Origin: Bryobacterales bacterium
GTDB lineage: Bacteria > Acidobacteriota > Terriglobia > Bryobacterales > Bryobacteraceae
Reading direction: 5' to 3'
Assembly (NCBI GenBank): GCA_947446025.1
Contig: CANFEY010000017.1
Location: forward strand, 1-64,000
Length of the DNA: 64,000 bases
Shown here: positions 1 through 64,000 of the stretch, one piece after another
Position numbering within the stretch: the stretch's first letter is position 1
Layout: every line of letters starts with the position of its first letter
The notes under the pieces: generated by a model
Told to the model about the DNA's origin: nothing
The model's input: only the letters and a program-made list of their open reading frames with translations
Database searches by the model: none
Position numbers and translations under genes: made by a program

Positions 1-522
1 GCGGGGGGGGGGGGGGGGCGCGGGCTTCGGTGCCGCAATCGATGCGCGCGCAGCGGCCAGCACGGGTCCGCGTTTCGTCACGACGCGGTACAAGGCGGAA
101 AGACGCAGCTCTCGCGGGTCCCGCAGCAGGCGTCCAATCACTGCGGTTTGCCGCCGCACGGACTGCCACACCCTGCGCGTTGCGTGCCGCCATGGCTGCG
201 TTGCCCCTGTTTCGTCGAACAGGCGCGCGTTCGCCCCCAGCATCGCATTCCCGAGCTCCCGCAGCACGTCGTGTGGAACGGTGGGGTCCAAAATAACCCC
301 GCCTTCCGCAATTCGCCGGGTCCCGAGCGTTGCAAGTATCAGGGCTTGATTGTCCTCGGCGGAGCGGTGTACGTGATACGGAATCCACTCCACGCCATCG
401 GGCGCGAATTCCGACACCACCACCACCGGCTCGCCCGGACCCATGCGCGCAAGCGTCTCTGCGATCAGGTTCGGCGAAGCCGACCCGAACAAGAGACGCA
501 CGGATGAAGATGGATCGTTCAA
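1..522 (-). CDS. Unknown protein, partial, runs off the left edge
   Basis: An uninterrupted minus-strand reading frame runs from about 522 to the window edge, with protein-like composition and no stop. A TTG at 522-520 overlaps the stop of the preceding gene (TTGA overlap); a GTG at 501 is the alternative start. The visible 170 or so residues begin with an alternating hydrophobic stretch (VRLLFGSASPNLIAETLARM, then VVVVSEFAPDGVEWIPYHV) that resembles the first strand-helix-strand of a Rossmann-like domain; basic helices follow. I do not recognise the family. A glycosyltransferase-like enzyme is possible, but only from the general look. The frame enters a run of 16 C residues (minus strand) at 3-18, giving a proline-rich end. 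The coupling to the downstream-numbered gene suggests co-transcription. Confidence 0.5.
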   Translation of the reverse strand, partial: MNDPSSSVRLLFGSASPNLIAETLARMGPGEPVVVVSEFAPDGVEWIPYHVHRSAEDNQALILATLGTRRIAEGGVILDPTVPHDVLRELGNAMLGANARLFDETGATQPWRHATRRVWQSVRRQTAVIGRLLRDPRELRLSALYRVVTKRGPVLAAARASIAAPKPAPPPPPR

Positions 523-1616
523 ATGAGTTGCGCCAGTGCGAAGTTCCACCGGCCTTGTTTGTGATCGTCCCACAGTGCCAGTGCTTGCATGCAAAACGCA
601 GTGGAGACCGGATTTGAGAACGGCAGCATTGAGGGACCCTTCCGCCCGAACCAAAAGCCACCGTCAAGCTGCGTCCGCGGGGACACGGCCTGGAACGACG
701 CGGCCCTGGCAGCTTCTTCCGCCGCGGCTGCCTCATCCAGAGGCACAATTCCCGTGTGATGCGCGATCAGCCGCACCCGCAGCAGTTGGGCGTTGACATC
801 GCTGCGTTCAAACACCGGCGCGATCCGGCGCAACAGCGCACCCGCGCGTGCGATGCCCCAGGCCAGCGCAGCGCGGACCTCGGGATGATCCGTGGCAGCC
901 AGCAGCGCTTCCAGGAAGTAGCAATAGGCGTGCAACCGATCCATCACGCGCTCCTGGTCAGGATCGTCGAGGAACGTCTCGTGGGACGCCAGCGCCATCG
1001 CCAGCGCGACGTGGAACATGCGGTCTGCGTGTTCGTCGCCGACTTCGCGCCAGATCAGGGCTGATTTCAGTTGGAAGCAGCCCGGCTTGCGGGACCAGCG
1101 CGGCTCCTCTGGCAGCGGCTCCTTCTCCGGTAGCGAGATCACCGGATAAAACACGCTGTCCCCCAGGAAATCGAATCCCAAAGACATCGCCGCGTCCTGC
1201 GCACGCTGCTGGTAGGCGGCGTTGCCGGTCCGGCGAGCCACGGCCATCAGTCCGCGGGCGATGATGCCGGTGTCGAAGAAATATGCCCGGTCCGATCCTG
1301 GTTCAAACGGGTAGGTGTGGCTGGCGGCATCCCAGGCGGGACCCGTGAGGAAGTCCGCACAGCGGGTGGCGGCGTCCAGGTACTCCTGTTTCCCGCTGCG
1401 TTCGTGAAGGTAAGCCAGGGCGCTGGCCGCGTAGCCGGTGATTTCGCTGGATACCGGCAGGTTGACGCCGGCCTCCGCGCGGAAGTAACGGGCGACGCCG
1501 CCGCTGGGTTCTTGAATGCCGGACTGTAGAAACCACTGTCCGGCCCGGTCGAGGAAATCGAGAGTCGTGCCCAAGTGTTTGATTGTAGCGTGCGCGCTGT
1601 ATAATGGGCCAGTCAT
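519..1616 (-). CDS. Alpha/alpha-toroid (six-hairpin-like) protein, unknown substrate
   Basis: About 365 residues. The pattern of repeated helical hairpins (AGQWFLQSGIQEPSGGVARY, EITGYAASALAYLHE, DTGIIARGLMAVARRTG, DGGFWFGRK, STAFCMQALALWDD) is typical of alpha/alpha toroids such as glycosidase-like or prenyltransferase-like folds. There is no signal peptide, so it is probably cytoplasmic. Catalytic residues cannot be assigned. The ATG at 1616 overlaps the start codon of the divergent gene (shared CATG), and the first 14 codons would cover that gene's promoter, so a TTG at 1574 or a nearby codon may be the real start. The next gene toward the left edge begins in a TTGA overlap with this stop, so the two are probably translated together. 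Polysaccharide metabolism is a reasonable but unproven guess. Confidence 0.65.
   Translation of the reverse strand: MTGPLYSAHATIKHLGTTLDFLDRAGQWFLQSGIQEPSGGVARYFRAEAGVNLPVSSEITGYAASALAYLHERSGKQEYLDAATRCADFLTGPAWDAASHTYPFEPGSDRAYFFDTGIIARGLMAVARRTGNAAYQQRAQDAAMSLGFDFLGDSVFYPVISLPEKEPLPEEPRWSRKPGCFQLKSALIWREVGDEHADRMFHVALAMALASHETFLDDPDQERVMDRLHAYCYFLEALLAATDHPEVRAALAWGIARAGALLRRIAPVFERSDVNAQLLRVRLIAHHTGIVPLDEAAAAEEAARAASFQAVSPRTQLDGGFWFGRKGPSMLPFSNPVSTAFCMQALALWDDHKQGRWNFALAQLI
1579..1605 (+). promoter_or_regulatory. Putative promoter with perfect -10, leaderless start
   Basis: A TTGATT (1579-1584) is followed after 15 bases by a perfect TATAAT (1600-1605). Only nine bases separate the -10 box from the ATG at 1615, so transcription would begin at or within a few bases of the start codon. 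No Shine-Dalgarno sequence is present. Confidence 0.6.
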
Positions 1617-2226
1617 GCGATGGATTGCGATACTCTGCGCTGTGGTGGCGGCGGGGGCGGAAATGCCCAGCGGGTATTTTCGCGGTCCCATGGCTGGATG
1701 GGAAGGCTCGGTCACGAAGGGTCAACTGCGGGCGCGGTCGGCCACGGGCGATGTCTTCACTTGCGGCTTTGACGCGAAGAGCTACTTGGAGTTCGACAAG
1801 CAGCGGGTGACCGTGGACAAACTTCGCGAGGGCGACCCGCTGGAGGTGCTCGCGTACCGGAAACAGGGGGAGACGGAGTGCTACGTTTTGTCCCTCACGG
1901 TGGTGCCACCGCCCGCGCCGGTCCGTCCGAATCGTAGGATCGACGTGACGCCGGTAAAGTCGGCACGTCCAGCCCCGGTCCGCCACGGCAACGTCAACGC
2001 CGCAGGGGTGGTGGTGAGGGTGAACGGCAATTCCATCGCGGTGCGGACGCGATCTGGCGATGAGACGTTTTTGCTGCGCCGGGACACCCGCTACTTCGGC
2101 AACGGCCTGCGGATGGAGCTCGGCGACGTAAAGGTCAACCAGCGCTTGGCGGTGGAGGCGGGCCGGAACATCGATGGTCAGCTGGAAGCGTTCCAGCTCA
2201 CCTGGGGCGAGCTCAGCGCCCGCTAA
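1615..2226 (+). CDS. Secreted hypothetical protein with two small beta domains
   Basis: 203 residues. It starts with a short signal peptide (MRWIAILCAVVAAGAE). Two similar beta-rich blocks follow, roughly residues 25-90 and 125-200, each reading as a short OB-like barrel (FTCGFDAKSYLEFDKQRVTV and ETFLLRRDTRYFGN, each followed by a phrase on what the residue pair changes). A proline-rich linker (VVPPPAPVRPNRR) separates them. This pattern resembles DUF5666-type modules found in secreted acidobacterial proteins; function unknown. The start is set by the -10 box nine bases upstream and by the signal peptide. It is divergent from the toroid gene and convergent with the membrane protein pair; a long hairpin separates it from the latter. 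Confidence 0.7.
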   Translation: MRWIAILCAVVAAGAEMPSGYFRGPMAGWEGSVTKGQLRARSATGDVFTCGFDAKSYLEFDKQRVTVDKLREGDPLEVLAYRKQGETECYVLSLTVVPPPAPVRPNRRIDVTPVKSARPAPVRHGNVNAAGVVVRVNGNSIAVRTRSGDETFLLRRDTRYFGNGLRMELGDVKVNQRLAVEAGRNIDGQLEAFQLTWGELSAR

Positions 2227-2227
2227 C

Positions 2228-2300
2228 GAGGAAGGACAGTATACTCAACCCCCGATCTCCAGGAGCCAGAGTTCGGGAGTTGAGTAGACTGTCCCTCCTT
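2228..2300. terminator. Long inverted repeat between convergent genes
   Basis: Arms 2228-2255 and 2273-2300 pair at 24 of 28 positions without gaps, around a 17-base loop. It lies exactly between two convergent genes and reaches the first base of the minus-strand stop codon. It could serve as a bidirectional terminator. No U-tract follows, so a mobile palindromic repeat is also possible. Confidence 0.6.
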
Positions 2301-2764
2301 TACAGGAACTCTAGCGATAGCCCGGCAACCGCGGCCCCGAGCCAGACGAGCAGCGAAAACGCCGCGGCGGGGCGGCCCCACGTGCTGTTTCCCGAGCGGG
2401 CAAGCGGAACCTGCACCCAGTAGTGGAACGCCACCCCGGTCACGATCAGTGACATCTTGAGGGCGAATGTGCCCAGCTCCTCACTCCACAAGTCTGGAGC
2501 CTTCGATGCGAACAGCGGAATGCCGGAGAAAGCCATCAGCACCAGCGCGAGCCTGGTCCACGGCGCAAGATCCGATGCCACCTCCGCCGCCGTCTGCCGC
2601 CGCAGACCCAGTCCGAAGAACCGGGCATTGAGCAGCAGCACCGACCCGAGCAGCAGCCCCAGCCCCAGTAAATGCACCATCTCAAACGCCGGGAACCCAT
2701 AGCGCGAGTTGCTCATCCACGTGCCCAGCGCCGATTTGCCTGCAAAATCGAAGAGCGGTTTCAA
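2300..2764 (-). CDS. Small membrane protein, DUF6644-like, second of a tandem pair
   Basis: About 154 residues with four hydrophobic segments, the first around FEMVHLLGLGLLLGSVLLLNARFF and the last near AAFSLLVWLGAAVAGLSLEFL. It contains conserved-looking HLLG and ALKMSLIVTGVAFHYWV segments; the histidines could bind heme b, but that is inference. A TTG at 2764-2762 overlaps the TGA of the preceding gene, giving translational coupling. An upstream in-frame start at 2809 would overlap the neighbour by 49 bases and is less likely. It is a paralogue of the preceding gene. Both follow the PQQ dehydrogenase, so they may anchor it or carry its electrons to the membrane. Confidence 0.65.
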   Translation of the reverse strand: MKPLFDFAGKSALGTWMSNSRYGFPAFEMVHLLGLGLLLGSVLLLNARFFGLGLRRQTAAEVASDLAPWTRLALVLMAFSGIPLFASKAPDLWSEELGTFALKMSLIVTGVAFHYWVQVPLARSGNSTWGRPAAAFSLLVWLGAAVAGLSLEFL

Positions 2765-3246
2765 TCGAAGTACCCCACTGCCCGCCCCGTCACCAGGATG
2801 AGAATCCAACTCACCAGCGACACCGCCCCCGATAGCCGCGCCCGCCCCGGAGCCTTGCCATCACCCCACGTCCCCACGCTGCGGTACACAGTGAAGTGGA
2901 ACACCAGCGCATTCAGCCCGGCGAGGAACATCAGCAGCATCTTGATGCGGAAGAAGAAGCTCCCGTAGTAGCGCACCGGATCGGAGGTGAAGATGAAGGC
3001 TCCGCTGACGAACATCAGGCCCCAGCCGATCCAGGTCCAAGGGAGCAACTGCTCAGCCACATCCGAAACCCGCCGCTTCGTCAGCCCCACCCCGATCAGC
3101 CGCAGGTCAAGGAACACGATGGTCCCGAACATCAGCGTGTTCGAAAGGATGTGCGCGAAGTGCAGCATCGGGTAGACCCACAAGGATTCGCGGATGCCCA
3201 CGCTCACCCAGGTCTCCATCAGCCATTCGCACCAGCCCAGAATCAT
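2761..3246 (-). CDS. Small membrane protein, DUF6644-like, first of a tandem pair
   Basis: 161 residues with four predicted membrane segments: SLWVYPMLHFAHILSNTLMF, a segment near WTWIGWGLMFVSGAFIF, one near KMLLMFLAGLNALVFHF, and one near VSLVSWILILVTGRAVGY. Histidines occur in the first segment (MLHFAHIL) and the third (FHF), positions that suggest axial ligands for a b-type heme; this is inferred. It begins ten bases after the PQQ dehydrogenase stop and ends in a TTGA overlap with its paralogue, so the three genes form one operon. A role as membrane electron acceptor for the periplasmic dehydrogenase fits the context. Confidence 0.7.
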   Translation of the reverse strand: MILGWCEWLMETWVSVGIRESLWVYPMLHFAHILSNTLMFGTIVFLDLRLIGVGLTKRRVSDVAEQLLPWTWIGWGLMFVSGAFIFTSDPVRYYGSFFFRIKMLLMFLAGLNALVFHFTVYRSVGTWGDGKAPGRARLSGAVSLVSWILILVTGRAVGYFD

Positions 3247-3256
3247 GAGTTCCTAT

Positions 3257-5218
3257 CTAGGGCAGTGCGTACATCACGACCGAGCCGCCAGAGACGCCGC
3301 CGACATACTGCCTGCCGGATTTGCCTGCGTAGGTCATGGGGTTGGCTCCCATGGTGGCGTCTAGTTTGGCGGACCACAGCTCCTTGCCGGTCTTGGAATC
3401 GAGGGCGTGGAGGAAGCCGTCGCTCGTCGGGAAGAAAACCAGACCGCTGGCGGTGCTGGTGGGGCCGGCGCTGCCTACGGCTCCGACTTTTTGCTTGCCT
3501 TCGGGGAGCCGCGAGTTGGTGCCGATCACTTGTTGCCAGGCGACTTCGCCGGTGTTGGCGTTGATGGCGAAGAGGCGTCCCCAGGGCGGGCGGAAGCAGG
3601 GCATGCCTCCGGCGCTGAAGCCAGCGTAGGGGCCGGGGCCGGTGTAGGCGCCACGGTCCATCGTTAGCGGCGAGCCGTCGGTCAGGTTGCCGTAGTTGCC
3701 GCCGGGGACCTTTTTCTCAATCCAGCCGGTTAGAGCGGAGTCAGATGTCCCGACGAAGACGTAGCCGGTGGCCGGGTCGGTGGACATGCCCCCCCAGTTG
3801 GGGCTGCCGACGCCGGGGATTTGCAGGTAGCTTTTTGGGGGCGTGCCCGCCTCGTGAAATCCGAAGGGCGTGAAGGGGCCGAGGTTGATGAAGCCGCCGG
3901 CTTTGTCCCACATTTCTTCGCAGGCTTTGTAGTGCTCGGGCGTGGTGTCTGAGGGGCGGATGAAATCGTCGGCTTTGTTGAAGCTGGTGCGGGCGAGAGG
4001 GCCGGGTTTGAGCGGGAAGGGCTGCGTGGGGGAATACCATTCGCCGGGGACGTCGCCTTTGTGGACGGCGCGTTCTTCGACGCCGTGAATTGCCTCGCCG
4101 GTCTCGCGGTTGAGGATGAACAGCAGCGCATTCTTACTGATGACCGCGAGCGCGGGAATCTGCTTGCCATCCTTGCGCACGGTGAGGAGCGTGGGGGCAG
4201 AGGGGAGGTCAGTGTCCCACAGGTCGTGATGGATGAGTTGGTAGTGCCACACGTATTTGCCGGTGGTGGCGTTGACGGCGACGATGGAATTTCCGTAGAG
4301 GTTGTTGCCGGGCCGGTCGCCTCCATAGTAGTTGCCCGCTGGCGAGCCGACAGGCATGTAGATGAGGTCGCGTTCTTCGTCGACGGTCATGTACCAGCCC
4401 CAGACGTTGACGCCGGCTCGGGGTTGCTTCCAGGAATCGTTGAGCCACTGCGTGTCGTTGTAGCCGGGGTCGCCGGGGCGGGCGATGGTGCGGAAGCGCC
4501 ACAGTTCGGAGCCGGTGCGCGCGTCGTAGACCTTGGTGTCACCGGCGGGGCCGTCGGTGCGCTCGCCGTTGTTGTTGCCCATGATGATCAGGTTCTTGTA
4601 GACGTAGGGCGCTCCGCCCCAGATGATTTCGACGTTGACGCTGCCTTCCTTGCCGAAGCCGGGGTCGATTTTCCCGGTGGTGGCGTTGAGGGCCATCATG
4701 TTGGTGTCGACGGTGAAGAGGATGCGCGGCGGGTTGGTGCCGTCGCCGGGCCAGTAGCCGACGCTGCGATTGGCGACGGGACCGGGGGCTTGGTAGTTCC
4801 AGAGTTCCTTGCCGGTGTCGGCGTCGAGGGCGATGACGCGGTTGGCGGCGGGGACATACATCACGCCTGCGATGACGATGGGCGTCGATTCGGCGTTGAC
4901 GGCGGGGGCTCCTCCACCTTTGCCTTTCCCTTTGCCGCCGCCTTTAGCGTTATCGGCTGCGGGGGCCGTGGCGACCGGAGCGGCGGGGCGATAGGTCCAG
5001 GCCTGTTTCAGCTTGCCGACATTGAGCGGTGTGATCTGCTTCAGAGGTGAGTGGCGCGTGCTGGTGGAATCACGGGAGTACATGGGCCAATCGGCAGCGG
5101 GGATTGCGGTGGATTTGTTTGCAGACTTACCTTTGGCTTGCTGCGCGGGTCCGAGCTGGGCCATGAAGGCCGCGATGGCGGCAGCTCCGGCGAGGGTGAG
5201 GGTGAGGATCTTGCGCAT
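3257..5218 (-). CDS. PQQ-dependent dehydrogenase, beta-propeller type
   Basis: 653 residues with an N-terminal signal peptide (MRKILTLTLAGAAAIAAFMA) and export to the periplasm. Repeated propeller blades with the typical W-motif phrases are visible: VIALDADTGKELWNYQAP, VYDARTGSELWRF, IVAVNATTGKYVWHYQ, LFAINANTGEVAWQQV and LHALDSKTGKELWSAKL. The family oxidises alcohols or sugars with pyrroloquinoline quinone and Ca2+. No CxxCH heme motif is present, unlike quinohemoproteins, so electrons must leave through another partner. A low-complexity insert of Gly/Lys (around residues 90-105) interrupts the first part. Two small membrane proteins follow directly. The substrate cannot be told from sequence. 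Confidence 0.88.
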   Translation of the reverse strand: MRKILTLTLAGAAAIAAFMAQLGPAQQAKGKSANKSTAIPAADWPMYSRDSTSTRHSPLKQITPLNVGKLKQAWTYRPAAPVATAPAADNAKGGGKGKGKGGGAPAVNAESTPIVIAGVMYVPAANRVIALDADTGKELWNYQAPGPVANRSVGYWPGDGTNPPRILFTVDTNMMALNATTGKIDPGFGKEGSVNVEIIWGGAPYVYKNLIIMGNNNGERTDGPAGDTKVYDARTGSELWRFRTIARPGDPGYNDTQWLNDSWKQPRAGVNVWGWYMTVDEERDLIYMPVGSPAGNYYGGDRPGNNLYGNSIVAVNATTGKYVWHYQLIHHDLWDTDLPSAPTLLTVRKDGKQIPALAVISKNALLFILNRETGEAIHGVEERAVHKGDVPGEWYSPTQPFPLKPGPLARTSFNKADDFIRPSDTTPEHYKACEEMWDKAGGFINLGPFTPFGFHEAGTPPKSYLQIPGVGSPNWGGMSTDPATGYVFVGTSDSALTGWIEKKVPGGNYGNLTDGSPLTMDRGAYTGPGPYAGFSAGGMPCFRPPWGRLFAINANTGEVAWQQVIGTNSRLPEGKQKVGAVGSAGPTSTASGLVFFPTSDGFLHALDSKTGKELWSAKLDATMGANPMTYAGKSGRQYVGGVSGGSVVMYALP

Positions 5219-5251
5219 GGTGCCTCTTGACGTTCGGATGATTTCCGATCA

Positions 5252-5257
5252 AGTATA
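5252..5257 (-). promoter_or_regulatory. Putative -10 box of the PQQ dehydrogenase operon
   Basis: TATACT on the minus strand, 33 bases upstream of the ATG at 5218. A purine-rich ribosome binding site (AGAGG) lies about six bases before the start. No convincing -35 box was found. Confidence 0.4.
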
Positions 5258-5273
5258 GCGCAGCGATGAGGGC

Positions 5274-5812
5274 CTAATCGAAGATGTCACGGACGGGAAG
5301 TTCAAATCCAAGGAGTGCAGAAGGTAAGGAAACCACGCCGTCGAATTCCACGATTCGGGTCAACCGCCGGGCTCAAAGACGTGCACAGATTTGGTGTCGG
5401 GTAGACCAGCCACACTGCTCGAGTTCCAGCGGCGAGATACTGACGCACCTTGCGGTCCATCTGACGGGCAGTATCAGAGGGCGAACGATGTCGATGACAA
5501 GGTCGGGTCCTAGTTCGCCCCAACCGTCTTCGGGGATTCCGGCGAGCAGTTCGTTGCGTACGAAGGCGACGTCGGGTCCGCGCAGAATTTCGGGGTTGCG
5601 TCCGAGGATGAGGCCGGATTCCGAGAAGACCTGCTGGCCTTGTTTCGGCGCACATATTCCCGAAGAATTCCGCCGATATTGATCTGCGCCGCGCCATGGC
5701 GTGAATTAGGTCTGGTCATGACGAGCAACTCTCCCGCGTCGATTTCGTGCCGAAGAGCGTCTTCCGGCATGCGGGCGAGTGCTTCCAAGGTGATTGCAGC
5801 CGTGGTCGCCAT
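5274..5812 (-). pseudogene. Decayed Uma2-family (DUF820) restriction-endonuclease-like gene
   Basis: The minus strand carries a recognisable Uma2-type protein split over several frames. The start (MATTAAITLEALARMPEDAL, then HEIDAGELLVMTRPNSRHG) reads from 5812 to about 5645. A frameshift leads into FSESGLILGRNPEILRGPDV and GELGPDLVIDIV. A second shift near 5482 gives the frame of SPSDTARQMDRKVRQYLAAG and AVWLVYPTP. A third lesion with a stop follows, and the end (VEFDGVVSLPSALLGFELPV, RDIFD) is in frame again up to the TAG at 5274. The order and spacing match an intact family member of about 185 residues, including the catalytic-domain PDxxxxxxDIV and KxxxY-like region. At least three frame changes make a functional product unlikely. 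Confidence 0.8.
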
Positions 5813-5821
5813 GACTTCAGT

Positions 5822-6766
5822 TTACTTGCCCGCAGACGGGCGCGGGGCGGGGAGGACTTCGACCATGACGCCGTTGGGGTCGCGCAAGAGAACGATTTTC
5901 GTCGTGCCTCCGATGACCGCGGGGACTCCGCCTTTACTGATCACTTCGCCACCGGCGGCCTTCCACGCGGCCGTCATGGCGTCGACGTCGGGAGCGCGGA
6001 GTTGCAAGATCGGGGTGCCGGGGTCTTGGGTTTTGGTGTTGAGCTTCTTGCGGTCGATGTTGCGGAACTCGCGGAGTACGATGCTCCAATCGGTGCCGGG
6101 GACACGCGCAAACGTGCGTTTGAATTCGGCTCCTCGGAATCCTGTGATGTCCATGGGTCGTTCTTTCTCGTAGTTGGTGGACGTGCCGACTGGGAACTTG
6201 AGGACGTCGCGCCAGAATTTCAATGTTTGCTCGGTTTCTTCAACCCTGAATTCGATAGCCGCGCGGTGAATATTGCCCTGGGAGTAGTCGATGGGAGGCT
6301 CCCAATTGATTTCGATAAAGAAGCCATCGGCGTCCTGGACGAAAATGCTCGAAAAAGGCGGAATAGATTGGGCATTACTAGGTTCCCAACTGACACCCGC
6401 GCTCGAGAGTCTTGACAGGATCGGATTGATATTCCAGACGTAGAGGACAAGGCTCACCGATCCGGGGTCTTGGAAGCGCGGTTTTACGGGCGTACGGGCG
6501 ATGTCCTTGTATTCAATGAGCTCGACCCCAAGTTGCGAACCGGGCACGCGGAACGTAGCGATGCGGGATTGCGCGCCGGGCGTGTTGCCCAGGTCCATGA
6601 TGGGAGGGTTGGGCGCGAACGCCGCGGGCGGCTGCGCGACTTCAAGGCCGATGACGTCGCGGTAGAAGGCAGCAGCGCGTTCCAGGTTGTCCACGATGTG
6701 GCTAAAGTTGCCGACGTCGTTGATGATGCCGGCGGGGGCTTGTGGAGTCTGGGCGAACGCGAGCAC
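5822..6766 (-). CDS. VOC-superfamily protein with two glyoxalase/dioxygenase-like domains
   Basis: About 314 residues with two vicinal-oxygen-chelate domains. The first (roughly residues 18-150) opens with VGNFSHIVDNLERAAAFYRDVIGL and ends with FVQDADGFFIEINWEPP. The second (160-305) opens with IHRAAIEFRVEETEQTLKFWRDV and ends with VLLRDPNGVMVEVLP. Family members bind a metal through His/Glu and act as glyoxalases, dioxygenases or isomerases; the substrate is unknown. The GTG at 6766 starts inside what looks like a signal peptide (TFLAALGAVLAFAQT). The hydrophobic part upstream is in frame but lacks a start codon, while an ATG exists one frame away. A frameshift or an unusual start is therefore possible. 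Confidence 0.75.
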   Translation of the reverse strand: MLAFAQTPQAPAGIINDVGNFSHIVDNLERAAAFYRDVIGLEVAQPPAAFAPNPPIMDLGNTPGAQSRIATFRVPGSQLGVELIEYKDIARTPVKPRFQDPGSVSLVLYVWNINPILSRLSSAGVSWEPSNAQSIPPFSSIFVQDADGFFIEINWEPPIDYSQGNIHRAAIEFRVEETEQTLKFWRDVLKFPVGTSTNYEKERPMDITGFRGAEFKRTFARVPGTDWSIVLREFRNIDRKKLNTKTQDPGTPILQLRAPDVDAMTAAWKAAGGEVISKGGVPAVIGGTTKIVLLRDPNGVMVEVLPAPRPSAGK

Positions 6767-6807
6767 GGCACCAAGCGCCGCCAGAAAAGTATGCGCATTG
6801 GGGTATT

Positions 6808-8706
6808 CTACTGCACGCCCGCTAGGATCATCTGCTCGCGGCCGATGACTTTGAGCGTTACGTTGGGGCCTGCGCCGTCCTTGATCGTGGCGTTGGAGCC
6901 AAGGGATTCAAAGGGGCGGCGGAAGTCGGCGTCCATCCAGGCGTTGGCTTCCACTTCTTCCCAGGCGTAGATTTTGTAGCTGCCGGGGGGCAATGTGGAG
7001 ATTGTGAACGTTCCGTCGTTGCCGCTGTTGGCGCTTTTGTAGAGGTCGCGGCGGGAGGACGGGTTTACGGGGACGGCGGTGACGCGGGCGTTTTGGACGG
7101 GGTCGCCGTTCGAGCGTTCCACTTTGCCAGTGATGGTCCCGGAGTCGTTGGCGAGCACGATGTCGAGGACCGTGCCGCTGAAGGTGACGTCGAGCAGGTT
7201 GTCGGGGAGGTCTCGGCCGGAAAGTTTGACAGCTTTGAGGTAATAGCCAGCGGGGGCTCCGGCGACTTCCACGTTATACGTGTCTCCATCCAATTGGGTG
7301 GTGAACTTACCGTCGGCCGCGATGTCGATGCGGCCTTGCGCGCCGCGTCCGCCGCCGGGGCCTTGCGGGGCGGCGGAGGCGAAGTTCAAACGGAGGCTGG
7401 TGAAGTTGATGGAGGAATCCGCCTTCTCCGGCGCGATTCTCCCGGCTACATCGAGGGGAGGAGTGAGGCGAACGTTGAGGCGCGTGAGGTCGCTGCTGGT
7501 GACATCGACGGGGACGCGCGCGGAGAGGCGCTGTTGTTGCTGCGGCCCTCGGGCTTGCGCCATCAGGTAGTAGGCTCCGGGTTGCACGCCTCGGAATTCG
7601 AATTTGCCCGTGGCATCCACTTGTGCGATGCCGCCAGCCATGACGTTGGCGAGTCCAGGTTGCTGCGGGCTTGAAGAGCGCGGGATGAGGGTGAGCTGCA
7701 CGCCGCCGGGTCCGCCGGGGCCTTGCTTGCCCTTCTGCTTGCCGTTGGCTTGCTGCTGCTGCGGTTGCGCGGGAGCTGCGGGCAGTCCTTCCACGACCCC
7801 TGAGACGCTGTACTTGCGCGCTTTGAGTAGGCCGATGTCGATGCCTCGGGCTTCGCTGCCGGGAACCAGGTCGATGGGCGTGGCTCCGTTGGGCTCGATG
7901 GAGCGCGGGTAATAGGTTGTGACGTAGGCTTCGGGATTGGTTTCCGCGCCGAGCCCCAGGAGTTGGTCGAGGATTGCGCCGCGTCCAGCTGGTCCGCCGC
8001 CTTGTTTGCCTCGGCCCTGCGCGAAGTTGCCGATGATGTCCTGCGCCGCGCCGAGCAAGCCGCGTTCGGTGGCGCTGATGTAGTAGCGTCCGGGCGCGAG
8101 GCCGGGGATGCGGTATTCGCCCAGGTCATTCGTAGTGGCCTGCTGCACAGGACCGAGCTGGCGTTTGCCGCCGGGATAGGAGTAGCGCATGACTTGCACT
8201 TGCGCGTTTTGGATGGGGTCGCCGTCCTGATCGTAGACGCGGCCGGCGATGACGCTTTGTGGCAGCAGCTTCAGTTGAATGCCGCCCGTGGATTTGGCGG
8301 TGGTGACTTCGATGGTGCGGGCCTGGCCGCCGACGCGGTCTTCGCCGAACGCGGCGCGCACGTAGCCGGGGCGTTCACCGGTAAGTGTGTAGGTCCCCAC
8401 GTCAACGGCGTTGAACTTGAAGTTGCCGCTGGCATCGGAAGTGGCCGCCGCGGGGTTGCCGCCTCGGCCTTGCGGGCGCAGGGAGAGAGATACTTTGCGG
8501 AGCGGCTCGCCGGTGGTGGAACTGACGACCTGGCCGGTTATGGATCCAGGGGGCTGCGCGGGGGTAGCTTGCTGCTGCTGGCCTTGCCCCTGTTGTCCGC
8601 GGACTCCTCCTTGGCCCCCTCCGCCTTGTCCTTGCGGGAACGCGGCCACGGCGAGGAAAAGGCTCACGGATGCGCCGACGACGAGTGCTGTGCGGTGTTT
8701 CATCAC
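6808..8706 (-). CDS. Large secreted protein with carboxypeptidase-regulatory-like domains
   Basis: 632 residues. A signal peptide (MKHRTALVVGASVSLFLAVA) is followed by a Gly/Gln-rich low-complexity stretch. Several transthyretin-like beta sandwiches of the carboxypeptidase-regulatory type follow. Each starts with GxVxxxxGxPL or similar and carries the YxLxGxxPGY or FRGVxPGxYYL phrase: near residues 55-125, 150-215, 295-385, 400-490 and 520-600. Such proteins are abundant in acidobacteria and are thought to sit at the cell surface or to precede outer-membrane beta-barrels; this one has no barrel. A second low-complexity segment of Q/K/G lies around residue 310. The start follows from the signal peptide. 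Function beyond a surface or periplasmic binding role cannot be given. Confidence 0.8.
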   Translation of the reverse strand: MMKHRTALVVGASVSLFLAVAAFPQGQGGGGQGGVRGQQGQGQQQQATPAQPPGSITGQVVSSTTGEPLRKVSLSLRPQGRGGNPAAATSDASGNFKFNAVDVGTYTLTGERPGYVRAAFGEDRVGGQARTIEVTTAKSTGGIQLKLLPQSVIAGRVYDQDGDPIQNAQVQVMRYSYPGGKRQLGPVQQATTNDLGEYRIPGLAPGRYYISATERGLLGAAQDIIGNFAQGRGKQGGGPAGRGAILDQLLGLGAETNPEAYVTTYYPRSIEPNGATPIDLVPGSEARGIDIGLLKARKYSVSGVVEGLPAAPAQPQQQQANGKQKGKQGPGGPGGVQLTLIPRSSSPQQPGLANVMAGGIAQVDATGKFEFRGVQPGAYYLMAQARGPQQQQRLSARVPVDVTSSDLTRLNVRLTPPLDVAGRIAPEKADSSINFTSLRLNFASAAPQGPGGGRGAQGRIDIAADGKFTTQLDGDTYNVEVAGAPAGYYLKAVKLSGRDLPDNLLDVTFSGTVLDIVLANDSGTITGKVERSNGDPVQNARVTAVPVNPSSRRDLYKSANSGNDGTFTISTLPPGSYKIYAWEEVEANAWMDADFRRPFESLGSNATIKDGAGPNVTLKVIGREQMILAGVQ

Positions 8707-8772
8707 GTGTAAAGACGATGGCGGGAAACAAAGGTTGCCCCGGATCGTACTTTTTACAATACCTCTTTTTTC

Positions 8773-8778
8773 TATAAT
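8773..8778 (+). promoter_or_regulatory. Putative -10 box, leaderless start
   Basis: A perfect TATAAT eight bases upstream of the ATG at 8787. Only a weak -35 candidate (T-rich, around 8750-8758) is seen. There is no Shine-Dalgarno sequence, so translation is probably leaderless. Confidence 0.55.
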
Positions 8779-8786
8779 GGAAGCGA

Positions 8787-9971
8787 ATGGGCCGCGCTGT
8801 ACTAGCCTTCTTCTCCGTCGCTTGCGCCTGGGCGCAGCTGGCGAATCTGCGCCCGGAGACCACGTTACTGGCCGAAGTAAAGGAGAAGATGCTGGACCTA
8901 CTGGTCAACCAGCCCAACTATACGTGCCTGGAGACGGTCGAGCGGACGCGCCAGACTCCGGGCGGGGGATCGCATGTGCATGTGGATGATACGTTGCGGC
9001 TGGAAGTGGCTCTGGTGGATGGCAAGGAGATGTTCGCCTGGCCGGGAGCGAAGCAGTTTGAAGACAAAGACATTCGCGAATTGGTCTCCACCGGCATGTT
9101 CGGGAACGGCAACTACGGGCTGTATGTGCGCATGCTGTTCTCCGGTGCCGGGCCGGAATTTATGTATCGTGGCGAGGAAACGGTGGGCGGCGTGCGGTTG
9201 TTGCGCTACGATTTCCAGGTGCATGTATCGCGCAGCGGTTACCACTTGAGCGTCGGCGGGCGGCAGGCGGTCACCGGATTTCGAGGGTCCCTTTACTTGG
9301 AGCCTACTAAGGCGGATCTGCGGCGGTTGGACGTGACCGCTGAGGACATTCCCGCTGAGCTTGGGCTGACTTCGACGGAGGATCGGGTGGAGTACGGACG
9401 CGTGCTGATTGGAGATGAGGAGTTCCTGCTGCCTATGGAGAGCACGCTGCGCATGGAGAGCAAGGATTCTATAAGCCGCAACCGGGTGCGGTTTTCCCGA
9501 TGCCGGAAGTTCTCGGGAGAGAGTTCGCTGATTTTTGACGATCCGGAACTGGTGGTGACTGCTGATCCGGCGCTGGTGCAAGAAGTGGAGATGCCGGGAG
9601 ATGCGTTGTTGACGCTGGAACTTTCGAGCGACTTGCGGCTGGATCGGGCGGCAGTTGGTGACGCTGTGACCGCGGTGCTGCGGTCGGACGTGAAGCGAGC
9701 CAAGCAGACAGTGATCAAGAAGGGCGCGGTGGCCAAGGGGCGTGTGATTCTGCTGGACCGGTCCACGGGCGAGTATTCCCTCTCGATTTTGTTTCAGGAG
9801 TTGGACTGGAAGGGCGGGCACGCGGTGGTGCGGGCTCGCTTTGAGGGGCTGGGCGGGCTGACGTTTGCCGGGCGGACTCGGATTGTGGTGGCTCCAGATG
9901 GCGTGATGCAGGTGCCCGCGAGCGCGCGGAACATGAAGGGTGACATGCTTCTGTACAGGACGTTACGATAG
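8787..9971 (+). CDS. Secreted hypothetical protein, typical acidobacterial family
   Basis: 394 residues with a short signal peptide (MGRAVLAFFSVACAWA). The first 250 residues read as a beta-rich domain containing NYTCLETVERTRQ, VGGVRLLRYDFQVHV and LYLEPTKADLRRLDV, a pattern seen in secreted acidobacterial proteins with no assigned function. The last 110 residues (DALLTLELSSDLRLDRAAVG, then VIKKGAVAKGRVILLDRSTG) resemble the VirB10/TrbI-like beta-barrel module that also occurs in the gene at 38790. It is divergent from the large secreted protein and is followed after one base by the IscU-like gene, though a common function is not implied. Confidence 0.65.
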   Translation: MGRAVLAFFSVACAWAQLANLRPETTLLAEVKEKMLDLLVNQPNYTCLETVERTRQTPGGGSHVHVDDTLRLEVALVDGKEMFAWPGAKQFEDKDIRELVSTGMFGNGNYGLYVRMLFSGAGPEFMYRGEETVGGVRLLRYDFQVHVSRSGYHLSVGGRQAVTGFRGSLYLEPTKADLRRLDVTAEDIPAELGLTSTEDRVEYGRVLIGDEEFLLPMESTLRMESKDSISRNRVRFSRCRKFSGESSLIFDDPELVVTADPALVQEVEMPGDALLTLELSSDLRLDRAAVGDAVTAVLRSDVKRAKQTVIKKGAVAKGRVILLDRSTGEYSLSILFQELDWKGGHAVVRARFEGLGGLTFAGRTRIVVAPDGVMQVPASARNMKGDMLLYRTLR

Positions 9972-9972
9972 C

Positions 9973-10332
9973 ATGGCCTTACATTCGGCAAAACTTCTTG
10001 AGCACTTCCAGAACCCGCGCAACGTGGGGCAACTGGAGGTTCCGGCTGTGACGGTGGACGTGCACAATCCGGCTTGTGGGGACATGTTGCGGCTGGCGGC
10101 GCGCTTTGACGGCGACTGCGTGACGGAGGTCCGCTATCAGGTCCGGGGCTGCACGGCGGCGATTGGGGCGGGGTCGGCGCTCACCGAATGGATGCAGGGA
10201 AAATCGCGCGCCGAGCTTGCGGCGTTGACGCCGGAGGCAATTGACGAGGCCGTGGGCGGGCTGCAACCTGCCTCCCGGCACGTGGCAATTCTGTGTGTGG
10301 ACGGCGTGAAGAAACTGCTGGGTGTATCCTGA
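9973..10332 (+). CDS. IscU/NifU-like iron-sulfur cluster scaffold
   Basis: 119 residues matching the N-terminal NifU/IscU fold. It opens with SAKLLEHFQNPRNVG and has the three conserved cysteines in NPACGD, RGCTAAIGA and ILCVDGVKKLL. The aspartate after the first cysteine, which helps release clusters, is present. Family members hold a transient [2Fe-2S] or [4Fe-4S] cluster for transfer to apoproteins. No cysteine desulfurase, SufBCD or HscAB lies next to it, so it probably works with partners elsewhere. The ATG lies one base after the preceding TAG. The next gene starts 12 bases after this one ends, so co-transcription with the iron-dependent alcohol dehydrogenase is likely. Confidence 0.85.
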   Translation: MALHSAKLLEHFQNPRNVGQLEVPAVTVDVHNPACGDMLRLAARFDGDCVTEVRYQVRGCTAAIGAGSALTEWMQGKSRAELAALTPEAIDEAVGGLQPASRHVAILCVDGVKKLLGVS

Positions 10333-10344
10333 ACCAATACCCCT

Positions 10345-11451
<1,107 letters not shown>

Positions 11452-11453
11452 GC

Positions 11454-11711
11454 CTACGGCTTCCGGGCGGCCAACATGCGTTGATAGGCTTCCTGTAGCT
11501 TCTGTTTGGTTTCTGGGGCCAGCGCTGGCACATCGCTTGCCGGCGCGTAACCTTTTCCCAACTGGACACTCTTCTTCAGGCTATCGACGAAGGCAACGCA
11601 CGGGGCGCAGGACTGGATGTGCTGCTCAAGTTCGGCGCACTCAACCGGCGGCAGGTCTCGATCCAGATATCCCGAGAGCAGCGCGAAGATGCTGGAACAA
11701 TCGCGGTTCAT
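11454..11711 (-). CDS. Cytosolic ZAS-type anti-sigma factor
   Basis: 85 residues. The H-x3-C-x2-C motif (HIQSCAPC) plus an N-terminal cysteine at position 5 form the zinc-binding ZAS fold of anti-sigma factors. No membrane segment is present, so it is a soluble regulator. Known relatives such as RsrA or ChrR sense redox or singlet oxygen through the zinc site. Its ATG overlaps the TGA of the sigma gene by four bases (ATGA), the usual arrangement for a cognate pair. It would bind and silence the sigma factor until the zinc site is disturbed; the signal is inferred. Confidence 0.85.
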   Translation of the reverse strand: MNRDCSSIFALLSGYLDRDLPPVECAELEQHIQSCAPCVAFVDSLKKSVQLGKGYAPASDVPALAPETKQKLQEAYQRMLAARKP

Positions 11712-12301
11712 ACGGTGGCTCCTCTAAGATGTTCGTCCAATTGCTGGCGGAGGGCCAAGCGCGCGCGGTGGAGGCGGGTTTTGACCGCGTCGTTTGAGAT
11801 GCCCAGGATCTCCGCTGCGTCTTCGGTGGAAAGTTGTTCCACATCCCGCAGCAGGAAGACCGCGCGGTAGAGGTCTGGCAGGTCGGCGACGGCGGAGTCA
11901 AGGGCGAGGCGAAGTTCTGAGTCCTGGGCCGCACGGTCGGGCAGAGGCCCCCAATCGGCGATTTGCAGGCGTTGCTCACCATCTTTGAAGGGGCGCAGTT
12001 CGTCCAGTGAAAGTTCCTCCTTGGGTGCAAAGACACTTTTGCGGCGCTTCATGAGGCAGGCGTTTTTCGCGATGCGGAAGATCCAGGGTTTGAGGCGCTC
12101 AGGATCTTGCAACTGGTCCAGGTTCTGGAAAACCTTGAGCAAGGTCTCCTGCGCGACTTCTTCGGCGTCCTCGCGCTGGTGGCACATAGCGTAACTGTAA
12201 CGAAACAGCTTCGCGTTGTAGGCCTCGACAAAGTGATCGAACGCTTCCGGGCTGCCGTTCAACAAATCCCGAGCCAGTTGTGTGTCGCCGGAAGGATTCA
12301 T
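11708..12301 (-). CDS. ECF RNA polymerase sigma factor
   Basis: About 197 residues. Region 2 (EAFDHFVEAYNAKLFRYSYA, EDAEEVAQETLLKVFQN) recognises the -10 box and region 4 (LPDLYRAVFLLRDVEQLSTE, ILGISNDAVKTRLHRARL) the -35 box. It is followed in ATGA overlap by its ZAS anti-sigma factor. The ATG at 12301 gives MNPSGDTQLARDLLNGS, a normal ECF start; an upstream in-frame ATG at 12337 is possible but adds an atypical basic leader. An OsmC gene lies divergently, 59 bases away, and a universal stress protein follows that, which hints at an oxidative or electrophile stress regulon. Confidence 0.92.
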   Translation of the reverse strand: MNPSGDTQLARDLLNGSPEAFDHFVEAYNAKLFRYSYAMCHQREDAEEVAQETLLKVFQNLDQLQDPERLKPWIFRIAKNACLMKRRKSVFAPKEELSLDELRPFKDGEQRLQIADWGPLPDRAAQDSELRLALDSAVADLPDLYRAVFLLRDVEQLSTEDAAEILGISNDAVKTRLHRARLALRQQLDEHLRGATV

Positions 12302-12360
12302 TGATTCTATCGTGTCACCTCTGCGTGGAAACTGCATCTTGGTGTGTAGGAGGGGACGTT

Positions 12361-12777
12361 ATGGAAGTAGTGATTAATCATTTGGGGGATGTTCAGTTCG
12401 AGGTGAAGGCCCGGAATCACACGTTGTACTGCGATCAGCCGGTGGAGGCGGGGGGCTACGACGAAGGCATGACGCCGCCGGAGTTTTTCCTGGCTTCGTT
12501 GGGTGCATGCGCGGGCTATTACGCGGCGCAATACATCAAGGGGCACAAGTTGAATCCCACAGGGTTGCGTGTCCGGGTGAAGGCCGAGAAGGCGAAGGCT
12601 CCGGCGCGGCTGGACGACCTGAGAATTCACGTGGAGTACCCGGAGGCGCTGGATGAGCGCCACCGGGAAGGGCTGCTGCGGGCGGTGCATGCTTGTCTGA
12701 TCCACAATACGCTGCTGGCTCCACCAAAGATGACGACGGAGATCGTGGCACCGCGGGCGTTGGCGTCGGCGGCCTAA
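12361..12777 (+). CDS. OsmC/Ohr-family peroxide-stress protein
   Basis: 138 residues of the OsmC family, which reduce organic hydroperoxides through two reactive cysteines. Both are visible: in SLGACAGYYAA and in VHACLIHNTLL. A GGAGGGG ribosome binding site lies ten bases before the ATG at 12361; the first residues (MEVVINHLGDVQFEV) fit the family. It is divergent from the ECF sigma gene and overlaps the convergent universal stress gene by four bases. Whether the sigma factor controls it is inference. The cytoplasm is the expected location. Confidence 0.88.
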   Translation: MEVVINHLGDVQFEVKARNHTLYCDQPVEAGGYDEGMTPPEFFLASLGACAGYYAAQYIKGHKLNPTGLRVRVKAEKAKAPARLDDLRIHVEYPEALDERHREGLLRAVHACLIHNTLLAPPKMTTEIVAPRALASAA

Positions 12778-13619
12778 ATGCTGAGGACCGGGCAGGGCGA
12801 TTCGCGGACGATGGAGTACAGATTCGACCACACCCGGCCCAGGCCTCCGGTAGCGTGGCCGCGGCCGGTGACCAAGAGGTCAGCCTGGTGGCTGGCGGCC
12901 CATTCATGCAGTGCGCTAGCGATGTTGCCTTCGATGACGGCATGTGGCGCGTCGATCTTCAAGGCGGCGAGCATCTCACGCAAGTGGGTGTCGGAGGCTT
13001 GGAGTAAGGCGGTCCGGATGGCTCCGTAGTCGATTTCCATGCTCATGGGCGGTAGGGCGGCCACGTTGACGATGGCGAGTTTGGCGCCATAGGACTTAGC
13101 TAGAGCAGCGCCCGCCGTCATCACGCTGAGCGCTTCGTCGGATTCGTCGACGGCGCAGACGATGGAGCGGACGCCGGCGTGTCCGCCTGGGTGCGCGGTG
13201 GTCCAGACAGCGCAGGTGGAGTCATGCAGGACCTTGGCGGCCACCGAGCCCAGCATCATGCGGCGAACGGGCCCGCGCCCGTGCGTGGGGAGCATGATGA
13301 GGTCCGACCCCTGGTGCTGTAGCTGGCGGTGGATGACGCCGCCTGCCTCGCCTAGGTCTACGAAACATTCGGCGGCGACCCCGGGGAAAACTTCCTGCGC
13401 AAAATCGCGCAGGCGCAACTGCTCGAATTCGCGCACTTGTTGCGGGAGTTCGGGGCTGGCGAGCGGGAGATCGACGAAGGACAGGCCTTCGGGCCCATAG
13501 GCATGGACCAGCGTCAATTGGGCTGAGAAATGGTCAACGGCGTGGCGCACCTGGGGTACGATGGCGCGGCAGGCGTCGGAATAGTCGACGGGAAAGAGGA
13601 TCTTACGAAAGGGAAGCAT
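12774..13619 (-). CDS. Universal stress protein with two tandem UspA domains
   Basis: 281 residues. Two UspA domains, roughly 1-140 and 150-281. Each ends with the ATP-binding pattern G-x2-G-x9-G-S: THGRGPVRRMMLGSVAAKV in the first, and GRGHATGGLGRVWSNLYSIV in the second. A clear AGGAGAA ribosome binding site precedes the ATG. Such tandem proteins respond to starvation, oxidative and redox stress and probably bind ATP. It is convergent with OsmC (four-base overlap), and the AI-2E-type permease gene lies 39 bases upstream on the same strand. Confidence 0.92.
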   Translation of the reverse strand: MLPFRKILFPVDYSDACRAIVPQVRHAVDHFSAQLTLVHAYGPEGLSFVDLPLASPELPQQVREFEQLRLRDFAQEVFPGVAAECFVDLGEAGGVIHRQLQHQGSDLIMLPTHGRGPVRRMMLGSVAAKVLHDSTCAVWTTAHPGGHAGVRSIVCAVDESDEALSVMTAGAALAKSYGAKLAIVNVAALPPMSMEIDYGAIRTALLQASDTHLREMLAALKIDAPHAVIEGNIASALHEWAASHQADLLVTGRGHATGGLGRVWSNLYSIVRESPCPVLSI

Positions 13620-13658
13620 GGCGTTCTCCTGTAGGGACGGGAAGCACGCCGAAGGCCG

Positions 13659-14666
13659 TTAGGGGGCGGAGGCTTCCACTTCTTCACGCAGCATGCGAAA
13701 GAGGGCGATGCCGACTGCGAGGGTCACGGGTCCGATGAAGATTCCCAGGAGACCGAAGGCTTGAATTCCACCGAGCAGTGAGATGAAGACCAGCAGTCCG
13801 CTGACGGGGAGCCTGGCCATGACGATCAGCGGGTGCACCACGTTGTCGGCGTTGGCAACCAGGCCCGCGCTCCAGGCAAGGAAGAAGAGTCCCATGCCGA
13901 TCTTGCCCTGCGAAAGCAGCAGAATGGAACCGGGAATCCACACCAGGGCGGAGCCGACTACGGCGATGACGGATACGAACATCGCGGCCAAGCCCCACAG
14001 GGCAGGCGAGGGGAGACCGGCGATCCGGGCTCCCAGGCCCAGCAAGACGCCTTGCGCGGCGGCCACGGCGACGACGCCATAGAAGCTGGTCTTGATCATC
14101 CCGTGGATGGTGTTCAGCAGAGTTTCCGTGCGTGTCCGGCCCAGAGGGGAGTGCAGCAAGATCTGTTCGTGAAGCCATGTTCCGTTGAGCAAGGCGAAGT
14201 GGAACGCACCCATGGCGACAATGAACTGTAGCACCCCACCGCCGGCGGCGGATGCGGCGGAAAGCGTTCCGCGCAGAATGGCCGCGCTGGCCTCTTCCAG
14301 CTTGCCTTGCATGGTGCCGGGGGGGATTCCAACGCGCAGGGCCCAGTCTTCCAGCAGCGGGAGCCAATCGCCCGGACCCTGCCGCAACTGCCCGATGATG
14401 GCGGAGATGGCAAATCCCAAGGGCACCACCACCGTGACGACCACCAGTGCGGTGGCCAGCAGGGCCGCTATCGACGGGAGGGGCACGTGCCGTTGCAGGC
14501 GGACATGTAGGGGGTGAAAGAGTGTGGCCAACGCCGCGCCTGCGAGCAGGGCTTCGAGGTAGGGGGCAGCAATGCGGAATGCGACCCAGCCCGTGAGTGC
14601 GGCTAGGATGCCCAGCGTAACCCACACGGCGGTTCGTTTTGGAACGGGCGAGCTTGCTGGTTGCAC
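13659..14666 (-). CDS. AI-2E/PerM-family membrane permease
   Basis: 335 residues with about eight hydrophobic segments, starting with TAVWVTLGILAALTGWVAF and ending with the typical block GIQAFGLLGIFIGPVTLAVG before RMLREEV. A glycine-rich loop and FYGVVAVAAAQGVLLGLGA support the AI-2E transporter family, which exports autoinducer-2 or acts in cation/proton exchange; which applies here is unknown. The GTG at 14666 is preceded by TATGCT only six bases away, again suggesting a leaderless start. The reading frame stays open far upstream across the riboswitch, but that part is not protein-like. The universal stress protein gene follows 39 bases downstream on the same strand. Confidence 0.85.
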   Translation of the reverse strand: MQPASSPVPKRTAVWVTLGILAALTGWVAFRIAAPYLEALLAGAALATLFHPLHVRLQRHVPLPSIAALLATALVVVTVVVPLGFAISAIIGQLRQGPGDWLPLLEDWALRVGIPPGTMQGKLEEASAAILRGTLSAASAAGGGVLQFIVAMGAFHFALLNGTWLHEQILLHSPLGRTRTETLLNTIHGMIKTSFYGVVAVAAAQGVLLGLGARIAGLPSPALWGLAAMFVSVIAVVGSALVWIPGSILLLSQGKIGMGLFFLAWSAGLVANADNVVHPLIVMARLPVSGLLVFISLLGGIQAFGLLGIFIGPVTLAVGIALFRMLREEVEASAP

Positions 14667-14721
14667 AAGTCCAGCATAGCGCCTGGATTGACAAGGGTGT
14701 CCGCCGCCGCCTACGCTAACA

Positions 14722-14886
14722 AGTGACCGTAGTAGCGTTGGAATGTTCGGGAAGACGGTGAAAGTCCGTCGCTGCCCCGCAACTGTGACCGGCAAGTTGT
14801 TCAAAGCCGCCACGGGCCACTGCTTCGCAAAGCGAGGTGGGAAGGCCGTGGCATATGGCCGCCGGAAGTCAGGAGACCGGTTCCTT
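14722..14886 (+). ncRNA. Cobalamin (adenosylcobalamin) riboswitch
   Basis: The conserved core is plainly visible: a GGGAAGACGGTGAAAGTCC block at 14759-14776 region, then GCTGCCCCGCAACTGTGA (the near-universal B12-box neighbourhood), a variable peripheral stem (14800-14850), and the 3-prime element GAAGTCAGGAGACC at 14865-14878. ACCG at the 5-prime end pairs with CGGT at the 3-prime end to form P1. It lies directly upstream of a B12 transporter operon. In the family, binding of adenosylcobalamin or methylcobalamin lowers expression of uptake or synthesis genes. The boundaries are approximate. Confidence 0.95.
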
Positions 14887-14921
14887 CGTGCATTTGAAGC
14901 CACGTTTCGAAGGGGAACGTT
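14879..14921 (+). promoter_or_regulatory. Expression platform: hairpin sequestering the btuF ribosome binding site
   Basis: GTTCCTTCG (14880-14888) can pair with CGAAGGGGAAC (about 14909-14919), hiding the AAGGGG ribosome binding site that lies nine bases before the ATG at 14925. There is no U-tract, so control is probably at translation. The pairing has a two-base bulge and was judged by eye. Confidence 0.55.
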
Positions 14922-14924
14922 CTC

Positions 14925-15794
14925 ATGATGTCTCGCCGTCTTTTTTCTTTCCTGCTTGCCGCCGTGTTTTGTGCCGCGCAAGCCACCGATAAGTTCCTGC
15001 CGCAGCGGATTGTTTCCACCGCGCCCAGCATTACCGAGTTGCTGTACGCGCTGGGTCTGGGCGGCCGCGTTGTGGGGGTGGACCGCTTCAGCCGCTATCC
15101 CCCGGAGGCCGCGCGCAAGCAACAAATCGGCGACTACGCCGCGCCGAACCTCGAAGTGATCGCGTCTTTGCGGCCGACGTTGGTGATCATCCCAACCAAT
15201 CCCGTACAACTCCGCCAGCGTCTGGAGGCGCTGCGGCTGCGCGTGCTGGAACTGGATCAAGAAGGCATCCCGGCGATTTACAGAAGCTTCCGGCAGGTGG
15301 GGGAAGTAACCGGGACCACGGCGAAGGCGGAGGACGTGATCGAGGCGATCCGCAAGCAGTTGGCGGTGGTGCGCGCCCGCGCGGGAGCGTTGCGGCCCAC
15401 GCGGATGATGTTCGTGGTGGGGCGCATGCCGGGTACTCTGGATGGCTTGATGGTGGCGGGGCAGGCTTCCTATCTCAACGAGATCATCGAGATTGCAGGT
15501 GGGGTAAACGTGTTCAAGGATGCCTCCGCAGCGTATCCCAAGGTATCGCTCGAAGAGATTTTGGCGCGCAATCCCGACGTGATCGTGGACATGGGAGACA
15601 TGTCGGAAACGCTGGGCGTTACCGACGCGCAGAGGCGCAACGTGGCGGCGTTGTGGAACCGCATGGCGTCGATCAACGCTGTGCGCAACCGGCGCGTACA
15701 CGCCGTGGCTTCCGATATCTTCGTGGTGCCGGGACCGCGTGTTGTGCTGGCTGCGCAGGAGTTCTACTCTATCCTGCATCCGGAGGCGAAGTGA
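14925..15794 (+). CDS. btuF: Periplasmic cobalamin-binding protein of the B12 ABC importer
   Basis: 289 residues. A signal peptide (MMSRRLFSFLLAAVFCAAQA) is followed by the BtuF/FepB-like periplasmic fold. Typical elements are QRIVSTAPSITELLYALGLG, VVGVDRFSRYPPEA, a linker helix around residue 120-140, and SLEEILARNPDVIVDMGD. It would capture vitamin B12 and pass it to the BtuC-D transporter. The cobalamin riboswitch directly upstream makes the substrate assignment firm compared with a siderophore. Its TGA overlaps the GTG of the ATPase gene. Either of two adjacent ATG codons (14925, 14928) may be the start. Confidence 0.93.
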   Translation: MMSRRLFSFLLAAVFCAAQATDKFLPQRIVSTAPSITELLYALGLGGRVVGVDRFSRYPPEAARKQQIGDYAAPNLEVIASLRPTLVIIPTNPVQLRQRLEALRLRVLELDQEGIPAIYRSFRQVGEVTGTTAKAEDVIEAIRKQLAVVRARAGALRPTRMMFVVGRMPGTLDGLMVAGQASYLNEIIEIAGGVNVFKDASAAYPKVSLEEILARNPDVIVDMGDMSETLGVTDAQRRNVAALWNRMASINAVRNRRVHAVASDIFVVPGPRVVLAAQEFYSILHPEAK

Positions 15795-16549
15795 GTTTCA
15801 CGGCGCGCCGCCTGGGCTTTAGCTACGGTCTTCATGAGGCCACTTTTGAACTCCCACAGACCGGGCTGATCACGCTCGCGGGACCCAACGGAGCCGGGAA
15901 GTCGACGCTGCTGGGCATTCTGGCCGGGCTGCGAGCGCCGTATCGCGGCTCGGTCACCTACGCGGGCCGCGAGCTGCGCCAGTGGCCGCGCCGCCAGTTC
16001 GCCACCGACGTGGCTTACGTGCCGCAGGCCATCCATATCGAGTTTCCGTTTACTGTCAGAGAGGTGGTGCGGATGGGCCGCACACCCCGCTCGGGCGGCT
16101 GGTACGAATCCGAGCACGACCGCACGGCGGCGGAGCAGGCTATGTCGATCACTGACTGCTTCGCTCTGCGCGACCGCGACTTCCGCGCGCTTTCTGGTGG
16201 CGAACGGCAGCGTGTGATCCTGGCAGCGGCGCTGGCGCAGGAGCCCAAGACGCTGCTGCTGGACGAGCCGGCCACGCATCTTGATTTGCGGCATCAGCTG
16301 TCGCTCTACCGGCTGCTGGCGCGCTTGGGGCGGACGATCCTGGTGGTTGCGGTGACGCATGACTTGAACCTCGCAATGCAATTCTCGGATCGAGTGGTGA
16401 TTCTGGAGGGCGGCGGCGTGGCGGGCGACGGCACACCGGGGGAGGTGCTGAATCCTGCATCGATTGAATCCGTGTTCGGGGTCCGCACAACGCTGCAATC
16501 CGGACCCGAGGGTAAGCCGTGGCTGGTCTATGGCATGGACGGCGCTTGA
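15791..16549 (+). CDS. btuD: ATPase of the B12 ABC importer
   Basis: 252 residues. Walker A is GPNGAGKST, the signature is LSGGERQR, Walker B is LLLDEPATHLD and the H-loop is VTHDLN, all in the right order. The best start is the GTG at 15791, which overlaps the btuF stop and begins with VSFTARRLGFSYG; a much longer open frame upstream lies inside btuF. It powers the BtuC permease from the cytoplasmic side. It ends in a TGATG overlap with btuC. Confidence 0.92.
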   Translation: MSFTARRLGFSYGLHEATFELPQTGLITLAGPNGAGKSTLLGILAGLRAPYRGSVTYAGRELRQWPRRQFATDVAYVPQAIHIEFPFTVREVVRMGRTPRSGGWYESEHDRTAAEQAMSITDCFALRDRDFRALSGGERQRVILAAALAQEPKTLLLDEPATHLDLRHQLSLYRLLARLGRTILVVAVTHDLNLAMQFSDRVVILEGGGVAGDGTPGEVLNPASIESVFGVRTTLQSGPEGKPWLVYGMDGA

Positions 16550-17505
16550 TGCGGCCCGTGGTGCTGTCGGCGCTGTTTCTTCTGGCCGTGACTGTGATTG
16601 CTCCGCTGCTGGGCAGCACGCACATTGATTTAGGGAAAGCATTCGCCGGTGCGTCGCCTGACTACGACATTTTCTACTACGCCCGCGTTCCGCGCGTGCT
16701 GCTGGCTTTGCTTGCCGGGGCGGCGCTTTCGATCACGGGCGTCCTCTTCCAATGCATGTTGCGCGATCCCTTGGCGGAGCCGTACACGTTGGGGGTCTCG
16801 AGTGGCGCGGCGGTGGGAGCGGTGCTCGCCATCTGCTTGGGATTCCAGTCCACCGGATTAGCGTCGCTGATCGGAGCGGCGCTGGTGTTGCTGATTGTGA
16901 TCGGCATGTCCGTGGATGGACGGCGCATGTCCTCGTTCACGCTGTTGCTCACGGGCGTGACGATGAACAGCATCGCCTTCGCCATCATTCTGTTCCTGCA
17001 TAGCATCGCGTCGTTTGCACAGTCCTTCGCGATTTCGCGGTGGCTGATGGGCGGGCTGGACGCTGTGCCGTATTCGACGCTGGCTTGGCTGGCGGCGATT
17101 GTGGTGCCGGTGCTGATCCTGGTGACCATGCGGGCACCGCAGTGGAATTTGCTGGCCGTCGGGGAAGAGTGGGCCGCTTCGCGCGGGGTATCGACTACGC
17201 TGTTGATGGGGTTCGGATATGTAGCTGGATCGGTACTTACGGGACTGGTTACATCGCTCACCGGGCCGATTGGGTTCGTCGGACTCATCGTGCCGCACGC
17301 GCTGCGGCTGCGTTTCGGAGCCGACCACCGCACGCTGATGCCGTGCTCAATCCTGCTGGGTGCCGCGTTCCTGGTGATCTGTGATACCCTCTCACGGACG
17401 ATGAATCCGCCGACCGACTTTCCAGTGGGAGTGCTCACCGCGATGGGCGGAGGGCCGTTCTTCCTATGGCTGCTGCGCACCAAGCGGAGGAGCTTGTGGA
17501 TGTAG
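16549..17505 (+). CDS. btuC: Permease of the B12 ABC importer (FecCD family)
   Basis: 318 residues with about ten membrane segments. FecCD family marks include RVPRVLLALLAGAALSITGV and LGVSSGAAVGAVLAI, and the cytoplasmic coupling loop contains GPIGFVGLIVPHALR. The start ATG at 16549 overlaps the TGA of the ATPase gene. With btuF and btuD it forms a complete importer. The C-terminus (GVLTAMGGGPFFLWLLRTKR) is intact. A further small gene starts ten bases before its end. Confidence 0.92.
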   Translation: MRPVVLSALFLLAVTVIAPLLGSTHIDLGKAFAGASPDYDIFYYARVPRVLLALLAGAALSITGVLFQCMLRDPLAEPYTLGVSSGAAVGAVLAICLGFQSTGLASLIGAALVLLIVIGMSVDGRRMSSFTLLLTGVTMNSIAFAIILFLHSIASFAQSFAISRWLMGGLDAVPYSTLAWLAAIVVPVLILVTMRAPQWNLLAVGEEWAASRGVSTTLLMGFGYVAGSVLTGLVTSLTGPIGFVGLIVPHALRLRFGADHRTLMPCSILLGAAFLVICDTLSRTMNPPTDFPVGVLTAMGGGPFFLWLLRTKRRSLWM

Positions 17506-17831
17506 GGCAAATTTTGGCGGGCCTGATTCTGGTGCGCGCGGGCGGGATCGTGCTGCTGTGGATTGCGCGCCCGGCGGCGCATGTGGAATTGCCTCCGCTC
17601 ACTTCGCGGCGCGCGGTGGTGGAAGTCGCGGTGGGTTTGGTGGCTGCGGTGTTCGTGCCGATTTTCCTGGTGACGACCCTGGCTGCTGTACGCATGGTGA
17701 TGGCGCTGTCCTACCGGGCCTGGGGCGGGATACGGCCATCGAGCCTTGCGTGGGTGCGAGGCTCAGCCGCAGCCGCGGTGCTACTTATTGCATACCTGCC
17801 AGAATGGTCCCCGTCGCTTTTCGCACGTTGA
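17496..17831 (+). CDS. Small membrane protein resembling the C-terminal half of CobS
   Basis: 111 residues with three hydrophobic parts (ILAGLILVRAGGIVLLWIA, VAVGLVAAVFVPIFLVTTLA, GSAAAAVLLIAYL). A GTG at 17496 has a perfect GGAGG ribosome binding site five bases upstream and overlaps the btuC stop by ten bases. By eye the order of features fits the last 110 residues of adenosylcobinamide-GDP ribazoletransferase (CobS): an Arg in the helix before RP-A-, then a long hydrophobic pair, then a WGG motif. The conserved GGxTGDxxGA reads GGIRPSSLAW, so the GD pair is lost, and the N-terminal active-site half is absent. It is probably a remnant or a repurposed fragment. Its 3-prime end overlaps tolC (convergent) by 47 bases. 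Confidence 0.55.
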   Translation: MDVGQILAGLILVRAGGIVLLWIARPAAHVELPPLTSRRAVVEVAVGLVAAVFVPIFLVTTLAAVRMVMALSYRAWGGIRPSSLAWVRGSAAAAVLLIAYLPEWSPSLFAR

Positions 17832-19059
17832 GTTTGGCTAGCTCCACTAGGCGCTGGGCGTCGTAATAGGCGATCCACTGTTCCTGTTCCTTGGCGCGAA
17901 CGGCTTCCACTTGCGCGAGCGTAGCGCGCCCTTCGTCGCTTTGCACTAGCAATACGGACAATTCTTCGCGCACCGCGTCCAGCATGGCTCGGCGCAGGCT
18001 GCGGGTTTTCTCGAAGCGCTGCACGTCGCGATAGGCCTGATCGATGTCTGAGGATATGCGGCTCTTGGCGCGAGCGATTTCCACCTGGATCTTGTCGATA
18101 TCGGTCTGCGCGGTCGCCTTGCCCGCTTCGGGAGCCTTACCCTTGAAGATAGGGATCTCGATGGATGCACCGATTTGAAAGTTGTTGCGCTGGAAGCGAG
18201 GGTAGAAGACGTCGAAGTTGTTGAAGCGCGAAAGCACTTGGTAGGTAGAGAACGCGTTGATGCGCGGCATCCAGGTGGATTCGAAGCTCTTCACTTCGAG
18301 CTGTTTGGCTTTGAGGTTCGATTCGAGGCGGCGCAGCTCGAGGCTTTGGTCGATGGCGGTGGAGACGGCTTGCTGCTGCGCGATCACCGGCGCATCGTCG
18401 CGGAGTTCGGTGGCGGGATGCACTCGGTCGCCTGGGGAGAACCCGAGCAATTGCGCCAGTGCCGCTTCCGCGTTCGCGCCCGCATAAGCGAACTCTTCGG
18501 CGGCGTTTTGGGCGACGAGAGCCTGCACGTTGGCGCTGGTGGATGCGGTGCGAAGCTCGCGCCCATCGGCTACGCGGACGTCCATGAATTGCTTCACCTG
18601 CGCCAGGCTTTCGTATTGGCGCTGGGCGGCGGCGGCGCTGCGGACGGCGGCTTCGGCGTCGAGAAATGCGCTGGTCACGCGATAAGCGACGTCCTGCTGT
18701 CGCAGCGCCACGTCTACCGCGGCTCCGCGTTCGGCCTCCTTCGATTGCTCGATGCGATAGGACTGGGGCTTATCGTAGATCGCCATTTGTCCGCGCACCT
18801 GGATGATCGAGGGCGCGTTACCGTCGATGCTGGCGGGAAATCCGTAAGTGTAGGCGAGCCCGCTCCCCGCGCCTAGCTTTAGCGCGAAGGGGTCCTGGGT
18901 CTGCGCGGTTTGGAACTTCGACTTTTGTGCGTCGAGCCGAGCGAGGATCACGTCGGGGTTCTGCGCCAGTGCGCGGTCGAGCGCTTGCCGCAGCGTCATC
19001 GTGTGGACTTCGGCGAAAGCGGTGGTGGTAAGAAGGAAGAGGAATGCAGGGACACGCAT
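17785..19059 (-). CDS. TolC-family outer-membrane efflux protein
   Basis: 424 residues with signal peptide (MRVPAFLFLLTTTAFA) and the two-repeat coiled-coil and beta-strand layout of TolC proteins: LRQALDRALAQNPDVILARL at the front, then long helices rich in Ala, Gln and Arg (SAAAAQRQYESLAQVKQFMD), the strand region around NNFQIGASIEIPIFKG, and a second helical half (SRISSDIDQAYRDVQRFEKT). It would form a trimeric outer-membrane channel. No membrane fusion protein or inner-membrane pump lies near. It starts 14 bases after ccmD and could be the last gene of the ccm run, though its function there is not obvious. Confidence 0.9.
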   Translation of the reverse strand: MRVPAFLFLLTTTAFAEVHTMTLRQALDRALAQNPDVILARLDAQKSKFQTAQTQDPFALKLGAGSGLAYTYGFPASIDGNAPSIIQVRGQMAIYDKPQSYRIEQSKEAERGAAVDVALRQQDVAYRVTSAFLDAEAAVRSAAAAQRQYESLAQVKQFMDVRVADGRELRTASTSANVQALVAQNAAEEFAYAGANAEAALAQLLGFSPGDRVHPATELRDDAPVIAQQQAVSTAIDQSLELRRLESNLKAKQLEVKSFESTWMPRINAFSTYQVLSRFNNFDVFYPRFQRNNFQIGASIEIPIFKGKAPEAGKATAQTDIDKIQVEIARAKSRISSDIDQAYRDVQRFEKTRSLRRAMLDAVREELSVLLVQSDEGRATLAQVEAVRAKEQEQWIAYYDAQRLVELAKLNVRKATGTILAGMQ

Positions 19060-19073
19060 AGTCCCAGAGTAAC

Positions 19074-19220
19074 TTAACTCTTTTCGAGCATCCGTTTGAC
19101 GCGATCAAGTTCCTGCCGCAGGCGGCGTTCGCGCAAAGCGAGGCTGAGGACGTAGACGGTGATGATGAGCCAGACAATCATCAGGCCGTAGAAGGTGAAT
19201 TGAAATTCGCGGGGGTCCAT
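19074..19220 (-). CDS. ccmD: CcmD, small heme-exporter subunit
   Basis: 48 residues. A short N-terminal part (MDPREFQFTFYGLMIVW) leads into one membrane segment (LMIVWLIITVYVLSLAL) and a basic coiled tail (RERRLRQELDRVKRMLEKS), exactly the CcmD layout. In System I it helps release heme-loaded CcmE from the CcmAB-C complex. It is placed ten bases after ccmC, as usual. Confidence 0.88.
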   Translation of the reverse strand: MDPREFQFTFYGLMIVWLIITVYVLSLALRERRLRQELDRVKRMLEKS

Positions 19221-19229
19221 AGGTTCTCT

Positions 19230-19910
19230 TTAGTGGCTGTGGGCCTGGCGGCGCAGGGAGTCGATTTCGGTGGCGAACTCGCCCTGGCGCATGCGCACTG
19301 AAGCGAGAATCGTGGCGAGGCACAACATTGCCAGCCAGTTCCAGTACATGGGTGTTTCAAGGCCTGGTCCCATTCCGCCGCCTTCGCGGAAGCCGAGCAC
19401 CGGTGAGGGGTGTTGGGTTCGGTACCACGCAATCGACTGGTAGACGAACGCCACATTGATGCATCCCAGGATGGACATGAAGGCGCTCAATCGAGCGCGT
19501 TGTGTGGGTTCGGTGATGGCCTGCCGCAGCATTACGTAGCCGTAGTACATCAGCAGGCAGACCAGCATGCTTGTAAGCCGGGCGTCCCAGGTCCACCAGA
19601 TGCCCCAGGCATAGCGAGCCCAGATCATGCCGGAGATCAGGTTGGCGGTGGCGAAGGCGAGTGCGACTTCGGTAACGCCCGCAGCGAATGCGTCGTACCT
19701 GAGTTTGCCGGTGGCGAGGTACAGAATGCTGGCCACCAGCGCCGTCACAAATCCCGTGAATGCGGTAAAAGCCGCTGGCACGTGGAAGTAGATGATCTTA
19801 TAGGCACCCACGTTGGTCACCTGTTGCGGAAGGTCCAGGATGGTAGCCCCGTTCCACAATAAGATCCCCGCGAATACGGCCGCGAGTAGAAATAGTATGG
19901 TTTGCCTCAA
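19230..19910 (-). CDS. ccmC: CcmC, heme-handling membrane protein of cytochrome c maturation
   Basis: 226 residues with six membrane segments. The WWD heme-handling motif (WGIWWTWDARLT) is intact, flanked by histidines (YFHVPAAF in the second segment region, and another near TQHPSP). CcmC presents heme to CcmE in the periplasm. Spacing to ccmB is three bases and to ccmD is ten, so the operon is tight. An extra loop (RTQHPSPVLGFREGGGMGPG) precedes the last segment, a common feature of the family. Confidence 0.93.
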   Translation of the reverse strand: MRQTILFLLAAVFAGILLWNGATILDLPQQVTNVGAYKIIYFHVPAAFTAFTGFVTALVASILYLATGKLRYDAFAAGVTEVALAFATANLISGMIWARYAWGIWWTWDARLTSMLVCLLMYYGYVMLRQAITEPTQRARLSAFMSILGCINVAFVYQSIAWYRTQHPSPVLGFREGGGMGPGLETPMYWNWLAMLCLATILASVRMRQGEFATEIDSLRRQAHSH

Positions 19911-19913
19911 GTT

Positions 19914-20585
19914 TTACCCCACCAAAACAACATCTATGTATAACACGGTGACCGCGGTGAACGCGATGTCGAAGGCCACCAAAACACGCAGCCAAACCAG
20001 GTTCGTCGCGATGGGGACACCGGCAATCAAGTCCGTGGTCAGGATCATCGCCGACATCAACACCGGAATCAGGAATGGATAAATCAGCACCGGCAGCATC
20101 AGCTCCCGCATCGTTAGGTTCACTGTCAATGCACTGAACGTGGTGCCGATAACCGTAATCCCCCATGTCGCTAATAACATGACGAGTGAGAGCAGCCCGA
20201 GCTTCCCGGAAAGACGCACGTCGTAGAGAATTGCGAACACGCCCAGTGAGATCAGCTCCACTGCCATCAATAGCGCGAAGTTCGCGAGAGCTTTTCCCAG
20301 AAAAATCGCGCTGGGTGGCGCAGGGGAAGAGATCAGTGCGTCCAGGCAATCGTTCTGCAGTTCCCGTGCGAAGCTACGATTGAGCACTAACGCGCCGGCG
20401 AACGCGTAGGCCAGCCACAGCAGGCCGCCCAGAAGGCCCTTCAGGTCCTCTGCCTGGTCGAAGGCGAAGCTGAACAGGATCAGGATCACCATGGAAAACG
20501 CGACCGAGGCGTTGAGCGCTTCCTTGGTGCGCATCTCCGACCGCAGGTCCTTTGCGGCGATGGTCCAGATTTGGCGCAGGTACAC
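19914..20585 (-). CDS. ccmB: CcmB, membrane subunit of the heme ABC release complex
   Basis: 223 residues with six membrane segments. The family start IWTIAAKDLRSEMRTKE is plain, followed by FAGALVLNRSFARELQNDCL and the DALISSP element. It pairs with CcmA, and the ATP cycle releases heme-loaded CcmE from CcmC. The GTG start shares one base with the ccmA stop. It ends three bases before ccmC. Confidence 0.93.
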   Translation of the reverse strand: MYLRQIWTIAAKDLRSEMRTKEALNASVAFSMVILILFSFAFDQAEDLKGLLGGLLWLAYAFAGALVLNRSFARELQNDCLDALISSPAPPSAIFLGKALANFALLMAVELISLGVFAILYDVRLSGKLGLLSLVMLLATWGITVIGTTFSALTVNLTMRELMLPVLIYPFLIPVLMSAMILTTDLIAGVPIATNLVWLRVLVAFDIAFTAVTVLYIDVVLVG

Positions 20586-21286
20586 TAGTTGTCTCCGTAG
20601 GTCCTGTACAGCCAGCTGGTGTCTTTCAGCATCTCATCCTGGCGTTCGCCGTCGTAGGCGACTTCACCACGCTGAATAAATGTTACGTGCGTGGAGAGTT
20701 CCATGGCCTCGCGCAACTGGTGCGTCGACATCACTACGGTGCGCCCGCGGTCGCGCATTTCCTTGAGCATGGTTTGCAGCACGGCGATGGCTTTGTCGTC
20801 GAGCGAGGTGAACGGTTCGTCAAGCAAGAGCAGTTCGGGGTCGTGCAGGAACGCCCGGCCGATTGCCAGACGTTGGCGCATACCGCGCGAGAATTCGCGC
20901 GCGAGGCCGTCGCGTACGCGACCGAGGCCGACGCGGTCCAGCATCGCGTCGGCGCGCTTGCCTGCGTCATCCAGGCCGTAAAGGCTGCCGAACATCGTCA
21001 GGTTCTCATGCGCGGAGAGTTCGTCGTAGACGGAGATGCTGTGTCCCAGCACTCCTATGCGCCGCCGTGTGCCAGCCTCACGGGCTTCCGCCCCGTTCAC
21101 TTTGACAGAGCCTTGCGAGGGTTGCGAGAGTCCCGCCATGATACGCAGCAGCGTGGTCTTGCCTGCGCCGTTGCGTCCCAGCAGCGCTACCACCGAACCC
21201 GGGGCCACCTTGAAAGACACGTCGCGCAGAGCAGGGAAGTCGCCGAAGAATTTGTAGACGCCCGCTACTTCGAGCGCGAGGCTCAT
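20585..21286 (-). CDS. ccmA: CcmA, ATPase of the heme-exporter complex
   Basis: 233 residues. Walker A is GRNGAGKTT, the signature region is EFSRGMRQRLA, Walker B is LLLLDEPFTSLD and the switch is STHQ. The ATG at 21286 lies in ATGA overlap with the preceding gene and begins MSLALEVAGVYKFFGDF, while the longer frame upstream is only the neighbour read in another frame. The signature FSRGM instead of LSGGQ is characteristic of CcmA-type ATPases. The arrangement ccmA-ccmB-ccmC-ccmD is canonical. Confidence 0.93.
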   Translation of the reverse strand: MSLALEVAGVYKFFGDFPALRDVSFKVAPGSVVALLGRNGAGKTTLLRIMAGLSQPSQGSVKVNGAEAREAGTRRRIGVLGHSISVYDELSAHENLTMFGSLYGLDDAGKRADAMLDRVGLGRVRDGLAREFSRGMRQRLAIGRAFLHDPELLLLDEPFTSLDDKAIAVLQTMLKEMRDRGRTVVMSTHQLREAMELSTHVTFIQRGEVAYDGERQDEMLKDTSWLYRTYGDN

Positions 21287-22248
21287 ACAGTGCCGCGGCG
21301 AAATAGGAGCGTGCCGCCCAGCAGGAGGATCGTCAAACTCAAGCCCAACACCCACGCCATCTGCGTGTTGACGCGCGCAGGCGCTTCTTCGCAGCACTTC
21401 GGAGCGCCGCTCTCTTCACCGGGTGGGGGAGCAACGGCCTCGGGCCCACGAATAGAGCCGACGCCTAGGATCTTCACCTTGAACGAATTCCCCTTGAAGG
21501 TGTAGACGCGGGCTTGGGTTTGCTGCTCTTGCCCGAGGTCGGTGAGTGCGTCGCCTGAGAGCGTTACCGAGCCAGGTGTAACAAGCTTGGTCGCAGGAGT
21601 CTCCGCAAGCACGCGGCTGGAGAATGTGTCCGATGCCGGCAGTGAATATTCGAGGTCGAAGCGGGTCTCGCCGGGCTTCAGCGGATAATCGACTTTGTAC
21701 TGCCCGTTCTGGCGGCCCTTTTGCACCGGGCGCTGAATGGGCACGCCGGTGGAGTCGATGCTGATCTTGAGGTCGGCTGGCACGCCTTGCGGCAGATACA
21801 GCTTCAGCGTTCCGTTGGTGGCGTCGAAGTAGGTGATGTTGGAGTTGTTCTTGGTGAAGAACGTTTCGCTGATGTGGAGCGTGGTGGCGCTCGGCTCGAT
21901 CAGGATCAGATGCTGTGTCGTCATGTCGGTGGGCGGGACGGCGCTGGCCTCGAAGACGTTGACGGTCAGGCCGGTGGTGGGAGTTCCGGGCGGGATGGCC
22001 TGGGTGTAGGTGACTCCGGCATAGGTGCTCCGCAGCAGGGCGGGACCGGGGGGGATGCTGGCGTCGATTGTGAATGTGCCGTCGGCGGCGGACTTGGCGT
22101 TGCCCAGGGCTTGCATGCCGTTGGCACCGGGCTGGACCAGGTCAATGCTGACGCCAGCCTGTGGTTTGCCGGTGGTGGCATTAGTGGTGACGCCGGTGAC
22201 CGCGCCGAACGCGGAAGCCGCTGCCAGCAGCGCTAGGAGGAATCTCAT
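21283..22248 (-). CDS. Secreted/membrane protein with regulatory-like beta domain, inside the ccm run
   Basis: 321 residues. A signal peptide (MRFLLALLAAASAFGA) is followed by a carboxypeptidase-regulatory-like sandwich (AVTGVTTNATTGKPQAGVSI, SAADGTFTIDASIPPGPALL) and a second beta-rich part carrying the heme-free motif HLILIEPSATTLHISETFF. A Pro-rich linker with PKCCEEAP precedes a C-terminal membrane helix (AWVLGLSLTILLLGGTLLF) and a basic tail, so the bulk lies in the periplasm. The adjacent cysteine pair may be redox active. Start and end are in ATGA overlaps with neighbours. No function for it in cytochrome maturation is known to me; its position suggests one. Confidence 0.75.
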   Translation of the reverse strand: MRFLLALLAAASAFGAVTGVTTNATTGKPQAGVSIDLVQPGANGMQALGNAKSAADGTFTIDASIPPGPALLRSTYAGVTYTQAIPPGTPTTGLTVNVFEASAVPPTDMTTQHLILIEPSATTLHISETFFTKNNSNITYFDATNGTLKLYLPQGVPADLKISIDSTGVPIQRPVQKGRQNGQYKVDYPLKPGETRFDLEYSLPASDTFSSRVLAETPATKLVTPGSVTLSGDALTDLGQEQQTQARVYTFKGNSFKVKILGVGSIRGPEAVAPPPGEESGAPKCCEEAPARVNTQMAWVLGLSLTILLLGGTLLFRRGTV

Positions 22249-22637
22249 GCCATGGCCTTTCCACACTCGCCGCAGAATTTCATGGAGGCGGGGAATTTCG
22301 AGCCGCAGTTCGGGCAGGTGGGAACAACGGGTTCTTCCACGACGTCTTGCGCGACACGCGCCGGGGCGGTGCTTTTCATACGATCCATCTCCGCCAGCAC
22401 GCCCGCGAGTTCTTTCTGCAGGCCGAGCTTGGTCTGTTGATAGTCGTCGTCAGAGAGTTTGCCCACGCGGTACTCGAACTGCAGGTCGCGCAGATTTTCG
22501 TAGATGGCCGCGCGGCGCTCTTCCAAGTGATGCGTGGGAGAGACGGGAGCGACGGCGGGAATATCCGTGTCGCGGATCAGGAATGTGAAGGCGACCGTCA
22601 GCACAATCAGGGCGACGGCGGAAGCGAGGATGACCAT
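22245..22637 (-). CDS. CcmI-like membrane protein with C-terminal zinc ribbon
   Basis: 130 residues. An N-terminal membrane helix (VILASAVALIVLTVAFTFLI) is followed by a coiled region that matches the CcmI head (NLRDLQFEYRVGKLSDDDYQ, KLGLQKELAGVLAEMD) and then a zinc ribbon with CPNCGSKF and FCGECG. CcmI helps deliver apocytochrome to the CcmF-H complex; the zinc ribbon in place of a TPR domain is unusual. Its position straight after ccmH (TAATG overlap) supports the CcmI link. Orientation of the ribbon relative to the membrane is not clear. Confidence 0.75.
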   Translation of the reverse strand: MVILASAVALIVLTVAFTFLIRDTDIPAVAPVSPTHHLEERRAAIYENLRDLQFEYRVGKLSDDDYQQTKLGLQKELAGVLAEMDRMKSTAPARVAQDVVEEPVVPTCPNCGSKFPASMKFCGECGKAMA

Positions 22638-23113
22638 TAATCGAGTTTGTCCAGATCGTTGTCGATTTGCGCCTGATACTTGGCGAGTTGGGCGTCGCTG
22701 GCGGGCGCAACCGCCGGAGCCGGTTTCAGACGCTTCAAATAACCAATTGCGAAAAACAGCGCCAGTCCGCCCAGGGCGAGAGCGATGTAGGGTCCGGTGA
22801 AGCCCAGGATGCCGGGTTCATGCACCAAAACGCCTGGGCCTTGTTCCTTCACATATTGGTCCAGGATTTGCTGTTCGCTCATGCCGGCTTTCAGCATGTT
22901 CGCCATCTTGATCTTGTTGGTCTTGCACACCTCGCACACGCCGGAAGGCGGCATGACGCAGGCCATATCCAGGTGGCAGCCGCAGTTGCAGTTGAGGCGC
23001 TTGGCGATGCCGTTGATCTGCGGGGTCTCGTATTCGCTGGCGGTCTGTGCCACGCACAATCCGGCGGCGATGGCGACCAACAACCCTGCCTTAAACTTTT
23101 GCAGGCTTAACAT
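22637..23113 (-). CDS. ccmH: CcmH-like apocytochrome thiol oxidoreductase, atypical cysteine motif
   Basis: About 158 residues. Signal-like hydrophobic start, a soluble domain, and one C-terminal helix (ALALGGLALFFAIGYLKRL). The canonical LRCxxC is replaced by RLNCNCGCHLDMACV, followed by GVCEVCKTNK; six or so cysteines in 30 residues are more than in standard CcmH. The rest (MANMLKAGMSEQQILDQYVK) is the typical three-helix CcmH part. A GGAGTG ribosome binding site precedes the ATG at 23113, 23 bases inside ccmF. The protein probably reduces apocytochrome CxxCH, with altered cysteine chemistry or a bound metal. Confidence 0.8.
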   Translation of the reverse strand: MLSLQKFKAGLLVAIAAGLCVAQTASEYETPQINGIAKRLNCNCGCHLDMACVMPPSGVCEVCKTNKIKMANMLKAGMSEQQILDQYVKEQGPGVLVHEPGILGFTGPYIALALGGLALFFAIGYLKRLKPAPAVAPASDAQLAKYQAQIDNDLDKLD

Positions 23114-25106
23114 GACCCACTCCTGTTTCGACAACTTCCATGCGCGGGAAGACCAGCTTTTTCTTGTCGGGGACCAAGCACACCAGGGTGCCGAAGAGCA
23201 CCACCAGGAAGCCGATCCAGATCCAACTCACCAGCGGGAAGATATAAGTCTGCATGACCACGTTGTTACCCGCTCCGGTGCCCGCGAAGTTGATGTAGAC
23301 GTCCTCGTTCAGGCGGCGGCGCAGGGCGACGTCGGTGGTCGGCGTTTGCGACGCGATGAAGAAGCGGCGCTCGGGCTTTTCGATGCTCAGATGCTCGCCG
23401 TTCTTCGATAGATCCACGATCACGCGATCCCAGCGGTACTGATTCGATTCTTCACCCTCTTCGTAGCCGACCACTTTGATGGTGTAAGGGCCCAACTGCG
23501 TCGATTCGCCTTGCGCCAGTTCCACCGTCTTGCTCTGGTTGAACGCAGCGCCGGTGTAGCCGATGAACATGATGACGATGCCGACGTGGACCAGATAGCC
23601 GCCGTAGCGGCGTGTGTTGCGATGCGTCAGTTCGATCATGGCCGCGATCAGGTTCTGTCCGGACTTGGCGGCAATCGCGCTCGCGCCCTTCCAGAATTCG
23701 GTGGCGATGGTCGTGGTCACGAAGGCGCACAACGCGAAGGAGATCAGCGCGTAGACGTGGCGCATGCCCAGCGCCATCAGGACCACTGCCGTCGATACGC
23801 CCAAAATGGTGGGCCAGCGGAACGCCCGCTTCAAACTGTCAAATGAACTCCTGCGCCAGGCTATCAGCGGACCGATGCCGGTCAGCAGCAAAAGGAACAG
23901 CGCGATGGGAATGTTCACGCGGTCAAAGAACGGCTTGTCCACGCTGATCTTTTCGTTCATGAAGAACTCGGTGATCACCGGGAACAGCGTGCCCCACAAT
24001 ACGGAGAAGCAACTGGCCAGCAGCACCAGGTTGTTGAACATGAAGCTCGACTCGCGCGAAAGCACGCTTTCCAATTGCGCTTCGCTCTTCAGGAACTCCA
24101 GGCGGGTGAGCAGAAGGTACACCGTGGCCGAAATGCCGATGGCCAGGAACCACACGAAATATTGCCCGATCGGGCTGCTCGCGAACGCGTGTACCGATTG
24201 CACGATTCCGCTGCGCGTGAGGAACGTACCGAAGATGCACAGGAAAAAGGTGCTCGAAACCAGTACCATGTTCCAGACCTTCATCATGCCCTTTTTCTCC
24301 TGCATCATCACGGAGTGCAGGAACGCGGTGCCGGTGATCCACGGCAGCAGCGACGCATTTTCCACCGGGTCCCAGGCCCAGTAACCGCCCCATCCCAACA
24401 CCGCGTACGCCCAGGCCGAACCCAGCACGATGCCGCAGCTCTGGAATAGCCACGTCACCAGCGTCCAGCGGCGCGTGGTCTTGATCCACTCTTCACCGGG
24501 CTGCTTGGTGATCAGCGATCCCATGGCGAAGGCGAACGGCACGGCGAAGCCCACGTAGCCGAGGTATAGCATCGGCGGATGGATCACCATGGTCCAATAC
24601 TGCAGCAGCGGATTGAGGCCCTGACCGTCGCCCAGGTCGACCACGCCTTTGCCCGCGACCAGCAGCCGGAAGGGGCTGGCGACAAACGCGTTCAAGATGA
24701 GGAAGAACACCTGCACCGACATCATCACGCCGATGACGTACGGCATCATCTCGCGGAACTTGCGCCGGTTCTGGAAGGTGACCACGGCGGAATAGGTGGC
24801 CAGCAGCCAGCTCCAGAACAGCAGCGAACCGGCCTGCCCGCCCCACCACGCCGCGAACTTATACTGAATCGGCATGGTCTTATTGCTGGTTTCCCAGACG
24901 TAGGCCAGACGGTAGTCGCCTTGCATGATGGAGTAGATCAGCACACCCGCGCCCACCGTGACCAACAGCCACACGGTGTAGACCGCGCGCTGCCCGCTTT
25001 GGATGAGGAACGGCCGCTGCGTCAGCTTGCCGATGACGGAGCCCAGCAAAGCGTAGATCGCGAAGCAAAACGCGAGCAGAATGGCGAGAGCGCCTATGTT
25101 TTCCAT
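23091..25106 (-). CDS. ccmF: CcmF, heme lyase subunit of cytochrome c maturation
   Basis: 671 residues with many membrane segments. The WWD motif reads WGGYWAWDPVENASLLPWIT and the family block FLTRSGIVQSVHAFASSPIG follows. Histidines typical of the b-heme and WWD sites are seen in YWTMVIHPPMLYLGY. CcmF takes heme from CcmE and attaches it to CxxCH of apocytochromes. A C-terminal periplasmic domain (about residues 520-640) contains VALRRRLNEDVYINFAG. It starts 24 bases after ccmE. Confidence 0.95.
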   Translation of the reverse strand: MENIGALAILLAFCFAIYALLGSVIGKLTQRPFLIQSGQRAVYTVWLLVTVGAGVLIYSIMQGDYRLAYVWETSNKTMPIQYKFAAWWGGQAGSLLFWSWLLATYSAVVTFQNRRKFREMMPYVIGVMMSVQVFFLILNAFVASPFRLLVAGKGVVDLGDGQGLNPLLQYWTMVIHPPMLYLGYVGFAVPFAFAMGSLITKQPGEEWIKTTRRWTLVTWLFQSCGIVLGSAWAYAVLGWGGYWAWDPVENASLLPWITGTAFLHSVMMQEKKGMMKVWNMVLVSSTFFLCIFGTFLTRSGIVQSVHAFASSPIGQYFVWFLAIGISATVYLLLTRLEFLKSEAQLESVLSRESSFMFNNLVLLASCFSVLWGTLFPVITEFFMNEKISVDKPFFDRVNIPIALFLLLLTGIGPLIAWRRSSFDSLKRAFRWPTILGVSTAVVLMALGMRHVYALISFALCAFVTTTIATEFWKGASAIAAKSGQNLIAAMIELTHRNTRRYGGYLVHVGIVIMFIGYTGAAFNQSKTVELAQGESTQLGPYTIKVVGYEEGEESNQYRWDRVIVDLSKNGEHLSIEKPERRFFIASQTPTTDVALRRRLNEDVYINFAGTGAGNNVVMQTYIFPLVSWIWIGFLVVLFGTLVCLVPDKKKLVFPRMEVVETGVGHVKPAKV

Positions 25107-25130
25107 GGATTTCCCTTAAACGGGCGGGGC

Positions 25131-25541
25131 TTAGCCGCGCGTCACGACGCCCGTGGGCTTGGCTTCATACTTCGATGCGCACTTGGCTTGTACTTTGGTG
25201 GCGTGGAAGGTGCCGTCCGCGGCGAGCTTGCCATCCGCCAGGGCTTGTGAGCCGTCCTTGAAGGTATCCGGCAACGGGTCCGAACCGGTGTAGACCACGT
25301 TCAGCGTCAGGTCGTTCTGGATCAGCGTGAAATGGACCTTGTCGCCTTCGCGGACGATTGAGTTGGCCTTGATATCGCCGCCCACGCGCAGGCGCTTGTC
25401 GAAAGACTCGCTGCCCATCTGCTTCAACTCGGCGAGCTCTTTGTAATAGGTGGCCGTCTGCTCCACGCCCCCCGCTGCCAGCCAGCCTAAGGTTCCCAGG
25501 ATGATCGCCGCTAAGAGTCCGAACTTCAAGTTCTTGTTCAT
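25131..25541 (-). CDS. ccmE: CcmE, heme chaperone of the CxxxY type
   Basis: 136 residues: a membrane anchor (FGLLAAIILGTLGWLAAGGV) and an OB-fold beta barrel (RVGGDIKANSIVREGDKVHF, PLPDTFKDGSQALADG). In most CcmE the heme is bound to the His of HxxxY; here the sequence is AKCASKY, so Cys121 and Tyr125 form the CxxxY version known from Desulfovibrio and some archaea. The rest, including GxxAxxGxFxAxxVxAKC, is canonical. It is the first ccm gene, 56 bases after the anti-sigma gene. Confidence 0.92.
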   Translation of the reverse strand: MNKNLKFGLLAAIILGTLGWLAAGGVEQTATYYKELAELKQMGSESFDKRLRVGGDIKANSIVREGDKVHFTLIQNDLTLNVVYTGSDPLPDTFKDGSQALADGKLAADGTFHATKVQAKCASKYEAKPTGVVTRG

Positions 25542-25597
25542 AATGTTAAGTCTCCTGGTGTATGCCTTCCACAGAACAGTATAGCGCCGCTGGGCCG

Positions 25598-26233
25598 CTA
25601 GTTCACTAGGCTGGAAGGCGGGAGCACGGGCGGCTCCTGGTCATGGCACAAAAGACAGGCGGCCCGGAACTCACCTGGAGCGGTCCAGGCCAAGGTGTAG
25701 CTCTGCCCCTTCATGCTCCAAGAGGTGACCCGCGCGGTTTCCAGCGCGTCGCTGCCCCGGAAATCGTGCTTGGGGTAGGATTTTGTGCCCGTGGGGTCCT
25801 TGGTCACCAGCAGCGCGGCGCGGAACTCGCCCACCTGGTAGGAGACTTCCGCCACGCGCTTGGATTCCCCATTTACGCGCGCCCCTTGGATGCGGATCAC
25901 GCCCGCGTGTTTGGGTGGGAGCGGTATGTCTATGCCGGAATTGGACTTAACCCACTTGCGCACGGAGGCGGCGTCTTCGGTCTGTAGGTCCAGGTTCTCC
26001 GGACCCCGGTCCAGCGCGGCCAGCGCCATTGCTTCCACAGTCTGCGGGGCTCGGAATTCGTTCCACAGCGTCCAGCCGCCGGCGATAATCGCGACCAGGG
26101 CTGCGGCAGCCGCCCACGACCACCCGCGCGAATGCACCGGCACGGGTCCGCGTACGTGGCTCCACAGATTGGGCGGAGCTTCCACGCGCCCCAAGTGCTT
26201 CTTCAAAACTGGATCTAGATTCTCAGAACTCAT
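25598..26233 (-). CDS. Membrane anti-sigma factor with C-terminal CxxCH heme motif
   Basis: 211 residues. A cytoplasmic part (about 1-36) precedes a membrane helix (SWAAAAALVAIIAGGWTLW, 39-57) and a periplasmic domain. The latter has the pattern of COG5662-type anti-sigma factors: VRKWVKSNSGIDIPLPPKHA, then IRIQGARVNGESKRVAEVSY. Near the end lies CLLCH (Cys193, Cys196, His197), encoded at 25643-25657, a perfect c-type heme attachment site. It starts three bases after an ECF sigma stop, so the two form a cognate pair. No ZAS zinc motif was seen in the N-terminal part. That a heme is attached, and acts as signal, is inference from the motif and the ccm genes that follow. Confidence 0.8.
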   Translation of the reverse strand: MSSENLDPVLKKHLGRVEAPPNLWSHVRGPVPVHSRGWSWAAAAALVAIIAGGWTLWNEFRAPQTVEAMALAALDRGPENLDLQTEDAASVRKWVKSNSGIDIPLPPKHAGVIRIQGARVNGESKRVAEVSYQVGEFRAALLVTKDPTGTKSYPKHDFRGSDALETARVTSWSMKGQSYTLAWTAPGEFRAACLLCHDQEPPVLPPSSLVN

Positions 26234-26236
26234 AAG

Positions 26237-26803
26237 TTACCGTTGTGCCAATCCACTCAACCGCCGCTCCAACACTTTGTGTGCCCGGTTCAAGCGCGAG
26301 GCTACCGTGCCCCGGGAACACTGCAAAACATCCGCGATCTCTTCATACGACAAGCCTTCGGTGTAGCGCAGAACCACGATCATCTTGTGCTCCGGCGATA
26401 GCCGCGCTACTACATCCTGCACCTGCTGCTGGCGCTCGTCCCCTAATAGATTCTGGAGAGCGGACGCTTGAGGCGCCCGGAACGAATCAAAAAACTCTTC
26501 CACCATCGGCATCCAGCGCTTCTGCCGCCGCCGGTAGTCCAGACAGCTGTTCACCACCAGCCGGTAGAGCCAGGAATCGAAACTCGACTCCCCGCGAAAC
26601 TGGCCGATGCGGTCCATCAACTTCAGAAACGTGTCCTGCGCAATGTCCATGGCCGCTGCGCGGTCGCCCGCATAACGCAGTGCGATGGAGTAGACCTTGT
26701 CCTTGTGGGACTCAAACAGCTCACGGAATGACTCTTGGTCGCCGCGTTGGCAGCCTTGTATGACGTCGTGGTTTAAACCTACGTGGTCAGTTTCCACTAC
26801 CAT
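26237..26803 (-). CDS. ECF RNA polymerase sigma factor heading the cytochrome c maturation run
   Basis: 188 residues with region 2 (ESFRELFESHKDKVYSIALR, AMDIAQDTFLKLMDRIGQF) and region 4 (LSPEHKMIVVLRYTEGLSYE, CSRGTVASRLNRAHKVLERR). The ATG at 26803 has an AAGGAA ribosome binding site. It is the first gene of a minus-strand run that passes through its anti-sigma factor into ccmEF and the rest. An inverted repeat (26815-26835) sits just upstream and may be an operator or part of the promoter. Targets are unknown; autoregulation of this run is the simplest idea. Confidence 0.93.
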   Translation of the reverse strand: MVVETDHVGLNHDVIQGCQRGDQESFRELFESHKDKVYSIALRYAGDRAAAMDIAQDTFLKLMDRIGQFRGESSFDSWLYRLVVNSCLDYRRRQKRWMPMVEEFFDSFRAPQASALQNLLGDERQQQVQDVVARLSPEHKMIVVLRYTEGLSYEEIADVLQCSRGTVASRLNRAHKVLERRLSGLAQR

Positions 26804-26814
26804 GCCATTTCCTT

Positions 26815-26835
26815 CCCCTACGACGCGCGTAGGGG
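26815..26835. repeat. Inverted repeat upstream of the ECF sigma/ccm run
   Basis: CCCCTACG (26815-26822) and CGTAGGGG (26828-26835) are perfect inverse copies around a five-base loop, and the right arm continues into a GGGA stretch. It lies 12 bases before the sigma ATG, so it may fold in the leader RNA or bind a regulator. Confidence 0.45.
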
Positions 26836-26934
26836 AGGGAAACTTCCCTGTATTTTCGGGAGGGGCGGGCATTCCCTCTAAGATAACCTTCCTGGGTCCC
26901 GCTGACGAACCACCGTCCGCGCGGCTACACTGGG

Positions 26935-28383
26935 ATGTTGCAGAAGCTCACTCTGATCGCCGCGCTCGCCTTTCTTTACCTCACTGGCCTAGGGGGAGTG
27001 GGATTCCTGGGTCCGGACGAACCTCGCTATGCATCGATTGGGCGCGAAATGGCGCGGTCGGGCGATTGGGTGACGCCCCGGCTGGATGGGCAGCCGTGGT
27101 TTGAGAAGCCTCCTCTGCTGTATTGGACCACGGCGGCCGGCAACTGGGTGGGACTCACTGACGAGTGGGCGGCGCGGCTGCCGATTGCGCTGATCGGGTT
27201 TGGGTTCCTGCTCTTTTTCTACCGCACGCTGGAGCGCGAGTTTTCCCCGCGCGTGGCTTTGTCGGCGACGGCGATCCTGGGAACGTCCGCTGGGTGGCTG
27301 TCGCTGAGTTTTGTCGCGGTGACCGATTTGCCGATGTCCGCCGCGCTGAACGGAGCCTTGCTGGTTTCGCTGTTCGGTCCGCAGGCACTGGGGGCGCGCA
27401 GCACGGGGGGCAGGGAAGCTCGCTATACGGCGCAGGGTTACCTGGCGGGGTTCTTGCTGGGCGTGGCGGTGCTGGCCAAGGCGTTTGTTCCGTTGGTGCT
27501 GATCGTGCCTGTATTCCTGATCGCCCGGGGCAAGCGGCTGCGGATGCTTGCGGCGTGTTTGTTGACGGCGGCTCCGTGGCATGTGCTGTGTTACCTGCGC
27601 AACGGCTCGGCCTTCTGGGATGTCTACTTCTGGCAGCATCAGGTGGGGCGGTTCCTCAGCACGGACCTGGGGCACGCGCAGCCGTTCTGGTATTACCTGC
27701 CGGTGCTGCTGGCGGGGTTGTTTCCGTGGACTGCGCTAGTGGGGCTGATTCCCCGCGCCCTTGGTGACGAACGCGTGCGGTTCTTGCTGGTCTTCCTGGC
27801 TTGGGGGCTGATGTTCTTTTCGGGGTCCACCAACAAGCTGCCCGCGTATGTGCTGCCGCTGCTGCCAGCGTTGGCCGTGGCGCTGGCGGTGGGCCTGGAA
27901 AAAACGAAATCCGCGGCATGGTGGCTGGTTGCGTGCGCGCTATCGCTCGTGGCTGTGCCGCTGATCGCGGCGATCCTGCCGGATGCGCTGAACAACGGGC
28001 TTTCCAGCGTGGCGTGGCGCGGCGGATTCGGTTGGCCGCTGCTGATCCCCGTGGTGGCCGCTGCTGCGGCGTGGTCGCTGGCGAAGAACGATGCAGACCA
28101 GGAGTGGAGTGACCGCCGCCGCTGGGCCGCGCTGGTGGTGGCGCTGGCGGCGGTGGCTTCGGTGGCGTACCTGAAGTCGTCGGCATTCCCGGTGATGGAC
28201 CAGCGCGTGTCTGCGCGGGCGTTCTGGCGCGCGCATCCCGAGGCGGCTGGCGCCTGCTTGTCCGGTGTGAAGCGCGACATCGACTATGGCCTGAGCTACT
28301 ACGCGAAGCGGCCTATGCAGGAATGCGCCGACGGCCAGCGTCCGGCGATTGTGGTCCGCGACGGCGAACTGCGGATGGAGTAG
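26935..28383 (+). CDS. ArnT/PMT-family membrane glycosyltransferase (GT83-like)
   Basis: 482 residues with about twelve membrane segments. The DEPRYASIGREMARSGDWVTP motif and the KPPLLYWTTAA phrase are hallmarks of ArnT/GT83-type dolichyl- or undecaprenyl-phosphate sugar transferases. They move a sugar from a lipid carrier onto lipid A or proteins on the periplasmic side; the target is unknown here. The C-terminal periplasmic domain (VSARAFWRAHPEAAGACLSG) is short. The ATG at 26935 gives the usual hydrophobic start. It is divergent from the sigma/ccm run. Confidence 0.85.
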   Translation: MLQKLTLIAALAFLYLTGLGGVGFLGPDEPRYASIGREMARSGDWVTPRLDGQPWFEKPPLLYWTTAAGNWVGLTDEWAARLPIALIGFGFLLFFYRTLEREFSPRVALSATAILGTSAGWLSLSFVAVTDLPMSAALNGALLVSLFGPQALGARSTGGREARYTAQGYLAGFLLGVAVLAKAFVPLVLIVPVFLIARGKRLRMLAACLLTAAPWHVLCYLRNGSAFWDVYFWQHQVGRFLSTDLGHAQPFWYYLPVLLAGLFPWTALVGLIPRALGDERVRFLLVFLAWGLMFFSGSTNKLPAYVLPLLPALAVALAVGLEKTKSAAWWLVACALSLVAVPLIAAILPDALNNGLSSVAWRGGFGWPLLIPVVAAAAAWSLAKNDADQEWSDRRRWAALVVALAAVASVAYLKSSAFPVMDQRVSARAFWRAHPEAAGACLSGVKRDIDYGLSYYAKRPMQECADGQRPAIVVRDGELRME

Positions 28384-28499
28384 GCACGCACCCGTCAGCA
28401 GTCCGAGCTGGCGCCTCCGCCGCCTGACGCGCCCCCGCCAAAGTGGGCGTCGGGGCTGCCGGCTTGGACTGCGGAGCAGACGCAAAGCCGAGGGCGGTG

Positions 28500-28638
28500 G
28501 GCAGAGCAGAATGTTCAGCTCCAGGTATAGCGACAACGGTTCGCCGCGCGCAAGGCCCGTGAGGAATGCGCGTTGCTCGGCGGTCAGGATGCCGCGCTGC
28601 TCCCATTCGGTGAGCCGGCTGAAAATGGTCGGGTGCAT
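28500..28638 (-). pseudogene. Possible remnant of a DUF2157-type membrane protein gene
   Basis: From an ATG at 28638 the minus strand reads MHPTIFSRLTEWEQRGILTA, then EQRAFLTGLARGEPLSLYLE and LNILL, which is a convincing DUF2157-like N-terminus (helix-loop with an xxGILTxEQ motif). After about 45 codons the frame turns into arginine- and proline-rich noise, and the membrane part that should follow is missing. The stretch 28384-28717 has no other gene. It is either a truncated gene or a short protein of unknown nature. Confidence 0.35.
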
Positions 28639-28717
28639 CAGCGTACTTATCGTACATGAAGCACCGTGGCTTCGACGGGCCGGGCGATGTAGACTGTGGT
28701 ATTCCCGAGGAGGACTC

Positions 28718-29782
28718 ATGAAACGTACACTCACCACACTCACCCTAGCCGCTGCGATGCTGCTCAGCGCCGGCTTCATCTTCTCGCAGGCCCCCGCGCC
28801 CGGAGCGGCGAAGGGCAAAGGCCCCGGCGGAATCAAAGGGTCCACCGCGCCGTTCAAGGGCAAGATGGAAAAGATCTCGGTTCACGGCAAGTCGCTCGAA
28901 GGGAACTTGGAGGGCGATTCAGCCGACCGTGACGTGTTCGTCTACCTGCCTCCCAGCTATGGCACCCAGCCGAACCGCCGTTATCCCGTGGTCTACTTCC
29001 TGCACGGTTACGGCATCGGCGCGGAAGCCTACTGGAACCTGATGACGGTGCCGCAGTCAGCCGAAGCAGCCCAGGCGGCGGGCGCGAAGGAGATGATCCT
29101 GGTGCATCCGGACTCCTTCACCGTACACAACGGCAGCATGTATTCGAATTCGCCCACCACGGGCGATTGGGAGAGCTTCATGGCGGAGGAGTTGGTCGCC
29201 TACATCGACAGCCACTACCGCACCGTGGCGACCCGTGCCAGCCGCGGACTCGCCGGGCATTCCATGGGAGGTTACGGAGCGTTCCGCATCGGCATGAAGT
29301 TCCCGCAGGTGTTTTCGAGTCTCTATCCGATGAGTTCGTGCTGCCTGATGAACAATCCGAATTCGGGGCTAGGCGGCGCGGCTTCGGCGAATGGCAAGGG
29401 TAAGGCCGGTGGCGGGACGACGCCCGCGCTGGCCGCTGCGTGGTCGGCGAACCCGGGTAATCCGCCCACTTTCTACGATCTGCCCGTGGTGGATGGCGAA
29501 TACAACGCCGCTATCGGCGCCAAGTGGTACGCGAACTCGCCACTGGCGATGGTGGATCAGTATTGGACCAATTTGAAGAAGTACAAGGCCGTGAAGATGG
29601 ACATCGGTCTACAGGACGGCTTGCTCGGCGGCAATCGCGATATGGACGCGTCGCTCACCCGGCTCGGCGTCAAGCACGTGTATGAGACGTACGAGGGCGA
29701 CCACACAAATCGCGTGCGTGAGCGCTTTGAGACCAAGGTTCTGCCGTTCTTCTCTGAGAATTTGGATTTCCCGGCGCGCTAG
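28718..29782 (+). CDS. Secreted esterase of the alpha/beta-hydrolase (EstA/feruloyl-esterase-like) type
   Basis: 354 residues. A signal peptide (MKRTLTTLTLAAAMLLSAGF) with a G/K-rich spacer leads to an esterase domain: VVYFLHGYGIGAEAYW holds the oxyanion region, GHSMGGYGAFRIGMKFP the nucleophile Ser elbow, and YEGDHTNRVRERF the catalytic His. The family cleaves acyl or siderophore esters. The ATG at 28718 has a GAGGAGG ribosome binding site. An insert with Gly-rich low complexity (NSGLGGAASANGKGKAGGG) separates elements of the cap. Confidence 0.87.
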   Translation: MKRTLTTLTLAAAMLLSAGFIFSQAPAPGAAKGKGPGGIKGSTAPFKGKMEKISVHGKSLEGNLEGDSADRDVFVYLPPSYGTQPNRRYPVVYFLHGYGIGAEAYWNLMTVPQSAEAAQAAGAKEMILVHPDSFTVHNGSMYSNSPTTGDWESFMAEELVAYIDSHYRTVATRASRGLAGHSMGGYGAFRIGMKFPQVFSSLYPMSSCCLMNNPNSGLGGAASANGKGKAGGGTTPALAAAWSANPGNPPTFYDLPVVDGEYNAAIGAKWYANSPLAMVDQYWTNLKKYKAVKMDIGLQDGLLGGNRDMDASLTRLGVKHVYETYEGDHTNRVRERFETKVLPFFSENLDFPAR

Positions 29783-29848
29783 CTGGCAGTCGGAACCGCC
29801 TGCGGTTGCCTCCTGTGCCAAGTGCCGCCATACCGGACTGTGACGCCG

Positions 29849-30190
29849 ATGACCAACCTGGAGACGGAAACAGAAATCCGCCATGTGACAACGCCAGGAG
29901 CGAATCTCTTCCTGGAACTGTGTTTCGCACCGGCCGAGGCCAAGCGTCTCGACGCCTCGTCCCGCAAGCAGATCAATGACACGCGGTTGTTGAAGCAGCA
30001 ACTGATGGAAGAGATATCGGTCTGGATCGCGAAGCATCAGCTGAAACAGGCACAGGCCCCGGAGATCCTGATGGTCTCCCACCCGCGCGTGTCCGACGTC
30101 GTCAACAAGAAAACAGCTAAGTTCACCATCGACACGCAAATGGAAATGCTCAGCCGCGGAGGCAAGCCGGTAACGTTGGCAGTCCGGTAA
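29849..30190 (+). CDS. XRE/HTH_37-type antitoxin, no toxin gene seen
   Basis: 113 residues. HVTTPGANLFLELCFAPAEA, a helix-turn-helix in ISVWIAKHQLKQAQAPEILM and VSHPRVSDVVNKKTAKFTID match antitoxins that pair with HigB/Gp49-like toxins. The usual toxin gene just upstream is missing: only 39 bases of unclear sequence lie between the esterase stop and the first possible start at 29822. The region is therefore an orphan antitoxin or a solitary regulator. The ATG at 29849 is preferred; GTG at 29822 is the alternative. Confidence 0.8.
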   Translation: MTNLETETEIRHVTTPGANLFLELCFAPAEAKRLDASSRKQINDTRLLKQQLMEEISVWIAKHQLKQAQAPEILMVSHPRVSDVVNKKTAKFTIDTQMEMLSRGGKPVTLAVR

Positions 30191-30195
30191 AGACT

Positions 30196-31491
30196 CTACG
30201 CAAACGTGATGACCGCGCCGAGCGTGGTGCGGTCGCCGACCGCTTGGATCGCCTCGCGGGTGCGCTCAATGGGGTAGGTCGCGGTGACCATGGACTTCAT
30301 GTCGATCACGCCGCGCTCGATCATCTTCACGTAGCGCGGAATGTCGCGGAGCATGTTGAGGCCGCCCTGTTGGCCGCTATAAAACGTCCGGCCGCGGTTG
30401 GAAAATTGAGCGGCGTTGAAGCTGACGTTGCCGCGCCACGCTACGCCCAGCATGACGATGTGGCCGCCAGCGCGGGTCATGTCGAAGCTCTCTTGCAGCG
30501 GCACCAGCGCTGTGGGGTCGGGGCCGGCTTCGACCTTGGGCGGGAACCAATCGCTGCCGACGGCGTTGATCACGAAGTCGGCTCCGTCGGGGACGGCGTT
30601 GGTGCCGAGGCGGCCTCCGGCGTAGCGGCGGTCTGTGGTGGCTTTGCACAGCGTGCGGATCTTGGCGACGAGGCCGTTGCCTTCCGCGTTGGGGTCGAGC
30701 GCGATAGTCCCGCCGACCTTCATGGCGACCTCGCGGCGGGAGCGGATGGGCTCGATCACGATCACCTGTCCGGCGTTCTGGAGGCGCGCGGCTTGGATGG
30801 CTCCCATGCCGACGGGACCTGCTCCTTGAATGACGACGTTCCAGCCGGGTTCGATTTGAACGAGATCGCGGCCGGCGGCGAGGCCTGTGCCGACGGTGTC
30901 GCCGAGGAGTGTTAGTTGTTCGGCGGGCAGGTCTGTGAAGACGGGGCAACAGTATTCTTCGGGGACCACCATAAGCTCACTTAGTCCGCCCAGGCCGGCC
31001 TGTTCGATGACGGGCGTGCCGTCCGCCATGTCGGCCAGCGGATGCGCGGGAGCGGTGTCGAGGAACTGGCACCAATCGGCACGCCCGTGCAGGCATTGGT
31101 AGCAGACGCCGCATTGCGGGGTTCCTGGGACGACGACGCGGTCACCTTTCTTGACGCGGCGGACCAGCGGTCCGACTTCTTCCACCACGCCCATGCCGGA
31201 GTGGTTCGGGATCGACGCTTGGGCGACGTTGGTGGTGGCCAGCGCTCCGCCGACGATGGTGTAGCAGACGGCGGACGCTTGGCTGCGCACCAGGACTTCG
31301 TTGGGTTGGATGGCACGCAGACGGAGTTCTTCGACGGAGGCTCCGGTGCCCCGGCGGACGAAGGCCTTGAAGCGGCGGCCCACGTTGGTTCCGGTCAGAA
31401 CGGCGGGGGCTTGGCCGGTGGCGGCCTGCGGGGCGAATGCAGCAGCGGCAGCAGCGCCGCTGGTGAGCATCTTGCGTCGGGAAATCGGCAT
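30196..31491 (-). CDS. Tat-exported zinc-dependent alcohol dehydrogenase-like protein
   Basis: 431 residues. A twin-arginine signal (MPISRRKMLTSGAAAAAAFA) directs the folded protein out, unusual for the medium-chain dehydrogenase family. The structural zinc site (CGVCYQCLHGRADWC) and catalytic-zinc residues (Cys in AVCYT, NHSGMGVVEEV) are present. The nucleotide-binding loop reads VVIQGAGPVGMGAIQAARL. It should oxidise an alcohol with a bound nicotinamide cofactor or another acceptor in the periplasm; the substrate is unknown. It converges with the orphan antitoxin, five bases away. Confidence 0.88.
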   Translation of the reverse strand: MPISRRKMLTSGAAAAAAFAPQAATGQAPAVLTGTNVGRRFKAFVRRGTGASVEELRLRAIQPNEVLVRSQASAVCYTIVGGALATTNVAQASIPNHSGMGVVEEVGPLVRRVKKGDRVVVPGTPQCGVCYQCLHGRADWCQFLDTAPAHPLADMADGTPVIEQAGLGGLSELMVVPEEYCCPVFTDLPAEQLTLLGDTVGTGLAAGRDLVQIEPGWNVVIQGAGPVGMGAIQAARLQNAGQVIVIEPIRSRREVAMKVGGTIALDPNAEGNGLVAKIRTLCKATTDRRYAGGRLGTNAVPDGADFVINAVGSDWFPPKVEAGPDPTALVPLQESFDMTRAGGHIVMLGVAWRGNVSFNAAQFSNRGRTFYSGQQGGLNMLRDIPRYVKMIERGVIDMKSMVTATYPIERTREAIQAVGDRTTLGAVITFA

Positions 31492-31544
31492 GGATCCTAC
31501 GATAGCGCGGATTTGGGGGCGTGGTGGTGGGTGCCCGGGTGGTG

Positions 31545-31562
31545 TATGACACTCGTGTCATA
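31545..31562. promoter_or_regulatory. Palindromic operator of the toxin-antitoxin operon
   Basis: TATGACAC (31545-31552) and GTGTCATA (31555-31562) are perfect inverted copies around a two-base centre. A -10-like CATACT (31559-31564) overlaps the right arm and lies six bases before the ATG at 31571. Such overlap is typical for autorepression by ribbon-helix-helix antitoxins. Confidence 0.7.
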
Positions 31563-31570
31563 CTGGTGCT

Positions 31571-31822
31571 ATGCAAACCATGATGAGCCTGCGAATGAGT
31601 CCCGAATTACGCCGCAGTGTGGAGCGCATCGCCAAGCGGCGAAAGTGCCCGGTCTCCGTGGTCGTGCGCGACGCGGTACATTCCTTCGTTGCGCGCGAGG
31701 AGAGCGGCGTCACTCTGTACGATTCGATCAAGGACCTTATCGGCGTCGTCAATGGCGGAGATCCTGGCCGCTCCACGCGTAACATGGGCGAGGAGCTACG
31801 GGCGTTGCGGGCCAAGCGATGA
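31571..31822 (+). CDS. Ribbon-helix-helix antitoxin
   Basis: 83 residues. The N-terminus (MSLRMSPELRRSVERIAKRR, then KCPVSVVVRDAVHSFVARE) forms a ribbon-helix-helix DNA-binding fold; the C-terminal half (DSIKDLIGVVNGGDPGRSTR) should bind the toxin. It overlaps the PIN-domain gene by ATGA. Upstream a palindrome covers the putative -10 box, in keeping with autorepression. A start at 31571 (MQTMMSLRM) or the ATG at 31583 are both possible. Confidence 0.85.
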   Translation: MQTMMSLRMSPELRRSVERIAKRRKCPVSVVVRDAVHSFVAREESGVTLYDSIKDLIGVVNGGDPGRSTRNMGEELRALRAKR

Positions 31823-32223
31823 TCCTCATCGACTCCGGTCCGCTGGTTGCAATGGCGGACTCCGCAGACCAGTATCATCGTGAATGTCTAGCGGCTTCGC
31901 GGACAGTCTCCTATCCTGTGGGAACCGTCTGGCCAGTGCTCACGGAAGTGATGTATTTCTTGAGCGGCCTGCCCCGGGCCCAGGAAGCGGTCTGGGACAT
32001 GATCGCACGCGGCTCCGTGGAAATCCTCGCTCTGGGACCAGAAGATGCCCCACGGATCCGGGAACTGATGCAAAAGTACGCAGCCCTTCCGATGGACCTG
32101 GCCGACGCGGCGCTGGTGAGAGTGGCGGAGCGCGAAGGCACGCGGGACATTTTCACCATCGACAAAAAAGACTTCTCCGTTTACCGATTGCATGGGAAGC
32201 TGCGGGCGCGGGTGATTCCTTGA
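31819..32223 (+). CDS. PIN-domain ribonuclease toxin (VapC-like)
   Basis: 134 residues of the PIN fold. Acidic active-site residues are visible: Asp5 in MILIDSGPL, Glu in LTEVMYFL, Asp in MDLADAALV and Asp in IFTIDKKDF. Such toxins cut tRNA or rRNA and are held inactive by the neighbouring antitoxin. Its start overlaps the antitoxin stop. The set of residues is complete, so activity is expected. Confidence 0.87.
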   Translation: MILIDSGPLVAMADSADQYHRECLAASRTVSYPVGTVWPVLTEVMYFLSGLPRAQEAVWDMIARGSVEILALGPEDAPRIRELMQKYAALPMDLADAALVRVAEREGTRDIFTIDKKDFSVYRLHGKLRARVIP

Positions 32224-32248
32224 GCAGTTGAGAGCGGGATGCTACTCT
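32220..32248 (+). promoter_or_regulatory. Putative lgt promoter, leaderless or nearly so
   Basis: TTGAGC (32220-32225) and TACTCT (32243-32248) are 17 bases apart. Seven bases (AAGGTGC) separate the -10 box from the TTG start at 32256; the AAGG in it could also act as a short ribosome binding site. The -35 box overlaps the end of the toxin gene. Confidence 0.5.
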
Positions 32249-32255
32249 AAGGTGC

Positions 32256-33032
32256 TTGTATCCCAAACTGATCGAAATTGGCAGCTTCTACCTGCCTACC
32301 TACGGCGTCCTGGTTGCGCTGGGGTTCCTGGCTGGGTTGGCGGCAACCGTGAAGCTGGCCAAGCGCGCCGGGCTGAATTCCGAATTGATCACCAATCTGG
32401 CGGTGTACGTCGCGCTGAGCGGGATGTTGGGGGCGAAGCTCTTCATGGTCGCCTTCGATTGGCGGGAGTATGATCTGGGGCGGATCTTTTCCTTTGAAAC
32501 GTTGCAGGCCGCGGGAGTGTTTCAGGGCGGGCTGATTTTGGCCCTCATCACTGCGGTCTTCTATATGCGCGCGCAGGGGCTTCCGGTGCTGGGCACGTCG
32601 GACATTTTTGCGCCGGGGGTGGCGCTGGGACACGCGATCGGACGGTTGGGATGCTTCGCGGCGGGCTGCTGCTGGGGCGTGGAGTGCGATCTGCCGTGGG
32701 CGGTAACCTTCCACGATCCGGTGGCGCACGCGCTGACCAACGTTCCTCTGGAAGTGGGGCTGCACCCGACGCAGCTGTATGAATCGGGCGCGGAAGCGGT
32801 TTTGTTTTGGCTGCTGTATTCTATGGCGAAAAAGCCGCACACGCCCGGGCGGGTGATCGGCTTGTATTTGGTGCTTAGCTCGGCGATGCGCTTCGGGATC
32901 GAATACCTGCGGGTCCATCAGCAGCCGCTGACGGCGGGGCTTTCGCTGACGCAGTGGATTTCGCTGGGGCTGGGCCTCGCCGGGGTCGCCCTGCTGGCGC
33001 GCCGGTCGCAGGCTCAACTGGCTCAGGCCTAA
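32256..33032 (+). CDS. lgt: Prolipoprotein diacylglyceryl transferase
   Basis: 258 residues with about seven membrane segments. The Lgt signature HAIGRLGCFAAGCCWG is present, with its essential His and Arg, and FGIEYLRVHQ matches the C-terminal element. It transfers diacylglycerol to the lipobox cysteine of lipoproteins, the first step of their maturation; two candidate lipoproteins lie in this window (38790 and 44040). The start is a TTG whose following residues (YPKLIEIGSFYLPTYGVLVA) match the usual N-terminus; no ATG fits. Confidence 0.92.
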   Translation: MYPKLIEIGSFYLPTYGVLVALGFLAGLAATVKLAKRAGLNSELITNLAVYVALSGMLGAKLFMVAFDWREYDLGRIFSFETLQAAGVFQGGLILALITAVFYMRAQGLPVLGTSDIFAPGVALGHAIGRLGCFAAGCCWGVECDLPWAVTFHDPVAHALTNVPLEVGLHPTQLYESGAEAVLFWLLYSMAKKPHTPGRVIGLYLVLSSAMRFGIEYLRVHQQPLTAGLSLTQWISLGLGLAGVALLARRSQAQLAQA

Positions 33033-33066
33033 CGGTTTAACTCCGTTCCGCCGATGAGCGAAGTGG

Positions 33067-33546
33067 ATGCGAAAACGGCAAACCAGACGCTCGGTCGCGC
33101 GGCCTACCCAGAAGGGCTTCGTCCTCATCGGCATGGCCGTCGGCATGTTGTTGATGCTGGCCACGCTCGGCATGGCGTTCGACTTTGGGCGCATCTACAT
33201 TGCACGCAATGAGGCGCAGGTGTTCACGGACGCGGCTGCTCTGACGGCTGCGGTCAAACTTGACGGAACATCCACGGGACTCGGCAACGCTCGCGAAGCT
33301 GTTGCCAAGCTGCCGGGGCGATGGTACCTCGGGACGCAGGAATTCAAAGGCGTAGTGGTCGAGTTCAGTGCTGACGGAAAGAAATGGGATGCATCTTCAG
33401 ATGCTGCTGCAGTTACCCATGTCCGGGTGACGGCTCCCGCGAATGACGTAGAGATCACCTTCCTGCGCGCGGTGGGCGGACCGGAATCCTTTACTGTCCC
33501 GGCGCATAGCGTGGCGGGCACGCAGCCTGTGAGGCTCACCGAATGA
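33067..33546 (+). CDS. TadG/TadE-like pilus-assembly protein
   Basis: 159 residues. An N-terminal basic leader (MRKRQTRRSVARPTQKGFVL) and a membrane segment (GMAVGMLLMLATLGMAFDFG) followed by RIYIARNEAQVFTDAAALTA form the TadE/TadG head of tight-adherence systems. The remainder is beta-rich and short, without the von Willebrand domain of full TadG. It overlaps the next gene by ATGA. With two TadE-like genes behind it, it forms a three-gene set with no pilin, CpaF or CpaE in view. Confidence 0.75.
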   Translation: MRKRQTRRSVARPTQKGFVLIGMAVGMLLMLATLGMAFDFGRIYIARNEAQVFTDAAALTAAVKLDGTSTGLGNAREAVAKLPGRWYLGTQEFKGVVVEFSADGKKWDASSDAAAVTHVRVTAPANDVEITFLRAVGGPESFTVPAHSVAGTQPVRLTE

Positions 33547-33962
33547 AACGCCGGAACCAACGTGGACACGCGATGCTGGAACTCGCCATCTCGGCGGGTG
33601 TGATGGTGACCTGCCTGGGAGGGACCTTCCAGTTCGGCTACACTTTCTACGTTTACAACCAATTGGTGTCAGCCGTGGGCGACGGGGCGCGGTATGCCTC
33701 GGTGCGGCCGGTGACGGCGGACGTGGAGGCGGATAAGGCCGCGATCCGTAACATGGTGGTGTACGCCGAGCCGAAGCCTTCGCCGGGGGCGATTCCCGTT
33801 GTACGGAATCTCAAGCCGGAGCAGGTGCGCGTGGAATACGTGCAAGACGGTGCGGCGGTCCGGGTGGCGATAGAAGGCTACAAAGTCGACGCGGTGTTCG
33901 GGGAATTCGAATTCTCCGGGCGGCCGGGCGTGGAATTTCCGGTAATCGGGGGCACCCGATGA
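33543..33962 (+). CDS. TadE-like pseudopilin protein
   Basis: 139 residues: MKRRNQRGHAMLELAISAGV then a hydrophobic segment (MVTCLGGTFQFGYTFYVYNQ) is the standard TadE start (RGxAxLExA with a conserved Glu). A beta-rich periplasmic part follows. TadE proteins are processed like prepilins and help anchor the Flp pilus. It is in ATGA overlap with both neighbours. Confidence 0.82.
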   Translation: MKRRNQRGHAMLELAISAGVMVTCLGGTFQFGYTFYVYNQLVSAVGDGARYASVRPVTADVEADKAAIRNMVVYAEPKPSPGAIPVVRNLKPEQVRVEYVQDGAAVRVAIEGYKVDAVFGEFEFSGRPGVEFPVIGGTR

Positions 33963-34390
33963 GGCGCAATCAACGCGGGCAATCCCTGATCGAAGGCACG
34001 CTGGTGATGCTGGTGTTCTTCGCGTTGTTGCTCGGTGTAGTGGACTTCGGGCAAGTGTTGTTCGCCCATCAGTCCCTGGTGGAACGGGCGCGCGCGGCGG
34101 TGCGGTGGGGTTCGCTGCATCCTGAAGGCGGGCCGGAGCCGGTCCGCAACATGGTGCTTTACGGGAGGCCGGAGGCGTCCACGGAGGGCGGCTACTTAGG
34201 GCTTCGCGCGGACAACGTACTGGTGAGCTACCGCGCGGGCGACGTGCAGACCGTCCATATTGAAGTGGTGAATTTCGAGGCTCCGCTCTTCGCACCGTGG
34301 TGGCCCGGAATGGCGCACAAGTTGATGAACCCGCGCCCTGTCTCCGTAACCGCGCCCGTCGTGGTTCAAGCCGAGAGTAAGTTACTCTAG
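33959..34390 (+). CDS. TadE-like pseudopilin protein, second copy
   Basis: 143 residues. MRRNQRGQSLIEGTLVMLVF carries the RGQSLIE motif with the Glu needed for prepilin-like processing; the membrane segment is LVMLVFFALLLGVVDFG. It resembles the preceding gene in layout but not closely in sequence. It overlaps it by ATGA. No secretion ATPase or outer-membrane secretin lies nearby; these must be encoded elsewhere if the system works. Confidence 0.82.
   Translation: MRRNQRGQSLIEGTLVMLVFFALLLGVVDFGQVLFAHQSLVERARAAVRWGSLHPEGGPEPVRNMVLYGRPEASTEGGYLGLRADNVLVSYRAGDVQTVHIEVVNFEAPLFAPWWPGMAHKLMNPRPVSVTAPVVVQAESKLL
34383..34388 (+). promoter_or_regulatory. Putative -10 box before the DUF1015 gene
   Basis: TACTCT six bases before the TTG at 34395, matching the lgt case (TACTCT, seven bases, TTG). 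It lies in the end of the TadE gene. AGG in the spacer could also serve as a ribosome binding site. Confidence 0.4.
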
Positions 34391-34394
34391 GTAC

Positions 34395-35633
34395 TTGGCC
34401 ACCGTAAAACCCTTCCAACCCTTTCGCTATACGCCCAAGGCGGGCGATCCCGCCAAGCTGGTGACGCAGCCGTATGACAAAATCAGTCCGGCCATGCAGG
34501 CGGCCTATCTTGCGGCCAGCCCCTATAATTTGGTCCGCATCATCCTGGGCGAAAAGCTCCCAGCCGACGACGCCGCGAACAACTGCTACACGCGCGCGGC
34601 GGCATACCTCAACGATTGGATTCGCGACGGCATCCTGGCGCAGGACTCTGAGCCGGCCTTCTACGCCTACGCGCAAGAGTTCACCGTCCCGGATACAGGC
34701 GAGCGAGCCACGCGTCAGGGCTTCATCGGTCTGGGCAAAGTGGAAGATTACTCCGCCGGCATCGTGCACCGCCATGAGCAGACGCTCAGCGGTCCGAAGA
34801 AGGACCGCATGCAGGTGCTCACGAATACCCGCGCGCACTTCGGGCATATTTTCATGCTCTACCCGGACCCGCAGGCCATCATCGACGGCATCCTTGAGCA
34901 AGCAACCCACGGCACGCCCGTGCTCGATGTCATCGACGACTACGGCGTCCGCAACCGCCTCTGGCCCATTACGGATCTCCCCACCATCGCCAAGATGGAG
35001 GTCGCCATGGCCGAGAAAAAACTGCTCATCGCCGACGGCCACCATCGCTACGAAACCGCGCTGGCATACAGCAAGGATCATCCCACCGACCCCGCCGCCC
35101 GCTTCGTGATGATGACGTTTGTCAACATGCATTCGTCGGGACTCCGCATCCTGGCCACGCACCGCGTGCTGCGCAACGTAGCCGGGTTCAGCGAAGACGA
35201 ACTCCTGAAGCGCGCCTTCGACCAATGGAAGGTGACCACCTACGGCTCCACGCACGAACTGCGGGAGGCGATGCAGCAGCCTTACCCCGCGCACGTCCGC
35301 ATCGGCATGGTGACGGCGTCGGGCGACAATCTGCTGAGCCGTCCTCGCAAGCACGACGAACTCGACGTCCCCGTGCTGCATAGTGAGGTTCTCACCGGTC
35401 TACTCAACATTACCGAGGAGGCCGTCCGCGACGAGCACTTCATCACCTACGTGCGCGGCATCGACGCCGCCGTGGCCGAGGTGCGGGAAAAGGGTGCGCA
35501 AGTCGCGTTCCTGCTGGACCCCACCCCCATCGGCGACATGGCCCGCATCGCCTTCAACGGCGGCGTGATGCCCCAGAAGTCGACCGATTTCTTCCCGAAG
35601 CTGCTAAGTGGAGTCACGATCTACAAGTTGTAG
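34395..35633 (+). CDS. DUF1015 family protein
   Basis: 412 residues. The whole chain matches the DUF1015 family: an N-terminal PFQPFRYTPKAGDPAKLVTQ and PYDKISPAMQ, a middle with KKLLIADGHHRYETALAY, and a C-terminal GVMPQKSTDFFPKL. The invariant GHHRYE is reminiscent of a phosphotransferase-like active site; the function of the family is unknown, with a link to serine or amino-acid metabolism in some lineages. The TTG start gives the standard N-terminus. It begins four bases after the TadE stop. Confidence 0.88.
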   Translation: MATVKPFQPFRYTPKAGDPAKLVTQPYDKISPAMQAAYLAASPYNLVRIILGEKLPADDAANNCYTRAAAYLNDWIRDGILAQDSEPAFYAYAQEFTVPDTGERATRQGFIGLGKVEDYSAGIVHRHEQTLSGPKKDRMQVLTNTRAHFGHIFMLYPDPQAIIDGILEQATHGTPVLDVIDDYGVRNRLWPITDLPTIAKMEVAMAEKKLLIADGHHRYETALAYSKDHPTDPAARFVMMTFVNMHSSGLRILATHRVLRNVAGFSEDELLKRAFDQWKVTTYGSTHELREAMQQPYPAHVRIGMVTASGDNLLSRPRKHDELDVPVLHSEVLTGLLNITEEAVRDEHFITYVRGIDAAVAEVREKGAQVAFLLDPTPIGDMARIAFNGGVMPQKSTDFFPKLLSGVTIYKL

Positions 35634-35639
35634 CGCGAC

Positions 35640-35809
35640 ATGAAAACCAAGATTCAAACGTACCCGTTGCGGTTGCCGAGAGAGTTTCCGCGCTGTACGG
35701 CGCCGCGTTCTTTGAGAAGTGTCGTTCCAAGACGGACCGCGCCACATTCCTGCGCGTCCTCAAGCGCAAGGGCGGGGAAGCGCCTCCGCCGGGCGACGAA
35801 CTGCCCTAG
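35640..35809 (+). pseudogene. Ribbon-helix-helix antitoxin-like gene with an internal deletion
   Basis: The start MKTKIQTYPLRLP is the typical first strand of a RHH protein. One frame away the sequence continues VAERVSALYGAAFFEKCRSK then TDRATFLRVLKRKGGEAPPP and ends at TAG 35807. In intact relatives roughly 25-30 residues (the two helices, ending in -SLNQFI-) would separate the parts. The junction lies near 35680. The total length (170 bases) is not a multiple of three. No toxin partner is seen nearby. Confidence 0.65.
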
Positions 35810-35914
35810 GCCGCGGGTTCCGGCTGGAAGGCCGCGCGGTTCTTCGCCAGCAACCAGATGGGAAGCGCGGTCGCCTCTGCTAATGCGGCATTCACGCGAC
35901 GCCGATGGACAAAG

Positions 35915-36316
35915 GTGAGCATCGTCGTCAAGCAGGTCCCACTGTGTGATCGTAGAGTCTTCGATATTCTCGAAGACCGAAAACTCCTGGTCAAAGAGAT
36001 TCCGGATCTACAGCTACCCGGTGTCTATGTCCTTTATGAGGGGCGAATTCCGTACTACATTGGCATGGCCACCAAGCTGTTTTCCCGGTTGCACGACCAC
36101 GCCAATAAGTCTACGGATGCCCGCTTTCATCACTGGAACTACTTCCAGGCCTTCGTGATTCCAGACCCGGCTCACCGGGTTGTTGTCGAAGGAATTCTGT
36201 GCGCTGCGTTCCCGACAGCCAACAAATCCAACAAGAAGTTCCCCATGACTACGATTCCCACCAAAGTAACGAACCGTATTCGAGAAGCCAAGAGAAGGGC
36301 GGTCATGGGTTCCTAG
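35915..36316 (+). CDS. GIY-YIG nuclease-superfamily protein
   Basis: 133 residues. LPGVYVLYEGRIPYYIGMAT is the GIY-YIG core (GVY and YYIG), with an Arg and acidic residues in FSRLHDHANKSTDARF. A glutamate (VVVEGILCAAFP) sits where the family has its metal-binding residue. Single-strand or mobile-element nucleases use this fold. The GTG at 35915 is preferred; an in-frame ATG at 35858 gives an atypical leader. It lies 105 bases after the antitoxin remnant, so both may be left over from an accessory element. Confidence 0.7.
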   Translation: MSIVVKQVPLCDRRVFDILEDRKLLVKEIPDLQLPGVYVLYEGRIPYYIGMATKLFSRLHDHANKSTDARFHHWNYFQAFVIPDPAHRVVVEGILCAAFPTANKSNKKFPMTTIPTKVTNRIREAKRRAVMGS

Positions 36317-36362
36317 GCCCCCCACCCCCGCCCGAGCCTGTTATCCTCATAGCAGAGGTCCT

Positions 36363-37580
36363 ATGAACCGTCGTTTCCATTACGCTGTGGTGGCTGCATC
36401 GACCTGCATGGTCGGCGTCCTGCTGTTCGGGACCGTCGCGGTGCGGAGCGCTACGCCGGAAGATTCGCCGTACGCGCAGCTGGGGGTGTTTAGCGACGTC
36501 CTGACCAAGATCAAGCTCGAATACGTGCAGGAGCCGGACCTCAAGGCCGTCACCATGGGCGCTGTGAACGGGCTGCTGGAATCGCTCGATCCCTTCGCCA
36601 GCTACCTGAACGCGGCGCAGTACAAGCAGTATCAAGCCGAGCACGGCAAGGGTAAGGCCGACATCGGGCTGTATCTTTCGCGCGGGCCGGGGTATATCCG
36701 TATCGTGGACGCGTTGCCGGGTTCGGCTGCGGACCTGGCGGGCTTGACCACGGGCGATGTGATTGAATCGATCAACAAGATTTCCACGCGGGACATGCCG
36801 CTGGCTGCTGCCGAGCTGCTATTACAGGGCGAGCCGGCGACCAAGGTGGACCTGACGGTCCTAACCGCGCGCCAGCAGGATCCAATTCCGTTGTCCCTGA
36901 CGCGGGCTGCGTTGGCGTATCCGGCGGTGACGGCGAAGCTGGTTACCGACAAGGGTCCCGAGCCGGTGGGTCTGATCACCGTGGGCGCGCTGCTGGCGGG
37001 CCGGTCGGCAGAGATCGGGCAGAAGATTCAGGACTTGCAGAAACAAGGCGCGAAGAAGCTGATGCTGGATCTGCGTTATTGCGGTCTGGGTCCAGCGGAA
37101 GAAGGCATCGCCGTTGCGAATCTCTTCATGGATAGCGGACTCATCACCTACACGCAGGGTCAGAAGATCCGCCGGAACGACAGCAATGCCGTGGCGTCAA
37201 AAGCGGTGACCAAGCTGCCGCTGGTGGTGTTGGTGAATCGCGGCACGGCGGGTGCGGCGGAAGTGGCTGCGGCGGCGCTGCTGGATTCCAAGCGCGCAAC
37301 CCTAGTGGGTGAGCCGACCTTCGGAGACGCGGCGGTGCGGCGGCCCGTGACTTTGCCCGACGGCGGAGCCATCATCCTTGCCGTGGCGAAATACTACGCG
37401 CCGAACGGCAAGGCGATTCAGGATACACACGTGGTCCCAAACGTGTTGCAGGCGCAGTTTGAGCCTCCCGCACCGTTGGACGGCGACGTTGTTCCTGCTC
37501 CGGCACCGGCTAAGCCCACCACGGATTTGATCTCTGAGCGTGGCTTCAAAATCCCGCTGATCACGCCTACGGTAAAGTAA
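36363..37580 (+). CDS. S41 (CtpA-type) peptidase homologue without catalytic residues
   Basis: 405 residues. Signal/anchor (YAVVAASTCMVGVLLFGTVA), an N-terminal helical domain (DVLTKIKLEYVQEPDLKAVT), a PDZ domain (about 95-180, with VDALPGSAADLAGLTTGDVI), then the C-terminal processing core. In active members the core has NxGSASASE and GxxTxGKG. Here they read NRGTAGAAE (the nucleophile Ser is replaced by Gly297) and GEPTFGDAA (Lys replaced by Asp322). The fold is otherwise well kept (LMLDLRYCGLGPAEEGIAVA). It is probably a pseudoprotease that binds peptides or partners. A GAGG ribosome binding site precedes the ATG. Confidence 0.88.
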   Translation: MNRRFHYAVVAASTCMVGVLLFGTVAVRSATPEDSPYAQLGVFSDVLTKIKLEYVQEPDLKAVTMGAVNGLLESLDPFASYLNAAQYKQYQAEHGKGKADIGLYLSRGPGYIRIVDALPGSAADLAGLTTGDVIESINKISTRDMPLAAAELLLQGEPATKVDLTVLTARQQDPIPLSLTRAALAYPAVTAKLVTDKGPEPVGLITVGALLAGRSAEIGQKIQDLQKQGAKKLMLDLRYCGLGPAEEGIAVANLFMDSGLITYTQGQKIRRNDSNAVASKAVTKLPLVVLVNRGTAGAAEVAAAALLDSKRATLVGEPTFGDAAVRRPVTLPDGGAIILAVAKYYAPNGKAIQDTHVVPNVLQAQFEPPAPLDGDVVPAPAPAKPTTDLISERGFKIPLITPTVK

Positions 37581-37589
37581 GTCCCGAAA

Positions 37590-37934
37590 ATGCCTCTGTA
37601 CGAATACCAGTGCTCGAAGTGTGGAAATGTTTTTGAAGTCCGCCAGAAATTTTCTGACGATCCGGTGAAGGTTCACGAAACCTGCGGCGGCGACGTGGTG
37701 AAGCTGATGTCGGCTCCCGCGTTTTCCTTCAAGGGCAGCGGCTGGTATGTGACCGACTACGCCGGCGGCGGCTCAAAGGGCGGCGCGATCAAGAGCGAAA
37801 CCAGCGCCAGCGGCGACGCGAAACCAGCGGAATCGAAATCTGGCGATTCCAAGCCCGCTGAGACCAAGACTGAATCAAAGACCGAGTCCAAACCAGCGGC
37901 TCCGGCCCCAGCAGCCACCACCAAGAGCGATTGA
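37590..37934 (+). CDS. FmdB-family zinc ribbon protein
   Basis: 114 residues. MPLYEYQCSKCGNVFEVRQK is the typical start of FmdB-like zinc ribbons; the second half of the ribbon (VHETCGGDV) has one Cys instead of a CxxC pair. A motif GSGWYVTDYA then precedes a long low-complexity tail rich in Lys, Ser, Glu, Ala. Family members are of unknown function, often linked to metabolic or stress operons. It starts nine bases after the pseudoprotease. Confidence 0.85.
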   Translation: MPLYEYQCSKCGNVFEVRQKFSDDPVKVHETCGGDVVKLMSAPAFSFKGSGWYVTDYAGGGSKGGAIKSETSASGDAKPAESKSGDSKPAETKTESKTESKPAAPAPAATTKSD

Positions 37935-37946
37935 GCCGGTCTCCCG

Positions 37947-38663
37947 CTACTTGATGTGGCCTTCGGTGAAGTCGCGGTTGTTCTCTTCACACGAATACTC
38001 GATGATCTCCTCGCCCGGTTTCATGCGCGTGAAGACGCGCGTGTTCTTCCAAGGCCGCGTGTAGGTCATGGGATCATCGATCGTCACCTCATAGGCCAGG
38101 TGATCGGGATCGGTGTATTCAAAACGTTGGATCACATGCAGCTGGTCCGAATGCGGATGGCCGAGCGTATCCAGCCGCGTCTTCCCGTTGAACCCCACGG
38201 TGTCGACAATCAGGGCATCCTTCTCAAAGCGTCCAATGGAATGGCCGAACCAGGTGGGCATCAGGTCCTTTGCCGCAGGGTGGCCGCGGCCGTCCATGTA
38301 GACTACGTGGAACCATGTGTTCTGCTCGAACAGCATCGCCAGGTAGGTGGAGTTCTGCATCATCTGGATCGGATAGCCGCCCACGTTCACGCTGCGCATC
38401 AGGCCGAAGGGCAGACAGTGGCCGGTGTAGTCGAACTTGGAAACGTCGTAGTTCTTGAAATTGTCGGCTCCCCAGGCGGTGTACGGAAGTGCGCCGGCAC
38501 CTTTCTGATCCTTGCGGTCCGCCGTCATGTCGGGAACGTAGGGGTGATCCCACACGCCTTGGAAGTCCGGCTTGCCATCGGGCATGCGCGGGATGGGGCG
38601 CTGCGTTGGGGCCTGGGCAAATGCCGAGAGTGCGAGTAGGAATAGGACGAGCTTCTGGACCAT
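37947..38663 (-). CDS. Secreted hypothetical protein of acidobacterial type
   Basis: 238 residues. A signal peptide (MVQKLVLFLLALSAFAQ) leads to a beta-rich domain beginning RPIPRMPDGKPDFQGVWDHP, a phrase seen in many secreted acidobacterial proteins of unknown role. Later parts (FGHSIGRFEKDALIVDTVGF) contain the GxWExDxLVV-like core. The ATG at 38663 has a GAGGAGG ribosome binding site about ten bases upstream. It converges with the zinc ribbon gene. Confidence 0.75.
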   Translation of the reverse strand: MVQKLVLFLLALSAFAQAPTQRPIPRMPDGKPDFQGVWDHPYVPDMTADRKDQKGAGALPYTAWGADNFKNYDVSKFDYTGHCLPFGLMRSVNVGGYPIQMMQNSTYLAMLFEQNTWFHVVYMDGRGHPAAKDLMPTWFGHSIGRFEKDALIVDTVGFNGKTRLDTLGHPHSDQLHVIQRFEYTDPDHLAYEVTIDDPMTYTRPWKNTRVFTRMKPGEEIIEYSCEENNRDFTEGHIK

Positions 38664-38789
38664 GACATGGGTCCTCCTCGTGTTCATAATAGTGCAACAC
38701 GGAGTCAAGATCCATTGGGGTGTAACGGACTCTCGACCCAAAACGTCCAGGAGTTTGTGAGCTAAACTCAAACTGAGGTGCATTGTCTT

Positions 38790-39539
38790 ATGTCCATGCG
38801 CACATTGACGGTCGTATTGCCGCTGCTGGCGTGCTCCTTGTTGGGGCAAGACGCTGCGGCTCCGTCTGAAAAAACCTACCCGGTGCCGGTGGGCACCAAG
38901 GTGCTTTTGAGCATGGTGAATAGCGTCAGCACCAAGAGCACCGTGGCCGGGGACCGCGTGTACCTTGAAACCACCTTCCCGGTGGTTGTGGACAACCGCA
39001 TCGTGATTCCGGCGGGAAGCTACGTGATGGGGACCATCACCAACACCAAGCGTCCTGGCAAGGTGAAGGGCAAGGGCGAATTTTTCCTGCGCTTTGATTC
39101 GTTGATGCTGCCCAACGGCGTGACGCGTGACTTCCGCGCGACGGTTTCGGGTCTGGATGGCCGGGCGTCGGAAAACCTGGACAAGAAAGAAGGCGTGGTC
39201 AGCAGCGAAGGCAACAAGTCAGGCGACGTACGAACCGTTGGCGAAACCGCGGCCATGGGCGCGAGCATCGGCGGCCTGGCGGGCATTGGACGCGCCCCCG
39301 GCATGGGCGTCGGCATCGGCGCGGCTGCAGGCGCGACGGCAGGTGTTCTAGGCGTCCTGCTCACGCGCGGACCCGATGCCGTCCTGGCCAAGGGAACCAC
39401 CGTCGAAATGGTGCTGGACCGCCCGGTGACCTACCTGGACAGCGAACTGGACTTCTCCAAGGCTCCCCCGCAATTCCGGGGACCCGATGGCGGCGGCCCG
39501 CTCCCCAGCGTGAAAAACCAAGGTTCGCGCCGCTTCTAA
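38790..39539 (+). CDS. Putative lipoprotein with VirB10/TrbI-like domain
   Basis: 249 residues. The start (MSMRTLTVVLPLLACSLLGQ) carries a lipobox-like LLAC, so it may be a lipoprotein. The following part (YPVPVGTKVLLSMVNSVSTK, RIVIPAGSYVMGTITNTKRP) resembles the beta-barrel module of VirB10/TrbI. A Gly/Ala-rich stretch (MGASIGGLAGIGRAPGMGVG) may insert in or span a membrane. It shares the VirB10-like phrase with the protein at 8787. Start at 38790 or 38796; GTG 38778 is also open. Confidence 0.65.
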   Translation: MSMRTLTVVLPLLACSLLGQDAAAPSEKTYPVPVGTKVLLSMVNSVSTKSTVAGDRVYLETTFPVVVDNRIVIPAGSYVMGTITNTKRPGKVKGKGEFFLRFDSLMLPNGVTRDFRATVSGLDGRASENLDKKEGVVSSEGNKSGDVRTVGETAAMGASIGGLAGIGRAPGMGVGIGAAAGATAGVLGVLLTRGPDAVLAKGTTVEMVLDRPVTYLDSELDFSKAPPQFRGPDGGGPLPSVKNQGSRRF

Positions 39540-39545
39540 CGTTCC

Positions 39546-40541
39546 GTGAACCTCATTCAGCGCTGGTTCCGGCAGCCACAGGAAATTTTTCTTCGGCGGG
39601 CACTCTTCCAACTTCATCTGTGGGCTGGCATCGGAGTCGGCTTGTACGTATTTGTGGTAAGCCTGTCCGGTAGCGTCCTGGTCTATCGCAATGAACTCTT
39701 CGCTTACTTCTCCCCGCAGCCGATGTTGGTAAGCGGTTCCGGCCCAGCGCTTTCCATCGATGCCTTGAAGCAAGCCGCGCGCCGTACGTTTCCTCGCTTT
39801 CAGATCACCGAAGTGGCCGCCGGAAAAACCCAGAACCACGCCGCCGAAGTCACACTGCAGCGCGGCGAAGAAACGCAACATCGTCTGCTGCACCCCTTCA
39901 CCGGAGAGGACCTCGGTCCCACTCTGCCGGTGGGGTTCCGCTTCACTGCCTGGCTGCGGGACCTGCATGACAACCTGCTTGGGGGCAAGTCCGGCCGCCG
40001 GATCAACGGATTTGGTGGCCTGCTCCTCATTTTGCTCGGGATCACCGGTGCCGCTTTGTGGTGGCCCGGGAGCCGCAACTGGCCGCGCAGCCTGGTGGTG
40101 GACTTTCGGGCAAACTGGAAACGCCTGAATTGGAGTCTGCATAGCGCCCTAGGGTTCTGGTTCCTGGGCTTCGTGTTGCTGTGGGGGACCACCGGCGCCT
40201 ATCTCTCACTGCCTGACGAAAGTTCCCGCCTCTTCGACTATCTGGAGCCGTTCCGCGACGGCAGCACGGAGGAACGGGTCGTCGATAGGATTCAATACTG
40301 GCTCGCTTATCTGCACTTTGGCCGCCTGGGTGGGCGGGGAATCCCCGGCTGCGGGCGCGGGCTGTGTGATTCCCTCACCAAAGGAGTCTGGGCCGCGGCA
40401 GGCTTGGTGCCGCCGCTTTTGTTCGTCACCGGCGCGCTGATGTGGTGGAATCGCCTGCTGCGTCCTCGCCTGCGCGCAAAACCCGGCCCAAAACCCAGCA
40501 CGGATCACGGCGTTTCTGACCCGAATCCAGTCTCATTCTAG
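39546..40541 (+). CDS. PepSY-associated membrane protein (PiuB-like)
   Basis: 331 residues with four membrane segments (LHLWAGIGVGLYVFVVSLSG, GGLLLILLGITGAALWWPGS, LGFWFLGFVLLWGTTGAYLS, AAGLVPPLLFVTGALMWWNR) and two periplasmic parts (residues 55-130 and 230-265). The histidines in the first segments could bind heme. Relatives occur in iron uptake and reductase systems. The GTG start follows the preceding stop by six bases. It is followed by 49 bases before the site-2 protease gene. Confidence 0.82.
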   Translation: MNLIQRWFRQPQEIFLRRALFQLHLWAGIGVGLYVFVVSLSGSVLVYRNELFAYFSPQPMLVSGSGPALSIDALKQAARRTFPRFQITEVAAGKTQNHAAEVTLQRGEETQHRLLHPFTGEDLGPTLPVGFRFTAWLRDLHDNLLGGKSGRRINGFGGLLLILLGITGAALWWPGSRNWPRSLVVDFRANWKRLNWSLHSALGFWFLGFVLLWGTTGAYLSLPDESSRLFDYLEPFRDGSTEERVVDRIQYWLAYLHFGRLGGRGIPGCGRGLCDSLTKGVWAAAGLVPPLLFVTGALMWWNRLLRPRLRAKPGPKPSTDHGVSDPNPVSF

Positions 40542-40577
40542 GGCCTTCCCCCGAGCGTAAGACGGACTATGTTCCGG

Positions 40578-40583
40578 TATAGT
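40578..40583 (+). promoter_or_regulatory. Putative -10 box, leaderless GTG start
   Basis: TATAGT seven bases before the GTG at 40591. No Shine-Dalgarno sequence and no clear -35 box were seen. Confidence 0.45.
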
Positions 40584-40590
40584 TGGGCTT

Positions 40591-41703
40591 GTGGAACGCC
40601 TCGCCCTGTTGAACGAACGTACGCCCACTGCGGGAACTGTCCCGGCCTTCAAGGTCGCCGGGGTGCCTGTGCGCCTGCACTTCACCTTCGTGTTGCTGCT
40701 GGCGTTCCTGGTGGTGACTGACCTGGGCCATGAATCCAGCGGAACCTTCGCTCTCTATTTGGCCGGCCTGTTCGCCAGCGTATTGCTGCATGAGCTAGCT
40801 CACGCGGGTGCGGCGGCTCATCTAAGGGTGCGCACGCTCGAAATCGTGATGTTCCCCATTGGCGGCCTGTCGCGTATGGAACGCCGTCTGCGTCCCGCTG
40901 AGGAGCTGTGGGTGACGCTGGCGGGTCCGGCGGCGAACCTGGCCATTGCGGGTGTGATCTTCGGTTATATGGCGCTGACCAAGCAGGCTGTGACCATCGG
41001 AATGGCCGAACTGCTGCAGCCTTCGGACGGCAATGTGACGCAGCGCGTGGCGTTCGCCAACCTGCTTCTCGCCGCCCTCAACTTCATGCCGGCTTTTCCG
41101 ATGGACGGCGGCCGGGTGCTGCGCGCGCTGCTCAGCATGGTCCGCCCCGCCGAAGAGGCCACGCGTGTGGCAGCTTGGATGGGACGCATGCTCGCAATCA
41201 GCATGGGCCTCTACGGCTTAGTCTTCTCTGAACTGCTGGTCGTCTTCTTTGCCTTCTTCGTATGGCTGGGCGCGACGCAGGAGACCGCCGCGTCGCTCGG
41301 CCGCACGCTTACCATCGGAATCCCCGTGCGCGCCGCCATGATCACCGAGTTCCACAAGCTGGGCCATGGCGATACCGTGCGCGAGGCCGCAAACCTGCTG
41401 CTTTCCACGTCGCAACAGGACTTCCCCATCATGCATGGCGATCAAGTCATCGGCGTGCTGGACCGCAACGGCATGCTCCGGGCTCTGGCGCAGGAAGGCC
41501 CCGAAGCCTACGTCGCCGCCATGGAGCGCGATTTCATCGCCCTGGAACCCGACGCCGACCTGGCCGAAATGCTTCCCCTGCTGGCCCGCGCCGGCCGCTG
41601 CGCCCTGGTCATGGACGGTGCCCGCATGGTCGGCATGCTGACCTCGGAAAACCTCTCTGAGTTCCTGCTACTGCGCCGCTTCGGCATGGAACCCGCAGTT
41701 TAG
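40591..41703 (+). CDS. Site-2 protease-type (M50) metalloprotease with CBS domains
   Basis: 370 residues. The zinc motif HELAHAG lies in the second membrane segment and the third zinc ligand is in NFMPAFPMDGGRVLRALL. About six membrane segments (residues 20-230) are followed by two CBS-like repeats (AAMITEFHKLGHGDTVREAA; FIALEPDADLAEMLPLLARA), which may sense nucleotides and control the protease. Site-2 proteases cut membrane-spanning regulators such as anti-sigma factors; several occur in this window, but no direct link is shown. The start is GTG. Confidence 0.9.
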   Translation: MERLALLNERTPTAGTVPAFKVAGVPVRLHFTFVLLLAFLVVTDLGHESSGTFALYLAGLFASVLLHELAHAGAAAHLRVRTLEIVMFPIGGLSRMERRLRPAEELWVTLAGPAANLAIAGVIFGYMALTKQAVTIGMAELLQPSDGNVTQRVAFANLLLAALNFMPAFPMDGGRVLRALLSMVRPAEEATRVAAWMGRMLAISMGLYGLVFSELLVVFFAFFVWLGATQETAASLGRTLTIGIPVRAAMITEFHKLGHGDTVREAANLLLSTSQQDFPIMHGDQVIGVLDRNGMLRALAQEGPEAYVAAMERDFIALEPDADLAEMLPLLARAGRCALVMDGARMVGMLTSENLSEFLLLRRFGMEPAV

Positions 41704-41705
41704 CG

Positions 41706-41761
41706 CATCCCCTTCATCTGTGGCCCTTCACACGAAGACACAGCCACAGATGAAGGGGATG
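41706..41761. terminator. Perfect 19-bp inverted repeat after the site-2 protease gene
   Basis: Arms 41706-41724 and 41743-41761 match perfectly around an 18-base loop, starting three bases after the stop codon. It could end the transcript. No U-tract follows, so a mobile palindromic repeat is an alternative. Confidence 0.6.
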
Positions 41762-41823
41762 AAAGGATGCCCCAAACTTGCATCGCGTGAAACCCCGCCC
41801 CCACGGCGCGCGTCCACACGATC

Positions 41824-42231
41824 ATGGGCAAGACAATCCTCCTTCTCTCCACTCTCGCGCTATCCGCTTTGGCGCAAGACAAGCCGCGCGTCTACATCAC
41901 AGATAGCGACTCTTGGGAAGCTTCCGGCGGATTCGCCGGGGGCCGTGCCAATGGCTTTGGCGGCGCGGGCGGGGGGAACTCCGGCGGCGCCCGTCCGCAG
42001 ACGGCGGAGATCATGAAAACCTTCGGCGAACGCTGCCCGCGCGTCACCGTGACCATCAACCGCGACAAGGCGGACTACATCGTCATTCTGCAGCACGAGG
42101 GCGGCAAGGATCTCTTCCGGCGGGACAATAAGCTCGCCGTGTTCAACAAAGACGGAGACATGATCCTCAGCAACAGCACCCGCACGCTGGGGAACGCAGT
42201 GAAGGAAGCCTGCGCCGTGATCCGGAACTAG
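41824..42231 (+). CDS. Secreted hypothetical protein
   Basis: 135 residues. A signal peptide (MGKTILLLSTLALSALA) is followed by DKPRVYITDSDSWEASGGFA, a Gly-rich stretch and a compact alpha/beta region (GERCPRVTVTINRDKADYIV, then DLFRRDNKLAVFNKDGDMIL) with two cysteines (Cys in GERC and EACAV). This architecture recurs in acidobacterial secretomes; function unknown. It overlaps the convergent DHH gene by four bases. Confidence 0.7.
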   Translation: MGKTILLLSTLALSALAQDKPRVYITDSDSWEASGGFAGGRANGFGGAGGGNSGGARPQTAEIMKTFGERCPRVTVTINRDKADYIVILQHEGGKDLFRRDNKLAVFNKDGDMILSNSTRTLGNAVKEACAVIRN

Positions 42232-43181
42232 CTCCGCAATTCGGCGGCAATCTCATCCGCCGCTTTGCGAGCCTCTTCAATTGCCCCGATGGGGAAACTA
42301 ATCGCGCCGACCTTAGCATGTCCGCCGCCGCCGTAGCGTTCACAAATCGATGCCAGGTTGTACTTCAGCGGTTGCTTCACCCATGGATTCGACCCGACCG
42401 ATACCTTGGTCCGGAAACTTGCCGCGCTGACGGACACCGTGTACACCGACTCCGGAAACAAATCGTAGGGGATGAATTTGTTGTAGCCCTCGAGTCCGTC
42501 TTCGATCAAGTCAAAGAACACCACTCCGCGGTCACAGGTGGCCTGCTTCCGGATGATCCCGATGGACTCGCGATGCCGCTGATACATCGGCTGGTAGATC
42601 GCTTGGATCTCGGGGTCCGCGATAATTTCTGCCAGCGTCTGCGAGCGCATCTTGCGGATGATCTTTTGCACCGTGTCCGAGCCCTTGCAACCTTCGATCA
42701 CCAGGGTCAGCTGCATTGCGGGCGATCCCAAGGCAACCGCCGAGGCCGCCGACTCATACTGCGCTCCGTCGATGATGTCCGCCCAGCGAACCAACTCCGC
42801 CAGATCCGTAGCTTCAAACCCGAACTTCTCCCGCGCCACCGTGGCGATGTACTTCGTGCAGGACCGGAATTCCGGGTCGTACATCTTCTGCCCGGAGGTG
42901 TCGCGCAGAAAATGCTCATGGTCTTCCGGCGTCAGGAACGCGCTCTGGTGATGGTCGAACCACCAATGCAGATTCGGGTCAGTGGAATACTTGAAGTCGA
43001 CAATGGCGTTGACGTCGCCGTCGAAGAGCTCCGGCTCAAACAGCTGGGTGGCCTTGTGTGCCAGCCCCGTGAAGTCAAACTGCGCCCCTGGGTGGAAACG
43101 GCCCTCTAGGAACCGGCTGAAGAACGCAGCCGAGGCCGCGCCGTCAAAACAATGGTCGTGATGTAGGATCCGAATGTGCAT
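42228..43181 (-). CDS. DHH-family phosphoesterase
   Basis: 317 residues. The start HIRILHHDHCFDGAASAAFF, the DFKYS and WWFDHHQSAF motifs, and the C-terminal YGGGGHAKVGA (DHHA1-type) are all present. Members cut phosphodiesters (RecJ), nanoRNA or pAp, or cyclic-di-AMP; which substrate applies is unknown. The metal-binding Asp-His pattern is slightly altered from canonical DHH (HHDHCFDG, FDHHQ). It is convergent with the secreted gene. Confidence 0.87.
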   Translation of the reverse strand: MHIRILHHDHCFDGAASAAFFSRFLEGRFHPGAQFDFTGLAHKATQLFEPELFDGDVNAIVDFKYSTDPNLHWWFDHHQSAFLTPEDHEHFLRDTSGQKMYDPEFRSCTKYIATVAREKFGFEATDLAELVRWADIIDGAQYESAASAVALGSPAMQLTLVIEGCKGSDTVQKIIRKMRSQTLAEIIADPEIQAIYQPMYQRHRESIGIIRKQATCDRGVVFFDLIEDGLEGYNKFIPYDLFPESVYTVSVSAASFRTKVSVGSNPWVKQPLKYNLASICERYGGGGHAKVGAISFPIGAIEEARKAADEIAAELRS

Positions 43182-43248
43182 GTGCCCGTAACTGTCCGGG
43201 AAAACTTGTTAGTGTCTCGCACCAGGGGGGCAACTTGCAAGCACCGGT

Positions 43249-43974
43249 TTACTTCCGCACGTAGATCAGGAGATTCTTGCCCAGGAAGCCGGAGCAAACT
43301 AGGTCCAGAACGCGGGATAGAGGGAAGACGAAGCGGTCGTAGATCCAGAACGATTTGGCGTTGACGCTGCCGTCACTGCTGGCGATCATGCGGAACAAGA
43401 GCGCGACGAAGAATCCGGCGCTGTCCTGATACACGCATCGTTCCACCTGGAAGCCGGCCTCGCGAAACACCCGTTCCAGGGATTCCTTCCGGTACCTGCG
43501 GAAGTGGCCGACGCGGGCGTCAAACGGAGTCCACAGGCACTGAAAAGCGGGTACCCAGAACACCCCCCGTCCGCCAGGCTTGAGGCAGGCGCGGAGCTCT
43601 CGCAGAGTATCGACCTCGTCCTCTACATGCTCCAAGACGTTGGAAGAAAAAATGGCGTCCACGCTGCCGCGGGCACACTCGCCTGCGTTCGGATGAACTT
43701 CGAACCCCATTCCCCGAAGATGCGCGGCGTTCTCCAAGTCCAGTTCGATGCAAACCGTCTTGCCAGGCCGCGCGCATTGCTGAACCAGCTCTGCGATGGT
43801 GCCCACACCGGCACCGAAGTCGAGCACGGTCTGGCCCGGCGTGATGATGCGGGAGAACATGCGCGCGATGTAGCGGTTGTAACTGCGCAGGTACTTCTGC
43901 TGCTGCAACTCTTCCTTCCCCATGTAGACGAAGGTTTCCGGAGCCGGGGCAAGGAGTGTGGGTGTGGTAGACAT
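43249..43974 (-). CDS. SAM-dependent methyltransferase, class I
   Basis: 241 residues. The SAM-binding motif I (VLDFGAGVGTIAELV), motif II (KTVCIELDLENAAHL) and motif IV (VDAIFSSNVLEHVED) are plain. The C-terminal part has two hydrophobic segments (AGFFVALLFRMIA, FVFPLSRVLDLVCSGFLGKN), typical of methyltransferases that work near glycan or lipid synthesis. The target is unknown. It is separated from the DHH gene by 67 bases. Confidence 0.88.
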   Translation of the reverse strand: MSTTPTLLAPAPETFVYMGKEELQQQKYLRSYNRYIARMFSRIITPGQTVLDFGAGVGTIAELVQQCARPGKTVCIELDLENAAHLRGMGFEVHPNAGECARGSVDAIFSSNVLEHVEDEVDTLRELRACLKPGGRGVFWVPAFQCLWTPFDARVGHFRRYRKESLERVFREAGFQVERCVYQDSAGFFVALLFRMIASSDGSVNAKSFWIYDRFVFPLSRVLDLVCSGFLGKNLLIYVRK

Positions 43975-44039
43975 GCCTGCTCAAATTATCGGCCTAGTCG
44001 GCGGGAAACACCATAGCGGAAACGCGAAAAACAGGCGAA

Positions 44040-44438
44040 TCAGCGCGTGAAAACACGGGTTCCGTCACCTCTGGTGATGCTATCGGCCCGTGCGGCGGCC
44101 AGGCCGGAGCCTACGGTCTTGCCGGGGGCCAGCAGGCCGGAGACACCCACTTCCTCGCCCGGACCCATGGAACGCTGCGTAAAGCCCTGTTTGGCCATGT
44201 CCGGCACCGCGGCCGTGGAGAAGGCGTATTTGAGTCCGGCCCCGGTTTCGACCACCAGCATTCCCGGACCGCTTTCCGGCCATACCGCGGTGCTCACGTG
44301 ACCGCTGGTGGAGATGGGCGCGCTGGGCTCAAACTGCATGGCGGCAAGTTCCGCGGCCGCGGCGGTGAGCTCGGCGTTGGGTGCCGGAATCCCCGAGCAT
44401 CCGGTCAACAGCAGCGCAAGAAACGCAGGGATCCGCAT
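44040..44438 (-). CDS. Putative lipoprotein, unknown function
   Basis: 132 residues. The start MRIPAFLALLLTGCSGIPAP contains a textbook lipobox (LTGC). The rest is beta-rich with MLVVETGAGLKYAFSTAAVP. A much longer frame upstream is not used. It lies 69 bases from the divergent gene at 44508; no relatives are recognised. Confidence 0.7.
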   Translation of the reverse strand: MRIPAFLALLLTGCSGIPAPNAELTAAAAELAAMQFEPSAPISTSGHVSTAVWPESGPGMLVVETGAGLKYAFSTAAVPDMAKQGFTQRSMGPGEEVGVSGLLAPGKTVGSGLAAARADSITRGDGTRVFTR

Positions 44439-44491
44439 AGGGGAGATTCTAGCGCAGTGCGGCTCCCAGCGCACCCAAGTCGCGTATCGCA

Positions 44492-44497
44492 TAAAAT
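44492..44497 (+). promoter_or_regulatory. Putative -10 box before the DUF2490 gene
   Basis: TAAAAT ten bases before the ATG at 44508. No Shine-Dalgarno sequence is seen. Confidence 0.35.
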
Positions 44498-44507
44498 AGA
44501 CTCGTCC

Positions 44508-45236
44508 ATGAAAGTTTCCGTTCTGCTTCTCACACTCGGAGTGTGCCTGCCCTCCTTTGCTGCCGCCGACAACAACGCCAACGCCTGGTTTATGTACTTT
44601 GGCGACCATCCCATCGCCAAAACCCGTTGGGGCATCCACCTGGAAGGCCAGTGGCGGCGCGCCGATCTGGGGCTGAAGTGGCAGCAGCTCCTTCTGCGGC
44701 CCGGGGTGAATTTTCAATTGAACCAGAAGGTGGCGCTCACCGGCGGCTATGGCTTCATCCAGACCCACGGCTACGGCGACTTTCCTCTCCCGGCCACCGC
44801 TCCTGAGCATCGCTTCTTTGAGCAAGCCACGATCACGCAACGCGTCAAGAAGTTGGATTTCCAACACCGCCTGCGCCTTGAACAGCGCAACCTCGGCGTC
44901 CTCACCAGGCAACCTGATGGTTCCTTCCACCGGACCGGCTGGCGCTACGAAAACCGCTTCCGCTACATGCTGCGCACCAACGTCCCGCTGTCCAAGGACG
45001 GCAAAATCTACCTGGGCCTGTACAACGAAATCATGTTCAACTACGGCAAAAACGTGGCCAGGAATGTGTTCGATCAGAACCGGGCGTACGTCGCGCTGGG
45101 CCGCGACTTGGGCCATGCCACCAAGCTCGAGGTGGGCTTCCTGGAACAGACGGTGCAGCAACGCAGCGGTCTGGTCTTTGAACACAACCACACGCTGCAA
45201 GTTGCAATCTATTCAAAGTTGCCCTTCAACTGGTGA
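44508..45236 (+). CDS. DUF2490 family secreted/outer-membrane protein
   Basis: 242 residues. A signal peptide (MKVSVLLLTLGVCLPSFAAA) leads to alternating beta strands typical of a small outer-membrane barrel: GIHLEGQWRRADLGLKWQQL, VNFQLNQKVALTGGYGF, HRLRLEQRNLGVL, YENRFRYMLRTNVPL, and the C-terminal LEVGFLEQTV / HTLQVAIYS. The family role is unknown. The start fits the -10 box position upstream. Confidence 0.85.
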   Translation: MKVSVLLLTLGVCLPSFAAADNNANAWFMYFGDHPIAKTRWGIHLEGQWRRADLGLKWQQLLLRPGVNFQLNQKVALTGGYGFIQTHGYGDFPLPATAPEHRFFEQATITQRVKKLDFQHRLRLEQRNLGVLTRQPDGSFHRTGWRYENRFRYMLRTNVPLSKDGKIYLGLYNEIMFNYGKNVARNVFDQNRAYVALGRDLGHATKLEVGFLEQTVQQRSGLVFEHNHTLQVAIYSKLPFNW

Positions 45237-45252
45237 TCGGTGCGCGTGGTAC

Positions 45253-45567
45253 TTAGCTGATCTGAAAGATGGAGTCAAGCCGCGTAATTCTGAACATCGC
45301 ACGCACCGGACCCGTCGCGCCCACGATGTGCACCGTGCCACCGGACCTCTTCAGCTTACTGTAGGTATCGATGAAGCGGCCCATGCCTGTTGAGTCGATA
45401 TGGGTGACCGAGGTCAGGTCAAAGGTCAGATGCAGGAAGCCGCGCTTCAGCAGGCCGGTGACGATCTGTTCAAGTTCAATGCATCCAGGACCCAACAGGA
45501 GACGCCCGGCAAGGGTGATGACGACGGAGGTGGCATCCTGCTCCTGATGATGGATGGTCATGCTCAT
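45253..45567 (-). CDS. STAS-domain anti-sigma-factor antagonist
   Basis: 104 residues. The STAS fold with its switch motif HIDSTGMGRFIDTYSKLKRS carries the serine phosphorylated by kinases of this class. It binds anti-sigma or partner proteins and is switched by phosphorylation. The ATG at 45567 gives MSMTIHHQEQDATSVVITLA. It is divergent from motAB with an 83-base gap that holds a 10-bp palindrome; a partner kinase is not seen nearby. Confidence 0.88.
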   Translation of the reverse strand: MSMTIHHQEQDATSVVITLAGRLLLGPGCIELEQIVTGLLKRGFLHLTFDLTSVTHIDSTGMGRFIDTYSKLKRSGGTVHIVGATGPVRAMFRITRLDSIFQIS

Positions 45568-45570
45568 AGG

Positions 45571-45580
45571 CGAATATTCG
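45571..45580. promoter_or_regulatory. Perfect palindrome in the STAS/motA divergent region
   Basis: CGAATATTCG (45571-45580) lies four bases upstream of the STAS gene start. It may bind a regulator; this is only suggested by the sequence. Confidence 0.25.
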
Positions 45581-45650
45581 AGTGTAGCGCAAGCGGAACC
45601 GTCCGATAAGGTTCGTGTTGGCCCCGCCAGGGTGGCCCGGAAAACCACAC

Positions 45651-46529
45651 ATGTTTGCACTCATCGGAATCGTTATCGTGATTGGCGCCGTCATCGGCGG
45701 ATATTTGATGGAGCACGGGAACCTGATGGTGCTGGTGCAACCGGCCGAGCTGGTGATTATTGGAGGCGCGGCCCTGGGGACGTTATTCGTGGCCAACCCG
45801 ATGTCCACGATCAAGGGCGTGTTCACAGGTCTGATCGGAGTGATGAAGGGGAGTCCGTATTCCAAGGCCAGCTATCTTGAGACGCTGAAGATGCTGAATG
45901 AGCTATTCATGCAGGCTCGCAAGCAGGGCATGGCACGGTTGGAGGAAGACGTGGAGAACCCGTCGAAGAGCCAGATTCTGAGTAAGTATCCGAAGTTCCT
46001 GAAGAATCATCACGCTGTGCATTTTATCTGCGACACGCTGCGCATGGCGATCAGCGGCGGAGTGCCGGCCTTCGACCTGGATCAGATGATGGAGCTGGAT
46101 ATGGAGGTGCATCACCACCACGCGCAGGAGCCGATTACGGCGCTGAGCACGGTGGCGGACGCGCTTCCGGGACTGGGCATCGTGGCTGCGGTACTGGGCG
46201 TGGTGATCACCATGGGATCGTTGGGTGGGCCGCCGGAAGAAATCGGACACAAGGTCGCGGCCGCGCTGGTGGGGACCTTCCTGGGGATCTTGTTGTGTTA
46301 CGGATTTCTTGGTCCGCTGGCTGCCAACATGACCAAGATCAATGACTGCGACGGCGACTATCTCCGTTGTCTGCGTATGGGCGTCATCGCGTTCGTCAAG
46401 GGTTCCGCGCCCATTCTCGCCGTGGAGTTCGCGCGCCGTAGCGTGCCGGGTGACTTGCGGCCATCCTTCAAGGAGATGGAAACGGCGTGCCGTGGCGGCG
46501 GCGCGGCGGGCACCGAGGCGAAGAAGTAG
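45651..46529 (+). CDS. motA: Flagellar motor stator protein MotA
   Basis: 292 residues with four membrane segments: MFALIGIVIVIGAVIGGYLM and VLVQPAELVIIGGAALGTLF at the start, then the late pair (TVADALPGLGIVAAVLGVVI, GTFLGILLCYGFLGPLAANM). A cytoplasmic loop between them interacts with the rotor. Together with MotB it forms the ion-conducting stator. The ATG at 45651 is preferred over an upstream GTG. It is followed by motB after six bases. Confidence 0.93.
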   Translation: MFALIGIVIVIGAVIGGYLMEHGNLMVLVQPAELVIIGGAALGTLFVANPMSTIKGVFTGLIGVMKGSPYSKASYLETLKMLNELFMQARKQGMARLEEDVENPSKSQILSKYPKFLKNHHAVHFICDTLRMAISGGVPAFDLDQMMELDMEVHHHHAQEPITALSTVADALPGLGIVAAVLGVVITMGSLGGPPEEIGHKVAAALVGTFLGILLCYGFLGPLAANMTKINDCDGDYLRCLRMGVIAFVKGSAPILAVEFARRSVPGDLRPSFKEMETACRGGGAAGTEAKK

Positions 46530-46535
46530 AACGCC

Positions 46536-47366
46536 ATGAGTGAACAAGTCCAACCCATCATCATCAAGAAAAAGGGCGGCCACGGGGGCCACCACGGCGG
46601 CGCATGGAAGGTCGCCTACGCCGATTTCGTCACCGCGATGATGGCGCTGTTCATCGTGTTGTGGCTGCTCAATTCCGAGCCGCAAGTGAAAGAAGCGGTT
46701 GGCTCCTATTTCACGGATCCTTCCGGGTCCGGGCAACTGCGCGGCAGTTCCTCGGTAGGTTCCGGCGAGGCCATGTCTGTCAACAAGGACAACATGGAAA
46801 ACCTCAAGGAAAATCTGGAGCAAGCCCTCAAGCAGAGCCCCGACTTCGAAAAACTAAAAGACAACATCAAGATGAGCGTCACTGGAGACGGCTTGCGCGT
46901 GGAGCTTCTCGAATCTGAGAACGGAATGTTTTTCCAATCGGGCAGTCCGGCACCCAGCGCCACGGGCGGGGAACTCATCGCCAAGCTGGCGCAGGAGCTG
47001 GGGCAGCTCCCCAACGATCTTCTCATCGAAGGGCACACGGATGCGAAACCCTTCGGGGCAAACACGGACTACACCAACTGGGAACTCTCCTCAGACCGCG
47101 CGAACTCCGCGCGGCGGCTGATGGAGACCAGCGGTCTGCGTCCCGGTCAGGTGGTGCAGGTGCGTGGTTTTGCTGACCACGCGCTCCGTGACAAGGCCGA
47201 TCCAACCGCTGCCTCGAACCGGCGTATTTCAGTGATTGTGAAGTATCAGAACGCCGTCCCGCAAGAGGAGCCCGCCGCCAAGGAAGGCGAGCACGGCGCG
47301 CCCGCGGAACACAAAGCGCCGGAACACAAAACGGAAGAACACGCTAAGCCGGCTGAGCATCATTAG
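46536..47366 (+). CDS. motB: Flagellar motor stator protein MotB
   Basis: 276 residues. A basic, His/Gly-rich N-terminus (KKKGGHGGHHGGAWKVAY) leads into the single membrane helix with the ion-binding Asp30 (YADFVTAMMALFIVLWLL). A plug/linker with low complexity follows, then the OmpA-like peptidoglycan-binding domain (LLIEGHTDAKPF, NWELSSDRANSARRLME). The C-terminal tail is His/Glu/Lys-rich. It overlaps the convergent acyltransferase gene by 23 bases. A H+-driven stator is likely but not certain. Confidence 0.93.
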   Translation: MSEQVQPIIIKKKGGHGGHHGGAWKVAYADFVTAMMALFIVLWLLNSEPQVKEAVGSYFTDPSGSGQLRGSSSVGSGEAMSVNKDNMENLKENLEQALKQSPDFEKLKDNIKMSVTGDGLRVELLESENGMFFQSGSPAPSATGGELIAKLAQELGQLPNDLLIEGHTDAKPFGANTDYTNWELSSDRANSARRLMETSGLRPGQVVQVRGFADHALRDKADPTAASNRRISVIVKYQNAVPQEEPAAKEGEHGAPAEHKAPEHKTEEHAKPAEHH

Positions 47367-48411
47367 CCCGCGCCGTCAAGCTCTTCCACGCGGGGCGAAA
47401 GCGGTGGATCGCCCAACTCATCGCCACCATCGCCGCGATCACGCCCAGGCAGGCGACCACGCTCTCCCACGGCTGCAGGCGTTCCTTGAAGAACCACAGC
47501 GTGTTGCCGTACACCAGTTCGATGTGGACCCAGTAGACGGCTAGCGATGTTCTCCCCAACAGCCGTACGAAGCTGGGAGCGGGATTCAGATATTCGGTCC
47601 ACAGAAACGCGCCCGCGGCAAGCAGCAGGGTGGTGCCCATCTTGCAGGCAATCAGAGCCGGACTGTCCAGCCAGAACTCCGCGCTCGGATAGATGGAAAA
47701 CGGCAGCTGGGAGCAATAGATCCCCAACAGAATCAGCGCGAATCCGCATAACGCGCCCCACTGCGTGACCCGGCTCCAGGCATCGCCCGGCACCTCCGGG
47801 ATCATGCTGCCGCAGGCCAACCCAAACGCCAGGAAGGCTCCCCACGGGAAAATGCTGAACCACACGCCCGGCACCAGGTAGTCGCGTAGGAAGGCCGGAA
47901 TCGCGGACGTGTCCGCGTCGGTGATGACCGGCGCGAGTCCGGCCATGAGAGCGCCAGCCAGCGCAGCCCAGCGGAATCGCGCCGCGCGATCCGGGGCAAG
48001 TGCTACCACCGATAGCAGAGCGGTGGTTACTCCCATGAGGTTGAGCACGTCCACTTGCAATAAGTCGCCGGGCCGGGTGTGACCCCATCCCGTGATGAAC
48101 AACTGCAAGCGGAACAGGATCGCCAGCAGGAACAGATAACGGGCGCGCTTCAAGGCGGCGAAGACCCGCCGCATGGGAGGCAGGTCCGCGCGCCGGTCGA
48201 TGCCCAATCCGAACGTGATTCCGGTGAGGAACAGGAACACCGCGGCGGCCTGCCCGCCCATGAATTGCGAGTAGATGTACAGGCCGTGGCCACGCTGGTC
48301 CACGCGCGTGAAGGAATGGAAGACGTGGCCTTGCAGCATAATTAGTGCCGCCAGGCCCCGGAGCCAGTCAAGAAAGACGATCCTGCTGGACGGAGATGTT
48401 TCGCGAGGCAA
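47344..48411 (-). CDS. Membrane acyltransferase-like protein (DUF1624/HGSNAT-like)
   Basis: 355 residues with about ten membrane segments. SSRIVFLDWLRGLAALIMLQ and GHVFHSFTRV form the opening, with a histidine in the first segment, and FLFLTGITFGLGIDRR follows. The C-terminal PSFVRLLGRTSLAVYWVHIE has the second conserved His region. Members acetylate sugars or glucans from the cytoplasmic side. The target is unknown. It starts 11 bases downstream of the methyltransferase gene, on the same strand. Confidence 0.82.
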   Translation of the reverse strand: MPRETSPSSRIVFLDWLRGLAALIMLQGHVFHSFTRVDQRGHGLYIYSQFMGGQAAAVFLFLTGITFGLGIDRRADLPPMRRVFAALKRARYLFLLAILFRLQLFITGWGHTRPGDLLQVDVLNLMGVTTALLSVVALAPDRAARFRWAALAGALMAGLAPVITDADTSAIPAFLRDYLVPGVWFSIFPWGAFLAFGLACGSMIPEVPGDAWSRVTQWGALCGFALILLGIYCSQLPFSIYPSAEFWLDSPALIACKMGTTLLLAAGAFLWTEYLNPAPSFVRLLGRTSLAVYWVHIELVYGNTLWFFKERLQPWESVVACLGVIAAMVAMSWAIHRFRPAWKSLTARANDAQPA

Positions 48412-48422
48412 TCTTCAGTTTA

Positions 48423-48887
48423 TCAAGCCCGCACTGCGATTTGCGCGACGGCGCGTGCGTCGGGGCTCGGACTGCCTTCCCGGTAGGCAAGGATTTCGTG
48501 GCCTCGGAAGTGCTCGCGCAGCTCACCGGGGTGCAGGCTGAATCGCGATGCCTCGTGTCCCGGCTCGAACATGTGTACGATCACGATGGCAACGCCCCCG
48601 GTCCGCAGGCCGCGCAGGACGCGTGGAAATAGATCCGTCTGCAGGTAGTAGGACATCACAATCAAGTCCCAAGCCGCCTCGCCGACTTCGAATTCGTGGC
48701 GTTCCAGGTCTGCGGTGTGGACTTCGACGCTACCGGCTTGGACCGTGGGAGCCTTGTCTACCGCAGTCACCTGCCATCCACGCGCGGCCAGCCACACGGC
48801 ATTGCGCCCATCGCCGCACGCCAGGTCCAGCGCCCGCCCCGGAGGTAAATCGCGGGCGATCTCTTCCACAAAGGCCCGAGCCGTCAT
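48423..48887 (-). CDS. SAM-dependent methyltransferase, small (TehB-like)
   Basis: 154 residues. Motif I (ALDLACGDGRNAVWLAARGW) and motif II-like (VTAVDKAPT) are clear, then WDLIVMSYYLQTDLFPRVLR. The length and FEPGHEASRFSLHPGELREH fit small TehB- or UbiE-like enzymes. It overlaps the riboflavin synthase gene by ATGA and may be co-regulated, though a role in flavin metabolism is not evident. Confidence 0.87.
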   Translation of the reverse strand: MTARAFVEEIARDLPPGRALDLACGDGRNAVWLAARGWQVTAVDKAPTVQAGSVEVHTADLERHEFEVGEAAWDLIVMSYYLQTDLFPRVLRGLRTGGVAIVIVHMFEPGHEASRFSLHPGELREHFRGHEILAYREGSPSPDARAVAQIAVRA

Positions 48888-49471
48888 GGCCGCGCGAGCA
48901 GCTTCTCAACGTGCTTCGCGATAATGTCAACTTCGATGTTGATGCGGGTCCCGGGCTTGGCGTGCCCAAGCGTGGTTTGCGCAAAGGTGTGCGGAATGAT
49001 GGTCACCGCCAGAGGGTTTAGTGCCGCAATGGTGAGACTGATGCCGTCCAGCGTCACCGAGCCTTTCTCCACCATGTAGCGGTCGAGAGCTGCGGGAACA
49101 GCAACTTTAATCCACCAGTTGCCATCGCCCAGCGGTTCGATGGAGAGAAGTTCGCCGGTTGCATCCACATGCCCTTGCATGATGTGTCCGGATAGCCTTG
49201 TGACCGGCGTAACCGGCCTCTCCAAGTTCACACGAGTGCCCGCCCTGAGCGCGCCCAGGTTGGTTCGAGCCAATGTCTCCGGCGCAAGATCGGCGGAGAA
49301 AGAGTCCGGCGTGAGGGCAGTCGCCGTGAGGCACACGCCGTTGACCGCGATGCTGCCTCCCAGCGTCAAGTCATCGAGCACCAGCGAGCACCGCACCGTC
49401 AGCCGAGCCCCCGCCGCCTGCGCTTCATACGCCGCGATGGTTCCGAGTTCCTCCACGATGCCGGTGAACAT
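48884..49471 (-). CDS. ribE: Riboflavin synthase alpha chain
   Basis: 195 residues in two lumazine-binding repeats: MFTGIVEELGTI to about residue 97 (with SIAVNGVCLTATA), and HIMQGHVDATGEL to the end (with SVTLDGISLTIAAL). It makes riboflavin from two 6,7-dimethyl-8-ribityllumazines. The ATG at 49471 shares one base with the ribD stop (TAATG). The length is normal. Confidence 0.95.
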   Translation of the reverse strand: MFTGIVEELGTIAAYEAQAAGARLTVRCSLVLDDLTLGGSIAVNGVCLTATALTPDSFSADLAPETLARTNLGALRAGTRVNLERPVTPVTRLSGHIMQGHVDATGELLSIEPLGDGNWWIKVAVPAALDRYMVEKGSVTLDGISLTIAALNPLAVTIIPHTFAQTTLGHAKPGTRINIEVDIIAKHVEKLLARP

Positions 49472-50583
49472 TAGAGATCCCGCCGTACCCACGCTTCCAC
49501 CGCGAATTCGTCGTCGCCGATGGTGTGGAGCTTCACATTGTGGAATTGCAGCGCGTCCTTGCGGCGGCGTTTGCCCACACCTCCCGCAACGGGGAGGGAA
49601 TGCAGTCCACCCAGGATCTTGGGTGCGTAGTAGAAGAAAATTTTGTCTGCCATGCCTGCGTCCAGCGCCGCCCAGTTCACGCGGCTGCCAGCTTCGATCA
49701 TCAGCGAGAGGTAACGCTCCTTCGCCAGCAGGTCGGCGATGCCCGCCAGATAAACGCGCCCGTCAGCCCGTTCGCTGACCTCCACACGCACGCCCGCCGC
49801 CTCCAGACGCTTGCGCCTATCGGGGGACGCGGCCGAGGTGGTGACCACCAGCACGTCATTCTTGCAAGAAGAAACGAGGTTCGAGTCCAAGGGCAGGCGA
49901 AGCTGCGAGTCCGCGACGATGCGCAGTAGAGGACGGCTGCGCTCCAGGCCTGTGCGGTCCGTCATGCGGCAGTCGTCGGCCAGTACAGTGCCAATGCCGG
50001 TGAGGATTGCGTCGGCGCGATGGCGCACTGTCTGGACGTGTGCGCGGGCGGTTTCGCTGGTGATCCAGCCGGTGGGCTGTCCGGGAACGCCGTCGTCGGG
50101 CGCGGCGATCTTTCCGTCCAGAGTGACTGCCGCTTTCAGCGTAACCAAAGGCCGGCCGTAGGTCATGAAGTGTACGAAAGGCTCATTGAGAGCGCGCGCG
50201 GCCGCCGTATATGCGGCGTCGATTTCCACTTCAACGCCCGCCGCGCGCAGCTTCGCAAAGCCGCGCCCGCGTATCTCTGGATTGGGGTCCTCCATCGCGC
50301 TGACGACCTTCTTGATGCCCGCCGCGATGATCGCATCCGCGCAGGGCCCCGTCCGGCCCGTGTGCGAACACGGTTCCAGAGTGGTGTAGATCGTCGCGCC
50401 GCGCGCCTTGTCTCCGGCTTCTTCGATGGCCACCGCCTCGGCGTGTTTCACTCCCGCCCAGCGATGGAATCCCCGCCCAATGACGCCGCCGTTCACAATC
50501 ACCGCGCCCACGGCGGGGTTCGGCGAAGTCGCGCCGACGCCTTGCGCGGCCAGTTCCAAAGCTTCTTGCAGATGCGAATTCAT
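49471..50583 (-). CDS. ribD: Bifunctional pyrimidine deaminase/reductase of riboflavin synthesis
   Basis: 370 residues. The N-terminal deaminase has KHAEAVAIEEAGDKARG and EPCSHTGRTGPCADAIIAAG (zinc ligands); the C-terminal reductase has LVTLKAAVTLDGKIAAPDDG and the SRVNWAALDAGMADKIFFYY end. It performs the second and third steps from GTP. It shares one base with the ftsY stop (TGATG). ribBA and ribH are not in the window. Confidence 0.95.
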   Translation of the reverse strand: MNSHLQEALELAAQGVGATSPNPAVGAVIVNGGVIGRGFHRWAGVKHAEAVAIEEAGDKARGATIYTTLEPCSHTGRTGPCADAIIAAGIKKVVSAMEDPNPEIRGRGFAKLRAAGVEVEIDAAYTAAARALNEPFVHFMTYGRPLVTLKAAVTLDGKIAAPDDGVPGQPTGWITSETARAHVQTVRHRADAILTGIGTVLADDCRMTDRTGLERSRPLLRIVADSQLRLPLDSNLVSSCKNDVLVVTTSAASPDRRKRLEAAGVRVEVSERADGRVYLAGIADLLAKERYLSLMIEAGSRVNWAALDAGMADKIFFYYAPKILGGLHSLPVAGGVGKRRRKDALQFHNVKLHTIGDDEFAVEAWVRRDL

Positions 50584-51539
50584 CAGTCAAATAGGGATGC
50601 TACAAAGGTCTCCGGCTCGAACGGCAGCAGGTCATCGATCTGCTCGCCTACGCCCACGTAGCGGATCGGCACGCCGAGCTCGCGCGAAATTGCCACCACA
50701 ACGCCGCCCTTGGCAGTTCCATCGAGCTTAGTAAGAATGATACCAGTGACCTCCGCCGTCTCGGTGAACTTGCGGGCTTGCTCAAGGCCGTTCTGCCCCG
50801 TGGTGGCCTCGATCACCAACAGCACCTCGTGCGGTGCGTCGGGAATCACGCGCTGCGCCGTGCGCCGCATCTTTTCGAGCTCCGCCATCAAATTCGCTTT
50901 GGTGTGGAGCCGTCCGGCGGTGTCGACAATGACGTAGTCGATCTTGCGGGCCTTGCCTGACTGCAGCGCGTCAAACAACACGGCGCTCGGGTCGGAACCG
51001 GCCTGCTGCTTCACGAACTCGCAGCCGGTGCGCTGTGCCCACACTTCCAACTGTTCAATCGCCGCGGCGCGGAACGTATCTGCCGCGCACATCATCACAC
51101 TCTTACCGTCCGACTGTAGCCTCCGCGTGAGCTTGCCGATGGAGGTCGTTTTGCCGGCACCGTTGACCCCCACCACCATGATTACAGTGGGAGGCTGCGC
51201 GACGTGCACCGGCTCGCGCTCCGATCCTTGCAGCACTTCGAGCAAAAACTCACGGATCAGCTTCTTCAATTCGGCTGCATCGCCCACCTGGTTCCGAGCC
51301 ACGCGGTCTCGAATGCGCTCCAGAATTTCAGTCGTGGTGCGGGTGCCTAGGTCCGCGGTGATGAGCGCGTATTCCAGCTCTTCCAGAACTTCAGCGTCAA
51401 TCTCCTTGCGTCCGTGAACAGCGTCTTCGATCTTCTCCATCAGCTCCGTGCGCGTCTTCTGCACGCCGGCCTTGAGGCGGTCGAGCAGACTCGGGGTGGA
51501 TGCAGCCGGAGTAGGGGAACCGAAGAGGGATTTAAACAT
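50583..51539 (-). CDS. ftsY: Signal recognition particle receptor FtsY
   Basis: 318 residues. A short N-terminal region (MFKSLFGSPTPAASTPSLLD), the helical N domain and the GTPase G domain with GVNGAGKTTSIGKL, DTAGRLHTKANLM, and TKLDGTAKGGVV. The acidic A domain of some homologues is very short here. It docks the SRP at the membrane. It is the first gene of ftsY-ribD-ribE-methyltransferase, with one- and four-base overlaps. Confidence 0.96.
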   Translation of the reverse strand: MFKSLFGSPTPAASTPSLLDRLKAGVQKTRTELMEKIEDAVHGRKEIDAEVLEELEYALITADLGTRTTTEILERIRDRVARNQVGDAAELKKLIREFLLEVLQGSEREPVHVAQPPTVIMVVGVNGAGKTTSIGKLTRRLQSDGKSVMMCAADTFRAAAIEQLEVWAQRTGCEFVKQQAGSDPSAVLFDALQSGKARKIDYVIVDTAGRLHTKANLMAELEKMRRTAQRVIPDAPHEVLLVIEATTGQNGLEQARKFTETAEVTGIILTKLDGTAKGGVVVAISRELGVPIRYVGVGEQIDDLLPFEPETFVASLFD

Positions 51540-51580
51540 GGGGCACTGAAAGAACTATTCTAGCAGCGCCCCGCGTGAGG

Positions 51581-52090
51581 TTAGGCGGAGGCGGCCATGC
51601 CTTCATCGGCGGAAGGCCCGTAAATGCTGGGCACCAGCGCGCCGGTCGAGCGCAGGTAGACGCTCAGTTGTCCACGATGATGGATGGTGTGGTTCATTAC
51701 AAAGGTCCGAATCACGGCGATGCGAGGCATGGTCATCAGCGTCATGTCGCCATTCTTGAGTGACCAAGGTCCCATGAGATGTTCGTCCGAGGCGCCAGCA
51801 AGCGCGGCCCGCGAATCGGTCACGATCTTGTCGAACGCCACCAGGATCTTCTCGCGTGACGTCATTTCCAACGGCTTGAAGTCGCCCGAGCCGAAATTCA
51901 GTTCGTCAGTGTTAACGGTGACCGAACCCCAACCCGGCATCTCCGCCACGTGTCCGGCAAGCCGCCCCAGCGACATGGACTTGGGGTCCGGTTTGTAATC
52001 GAGCCTGTCTTCAGGTACGCGCTCCAAACACCGGCGCGTGGTCGCCATTTCGGCGTCGAATTCTGGAAGTAAAGCTTGAGCGATGCTCAT
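51581..52090 (-). CDS. DinB-family protein
   Basis: 169 residues of the DinB four-helix fold. The metal-binding histidines are in LAGHVAEMPGW and in NHTIHHRGQLSVYL. Members act as thiol-dependent S-transferases or in stress; the role here is unknown. The ATG at 52090 starts MSIAQALLPEFDAEM. It is followed by 41 bases and then ftsY on the same strand, but a larger transcript is not implied. Confidence 0.9.
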   Translation of the reverse strand: MSIAQALLPEFDAEMATTRRCLERVPEDRLDYKPDPKSMSLGRLAGHVAEMPGWGSVTVNTDELNFGSGDFKPLEMTSREKILVAFDKIVTDSRAALAGASDEHLMGPWSLKNGDMTLMTMPRIAVIRTFVMNHTIHHRGQLSVYLRSTGALVPSIYGPSADEGMAASA

Positions 52091-52211
52091 GGATGGTCTG
52101 TTCTGCTTCGTGATACAGCATAGCGCGGTTGCGTGAGCGTTGGGTGAAATGACACAGCGCTTCGACGCAGCCTCCGAGTTTTCTTGGATTCCACACGGCC
52201 ATCTACGTGCT

Positions 52212-52868
52212 ATGGCTTTTCCCATGAGACACCTAACGTGGTTCGCGCTGCTTCCGATGCTGGTGTGGGGAGATTCCATCAAGCTGAAGGATGGACAGAC
52301 GGTGACCGGCGTTGTACGCTCCATCGACGGCGGTAAGGTCACCATTGAGACCGGCGGGCGGCCTCGTGTCGTCGACATTCTCCAGGTGGACCAGATTGAG
52401 TTCGACACGCCTCACGTGGAAGAGGCGCAAGTCATTCCCGTGCGCGAGTTCACCAAAGTGGCGCAGGAATTGGTGCGTGCCGAAACTGCGACGCGCCGGT
52501 CTTTCGACACCATCAAAGCTCGTTGGAGCACGCGTAAATCCGTCCTGCCTGATCAAGCCCAGCAATGGGCTGCGGATCGCGAACGCTTCGATGCGCCGAT
52601 GACGGAGTATCGCAAGGCAATCCATCAAATGTACCTCGACCTGTCCGCACACGTCGACAATTACAACAAGATGGCCGCCGACGCGACCAAGCTCTACGTC
52701 GGCGTGAAGGGGCTGCTGAATGTGGGTTCGCCGCTGATTCGCGACAATCAGCGTGAGCGCCCCCTCAAGGACTTTATCCCTGGCCACTGGTACGACCAGA
52801 TTTACTACGATGCGTACAAGAAGGGTTTCAACGACGCCGTCGAGTTCCAGGCCCTTACACCTCGCTAA
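52212..52868 (+). CDS. Secreted hypothetical protein with coiled middle
   Basis: 218 residues. A signal peptide (MRHLTWFALLPMLVWGDS) precedes a small SH3/Sm-like beta module (IKLKDGQTVTGVVRSIDGGK, VTIETGGRPRVVDILQVDQI), then a helical segment (FTKVAQELVRAETATRRSFD, EYRKAIHQMYLDLSAHVDNY). The ATG at 52212 or 52224 is the start. It overlaps the convergent sulfite-oxidase gene by four bases. Function unknown. Confidence 0.7.
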   Translation: MAFPMRHLTWFALLPMLVWGDSIKLKDGQTVTGVVRSIDGGKVTIETGGRPRVVDILQVDQIEFDTPHVEEAQVIPVREFTKVAQELVRAETATRRSFDTIKARWSTRKSVLPDQAQQWAADRERFDAPMTEYRKAIHQMYLDLSAHVDNYNKMAADATKLYVGVKGLLNVGSPLIRDNQRERPLKDFIPGHWYDQIYYDAYKKGFNDAVEFQALTPR

Positions 52869-54031
52869 CCGATCTTGACCTTGCGCGGGAACTGTCCGTT
52901 ATCTTCGAGGAACGTTCGCTTGCGCGCCAGTTCCGCCGCCGTGGGTTGTACCACGCCGTCTGCGTCGGTCGCGCGGGATACGATGGTGTGTTCGCCCGGC
53001 GTCGCGCCTACCCATTGAAAGCTGAACAGCTTCCAGGAGTATTGCGTGTTGGCCGGGTCCATCACGGCCTTCTGCCATGGCCCGCCGTCAATCTGTACTT
53101 CCACCGACTTCAACGGAGTCCCGTCATTCAACACGAAGCCAATGATGGTGTGCGCCCCGCTGGTCTTGCGCACGCGTGCAATGACGGACTTCAGTTGCAG
53201 ATGCGTGACTTCGTTTTCGATCCACTGTGTATCCGGCCCATCATCCTTGCCCGAGCCGCCTACGCCACGAATGGTGCGATACCAACGCGCCTGGTAGTGG
53301 CCGACGTAGCGCTCTTGTTGCTGGCGAATTTCTGACAGCCACTTCACATTCGATACACCGTAGCGTCCCGGCATAATGAGGCGCAGAGGGAAGCCCTGCT
53401 CGCGCGTCAACGGTTCGCCGTTCAAGTTCCAGGCGAGCAGCGGCTCCGGCTTCAGCGCCTCATCAATCGGCACGCTGCGCCCGAATTGCTGGTCCAGTTT
53501 GAAAGTCTGTTGCCGGAAGACAACGTCCGCCGCGCCGTGGTCGGTTCCGAAGAACACCACCTCGCGCGTCTTGTTGCCGACGCCGACGCGCTTGAGCACA
53601 TCGCTCAGCCGCACACCGGTAAACTTGCCGCACGATGCCAACCCCTGGATACCACGCGGGCTGTTGCCAGAACACTCGTAGCCTGCGGCGAAATCGAGAG
53701 ACTTCATGGATTTCAAATCCGCCAAAGTGAGCTCTGCGGGTTTGTTCGCGAGGCCGGTCAGCTTCAGTTTGTAAGCCGCCGCGTCAATCTGCGGCCGGTC
53801 GAAGTGATTGATCGCGAAGAACTGATCCTTGGGCGTGAACATGCCGTCAATCTTGCGAATGTCCAGCGTGCGCGTTGTGGCGGCGGGGTTTGGCTGACCA
53901 AAGTTGGCGGGCAGGTCAGTGAAGGGAACGTCTTCGCCCTGCGCAAGCGCCCACTCGGGAGCGAAAGCCCACATGGCGGAGGCAGCAGCGCTGGCGCGCA
54001 AAACGTCGCGGCGGGAAATAGAGTTCGGCAT
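52865..54031 (-). CDS. Tat-exported sulfite-oxidase-like molybdenum enzyme
   Basis: 388 residues. A twin-arginine signal (MPNSISRRDVLRASAAASAM) leads to the sulfite oxidase fold: the molybdenum-cofactor domain with the ligand Cys in AAGYECSGNSPRG, and FGTDHGAADVVFRQQTF. A dimerisation domain (IIGFVLNDGTPLKSVEVQID, GPWQKAV) follows. The enzyme would oxidise sulfite or a thio compound in the periplasm; no cytochrome partner lies next to it. The start is well supported by the signal. Confidence 0.9.
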   Translation of the reverse strand: MPNSISRRDVLRASAAASAMWAFAPEWALAQGEDVPFTDLPANFGQPNPAATTRTLDIRKIDGMFTPKDQFFAINHFDRPQIDAAAYKLKLTGLANKPAELTLADLKSMKSLDFAAGYECSGNSPRGIQGLASCGKFTGVRLSDVLKRVGVGNKTREVVFFGTDHGAADVVFRQQTFKLDQQFGRSVPIDEALKPEPLLAWNLNGEPLTREQGFPLRLIMPGRYGVSNVKWLSEIRQQQERYVGHYQARWYRTIRGVGGSGKDDGPDTQWIENEVTHLQLKSVIARVRKTSGAHTIIGFVLNDGTPLKSVEVQIDGGPWQKAVMDPANTQYSWKLFSFQWVGATPGEHTIVSRATDADGVVQPTAAELARKRTFLEDNGQFPRKVKIG

Positions 54032-54072
54032 GGGAGCTATTGTACTCCCATGCCGGGGGAAAAGGCAGGGGG

Positions 54073-54777
54073 CTAGCGGGGCCCAATGGCGAAGCAGTAG
54101 AACAATCCAGCGCCGCCGGTGGCGACTAGGTTGGGCTGGCTGCATCCCCGGCTGGGATGTGCGGAGTTCCACGACACGCCGCCGCCGTTGCGGTCGAAGT
54201 GGCCCAACTGGGCGATGCCGTCGGCGGCTTCGCTGGTCCAATTGCCGCAGGTGTGATCGGTGGCGTCGGTGTAGGCGCGCCCATCGGTGGTGGAGCCGGT
54301 CATCATGTCATGCGTGTTCGGCGTATCGCCGACGCCGTTCACCGTGCCGCCTTTTTCAGTGAGTGCGCGGGCCTTCAGAATGTTGTTGCCGACGCGCGCC
54401 TGCTCGGCTGTGTCGCCATGCAGCGTCGCGAGGTCGGCCGCGACTTCCTGCCCCTTCTGGTTGTGCCACGGACCCGTGCCGATGCGGTCGCGCGCGTTGA
54501 CGGCGGCTTGACCGTTGCGGGCTTGGGTGCTCAGATAGGCGTGCCAGGTGCGGTCGCCCGCGCCTGCCGCAGTGGCGAGCATCTGGCAGTGCGCGTCACC
54601 TCCGGCGAGTCCGCCGAGGTTGGCACCTTTGCCGTTGCCCACGCTGGTGATGAAGAAGCTCATCGGCGGCGTGGGCGCTTTTGCCTTAGCCTGCGCGGCA
54701 GGCTGTTGGGCGTTTCCATTGATGGCGAGTATCGCGACGGCAGTCGCGCAGAGAGAAAAGTTGAGTAGCGTTCGCAT
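54073..54777 (-). CDS. Secreted protein with endostatin/lectin-like cysteine domain
   Basis: 234 residues. A signal peptide (MRTLLNFSLCATAVAILAIN) and a linker precede the domain: FFITSVGNGKGANLGGLAGG, DAHCQMLATAAGAGDRTWHA, ARDRIGTGPWHNQKGQEVAA and a C-terminal NSAHPSRGCSQPNL / FYCFA. Four cysteines could pair. The layout recalls the collagen XV/XVIII endostatin-like fold in bacterial exported proteins. No function known. It follows the methyltransferase by 12 bases. Confidence 0.7.
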   Translation of the reverse strand: MRTLLNFSLCATAVAILAINGNAQQPAAQAKAKAPTPPMSFFITSVGNGKGANLGGLAGGDAHCQMLATAAGAGDRTWHAYLSTQARNGQAAVNARDRIGTGPWHNQKGQEVAADLATLHGDTAEQARVGNNILKARALTEKGGTVNGVGDTPNTHDMMTGSTTDGRAYTDATDHTCGNWTSEAADGIAQLGHFDRNGGGVSWNSAHPSRGCSQPNLVATGGAGLFYCFAIGPR

Positions 54778-54789
54778 GGGGAGAGCGTA

Positions 54790-55560
54790 TCATAATTTCG
54801 CCCCGATTTCTGCGACGACTTCGAAGTTGCTCCCGTAGCGGCGGCAGAACGCCAGGCGAAGCAGCGCGTCGTCAATCTTGCGCGAGAGATGGTAGCCTGC
54901 GCGCCACCCCGGAAACAGACCCGCCATCGGCGACGATCCGAAGTCGTAGGCGTCCGTCCGCACGCTCGACCATTCCTTGCCGAACAAGCGCCGCGTCTCC
55001 TCGGGGTCCAACTCGCGTTCGTCATCGGTCTGGTATTTCTTCATCATCGATGGAATCAGCAGGCGCCCGACCGCACCGGATGCACGATGCCGGCTCGGGT
55101 CCAGCGAGTAGAAAACGCCCCCAGGATTCATGACGCCGGCGACGTGAGCGGCGAAGTCGGCTAACGCAGCATCGGAAAGATGGTGCAGCAAAAAGATCGC
55201 GAAGACCACGTCGAACGGGCCCTTCGCAATCTCCGCCGTGCCTTCGAGAAACCGCGCGTTGCGAATACTGAGCCGCTGAGCGTCGGCGTTGGCTTGCTGG
55301 ACCGCGGATGGGGAGAGGTCGACGCCGGTGAGTTCCGCCACGTGCGGAGCCAGCAGCAATTCGGTATCGCCGATGCCGCAACCGATGCTCAGCACTCTTG
55401 AATGTTTGCCCGCGCCAGTGAGCCGTAAGATCCGCTGCACCATGTGCTCACGCAGTGCCACCACAGCGGGCCGCGCGAAATGCGATTGCGCGAAGCCGGA
55501 GTAGAGCTTCTCATGATAGGCCAGCTCACGGGCAAGGATTTCATCTTCAGACTGGGACAC
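54790..55560 (-). CDS. SAM-dependent methyltransferase
   Basis: 256 residues. The SAM site is VLSIGCGIGDTELLLAPHVA followed by LTGVDLSPSAVQQANADAQR, and DVVFAIFLLHHLSDAALADF. The C-terminal part contains SLDPSRHRASGAVGRLLIPS, typical of membrane-lipid or small-molecule methyltransferases. Its target is unknown. It lies back-to-back with hemB, 18 bases apart. Confidence 0.88.
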   Translation of the reverse strand: MSQSEDEILARELAYHEKLYSGFAQSHFARPAVVALREHMVQRILRLTGAGKHSRVLSIGCGIGDTELLLAPHVAELTGVDLSPSAVQQANADAQRLSIRNARFLEGTAEIAKGPFDVVFAIFLLHHLSDAALADFAAHVAGVMNPGGVFYSLDPSRHRASGAVGRLLIPSMMKKYQTDDERELDPEETRRLFGKEWSSVRTDAYDFGSSPMAGLFPGWRAGYHLSRKIDDALLRLAFCRRYGSNFEVVAEIGAKL

Positions 55561-55564
55561 GGCG

Positions 55565-55570
55565 TATCAT
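55565..55570 (+). promoter_or_regulatory. Putative hemB -10 box, leaderless start
   Basis: TATCAT eight bases before the ATG at 55579, with no Shine-Dalgarno sequence. The -35 region is not clear. Confidence 0.45.
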
Positions 55571-55578
55571 AGTCTTAC

Positions 55579-56550
55579 ATGTCCTTCCCTACTCATCGCA
55601 AGCGCCGTTTGCGCGTGAACGAATCGATGCGGCGCATGGTCCGCGAAACGCAGCTGGAACCGGCCGACTTCGTGTTGCCTCTGTTCGCCTGCCCCGGCGA
55701 AGGAATCCGCAAGCCGATCAGCTCCATGCCTGGAAATTTCCAGCTCTCCGTGGATGAGATGGTCAAGGAGTGCGAAGGCGCGCACGCGCTCGGCATCGGC
55801 GGCGTGATTCTGTTCGGCATTCCCGATCACAAAGATGAAGTGGCTTCGGAGAATTACGACGACAACGGCATTGTGCAGCGCGCCATCCGCGCCATCAAGG
55901 CCGCGCATCCGAATTTGCTGGTGATGACCGATGTGTGCAATTGCGAATACACCAGCCACGGCCACTGCGGAAACGTTATCGACGGCGATGTGGACAATGA
56001 CTCCACCTTGGAGTGGCTTGCGGCGAGCGCTGTAACGCACGCACGCGCAGGTGCCGACATCGTGGCGCCGTCAGACATGATGGACGGGCGCGTCGGTGCG
56101 ATCCGCCAGGCGCTTGATAAGAACGGGTATCAGAAAGTCTCGATCCTCGCCTACTCAGCGAAGTTCGCCTCCGGTTTCTACGGCCCCTTCCGTGAAGCCG
56201 CGGAGTCCACGCCTGCCTTCGGCGACCGCCGCACCTATCAAATGGACCCCGCCAACGGACGTGAAGCGATGCACGAAATGGAGCTCGACCTGGAAGAAGG
56301 CGCGGACATGTTGATGGTCAAGCCCGCGATGCCTTACCTCGATCTGATCCGCCAAGCCCGCGACCGATTTCCCGTCCCCATCAGCGCGTATCAAGTCTCC
56401 GGCGAATACTCGATGATCATGGCCGCGGTGGAGCGCGGGTGGCTCGACTATGACCGCATCATGCTGGAGACGCTGACGTCCATCCGCCGCGCTGGCGCGG
56501 ATTTCATTCTCACTTACTTTGCTCGCGACGCTGCCCGAGCGCTAGGATAG
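55579..56550 (+). CDS. hemB: Delta-aminolevulinic acid dehydratase (porphobilinogen synthase)
   Basis: 323 residues. The zinc-binding cysteines ([14 protein letters not shown]), the first active-site lysine (AYSAKFAS) and the second ([10 protein letters not shown]) are present, as is YQVSGEYSM. It condenses two 5-aminolevulinates in heme and B12 synthesis. This gives the window a link between heme supply, the Ccm run and the B12 importer, although the genes are far apart. The start is supported by the family N-terminus. Confidence 0.96.
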
Positions 56551-56558
56551 CGCGTTCA

Positions 56559-57161
56559 ATGATTGGTCTCTGGGCTAGTTTCACGCGCTGGGTCTGGCGT
56601 TGCTGGCGCGATCCCCTAGAGCGGCTCGCGCTGATCGCAGCGCTGGCGAGCGCGGCATGTCTGGCGATCCTCGCTGGCCCGCCTTACTTCAGCACCGCGT
56701 CCGTCCCGCAGCGCTGGACCTTTGATCCCGGCCTGGAAGTCCAGACCGTCATCGACGCCGAAGACTTACGCCTCACGCTTGGCGATGCACCCAGTCAAGA
56801 TCGCGAGACCATGCGTCTCAAGGTGAAGATCGACTTCGCCTTCATCGCGGCCTACGGGATTCTGTTGGTCGCTCTGGGCCTCCTCGTCGCGCGATCCGGC
56901 GGATGGCGCCGATTCGTGGGCGCGGCGGCTGCGTTGTGCGCTGTAGCCACCGGAGTCTTTGACGTGCTGGAAAATCTGGCCATCCTCGACATGCTCGATG
57001 TGACGATTTCAACCACGACAGAAACGATGCTAGAGGCGATCCGTCAGCCGAGTTCGGCAAAATGGCGCGTGGCCGCCCTCTGCGCGGTACTATTGCTGAG
57101 TCACTATGAATCCACTTTTAGAAGTGCAATTTCAAGTTCCCTTCGATCAAATCCACGCTGA
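56559..57161 (+). CDS. Small membrane protein, unknown function
   Basis: 200 residues with four membrane segments: LALIAALASAACLAILAGPP, FAFIAAYGILLVALGLLVAR, FVGAAAALCAVATGVFDVLE, and WRVAALCAVLLLSHY. Between the first and second lies a periplasmic loop (YFSTASVPQRWTFDPGLEVQ). It begins eight bases after hemB and overlaps the next gene by 56 bases. The last 20 residues therefore share DNA with the peptidase start. No family is recognised. Confidence 0.65.
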   Translation: MIGLWASFTRWVWRCWRDPLERLALIAALASAACLAILAGPPYFSTASVPQRWTFDPGLEVQTVIDAEDLRLTLGDAPSQDRETMRLKVKIDFAFIAAYGILLVALGLLVARSGGWRRFVGAAAALCAVATGVFDVLENLAILDMLDVTISTTTETMLEAIRQPSSAKWRVAALCAVLLLSHYESTFRSAISSSLRSNPR

Positions 57162-59082
57162 GCACGTAGAGCCCGCGATGGACGCGCTGTTGGCCCTGGC
57201 GGCGAAGAGCGTGGAGGCCACGGCGGCCAGCGCCGACCCGTTGATGGCACTGGACGCCATGACCGAGCCGCTCGACTACGCCTTGAACGTGGTCCGCCAC
57301 CTGGAAAGCGTCGCCACCACGCCCGAGCTGCGTGCCGCCTACAATGCCGTGCAGCCGAAGACCAGCGAGTTCTATTCCAGCATTCCTCTGAATGAGGCGC
57401 TGTGGAACGCCATGAAGCGTTATGCGGGCACCGAGGAAGGGAAGTCCCTGCGCGGTACCAAAGGACGATTTCTCAAGAAGACCATTGATTCCTTCAAGCG
57501 CGCTGGCGCGGACCTGGATGCCGCGGGCAAGGCCCGCTTGCAAGAGATCGACGTAGCGCTCTCCGAGGTCACCACGAAGTTTTCGGAGAATGTTCTGGAC
57601 TCGACCAACGCCTGGGAATTGGTCGTCACCGACGAATCGCGCTTGAAAGGCCTGCCCGCGCAGGCTGTGGCCATGGCGAAGGCGTCCGCCGAATCAAAGA
57701 AGGCAGAGGGCTGGCGATTTACGTTGCAAGCGCCGAGCTATATGGCGGTGATGACGTACCTGGACGAGTCGGCCATCCGCGAACAGATGTGGCGGGCCTA
57801 CAACGCCCGCGCCGCATCCGGCGATCACGACAACCGTGAGCTGATCGCGAGGATTCTGGAGCTGCGACGCGAGAAAGCCGTGCTGCTCGGTTTCAAAGAC
57901 TTCGCCGACTTGGTGCTCGATGACCGCATGGCCCACACCGGCGCGAAGGCGCAAGTGTTCATCGCCGACCTGCGCGCGAAAACTGAAAAGCGCTTCCGTG
58001 AAGAGAACGCCGAGCTGGAAACCTTCGCGGGCCGCAAGCTGGACCCCTGGGACGTCGGCTACTGGGCCGAAAAGCAGCGCGCCGCGCTCTACGATTTCGA
58101 CGAAGAAGCCCTGCGCCCTTACTTCCCGCTGGCGAGCGTCGTCAACGGCATGTTCCAGATCTTCGGGCGCATCCTGGGTATCAGGGTCACCGAGACCAAC
58201 ATGCCCACCTGGGATGCCACCGTCAAGACCTACGACGTCTACGACGCACGCAGCAATGCGCACTTGGGATCGTTCTACGCCGACTGGTACCCGCGCGAAA
58301 ACAAGCGCGGCGGCGCGTGGATGGATTCACTGATCACCGGCAACGTGAATGTCGGCCGTCCGAATCTTGGCCTCATCTGCGGCAACCTGACGCCGCCCGT
58401 GGATGGCAAGCCCGCGCTGCTCACCCATCGCGAGGCCGAGACCATCTTCCACGAATTCGGCCACTTGCTCCATCATCTGCTGACGCGCGTCGAAGTCCGC
58501 AGCCTCGCCGGGACCAACGTGCCGTGGGATTGGGTAGAGCTCCCCTCCCAGATCATGGAGAACTGGTGCTGGGAGCGCGAAGCGCTCGACACCTTCGCGC
58601 GCCACTACGAAACCAGCGCGCCACTGCCCGAAGACCTGTTCCAGAAAATGAAGCGCGCGAAGACGTTCCGGGCCGCCAATGCGCAGATGCGCCAGCTAGG
58701 CTTCGGCTTCGTCGATCTAGGCCTGCATCGCGAGTGGGACGGCAAGGAAGATGTGCTGCAATACGCCCGCCGCATGCTGCAGCCGTTCTCCGTCTCACAG
58801 CTGCCCGATGACTACGCCATGATCTGCGGCTTCACCCACCTGTTCGCGAGCCCGGTTGCCTACGGAGCCGGTTACTACAGCTACAAGTGGGCCGAAGTGC
58901 TCGACGCCGACGCGTTCACGCGGTTCCAGATGGAAGGCGTGTTCAGCGAGCAAGTCGGTCACGACTACCGCGACAAGATCCTTGCCCGCGGCGACAGCGA
59001 AGACCCAGCCGAACTGTACCGCAGCTTCATGGGCCGCGATCCCGACCCGAATGCGCTAATGCGGCGGGCGGGGTTGGTGTAG
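57106..59082 (+). CDS. M3-family oligopeptidase (PrlC/OpdA-like)
   Basis: 658 residues. The zinc motif EAETIFHEFGHLLHHLLT is intact, with MENWCWEREALDTFARHYET after it, and GAGYYSYKWAEVLDADAFTR near the C-terminus. The N-terminus (MNPLLEVQFQVPFDQIHAEH) is standard, which fixes the start inside the preceding gene. It is a cytoplasmic metallopeptidase that cleaves short peptides and signal-peptide remnants. Confidence 0.95.
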   Translation: MNPLLEVQFQVPFDQIHAEHVEPAMDALLALAAKSVEATAASADPLMALDAMTEPLDYALNVVRHLESVATTPELRAAYNAVQPKTSEFYSSIPLNEALWNAMKRYAGTEEGKSLRGTKGRFLKKTIDSFKRAGADLDAAGKARLQEIDVALSEVTTKFSENVLDSTNAWELVVTDESRLKGLPAQAVAMAKASAESKKAEGWRFTLQAPSYMAVMTYLDESAIREQMWRAYNARAASGDHDNRELIARILELRREKAVLLGFKDFADLVLDDRMAHTGAKAQVFIADLRAKTEKRFREENAELETFAGRKLDPWDVGYWAEKQRAALYDFDEEALRPYFPLASVVNGMFQIFGRILGIRVTETNMPTWDATVKTYDVYDARSNAHLGSFYADWYPRENKRGGAWMDSLITGNVNVGRPNLGLICGNLTPPVDGKPALLTHREAETIFHEFGHLLHHLLTRVEVRSLAGTNVPWDWVELPSQIMENWCWEREALDTFARHYETSAPLPEDLFQKMKRAKTFRAANAQMRQLGFGFVDLGLHREWDGKEDVLQYARRMLQPFSVSQLPDDYAMICGFTHLFASPVAYGAGYYSYKWAEVLDADAFTRFQMEGVFSEQVGHDYRDKILARGDSEDPAELYRSFMGRDPDPNALMRRAGLV

Positions 59083-59098
59083 GCGCTACTATCTCAAA

Positions 59099-59439
59099 AT
59101 GGAAATGCAAGTCTTGCCTATCTATGGTTGGGGATGGTCAGGTTGTCGGGAGGTCTTTGAGGTCCCCCCTCCATTCGATCTAGAGGTCCGTGTCTCCGCC
59201 AACAGGGATTTTTTAGCGGCTCATGGAAAGGTCACGACTCGCACTCACCCGTTTCTCGATCTATGGATCGTTCTTGCGCCCATCCCGGACATCGGGAATT
59301 GGACTACTGTAGCCTCTTCGTATTCGCCGCGTGCCCTGAGATCACCGATGCGGAGACTCTCAACGCGGCAGCGAAGGTTACGGGTTATGCCAGGGTGAGG
59401 CAATCTGAACCGAAGCTTCCTGCGGATCGCTATAATTGA
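59099..59439 (+). pseudogene. Possible decayed gene in the gap before the LeuA-like synthase
   Basis: One frame reads MEMQVLPIYGWGWSGCREVF with LEVRVSANRDFLAAHGKVTT and HPFLDLWIVLAPIPD from 59099. The neighbouring frame from 59263 gives LDYCSLFVFAACPEITDAET with LNAAAKVTGYARVRQSEPKL and ends at TGA 59439. Both parts look protein-like and could be one gene with a frameshift near 59290. No family is recognised. The rest of 59083-59460 is free of genes. Confidence 0.3.
59431..59436 (+). promoter_or_regulatory. Putative -10 box of the LeuA-like gene
   Basis: A perfect TATAAT, 24 bases before the GTG at 59461, with a GGAG ribosome binding site at 59450-59453 between them. This is a normal short leader. 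Confidence 0.55.
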
Positions 59440-59460
59440 AAATTGGCAAAGGAGAGCCTC

Positions 59461-60678
59461 GTGAACAATCAGTACCATCGTGAGAATGAATGGTGGGTGA
59501 GCCCCTACAACGTGACGCCGGAAGTTTTGGGCACCTATCAGTTGCCCGCCAAGGTCCAGATTCACGATGCGACGCTGCGGGACGGTGAGCAGACGCCCGG
59601 CGTGGTGATGAGCGTCGAGGAAAAAATCGAGATCGCGCAGAAGCTGGACGAGATCGGCGTGGACCGCATTGAAGCCGGCATGCCCGCAGTCTCTGAGCAG
59701 GACTTCGAGGCCATCAAGCGCATCTCCAAGCTCGGGCTCAACGCCAAGATCTACTCCTTCGCGCGCGCCATCAACATCGACATCGACAAGGCTCTCGAGT
59801 GCGGCTGCCACGGCGTGATCGTCGAAGTGCCCATCGGCTATCCGAAGCTCAAATATCAGTTCAAGTGGACCTGGGAAGACGTGCTGCGTAAGAGCGCGGA
59901 CGTGGTGAATTACGCCAAGAAGCGCGGGCTGCATGTGGTCTATTTCCCGTATGACACCACGCGCGCCCGCGAAGAAGATCTGCGCAATCTGCTCACCGGC
60001 ATGATGCGCGACGCGCCGCCCGACGCCGTCGGCGTGGTGGACACCATGGGTTGCATCCTTCCGGAGGCCATGAAGTACATGGTGCGGCTGGTCAAGGGGA
60101 TCACCAACCTCCCCGTGGAAGCGCACACCCACAACGATTTCGGCATGGCGGTGGCCACCGAACTTGCGGCCGTGGAAGCAGGTGCCGAGTGCGTACACAG
60201 CTGCGCCAATGGTCTGGGCGAGCGCACCGGCAACGCGGCTCTTGAAGAGTTAATCGTCGCGCTGCACGTGCTCTACGGCTACGAGACTCATTACAAGCTG
60301 GACAAGCTGCCGGAACTGGGCGAAATCGTAAGTCGCATCGCGAAGTTCCCCATCGCGGTGAACAAGCCCATCCTCGGAGCCCGCAACTTTACCCGCGAAT
60401 CCGGCATCGGCGTCGATCTGGTGGTGAAGGAACCGCTGGCGATGTTCGGTACGCACCCGATGCTCACCGGCCGCCAAGGCGAAGTGGTGTTGGGTAAGAA
60501 GAGCGGCAAGCTCTCCATCAGCTACAACCTGGAAAAGCTCGGTTATCCGCCGGCCAGCGAAGAAGCCAACGCGGAGATGCTGAAGAAGGTGAAGGACCTC
60601 GGCATCGCTAAGCGCGGCATCTTGACCGACGACGAATTCCGTGAGATCGCGGACAGCGTACTCACCGTCAAGAAGTAG
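59461..60678 (+). CDS. LeuA/homocitrate-synthase-type acyl-CoA condensing enzyme without regulatory domain
   Basis: 405 residues. The HMGL-like TIM barrel carries HDATLRDGEQTPGVVMS at its start, VEAHTHNDFGMAVATELAA (the metal-binding HxH) and ECVHSCANGLGERTGNAALE. Members join acetyl-CoA to a 2-oxoacid, as in isopropylmalate, citramalate or homocitrate synthase. The C-terminal allosteric domain of LeuA or CimA (about 100 residues) is missing; a short helical part ends the protein. The GTG at 59461 with its GGAG is preferred over a TTG at 59443. No neighbouring leu genes are present, so the substrate is open. Confidence 0.87.
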   Translation: MNNQYHRENEWWVSPYNVTPEVLGTYQLPAKVQIHDATLRDGEQTPGVVMSVEEKIEIAQKLDEIGVDRIEAGMPAVSEQDFEAIKRISKLGLNAKIYSFARAINIDIDKALECGCHGVIVEVPIGYPKLKYQFKWTWEDVLRKSADVVNYAKKRGLHVVYFPYDTTRAREEDLRNLLTGMMRDAPPDAVGVVDTMGCILPEAMKYMVRLVKGITNLPVEAHTHNDFGMAVATELAAVEAGAECVHSCANGLGERTGNAALEELIVALHVLYGYETHYKLDKLPELGEIVSRIAKFPIAVNKPILGARNFTRESGIGVDLVVKEPLAMFGTHPMLTGRQGEVVLGKKSGKLSISYNLEKLGYPPASEEANAEMLKKVKDLGIAKRGILTDDEFREIADSVLTVKK

Positions 60679-60681
60679 ATC

Positions 60682-60702
60682 AAATGGTGTCTGACACCAT
60701 TT
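60682..60702. repeat. Perfect 10-bp palindrome between convergent genes
   Basis: AAATGGTGTC (60682-60691) and GACACCATTT (60693-60702) are exact inverse copies around one base. It lies between two convergent genes and overlaps the minus-strand stop codon by two bases. The GGTGTC/GACACC core resembles short REP-like palindromes, and it could also act as a terminator. One copy only is seen. Confidence 0.6.
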
Positions 60703-61996
60703 AGGCGGCGCGGAACTCCGTGGGCTTCGCCGCCTCTTCCGTCTTCCACTCGTGCCGCAGCGCCGCCAGGATTTCTTCGGGCGGCGTGCTGGAATCCAGA
60801 TTCCCGATCTCCAGGCGCTTCGCTCCAAATTTCATCCACAGGCCGCCCGCGCTCAGCTGCCGGCCCAGGCGCATATCCTGCAAGTCCGTTCGCAGGAACT
60901 CCTGCGTGGTCTCCGTGAATGATTTCTTCTCCACCACCCGGATTCGGTCCCGTTCCACCACGATTTTCCGCCCGGAAGACACCATCGTGAACGCGAACGT
61001 GGCAGAAGGAACCAGCATCAGCACCAGCGCCGCCGGCCAGGCACCCTGCATCACCAACCAAAGCGAGACGCCCGCCGTGACCAGCAACACCAGCCACGCC
61101 GATTGCCGCCGCCGGTTGAGATCCACAGTCCAGGGCAGAGAAGCCACCGGCGTAAACGCGCCCGCGGCTACGTTATCCTGCACCAAGCGGTTGAACCGGG
61201 GGTAATTTTGAATCCACCGGTAGACCCGGACCGTCACGGTGCCGTCGGAAAGCAGCATGCCGCCGTGCGTCAGCGAATACCAATAGCGGACCGAAGTCAC
61301 CTTGTCCCAGCGCAGCCGTATTTCCGGCTGTAAGGGCCGCGAAATCGTCAGCCCTTCGTGACTCGTGGTGATCCGCTGGCAGCTATAAATTCGATGGAAC
61401 GTCCGCCCCGTGAAAAAGGCCAGCACTGCGGAAACCCAGAACATGGGGCCAAGCGCCGACAATCCCGCCAACGCAATGGTGGCGAAACCGAGCCAGATCA
61501 AGTGGACGGACTCGTACTCCATCACCAGATTTTCATTCACAGGACCCACTGGATCGGGCCTCGGCGCATTCGCCGAAACCTGCCAATGCTGTTCCAGGTA
61601 ACGTTGGACAGCCTCCGGATCTGAGCACCCGCGCGAATCCGAGAGCAGCACCACTCCATTCTGGAACCTCAGCAACAAACCGGCCTTGCCGCGCCCTTCC
61701 TCTACCATCTCGGCTCCCAGAAATGACGCCCGCGAGTAGGTGCGCTTCCCGGTCCACTTGTGATGATGCAGGGCGCTCCGGTGCATCGAAAATCCGCTTC
61801 GCAGCGCTCCGATGAGGACGATGCTGGCGATCAGGCCCATTGTCGCCGGCAGCAGCGCGAAGAGCGCGGTTACGTCACTGGATAGCGTGCTGTAAGTCAG
61901 CAGCCACCCCACGGCGGCCGCCATCCCCAGGGCCACTTTGGTCCGCGTCGCATGGCCCACCCGCAACGTCTCTGGCGACGATAAGTAAGGAGTCAT
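60701..61996 (-). CDS. Membrane protein with PH-like domains, unknown function
   Basis: 431 residues. Two hydrophobic pairs (AAAVGWLLTYSTLSSDVTAL / LLPATMGLIASIVLIGALRS near the start, IWLGFATIALAGLSALGPMF and LAFFTGRTF in the middle, and WLVLLVTAGVSLWLVMQGAW / LVLMLVPSATFAFTMVSSGR later). Soluble parts between them contain beta-rich blocks (ITTSHEGLTISRPLQPEIRL, RWDKVTSVRYW; KIVVERDRIRVVEKKSFTET) that look like bacterial PH domains. No function can be given. Confidence 0.7.
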   Translation of the reverse strand: MTPYLSSPETLRVGHATRTKVALGMAAAVGWLLTYSTLSSDVTALFALLPATMGLIASIVLIGALRSGFSMHRSALHHHKWTGKRTYSRASFLGAEMVEEGRGKAGLLLRFQNGVVLLSDSRGCSDPEAVQRYLEQHWQVSANAPRPDPVGPVNENLVMEYESVHLIWLGFATIALAGLSALGPMFWVSAVLAFFTGRTFHRIYSCQRITTSHEGLTISRPLQPEIRLRWDKVTSVRYWYSLTHGGMLLSDGTVTVRVYRWIQNYPRFNRLVQDNVAAGAFTPVASLPWTVDLNRRRQSAWLVLLVTAGVSLWLVMQGAWPAALVLMLVPSATFAFTMVSSGRKIVVERDRIRVVEKKSFTETTQEFLRTDLQDMRLGRQLSAGGLWMKFGAKRLEIGNLDSSTPPEEILAALRHEWKTEEAAKPTEFRAA

Positions 61997-62056
61997 CCAT
62001 AAGGCCTATCGTAAGAAAACCCGCACTCCACTATCCAACAAACCCCTTAGAGCGCC

Positions 62057-64000
62057 CTAGGTGAGTTCCGCGAATGCGTCCTTGAGCTGTGCAAGCACCA
62101 CCCCAGGAGTTTCCGTCGCGCCCGCCAGCGGAATCCGCAGGACCCCTGCGGGTGTGAACTGCGCGCCTTCCCGCGAGCCTACCAGGGCCATCAGTTTCGC
62201 CGGCTCAATCCGCGAGCCTTGATGGAACTTGATATTCAGCCAGCTGCCTCGTTTGTCCACGGCCTCGATCGCCAGCCGTTGCGCCGTGCCCTTGAGCTGC
62301 GCAAACTGGATCAGCGTGAGCACGGCATCGGGCACCGGACCGTAGCGGTCCGCCAATTCGGCCCGCGCTGTGTCAGCTTGCTCGTCATCGCGCAGGTCCG
62401 CGATCTTCTTATATGCCCGCAACCGCTGCTGATCATCGGCGATGTAACTCGGCGGAATGCGTATGTCCAGACCCAAGTTGAGCGTCGAATGCACCTCTAG
62501 CGGCGCTTCCTCGCCCTTCAGTTCACGCACCGTTTCATCCAACAGCCGCAGGTAGGTATCGAACCCAACCGACGCAATGTGGCCGTGCTGCTCGCCGCTC
62601 AGGATATTGCCCGCGCCGCGTAGTTCCAAATCCAGCGCCGCGATCTTGAATCCCGCGCCCAGGTCTGAGAATTCGCGCAATGCGGCCAACCGCTTGCGGG
62701 CGATCTCGCTCAGCTCCGTATCCGCCGGCACCAGAAGGTACGCATAGGCACGCCGGTTGGAGCGGCCCACACGGCCCCGCAACTGGTATAGCTCCGACAA
62801 GCCATGCCGCTCGGCGTGTTCGATGATCATGGTGTTGGCCAGTGGAATGTCCAACCCATTCTCGACGATCGTCGTCGAGACGAAGACATCGAACTCATGC
62901 CGCATAAAGCCCAGCAGCACCCTCTCCAGCTCCTTCTCTCCCATCTGCCCGTGCCCGACGCCGATGCGGATGTTCGGCAGCATCTCCTGCAAGTAGGCAG
63001 CGCGCGCAAAGATAGAGTCCACCCGGTTGTGGATGAAGTAGACCTGCCCGCCACGAGAGAGTTCCTGCTCAATGGCTGTCTTCACCAACTCGTCATTGAA
63101 ATGCGCCACCACGGTGTGGATCGCCAGCCGGTCCTTCGGCGGAGTCTCAATCACGCTCATGTCGCGGATGCCCAGCAGCGACATGTGCAGCGTGCGCGGA
63201 ATTGGCGTGGCGCTCATGGCCAGCACGTGGACATTCTTGCGCATCTGCTTCAGCCGTTCTTTATGCGCTACACCGAAACGCTGCTCTTCGTCGATGATCA
63301 GGATGCCCAGGTCACTGAACTGAATGTCTTTCGAGATCAGCCGGTGCGTGCCGATGGCGATGTCCACCTGGCCATTCCCTAGCTTCTCAAGATTTTCCGC
63401 CATCTCCTTGGCCGGCGTGAGCCGCGAGAACATCGCCACTTGCACCGGGAACGCCGCGAACCGGCGCTTGAACGTCTGGAAATGCTGGAACGCCAGCACC
63501 GTTGTCGGAGCCAGCACAGCCACCTGCTTGCCATCGCCCAACGCCTTGAACGCCGCGCGCATCGCGACCTCGGTCTTGCCGAAGCCCACGTCGCCGCACA
63601 ACAGCCGGTCCATGGGATGCGGAGACTCCAGGTCCCGCTTGATTTCCTTCACAGCGCTCAGCTGATCCTTCGTTTCGGTGAAGTCGAAGGCGTCTTCGAA
63701 TTCGCGCTGCCAGTTTGAATCCGGCGAAAGCGCCACGCCCTCCGTCATCCGGCGTTCGGCGTAGAGCTTCAGCAGTTCATCCGCCATGTCCCGCATCTTG
63801 GCTTTGACGCGCGTCTTGCGGGCCGTCCATGTGGTGCCGCCCAGCTTATCGATGTGCGGAGATGCCTCACCCGCGCCGCGATACTTCTCCACCAGATCCA
63901 GGCGCGTGAGCGGAACATACAGCTTGGCCTCATTGGCGTATTCCAGCAGCATGAAATCGCCCTTGAGCTCGCCTTGGGCAATTTCTTTGATGGCCACGAA
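62057..64000 (-). CDS. mfd: Transcription-repair coupling factor, C-terminal part; cut by the right edge
   Basis: About 647 residues of Mfd, open at the right edge in frame. Visible are the RNA-polymerase-interaction (CarD-like) end (FVAIKEIAQGELKGDFMLLE), the RecG-like helicase core (GDVGFGKTEVAMRAAF, IIDEEQRFGVAHKERLK, MSATPIPRTLHMSLLGIRDM, HAERHGLSELYQLRGRVGRS) and the C-terminal TRCF domain. It removes stalled RNA polymerase and recruits UvrA. The usual full length is about 1,100-1,200 residues, so the N-terminal half lies beyond the window. Confidence 0.95.
   Translation of the reverse strand, partial: FVAIKEIAQGELKGDFMLLEYANEAKLYVPLTRLDLVEKYRGAGEASPHIDKLGGTTWTARKTRVKAKMRDMADELLKLYAERRMTEGVALSPDSNWQREFEDAFDFTETKDQLSAVKEIKRDLESPHPMDRLLCGDVGFGKTEVAMRAAFKALGDGKQVAVLAPTTVLAFQHFQTFKRRFAAFPVQVAMFSRLTPAKEMAENLEKLGNGQVDIAIGTHRLISKDIQFSDLGILIIDEEQRFGVAHKERLKQMRKNVHVLAMSATPIPRTLHMSLLGIRDMSVIETPPKDRLAIHTVVAHFNDELVKTAIEQELSRGGQVYFIHNRVDSIFARAAYLQEMLPNIRIGVGHGQMGEKELERVLLGFMRHEFDVFVSTTIVENGLDIPLANTMIIEHAERHGLSELYQLRGRVGRSNRRAYAYLLVPADTELSEIARKRLAALREFSDLGAGFKIAALDLELRGAGNILSGEQHGHIASVGFDTYLRLLDETVRELKGEEAPLEVHSTLNLGLDIRIPPSYIADDQQRLRAYKKIADLRDDEQADTARAELADRYGPVPDAVLTLIQFAQLKGTAQRLAIEAVDKRGSWLNIKFHQGSRIEPAKLMALVGSREGAQFTPAGVLRIPLAGATETPGVVLAQLKDAFAELT

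Follow-up and report, generated by a model that had tools for sequence, protein, structure and literature searches.

Membrane anti-sigma factors of the RseA/MucA type are released by proteolysis. The anti-sigma protein described here resembles this type in its presumed sigma-binding N-terminus, its single membrane helix and its periplasmic C-terminus, and its structure model is weakly similar to RseB and MucB, the partners of RseA and MucA. It differs from this type by a CxxCH tail, by a periplasmic domain that is absent from some relatives, and by its probable target, cytochrome c maturation. The nearest known system is HasI/HasS (PMC11442138), likewise an ECF sigma/anti-sigma pair in a heme-related circuit. 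According to passages in that paper and also in PMC12670364, HasS is informed of extracellular heme through an outer-membrane receptor. In contrast to HasS as described there, the anti-sigma protein of our locus carries a heme c motif of its own, and no gene for a receptor is interposed among the sigma, anti-sigma and cytochrome c maturation (ccm) genes. A further precedent is engineered: heme tags placed at the C-terminus and artificial microperoxidases (work of Braun and Thony-Meyer cited in passages of PMC3601427 and PMC6962350, the latter mentioning a C-terminal heme tag) indicate that a short CxxCH peptide or C-terminal tag suffices for Ccm to attach heme, whereas the protein studied here would be a natural regulatory protein. 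A full-text literature search, with most subscription papers beyond its reach, returned no report of CxxCH or covalently bound heme in an anti-sigma factor, and the words heme and cytochrome are absent from the sigma/anti-sigma papers PMC7406223 and PMC8103513.

An ECF Sigma Factor and a Membrane Anti-Sigma Factor Precede a System I Gene Run

The window, which is the whole stretch of 64,000 nucleotides of Bryobacterales DNA that was analysed, contains on its minus strand a run of genes in the order ECF sigma, anti-sigma, ccmE, ccmF, ccmH-like, ccmI-like, an unassigned gene, ccmA-like, ccmB and ccmC, as determined from ORFs and Pfam matches. The initial annotation had placed the sigma and anti-sigma genes at the head of a ccm run, and this was confirmed, with sigma, ccmE, ccmF and ccmB all over cut-off; the Pfam families over cut-off in the run are Sigma70_r2/r4, CcmE, CcmF_C, CcmB and Cytochrom_C_asm. 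The sigma gene (26237-26803, minus strand; Sigma70_r2 1.8e-20, r4_2 4e-15) encodes a protein with no sigma-70 regions besides 2 and 4 (PF04542 and PF08281 over cut-off; TIGR02937 8.5e-36). A longer ORF (26237-26872) is an alternative, but it encloses an ECF-type promoter (GGAAGTT-N15-CGTCGT, 26820-26847, minus strand), a two-box motif found de novo in relatives. Since this promoter sits just upstream of the ATG at 26803, inside the longer ORF, that ATG, which had already been proposed as the start, was retained. The sigma gene is directly followed by the gene for the anti-sigma factor (25598-26233, minus strand; 211 amino acids), which is supported by the ORF and by relatives.

Downstream on the same strand follow ccmE (25131-25541; PF03100 5.9e-24), ccmF (23091-25106; PF16327 4.5e-61, PF01578 1.2e-37), a ccmH-like gene (22637-23134; PF03918 9.2e-05, below cut-off, in the same position in relatives) and a ccmI-like gene (22245-22637; TIGR03142 0.0016, below cut-off), whose product has a C-terminal zinc ribbon (CPNC...CGEC) that matches zinc-ribbon families below their cut-offs. 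A gene without any family over cut-off (21283-22266) occupies the slot between ccmI and ccmA, as it does in the relatives whose run was read that far. It is followed by a ccmA-like ABC ATPase gene with an uncertain start (20585-21397; PF00005 1.8e-33) that adjoins ccmB (19914-20585; PF03379 7.5e-31), and by ccmC (19230-19910; PF01578 1.1e-21). The System I set ccmA, B, C, E, F and H is thus present in one run, with the CcmH and CcmI calls below the curated cut-offs. No terminator-like site was listed on the minus strand between the anti-sigma gene and ccmE, in a scan that was at chance level overall. The usual CcmE motif is HxxxY, with a His where the window CcmE has a Cys: the latter reads KCASKYE (CxxxY), a string that is identical in the CcmE frames of relatives L085 and L087. 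A second match to sigma-70 region 4 in the window (11750-11908) is not followed by a CxxCH protein.

The Anti-Sigma Protein Has a Heme c Motif on Its Predicted Extracytoplasmic Side

The 211-residue protein is predicted to have its N-terminus inside and a single membrane helix, in agreement with the earlier reading of a cytoplasmic part, one helix and a periplasmic domain. An AlphaFold2 model built from 30 sequences (mean pLDDT 82) consists of two short N-terminal helices, the membrane helix, a periplasmic domain of helices and strands, and a short C-terminal helix (residues 189-195) that enters the CLLCH motif. The two N-terminal helices fall in a predicted sigma-binding cytoplasmic segment (residues 3-28, 26150-26227, minus strand) which includes the sequence APPNLW and in which A19, P20 and L23 are invariant. 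That the protein holds the sigma factor is suggested by its gene position, and the conserved APxxLW segment would be the part that binds and inhibits it. The membrane helix (residues 39-60, 26054-26119, minus strand) was assigned from the model and from hydropathy. An excess of Lys and Arg on its N-terminal side was found in 33 of 44 relatives (equal numbers in seven, fewer in four), and the topology prediction puts CxxCH on the extracytoplasmic side.

The periplasmic domain (about residues 62-192, 25658-26050, minus strand) ends at CLLCH (residues 193-197, 25643-25657, minus strand), the candidate heme c attachment site. The initial annotation had located this motif at the far C-terminus; the residue numbers Cys193-His197 hold, and the motif is near the end rather than at it, as 14 more residues follow. 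The protein matches no Pfam family up to an E-value of 1, and a single NCBIfam anti-sigma model matches far below its cut-off (20.2 of 100 bits). It does not belong to the zinc-finger (ZAS) anti-sigma factors either: residues 1-192 are without cysteine, so that the Hx3CxxC motif is absent. The top 12 Foldseek matches of the model are all RseB or MucB, at a weak level (E 0.003-0.06; TM by query length 0.24-0.32), and none is a known cytochrome c fold. CxxCH as a piece of such a fold was rejected, both because of the missing Pfam match and because relatives without the domain still have CxxCH.

CxxCH Is Conserved Throughout a Clade of Sigma/Anti-Sigma Pairs

A search with the anti-sigma protein over 101 genomes gave matches in 16, its own genome counted. 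CxLCH is present in the window protein and in all of 12 homologues that share 32-62% identity with it, and C, L, C and H make up four of the 12 invariant columns in these 13 proteins. Of 237 genomes from the family, 68 gave matches to a profile made from these proteins, many of the weaker matches spanning the N-terminal segment only. Further proteins from the loci with the strongest matches had CxLCH near their end without exception (17/17). The weaker profile matches (31 loci, L100-L130) were divided: CxxCH was present near the C-terminus in 17, absent in 13 (L107, L110, L112, L113, L115, L116, L119-L123, L128 and L130), and one locus (L105) was partly read. The matches at the 13 loci lacking CxxCH are mainly N-terminal or involve zinc-finger proteins, and the sigma factors encoded there share 31-47% identity with that of the window.

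A second set of loci was assembled from the sigma factor. Twenty-three aligned sigma factors, all from loci found via the anti-sigma protein, were used to scan genomes, the best 80 of 249 relatives were kept, and the downstream gene was read, with a CxxCH frame preferred where present. These 80 loci comprise the 45 nearest, referred to as the clade, and 35 further ones (L176-L210), referred to as the outgroup. In a sigma factor tree that samples 40 of the 46 clade rows (the window among them) and eight of the 35 outgroup rows, the split between clade and outgroup has support of 100/99. Although 42 of the 45 nearest loci had been found by the anti-sigma searches as well (L147, L148 and L155 were new), the sigma-led set has its own value, since a clade sigma factor with a CxxCH-less partner would have appeared in it, and none did. 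With L147 excluded, as its gene runs off the contig, every complete clade gene (44/44) encodes an anti-sigma protein with CxxCH 1-16 residues from its C-terminus; a loss of CxxCH from relatives with the same operon, which the initial annotation had named as evidence against its proposal, was thus looked for and not found. Among the 35 outgroup loci CxxCH occurs in one (L189), and the longer anti-sigma gene found in most of them is presumably FecR-like. One of the 45 nearest loci, L131, comes from an assembly titled Bordetella parapertussis that matches an acidobacterial contig of the genus of the window (G014:C1) and is apparently mislabelled; the remaining 44 are all titled as acidobacterial.

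The window genome itself has 39 matches to sigma region 4. Thirty of these loci were inspected by reading the two longest downstream frames of each, and a membrane protein with CxxCH at most 25 residues from its end was found at one, the locus of the window. At L231, CSVCH occurs 26 residues before the end of a 116-residue frame whose hydrophobic stretch is weak, and this frame was left out of the count. The invariant columns, the conservation in 44/44 genes and the single case among 30 loci rule out CLLCH as a chance motif.

Probable Repeated Loss of the Periplasmic Domain With Retention of CxxCH

The periplasmic domain is missing from seven of the 44 complete anti-sigma proteins (L148, L151, L153, L159, L165, L167 and L173). 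These short forms, of about 80-130 residues, consist of the N-terminal helices, the membrane helix, a tail of 18-39 residues and CxxCH; that of L148 has 82 residues. Across the 44 proteins the spacing between membrane helix and CxxCH ranges from 18 to 149 residues. In a model of the short protein of L151 (built from seven sequences; mean pLDDT 65), the membrane helix follows two N-terminal helices and is connected by a loose segment to a short terminal helix that carries CxxCH. When short and long forms are placed on the tree, five changes are needed, four of which are forced by well-supported branches, and we read these changes as domain losses. At two of the loci (L153 and L165, also retrieved as L125 and L126) a CcmF about 55% identical to that of the window is encoded directly 3' of the domain-less anti-sigma gene.

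The two residues between the cysteines take 17 forms in the 44 genes, from LL through RS, RA, HQ and QA, with C, C and H unchanged. Because the domain is repeatedly missing and the x pair varies while C, C and H stay, CxxCH is, on this comparative evidence, the extracytoplasmic, putative sensor part that is preserved by selection, which bears out the initial proposal of CxxCH as a conserved sensor element. Most relatives retain the domain, which suggests a second input.

Linkage and a Shared Promoter Connect the Sigma Factor to ccm

A comparative search for CxxCH-tailed anti-sigma factors next to ccmE or ccmF, as the initial annotation had suggested, found such adjacency in 24 of the 45 clade loci (ccmE downstream in 21, ccmF alone in two, a divergent ccmE in one) vs none of the 35 outgroup loci; at L147, L159 and L168 fewer than 750 bases follow the sigma gene, so that a ccm linkage could be hidden there. 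CxxCH and ccm adjacency are associated over the 80 loci (Fisher p 3e-8), although this and the Fisher test below overstate the association because the loci are related. No ccm gene is adjacent in 20 of the 44 CxxCH loci, and a restriction of CxxCH to ccm-linked copies was thereby ruled out.

A de novo motif search upstream of the sigma genes returned a two-box motif with the consensus GGAAGAA-N14/15-CGTCTA. Its core (xGAAG..N14-15..CGTC) is present upstream of 46/46 clade sigma genes, vs at most 3/46 in 200 shuffles, and this shared motif points to an ECF sigma factor with an autoregulated two-box promoter. The core was also found upstream of 33 of the 35 outgroup sigma genes (L176-L210), with the same consensus and a different anti-sigma partner. 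The promoter as a mark of the clade alone was therefore rejected; the promoter type is common to a wider set of sigma factors, so that recognition of the ccm sites by a related sigma factor is conceivable, which slightly lowers our confidence in the circuit proposed below and in its more specific form.

For genomes in which ccmE is not linked to the sigma pair, the 400 bases upstream of ccmE were scored for this promoter. The sample consisted of 23 genomes, 20 of them with CcmE, and 18 ccmE loci were scored; L271 (ccmE at the contig edge) and L290 and L291 (CcmE fragments of G015) were left unscored. G267, in which the anti-sigma gene alone is visible at the contig start, was counted as a genome with the sigma pair. 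A promoter-like site of at least about 10.5 bits was found before the unlinked ccmE in 13 of the 18 genomes, 83-176 bases upstream, vs 0 of 18 controls without the clade sigma factor, whose best score was 9.8 (Fisher p 7e-6). The 10.5-bit cut-off was set after the scores were known; at 12 bits 11/18 and at 14 bits 9/18 genomes have a site, and the controls have 0/18 throughout. Among 6000 random windows 3.9% reach 10.5 bits. No site was detected at five loci (L278, L282, L283, L288 and L289), and in the genome of L283 (G272) it is a ccmF gene that immediately follows the sigma pair.

The controls, 18 genomes from the family, were selected because no anti-sigma match lies next to their ccmE. 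Their sigma relatives score at most 151 bits, with one exception of 220 bits (G016), compared with 267-321 for the clade sigma factors; G016 was kept as a control because its 220-bit sigma locus has an outgroup-type anti-sigma gene. A weak anti-sigma profile match in control G143 is without CxxCH. It is quite possible that some of the control sigma factors recognise the same promoter, but no site precedes ccmE in the control genomes, and the ccmE site therefore tracks the clade sigma factor. Because of the linkage, and because the matching promoter precedes unlinked ccmE only in genomes with the clade sigma factor, this sigma factor very probably controls ccm, which lends support to the regulatory loop with ccm that had been envisaged at the outset. 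A search for the promoter pattern throughout the window genome gave no excess over a reversed control (11 vs 11); a wider regulon derived from the pattern was therefore rejected, and no other targets are claimed.

CcmE was found in 211 of the 237 genomes of the family vs 68 with an anti-sigma profile match. CcmE being far commoner, the putative circuit appears to be dispensable and an addition to the maturation pathway. Relatives that lack Ccm altogether were also sought. CcmE was missed in G207, G266 and G273, but all three have PF01578 cytochrome-assembly proteins, one PF01578 frame of G207 beginning near the contig start.

Other Anti-Sigma Proteins With a CxxCH Tail

Zinc-finger anti-sigma proteins with CxxCH near the C-terminus were observed in several families of the phylum (L027 9503-10321, L028 8022-8852, L032, L104, L108, L304-L314, L330 and L331), and the other relatives read alongside them (L315-L329, L332 and L333) are without CxxCH. 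The former share with the window protein a single helix and the position of CxxCH; unlike it, they have a zinc-finger N-terminus, and within about 1.5 kb on each side (L304-L333) there is no match to the ccm proteins of the window. The outgroup case L189 (6444-7007) is also a zinc-finger anti-sigma protein, of 161-187 residues and ending in CGHCHRN, and is a separate short case outside the clade. The anti-sigma protein of L114 (1572-2180) ends in CQICHRA; with a neighbouring sigma factor only 45% identical to that of the window, this locus lies at the clade's edge or beyond it.

A Model for Feedback Control of Cytochrome c Maturation

We lean towards feedback control of cytochrome c maturation at the level of transcription in these soil Acidobacteria, in a circuit in which the tail of the anti-sigma factor would act as a tethered dummy apocytochrome. 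The ECF sigma factor would activate its own operon including ccm, or an unlinked ccm operon via the same kind of promoter, and the membrane anti-sigma factor, whose conserved extracytoplasmic part is the CxxCH ending a tail, would hold it. CcmE, F and H would put heme on the tail as long as heme is delivered, thiols are reduced and the ligase has capacity, all to a sufficient degree; with heme bound, the tail would be stable and the sigma factor kept off. When maturation lags, the naked tail would be cut by periplasmic proteases, the sigma factor freed and ccm induced. That heme is placed on the tail is likely. The sequence recognised by System I extends little beyond CXXCH, and peptides of 12 residues receive heme, as stated in passages of PMC3601427; in a Ccm-competent cell, a CxxCH that is anchored to the membrane and exposed to the periplasm would for that reason be an expected substrate. 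Apocytochromes without heme are degraded, according to passages of PMC5742617, where DegP is named, and of PMC3420020, which suggests how a naked tail could release the sigma factor. The direction, with the naked tail turning the sigma factor on, is a guess, chosen because only this direction gives negative feedback. The more specific proposition, that heme-ligation capacity itself sets ccm transcription, the tethered CxxCH hemylated by the maturation machinery being the only conserved extracytoplasmic feature, we regard as almost evenly balanced between true and false.

The CxxCH tail allows other readings. A heme c on the tail could sense redox state, peroxide, NO or CO, ccm being the target because cytochromes are made or replaced under such conditions, so that Ccm activity would not be the signal. 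The full-length proteins retain a periplasmic domain that is folded in the model, and 20/44 loci are without ccm alongside, as such a sensor would allow. A second ligand could be provided by H156 (67%) or M174 (47%), the His and Met columns outside CxxCH that exceed 40% in the 30-row alignment, start Met excepted; no further Cys column exceeds that level. Against this, the seven relatives without the domain still have CxxCH and so have no pocket to tune ligand binding, and ccm is the sole target seen besides the sigma genes. We consider this sensor unlikely. Alternatively, CxxCH could work without heme, as a thiol-disulfide or metal switch that reports periplasmic reducing power for cytochrome c assembly and that could be read by CcmH, for example, or by a protein of the Dsb type. 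The invariance of both cysteines and the CcmH-like gene in the operon fit such a switch, as does the statement in a passage of PMC3420020 that oxidation of apocytochromes competes with heme attachment. The His after the second Cys is, however, just as invariant (44/44), and a pure disulfide switch would not need it; moreover, System I is reported or supposed, in passages of PMC3601427 and PMC6962350, to act on nearly any exported CXXCH. On balance a heme-free switch seems rather improbable. Control of ccm in response to another envelope signal through an RseB-like domain, with CxxCH merely stabilising the protein, would fit the weak Foldseek similarity to RseB/MucB and is very improbable, as the domain is missing in 7/44 relatives and CxxCH in none.

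If the feedback circuit with a tethered dummy apocytochrome is correct, the bacterium would gauge the output of its cytochrome c assembly via a tethered test substrate that is coupled to a sigma factor. It would also be, within the reach of the literature search, the earliest known example of an anti-sigma factor that carries heme c covalently. The short natural versions, such as the 82-residue protein of L148, would be easy to rebuild in E. coli, and a C-terminal CxxCH on an anti-sigma factor would then serve as a sequence rule for finding regulators that read heme.
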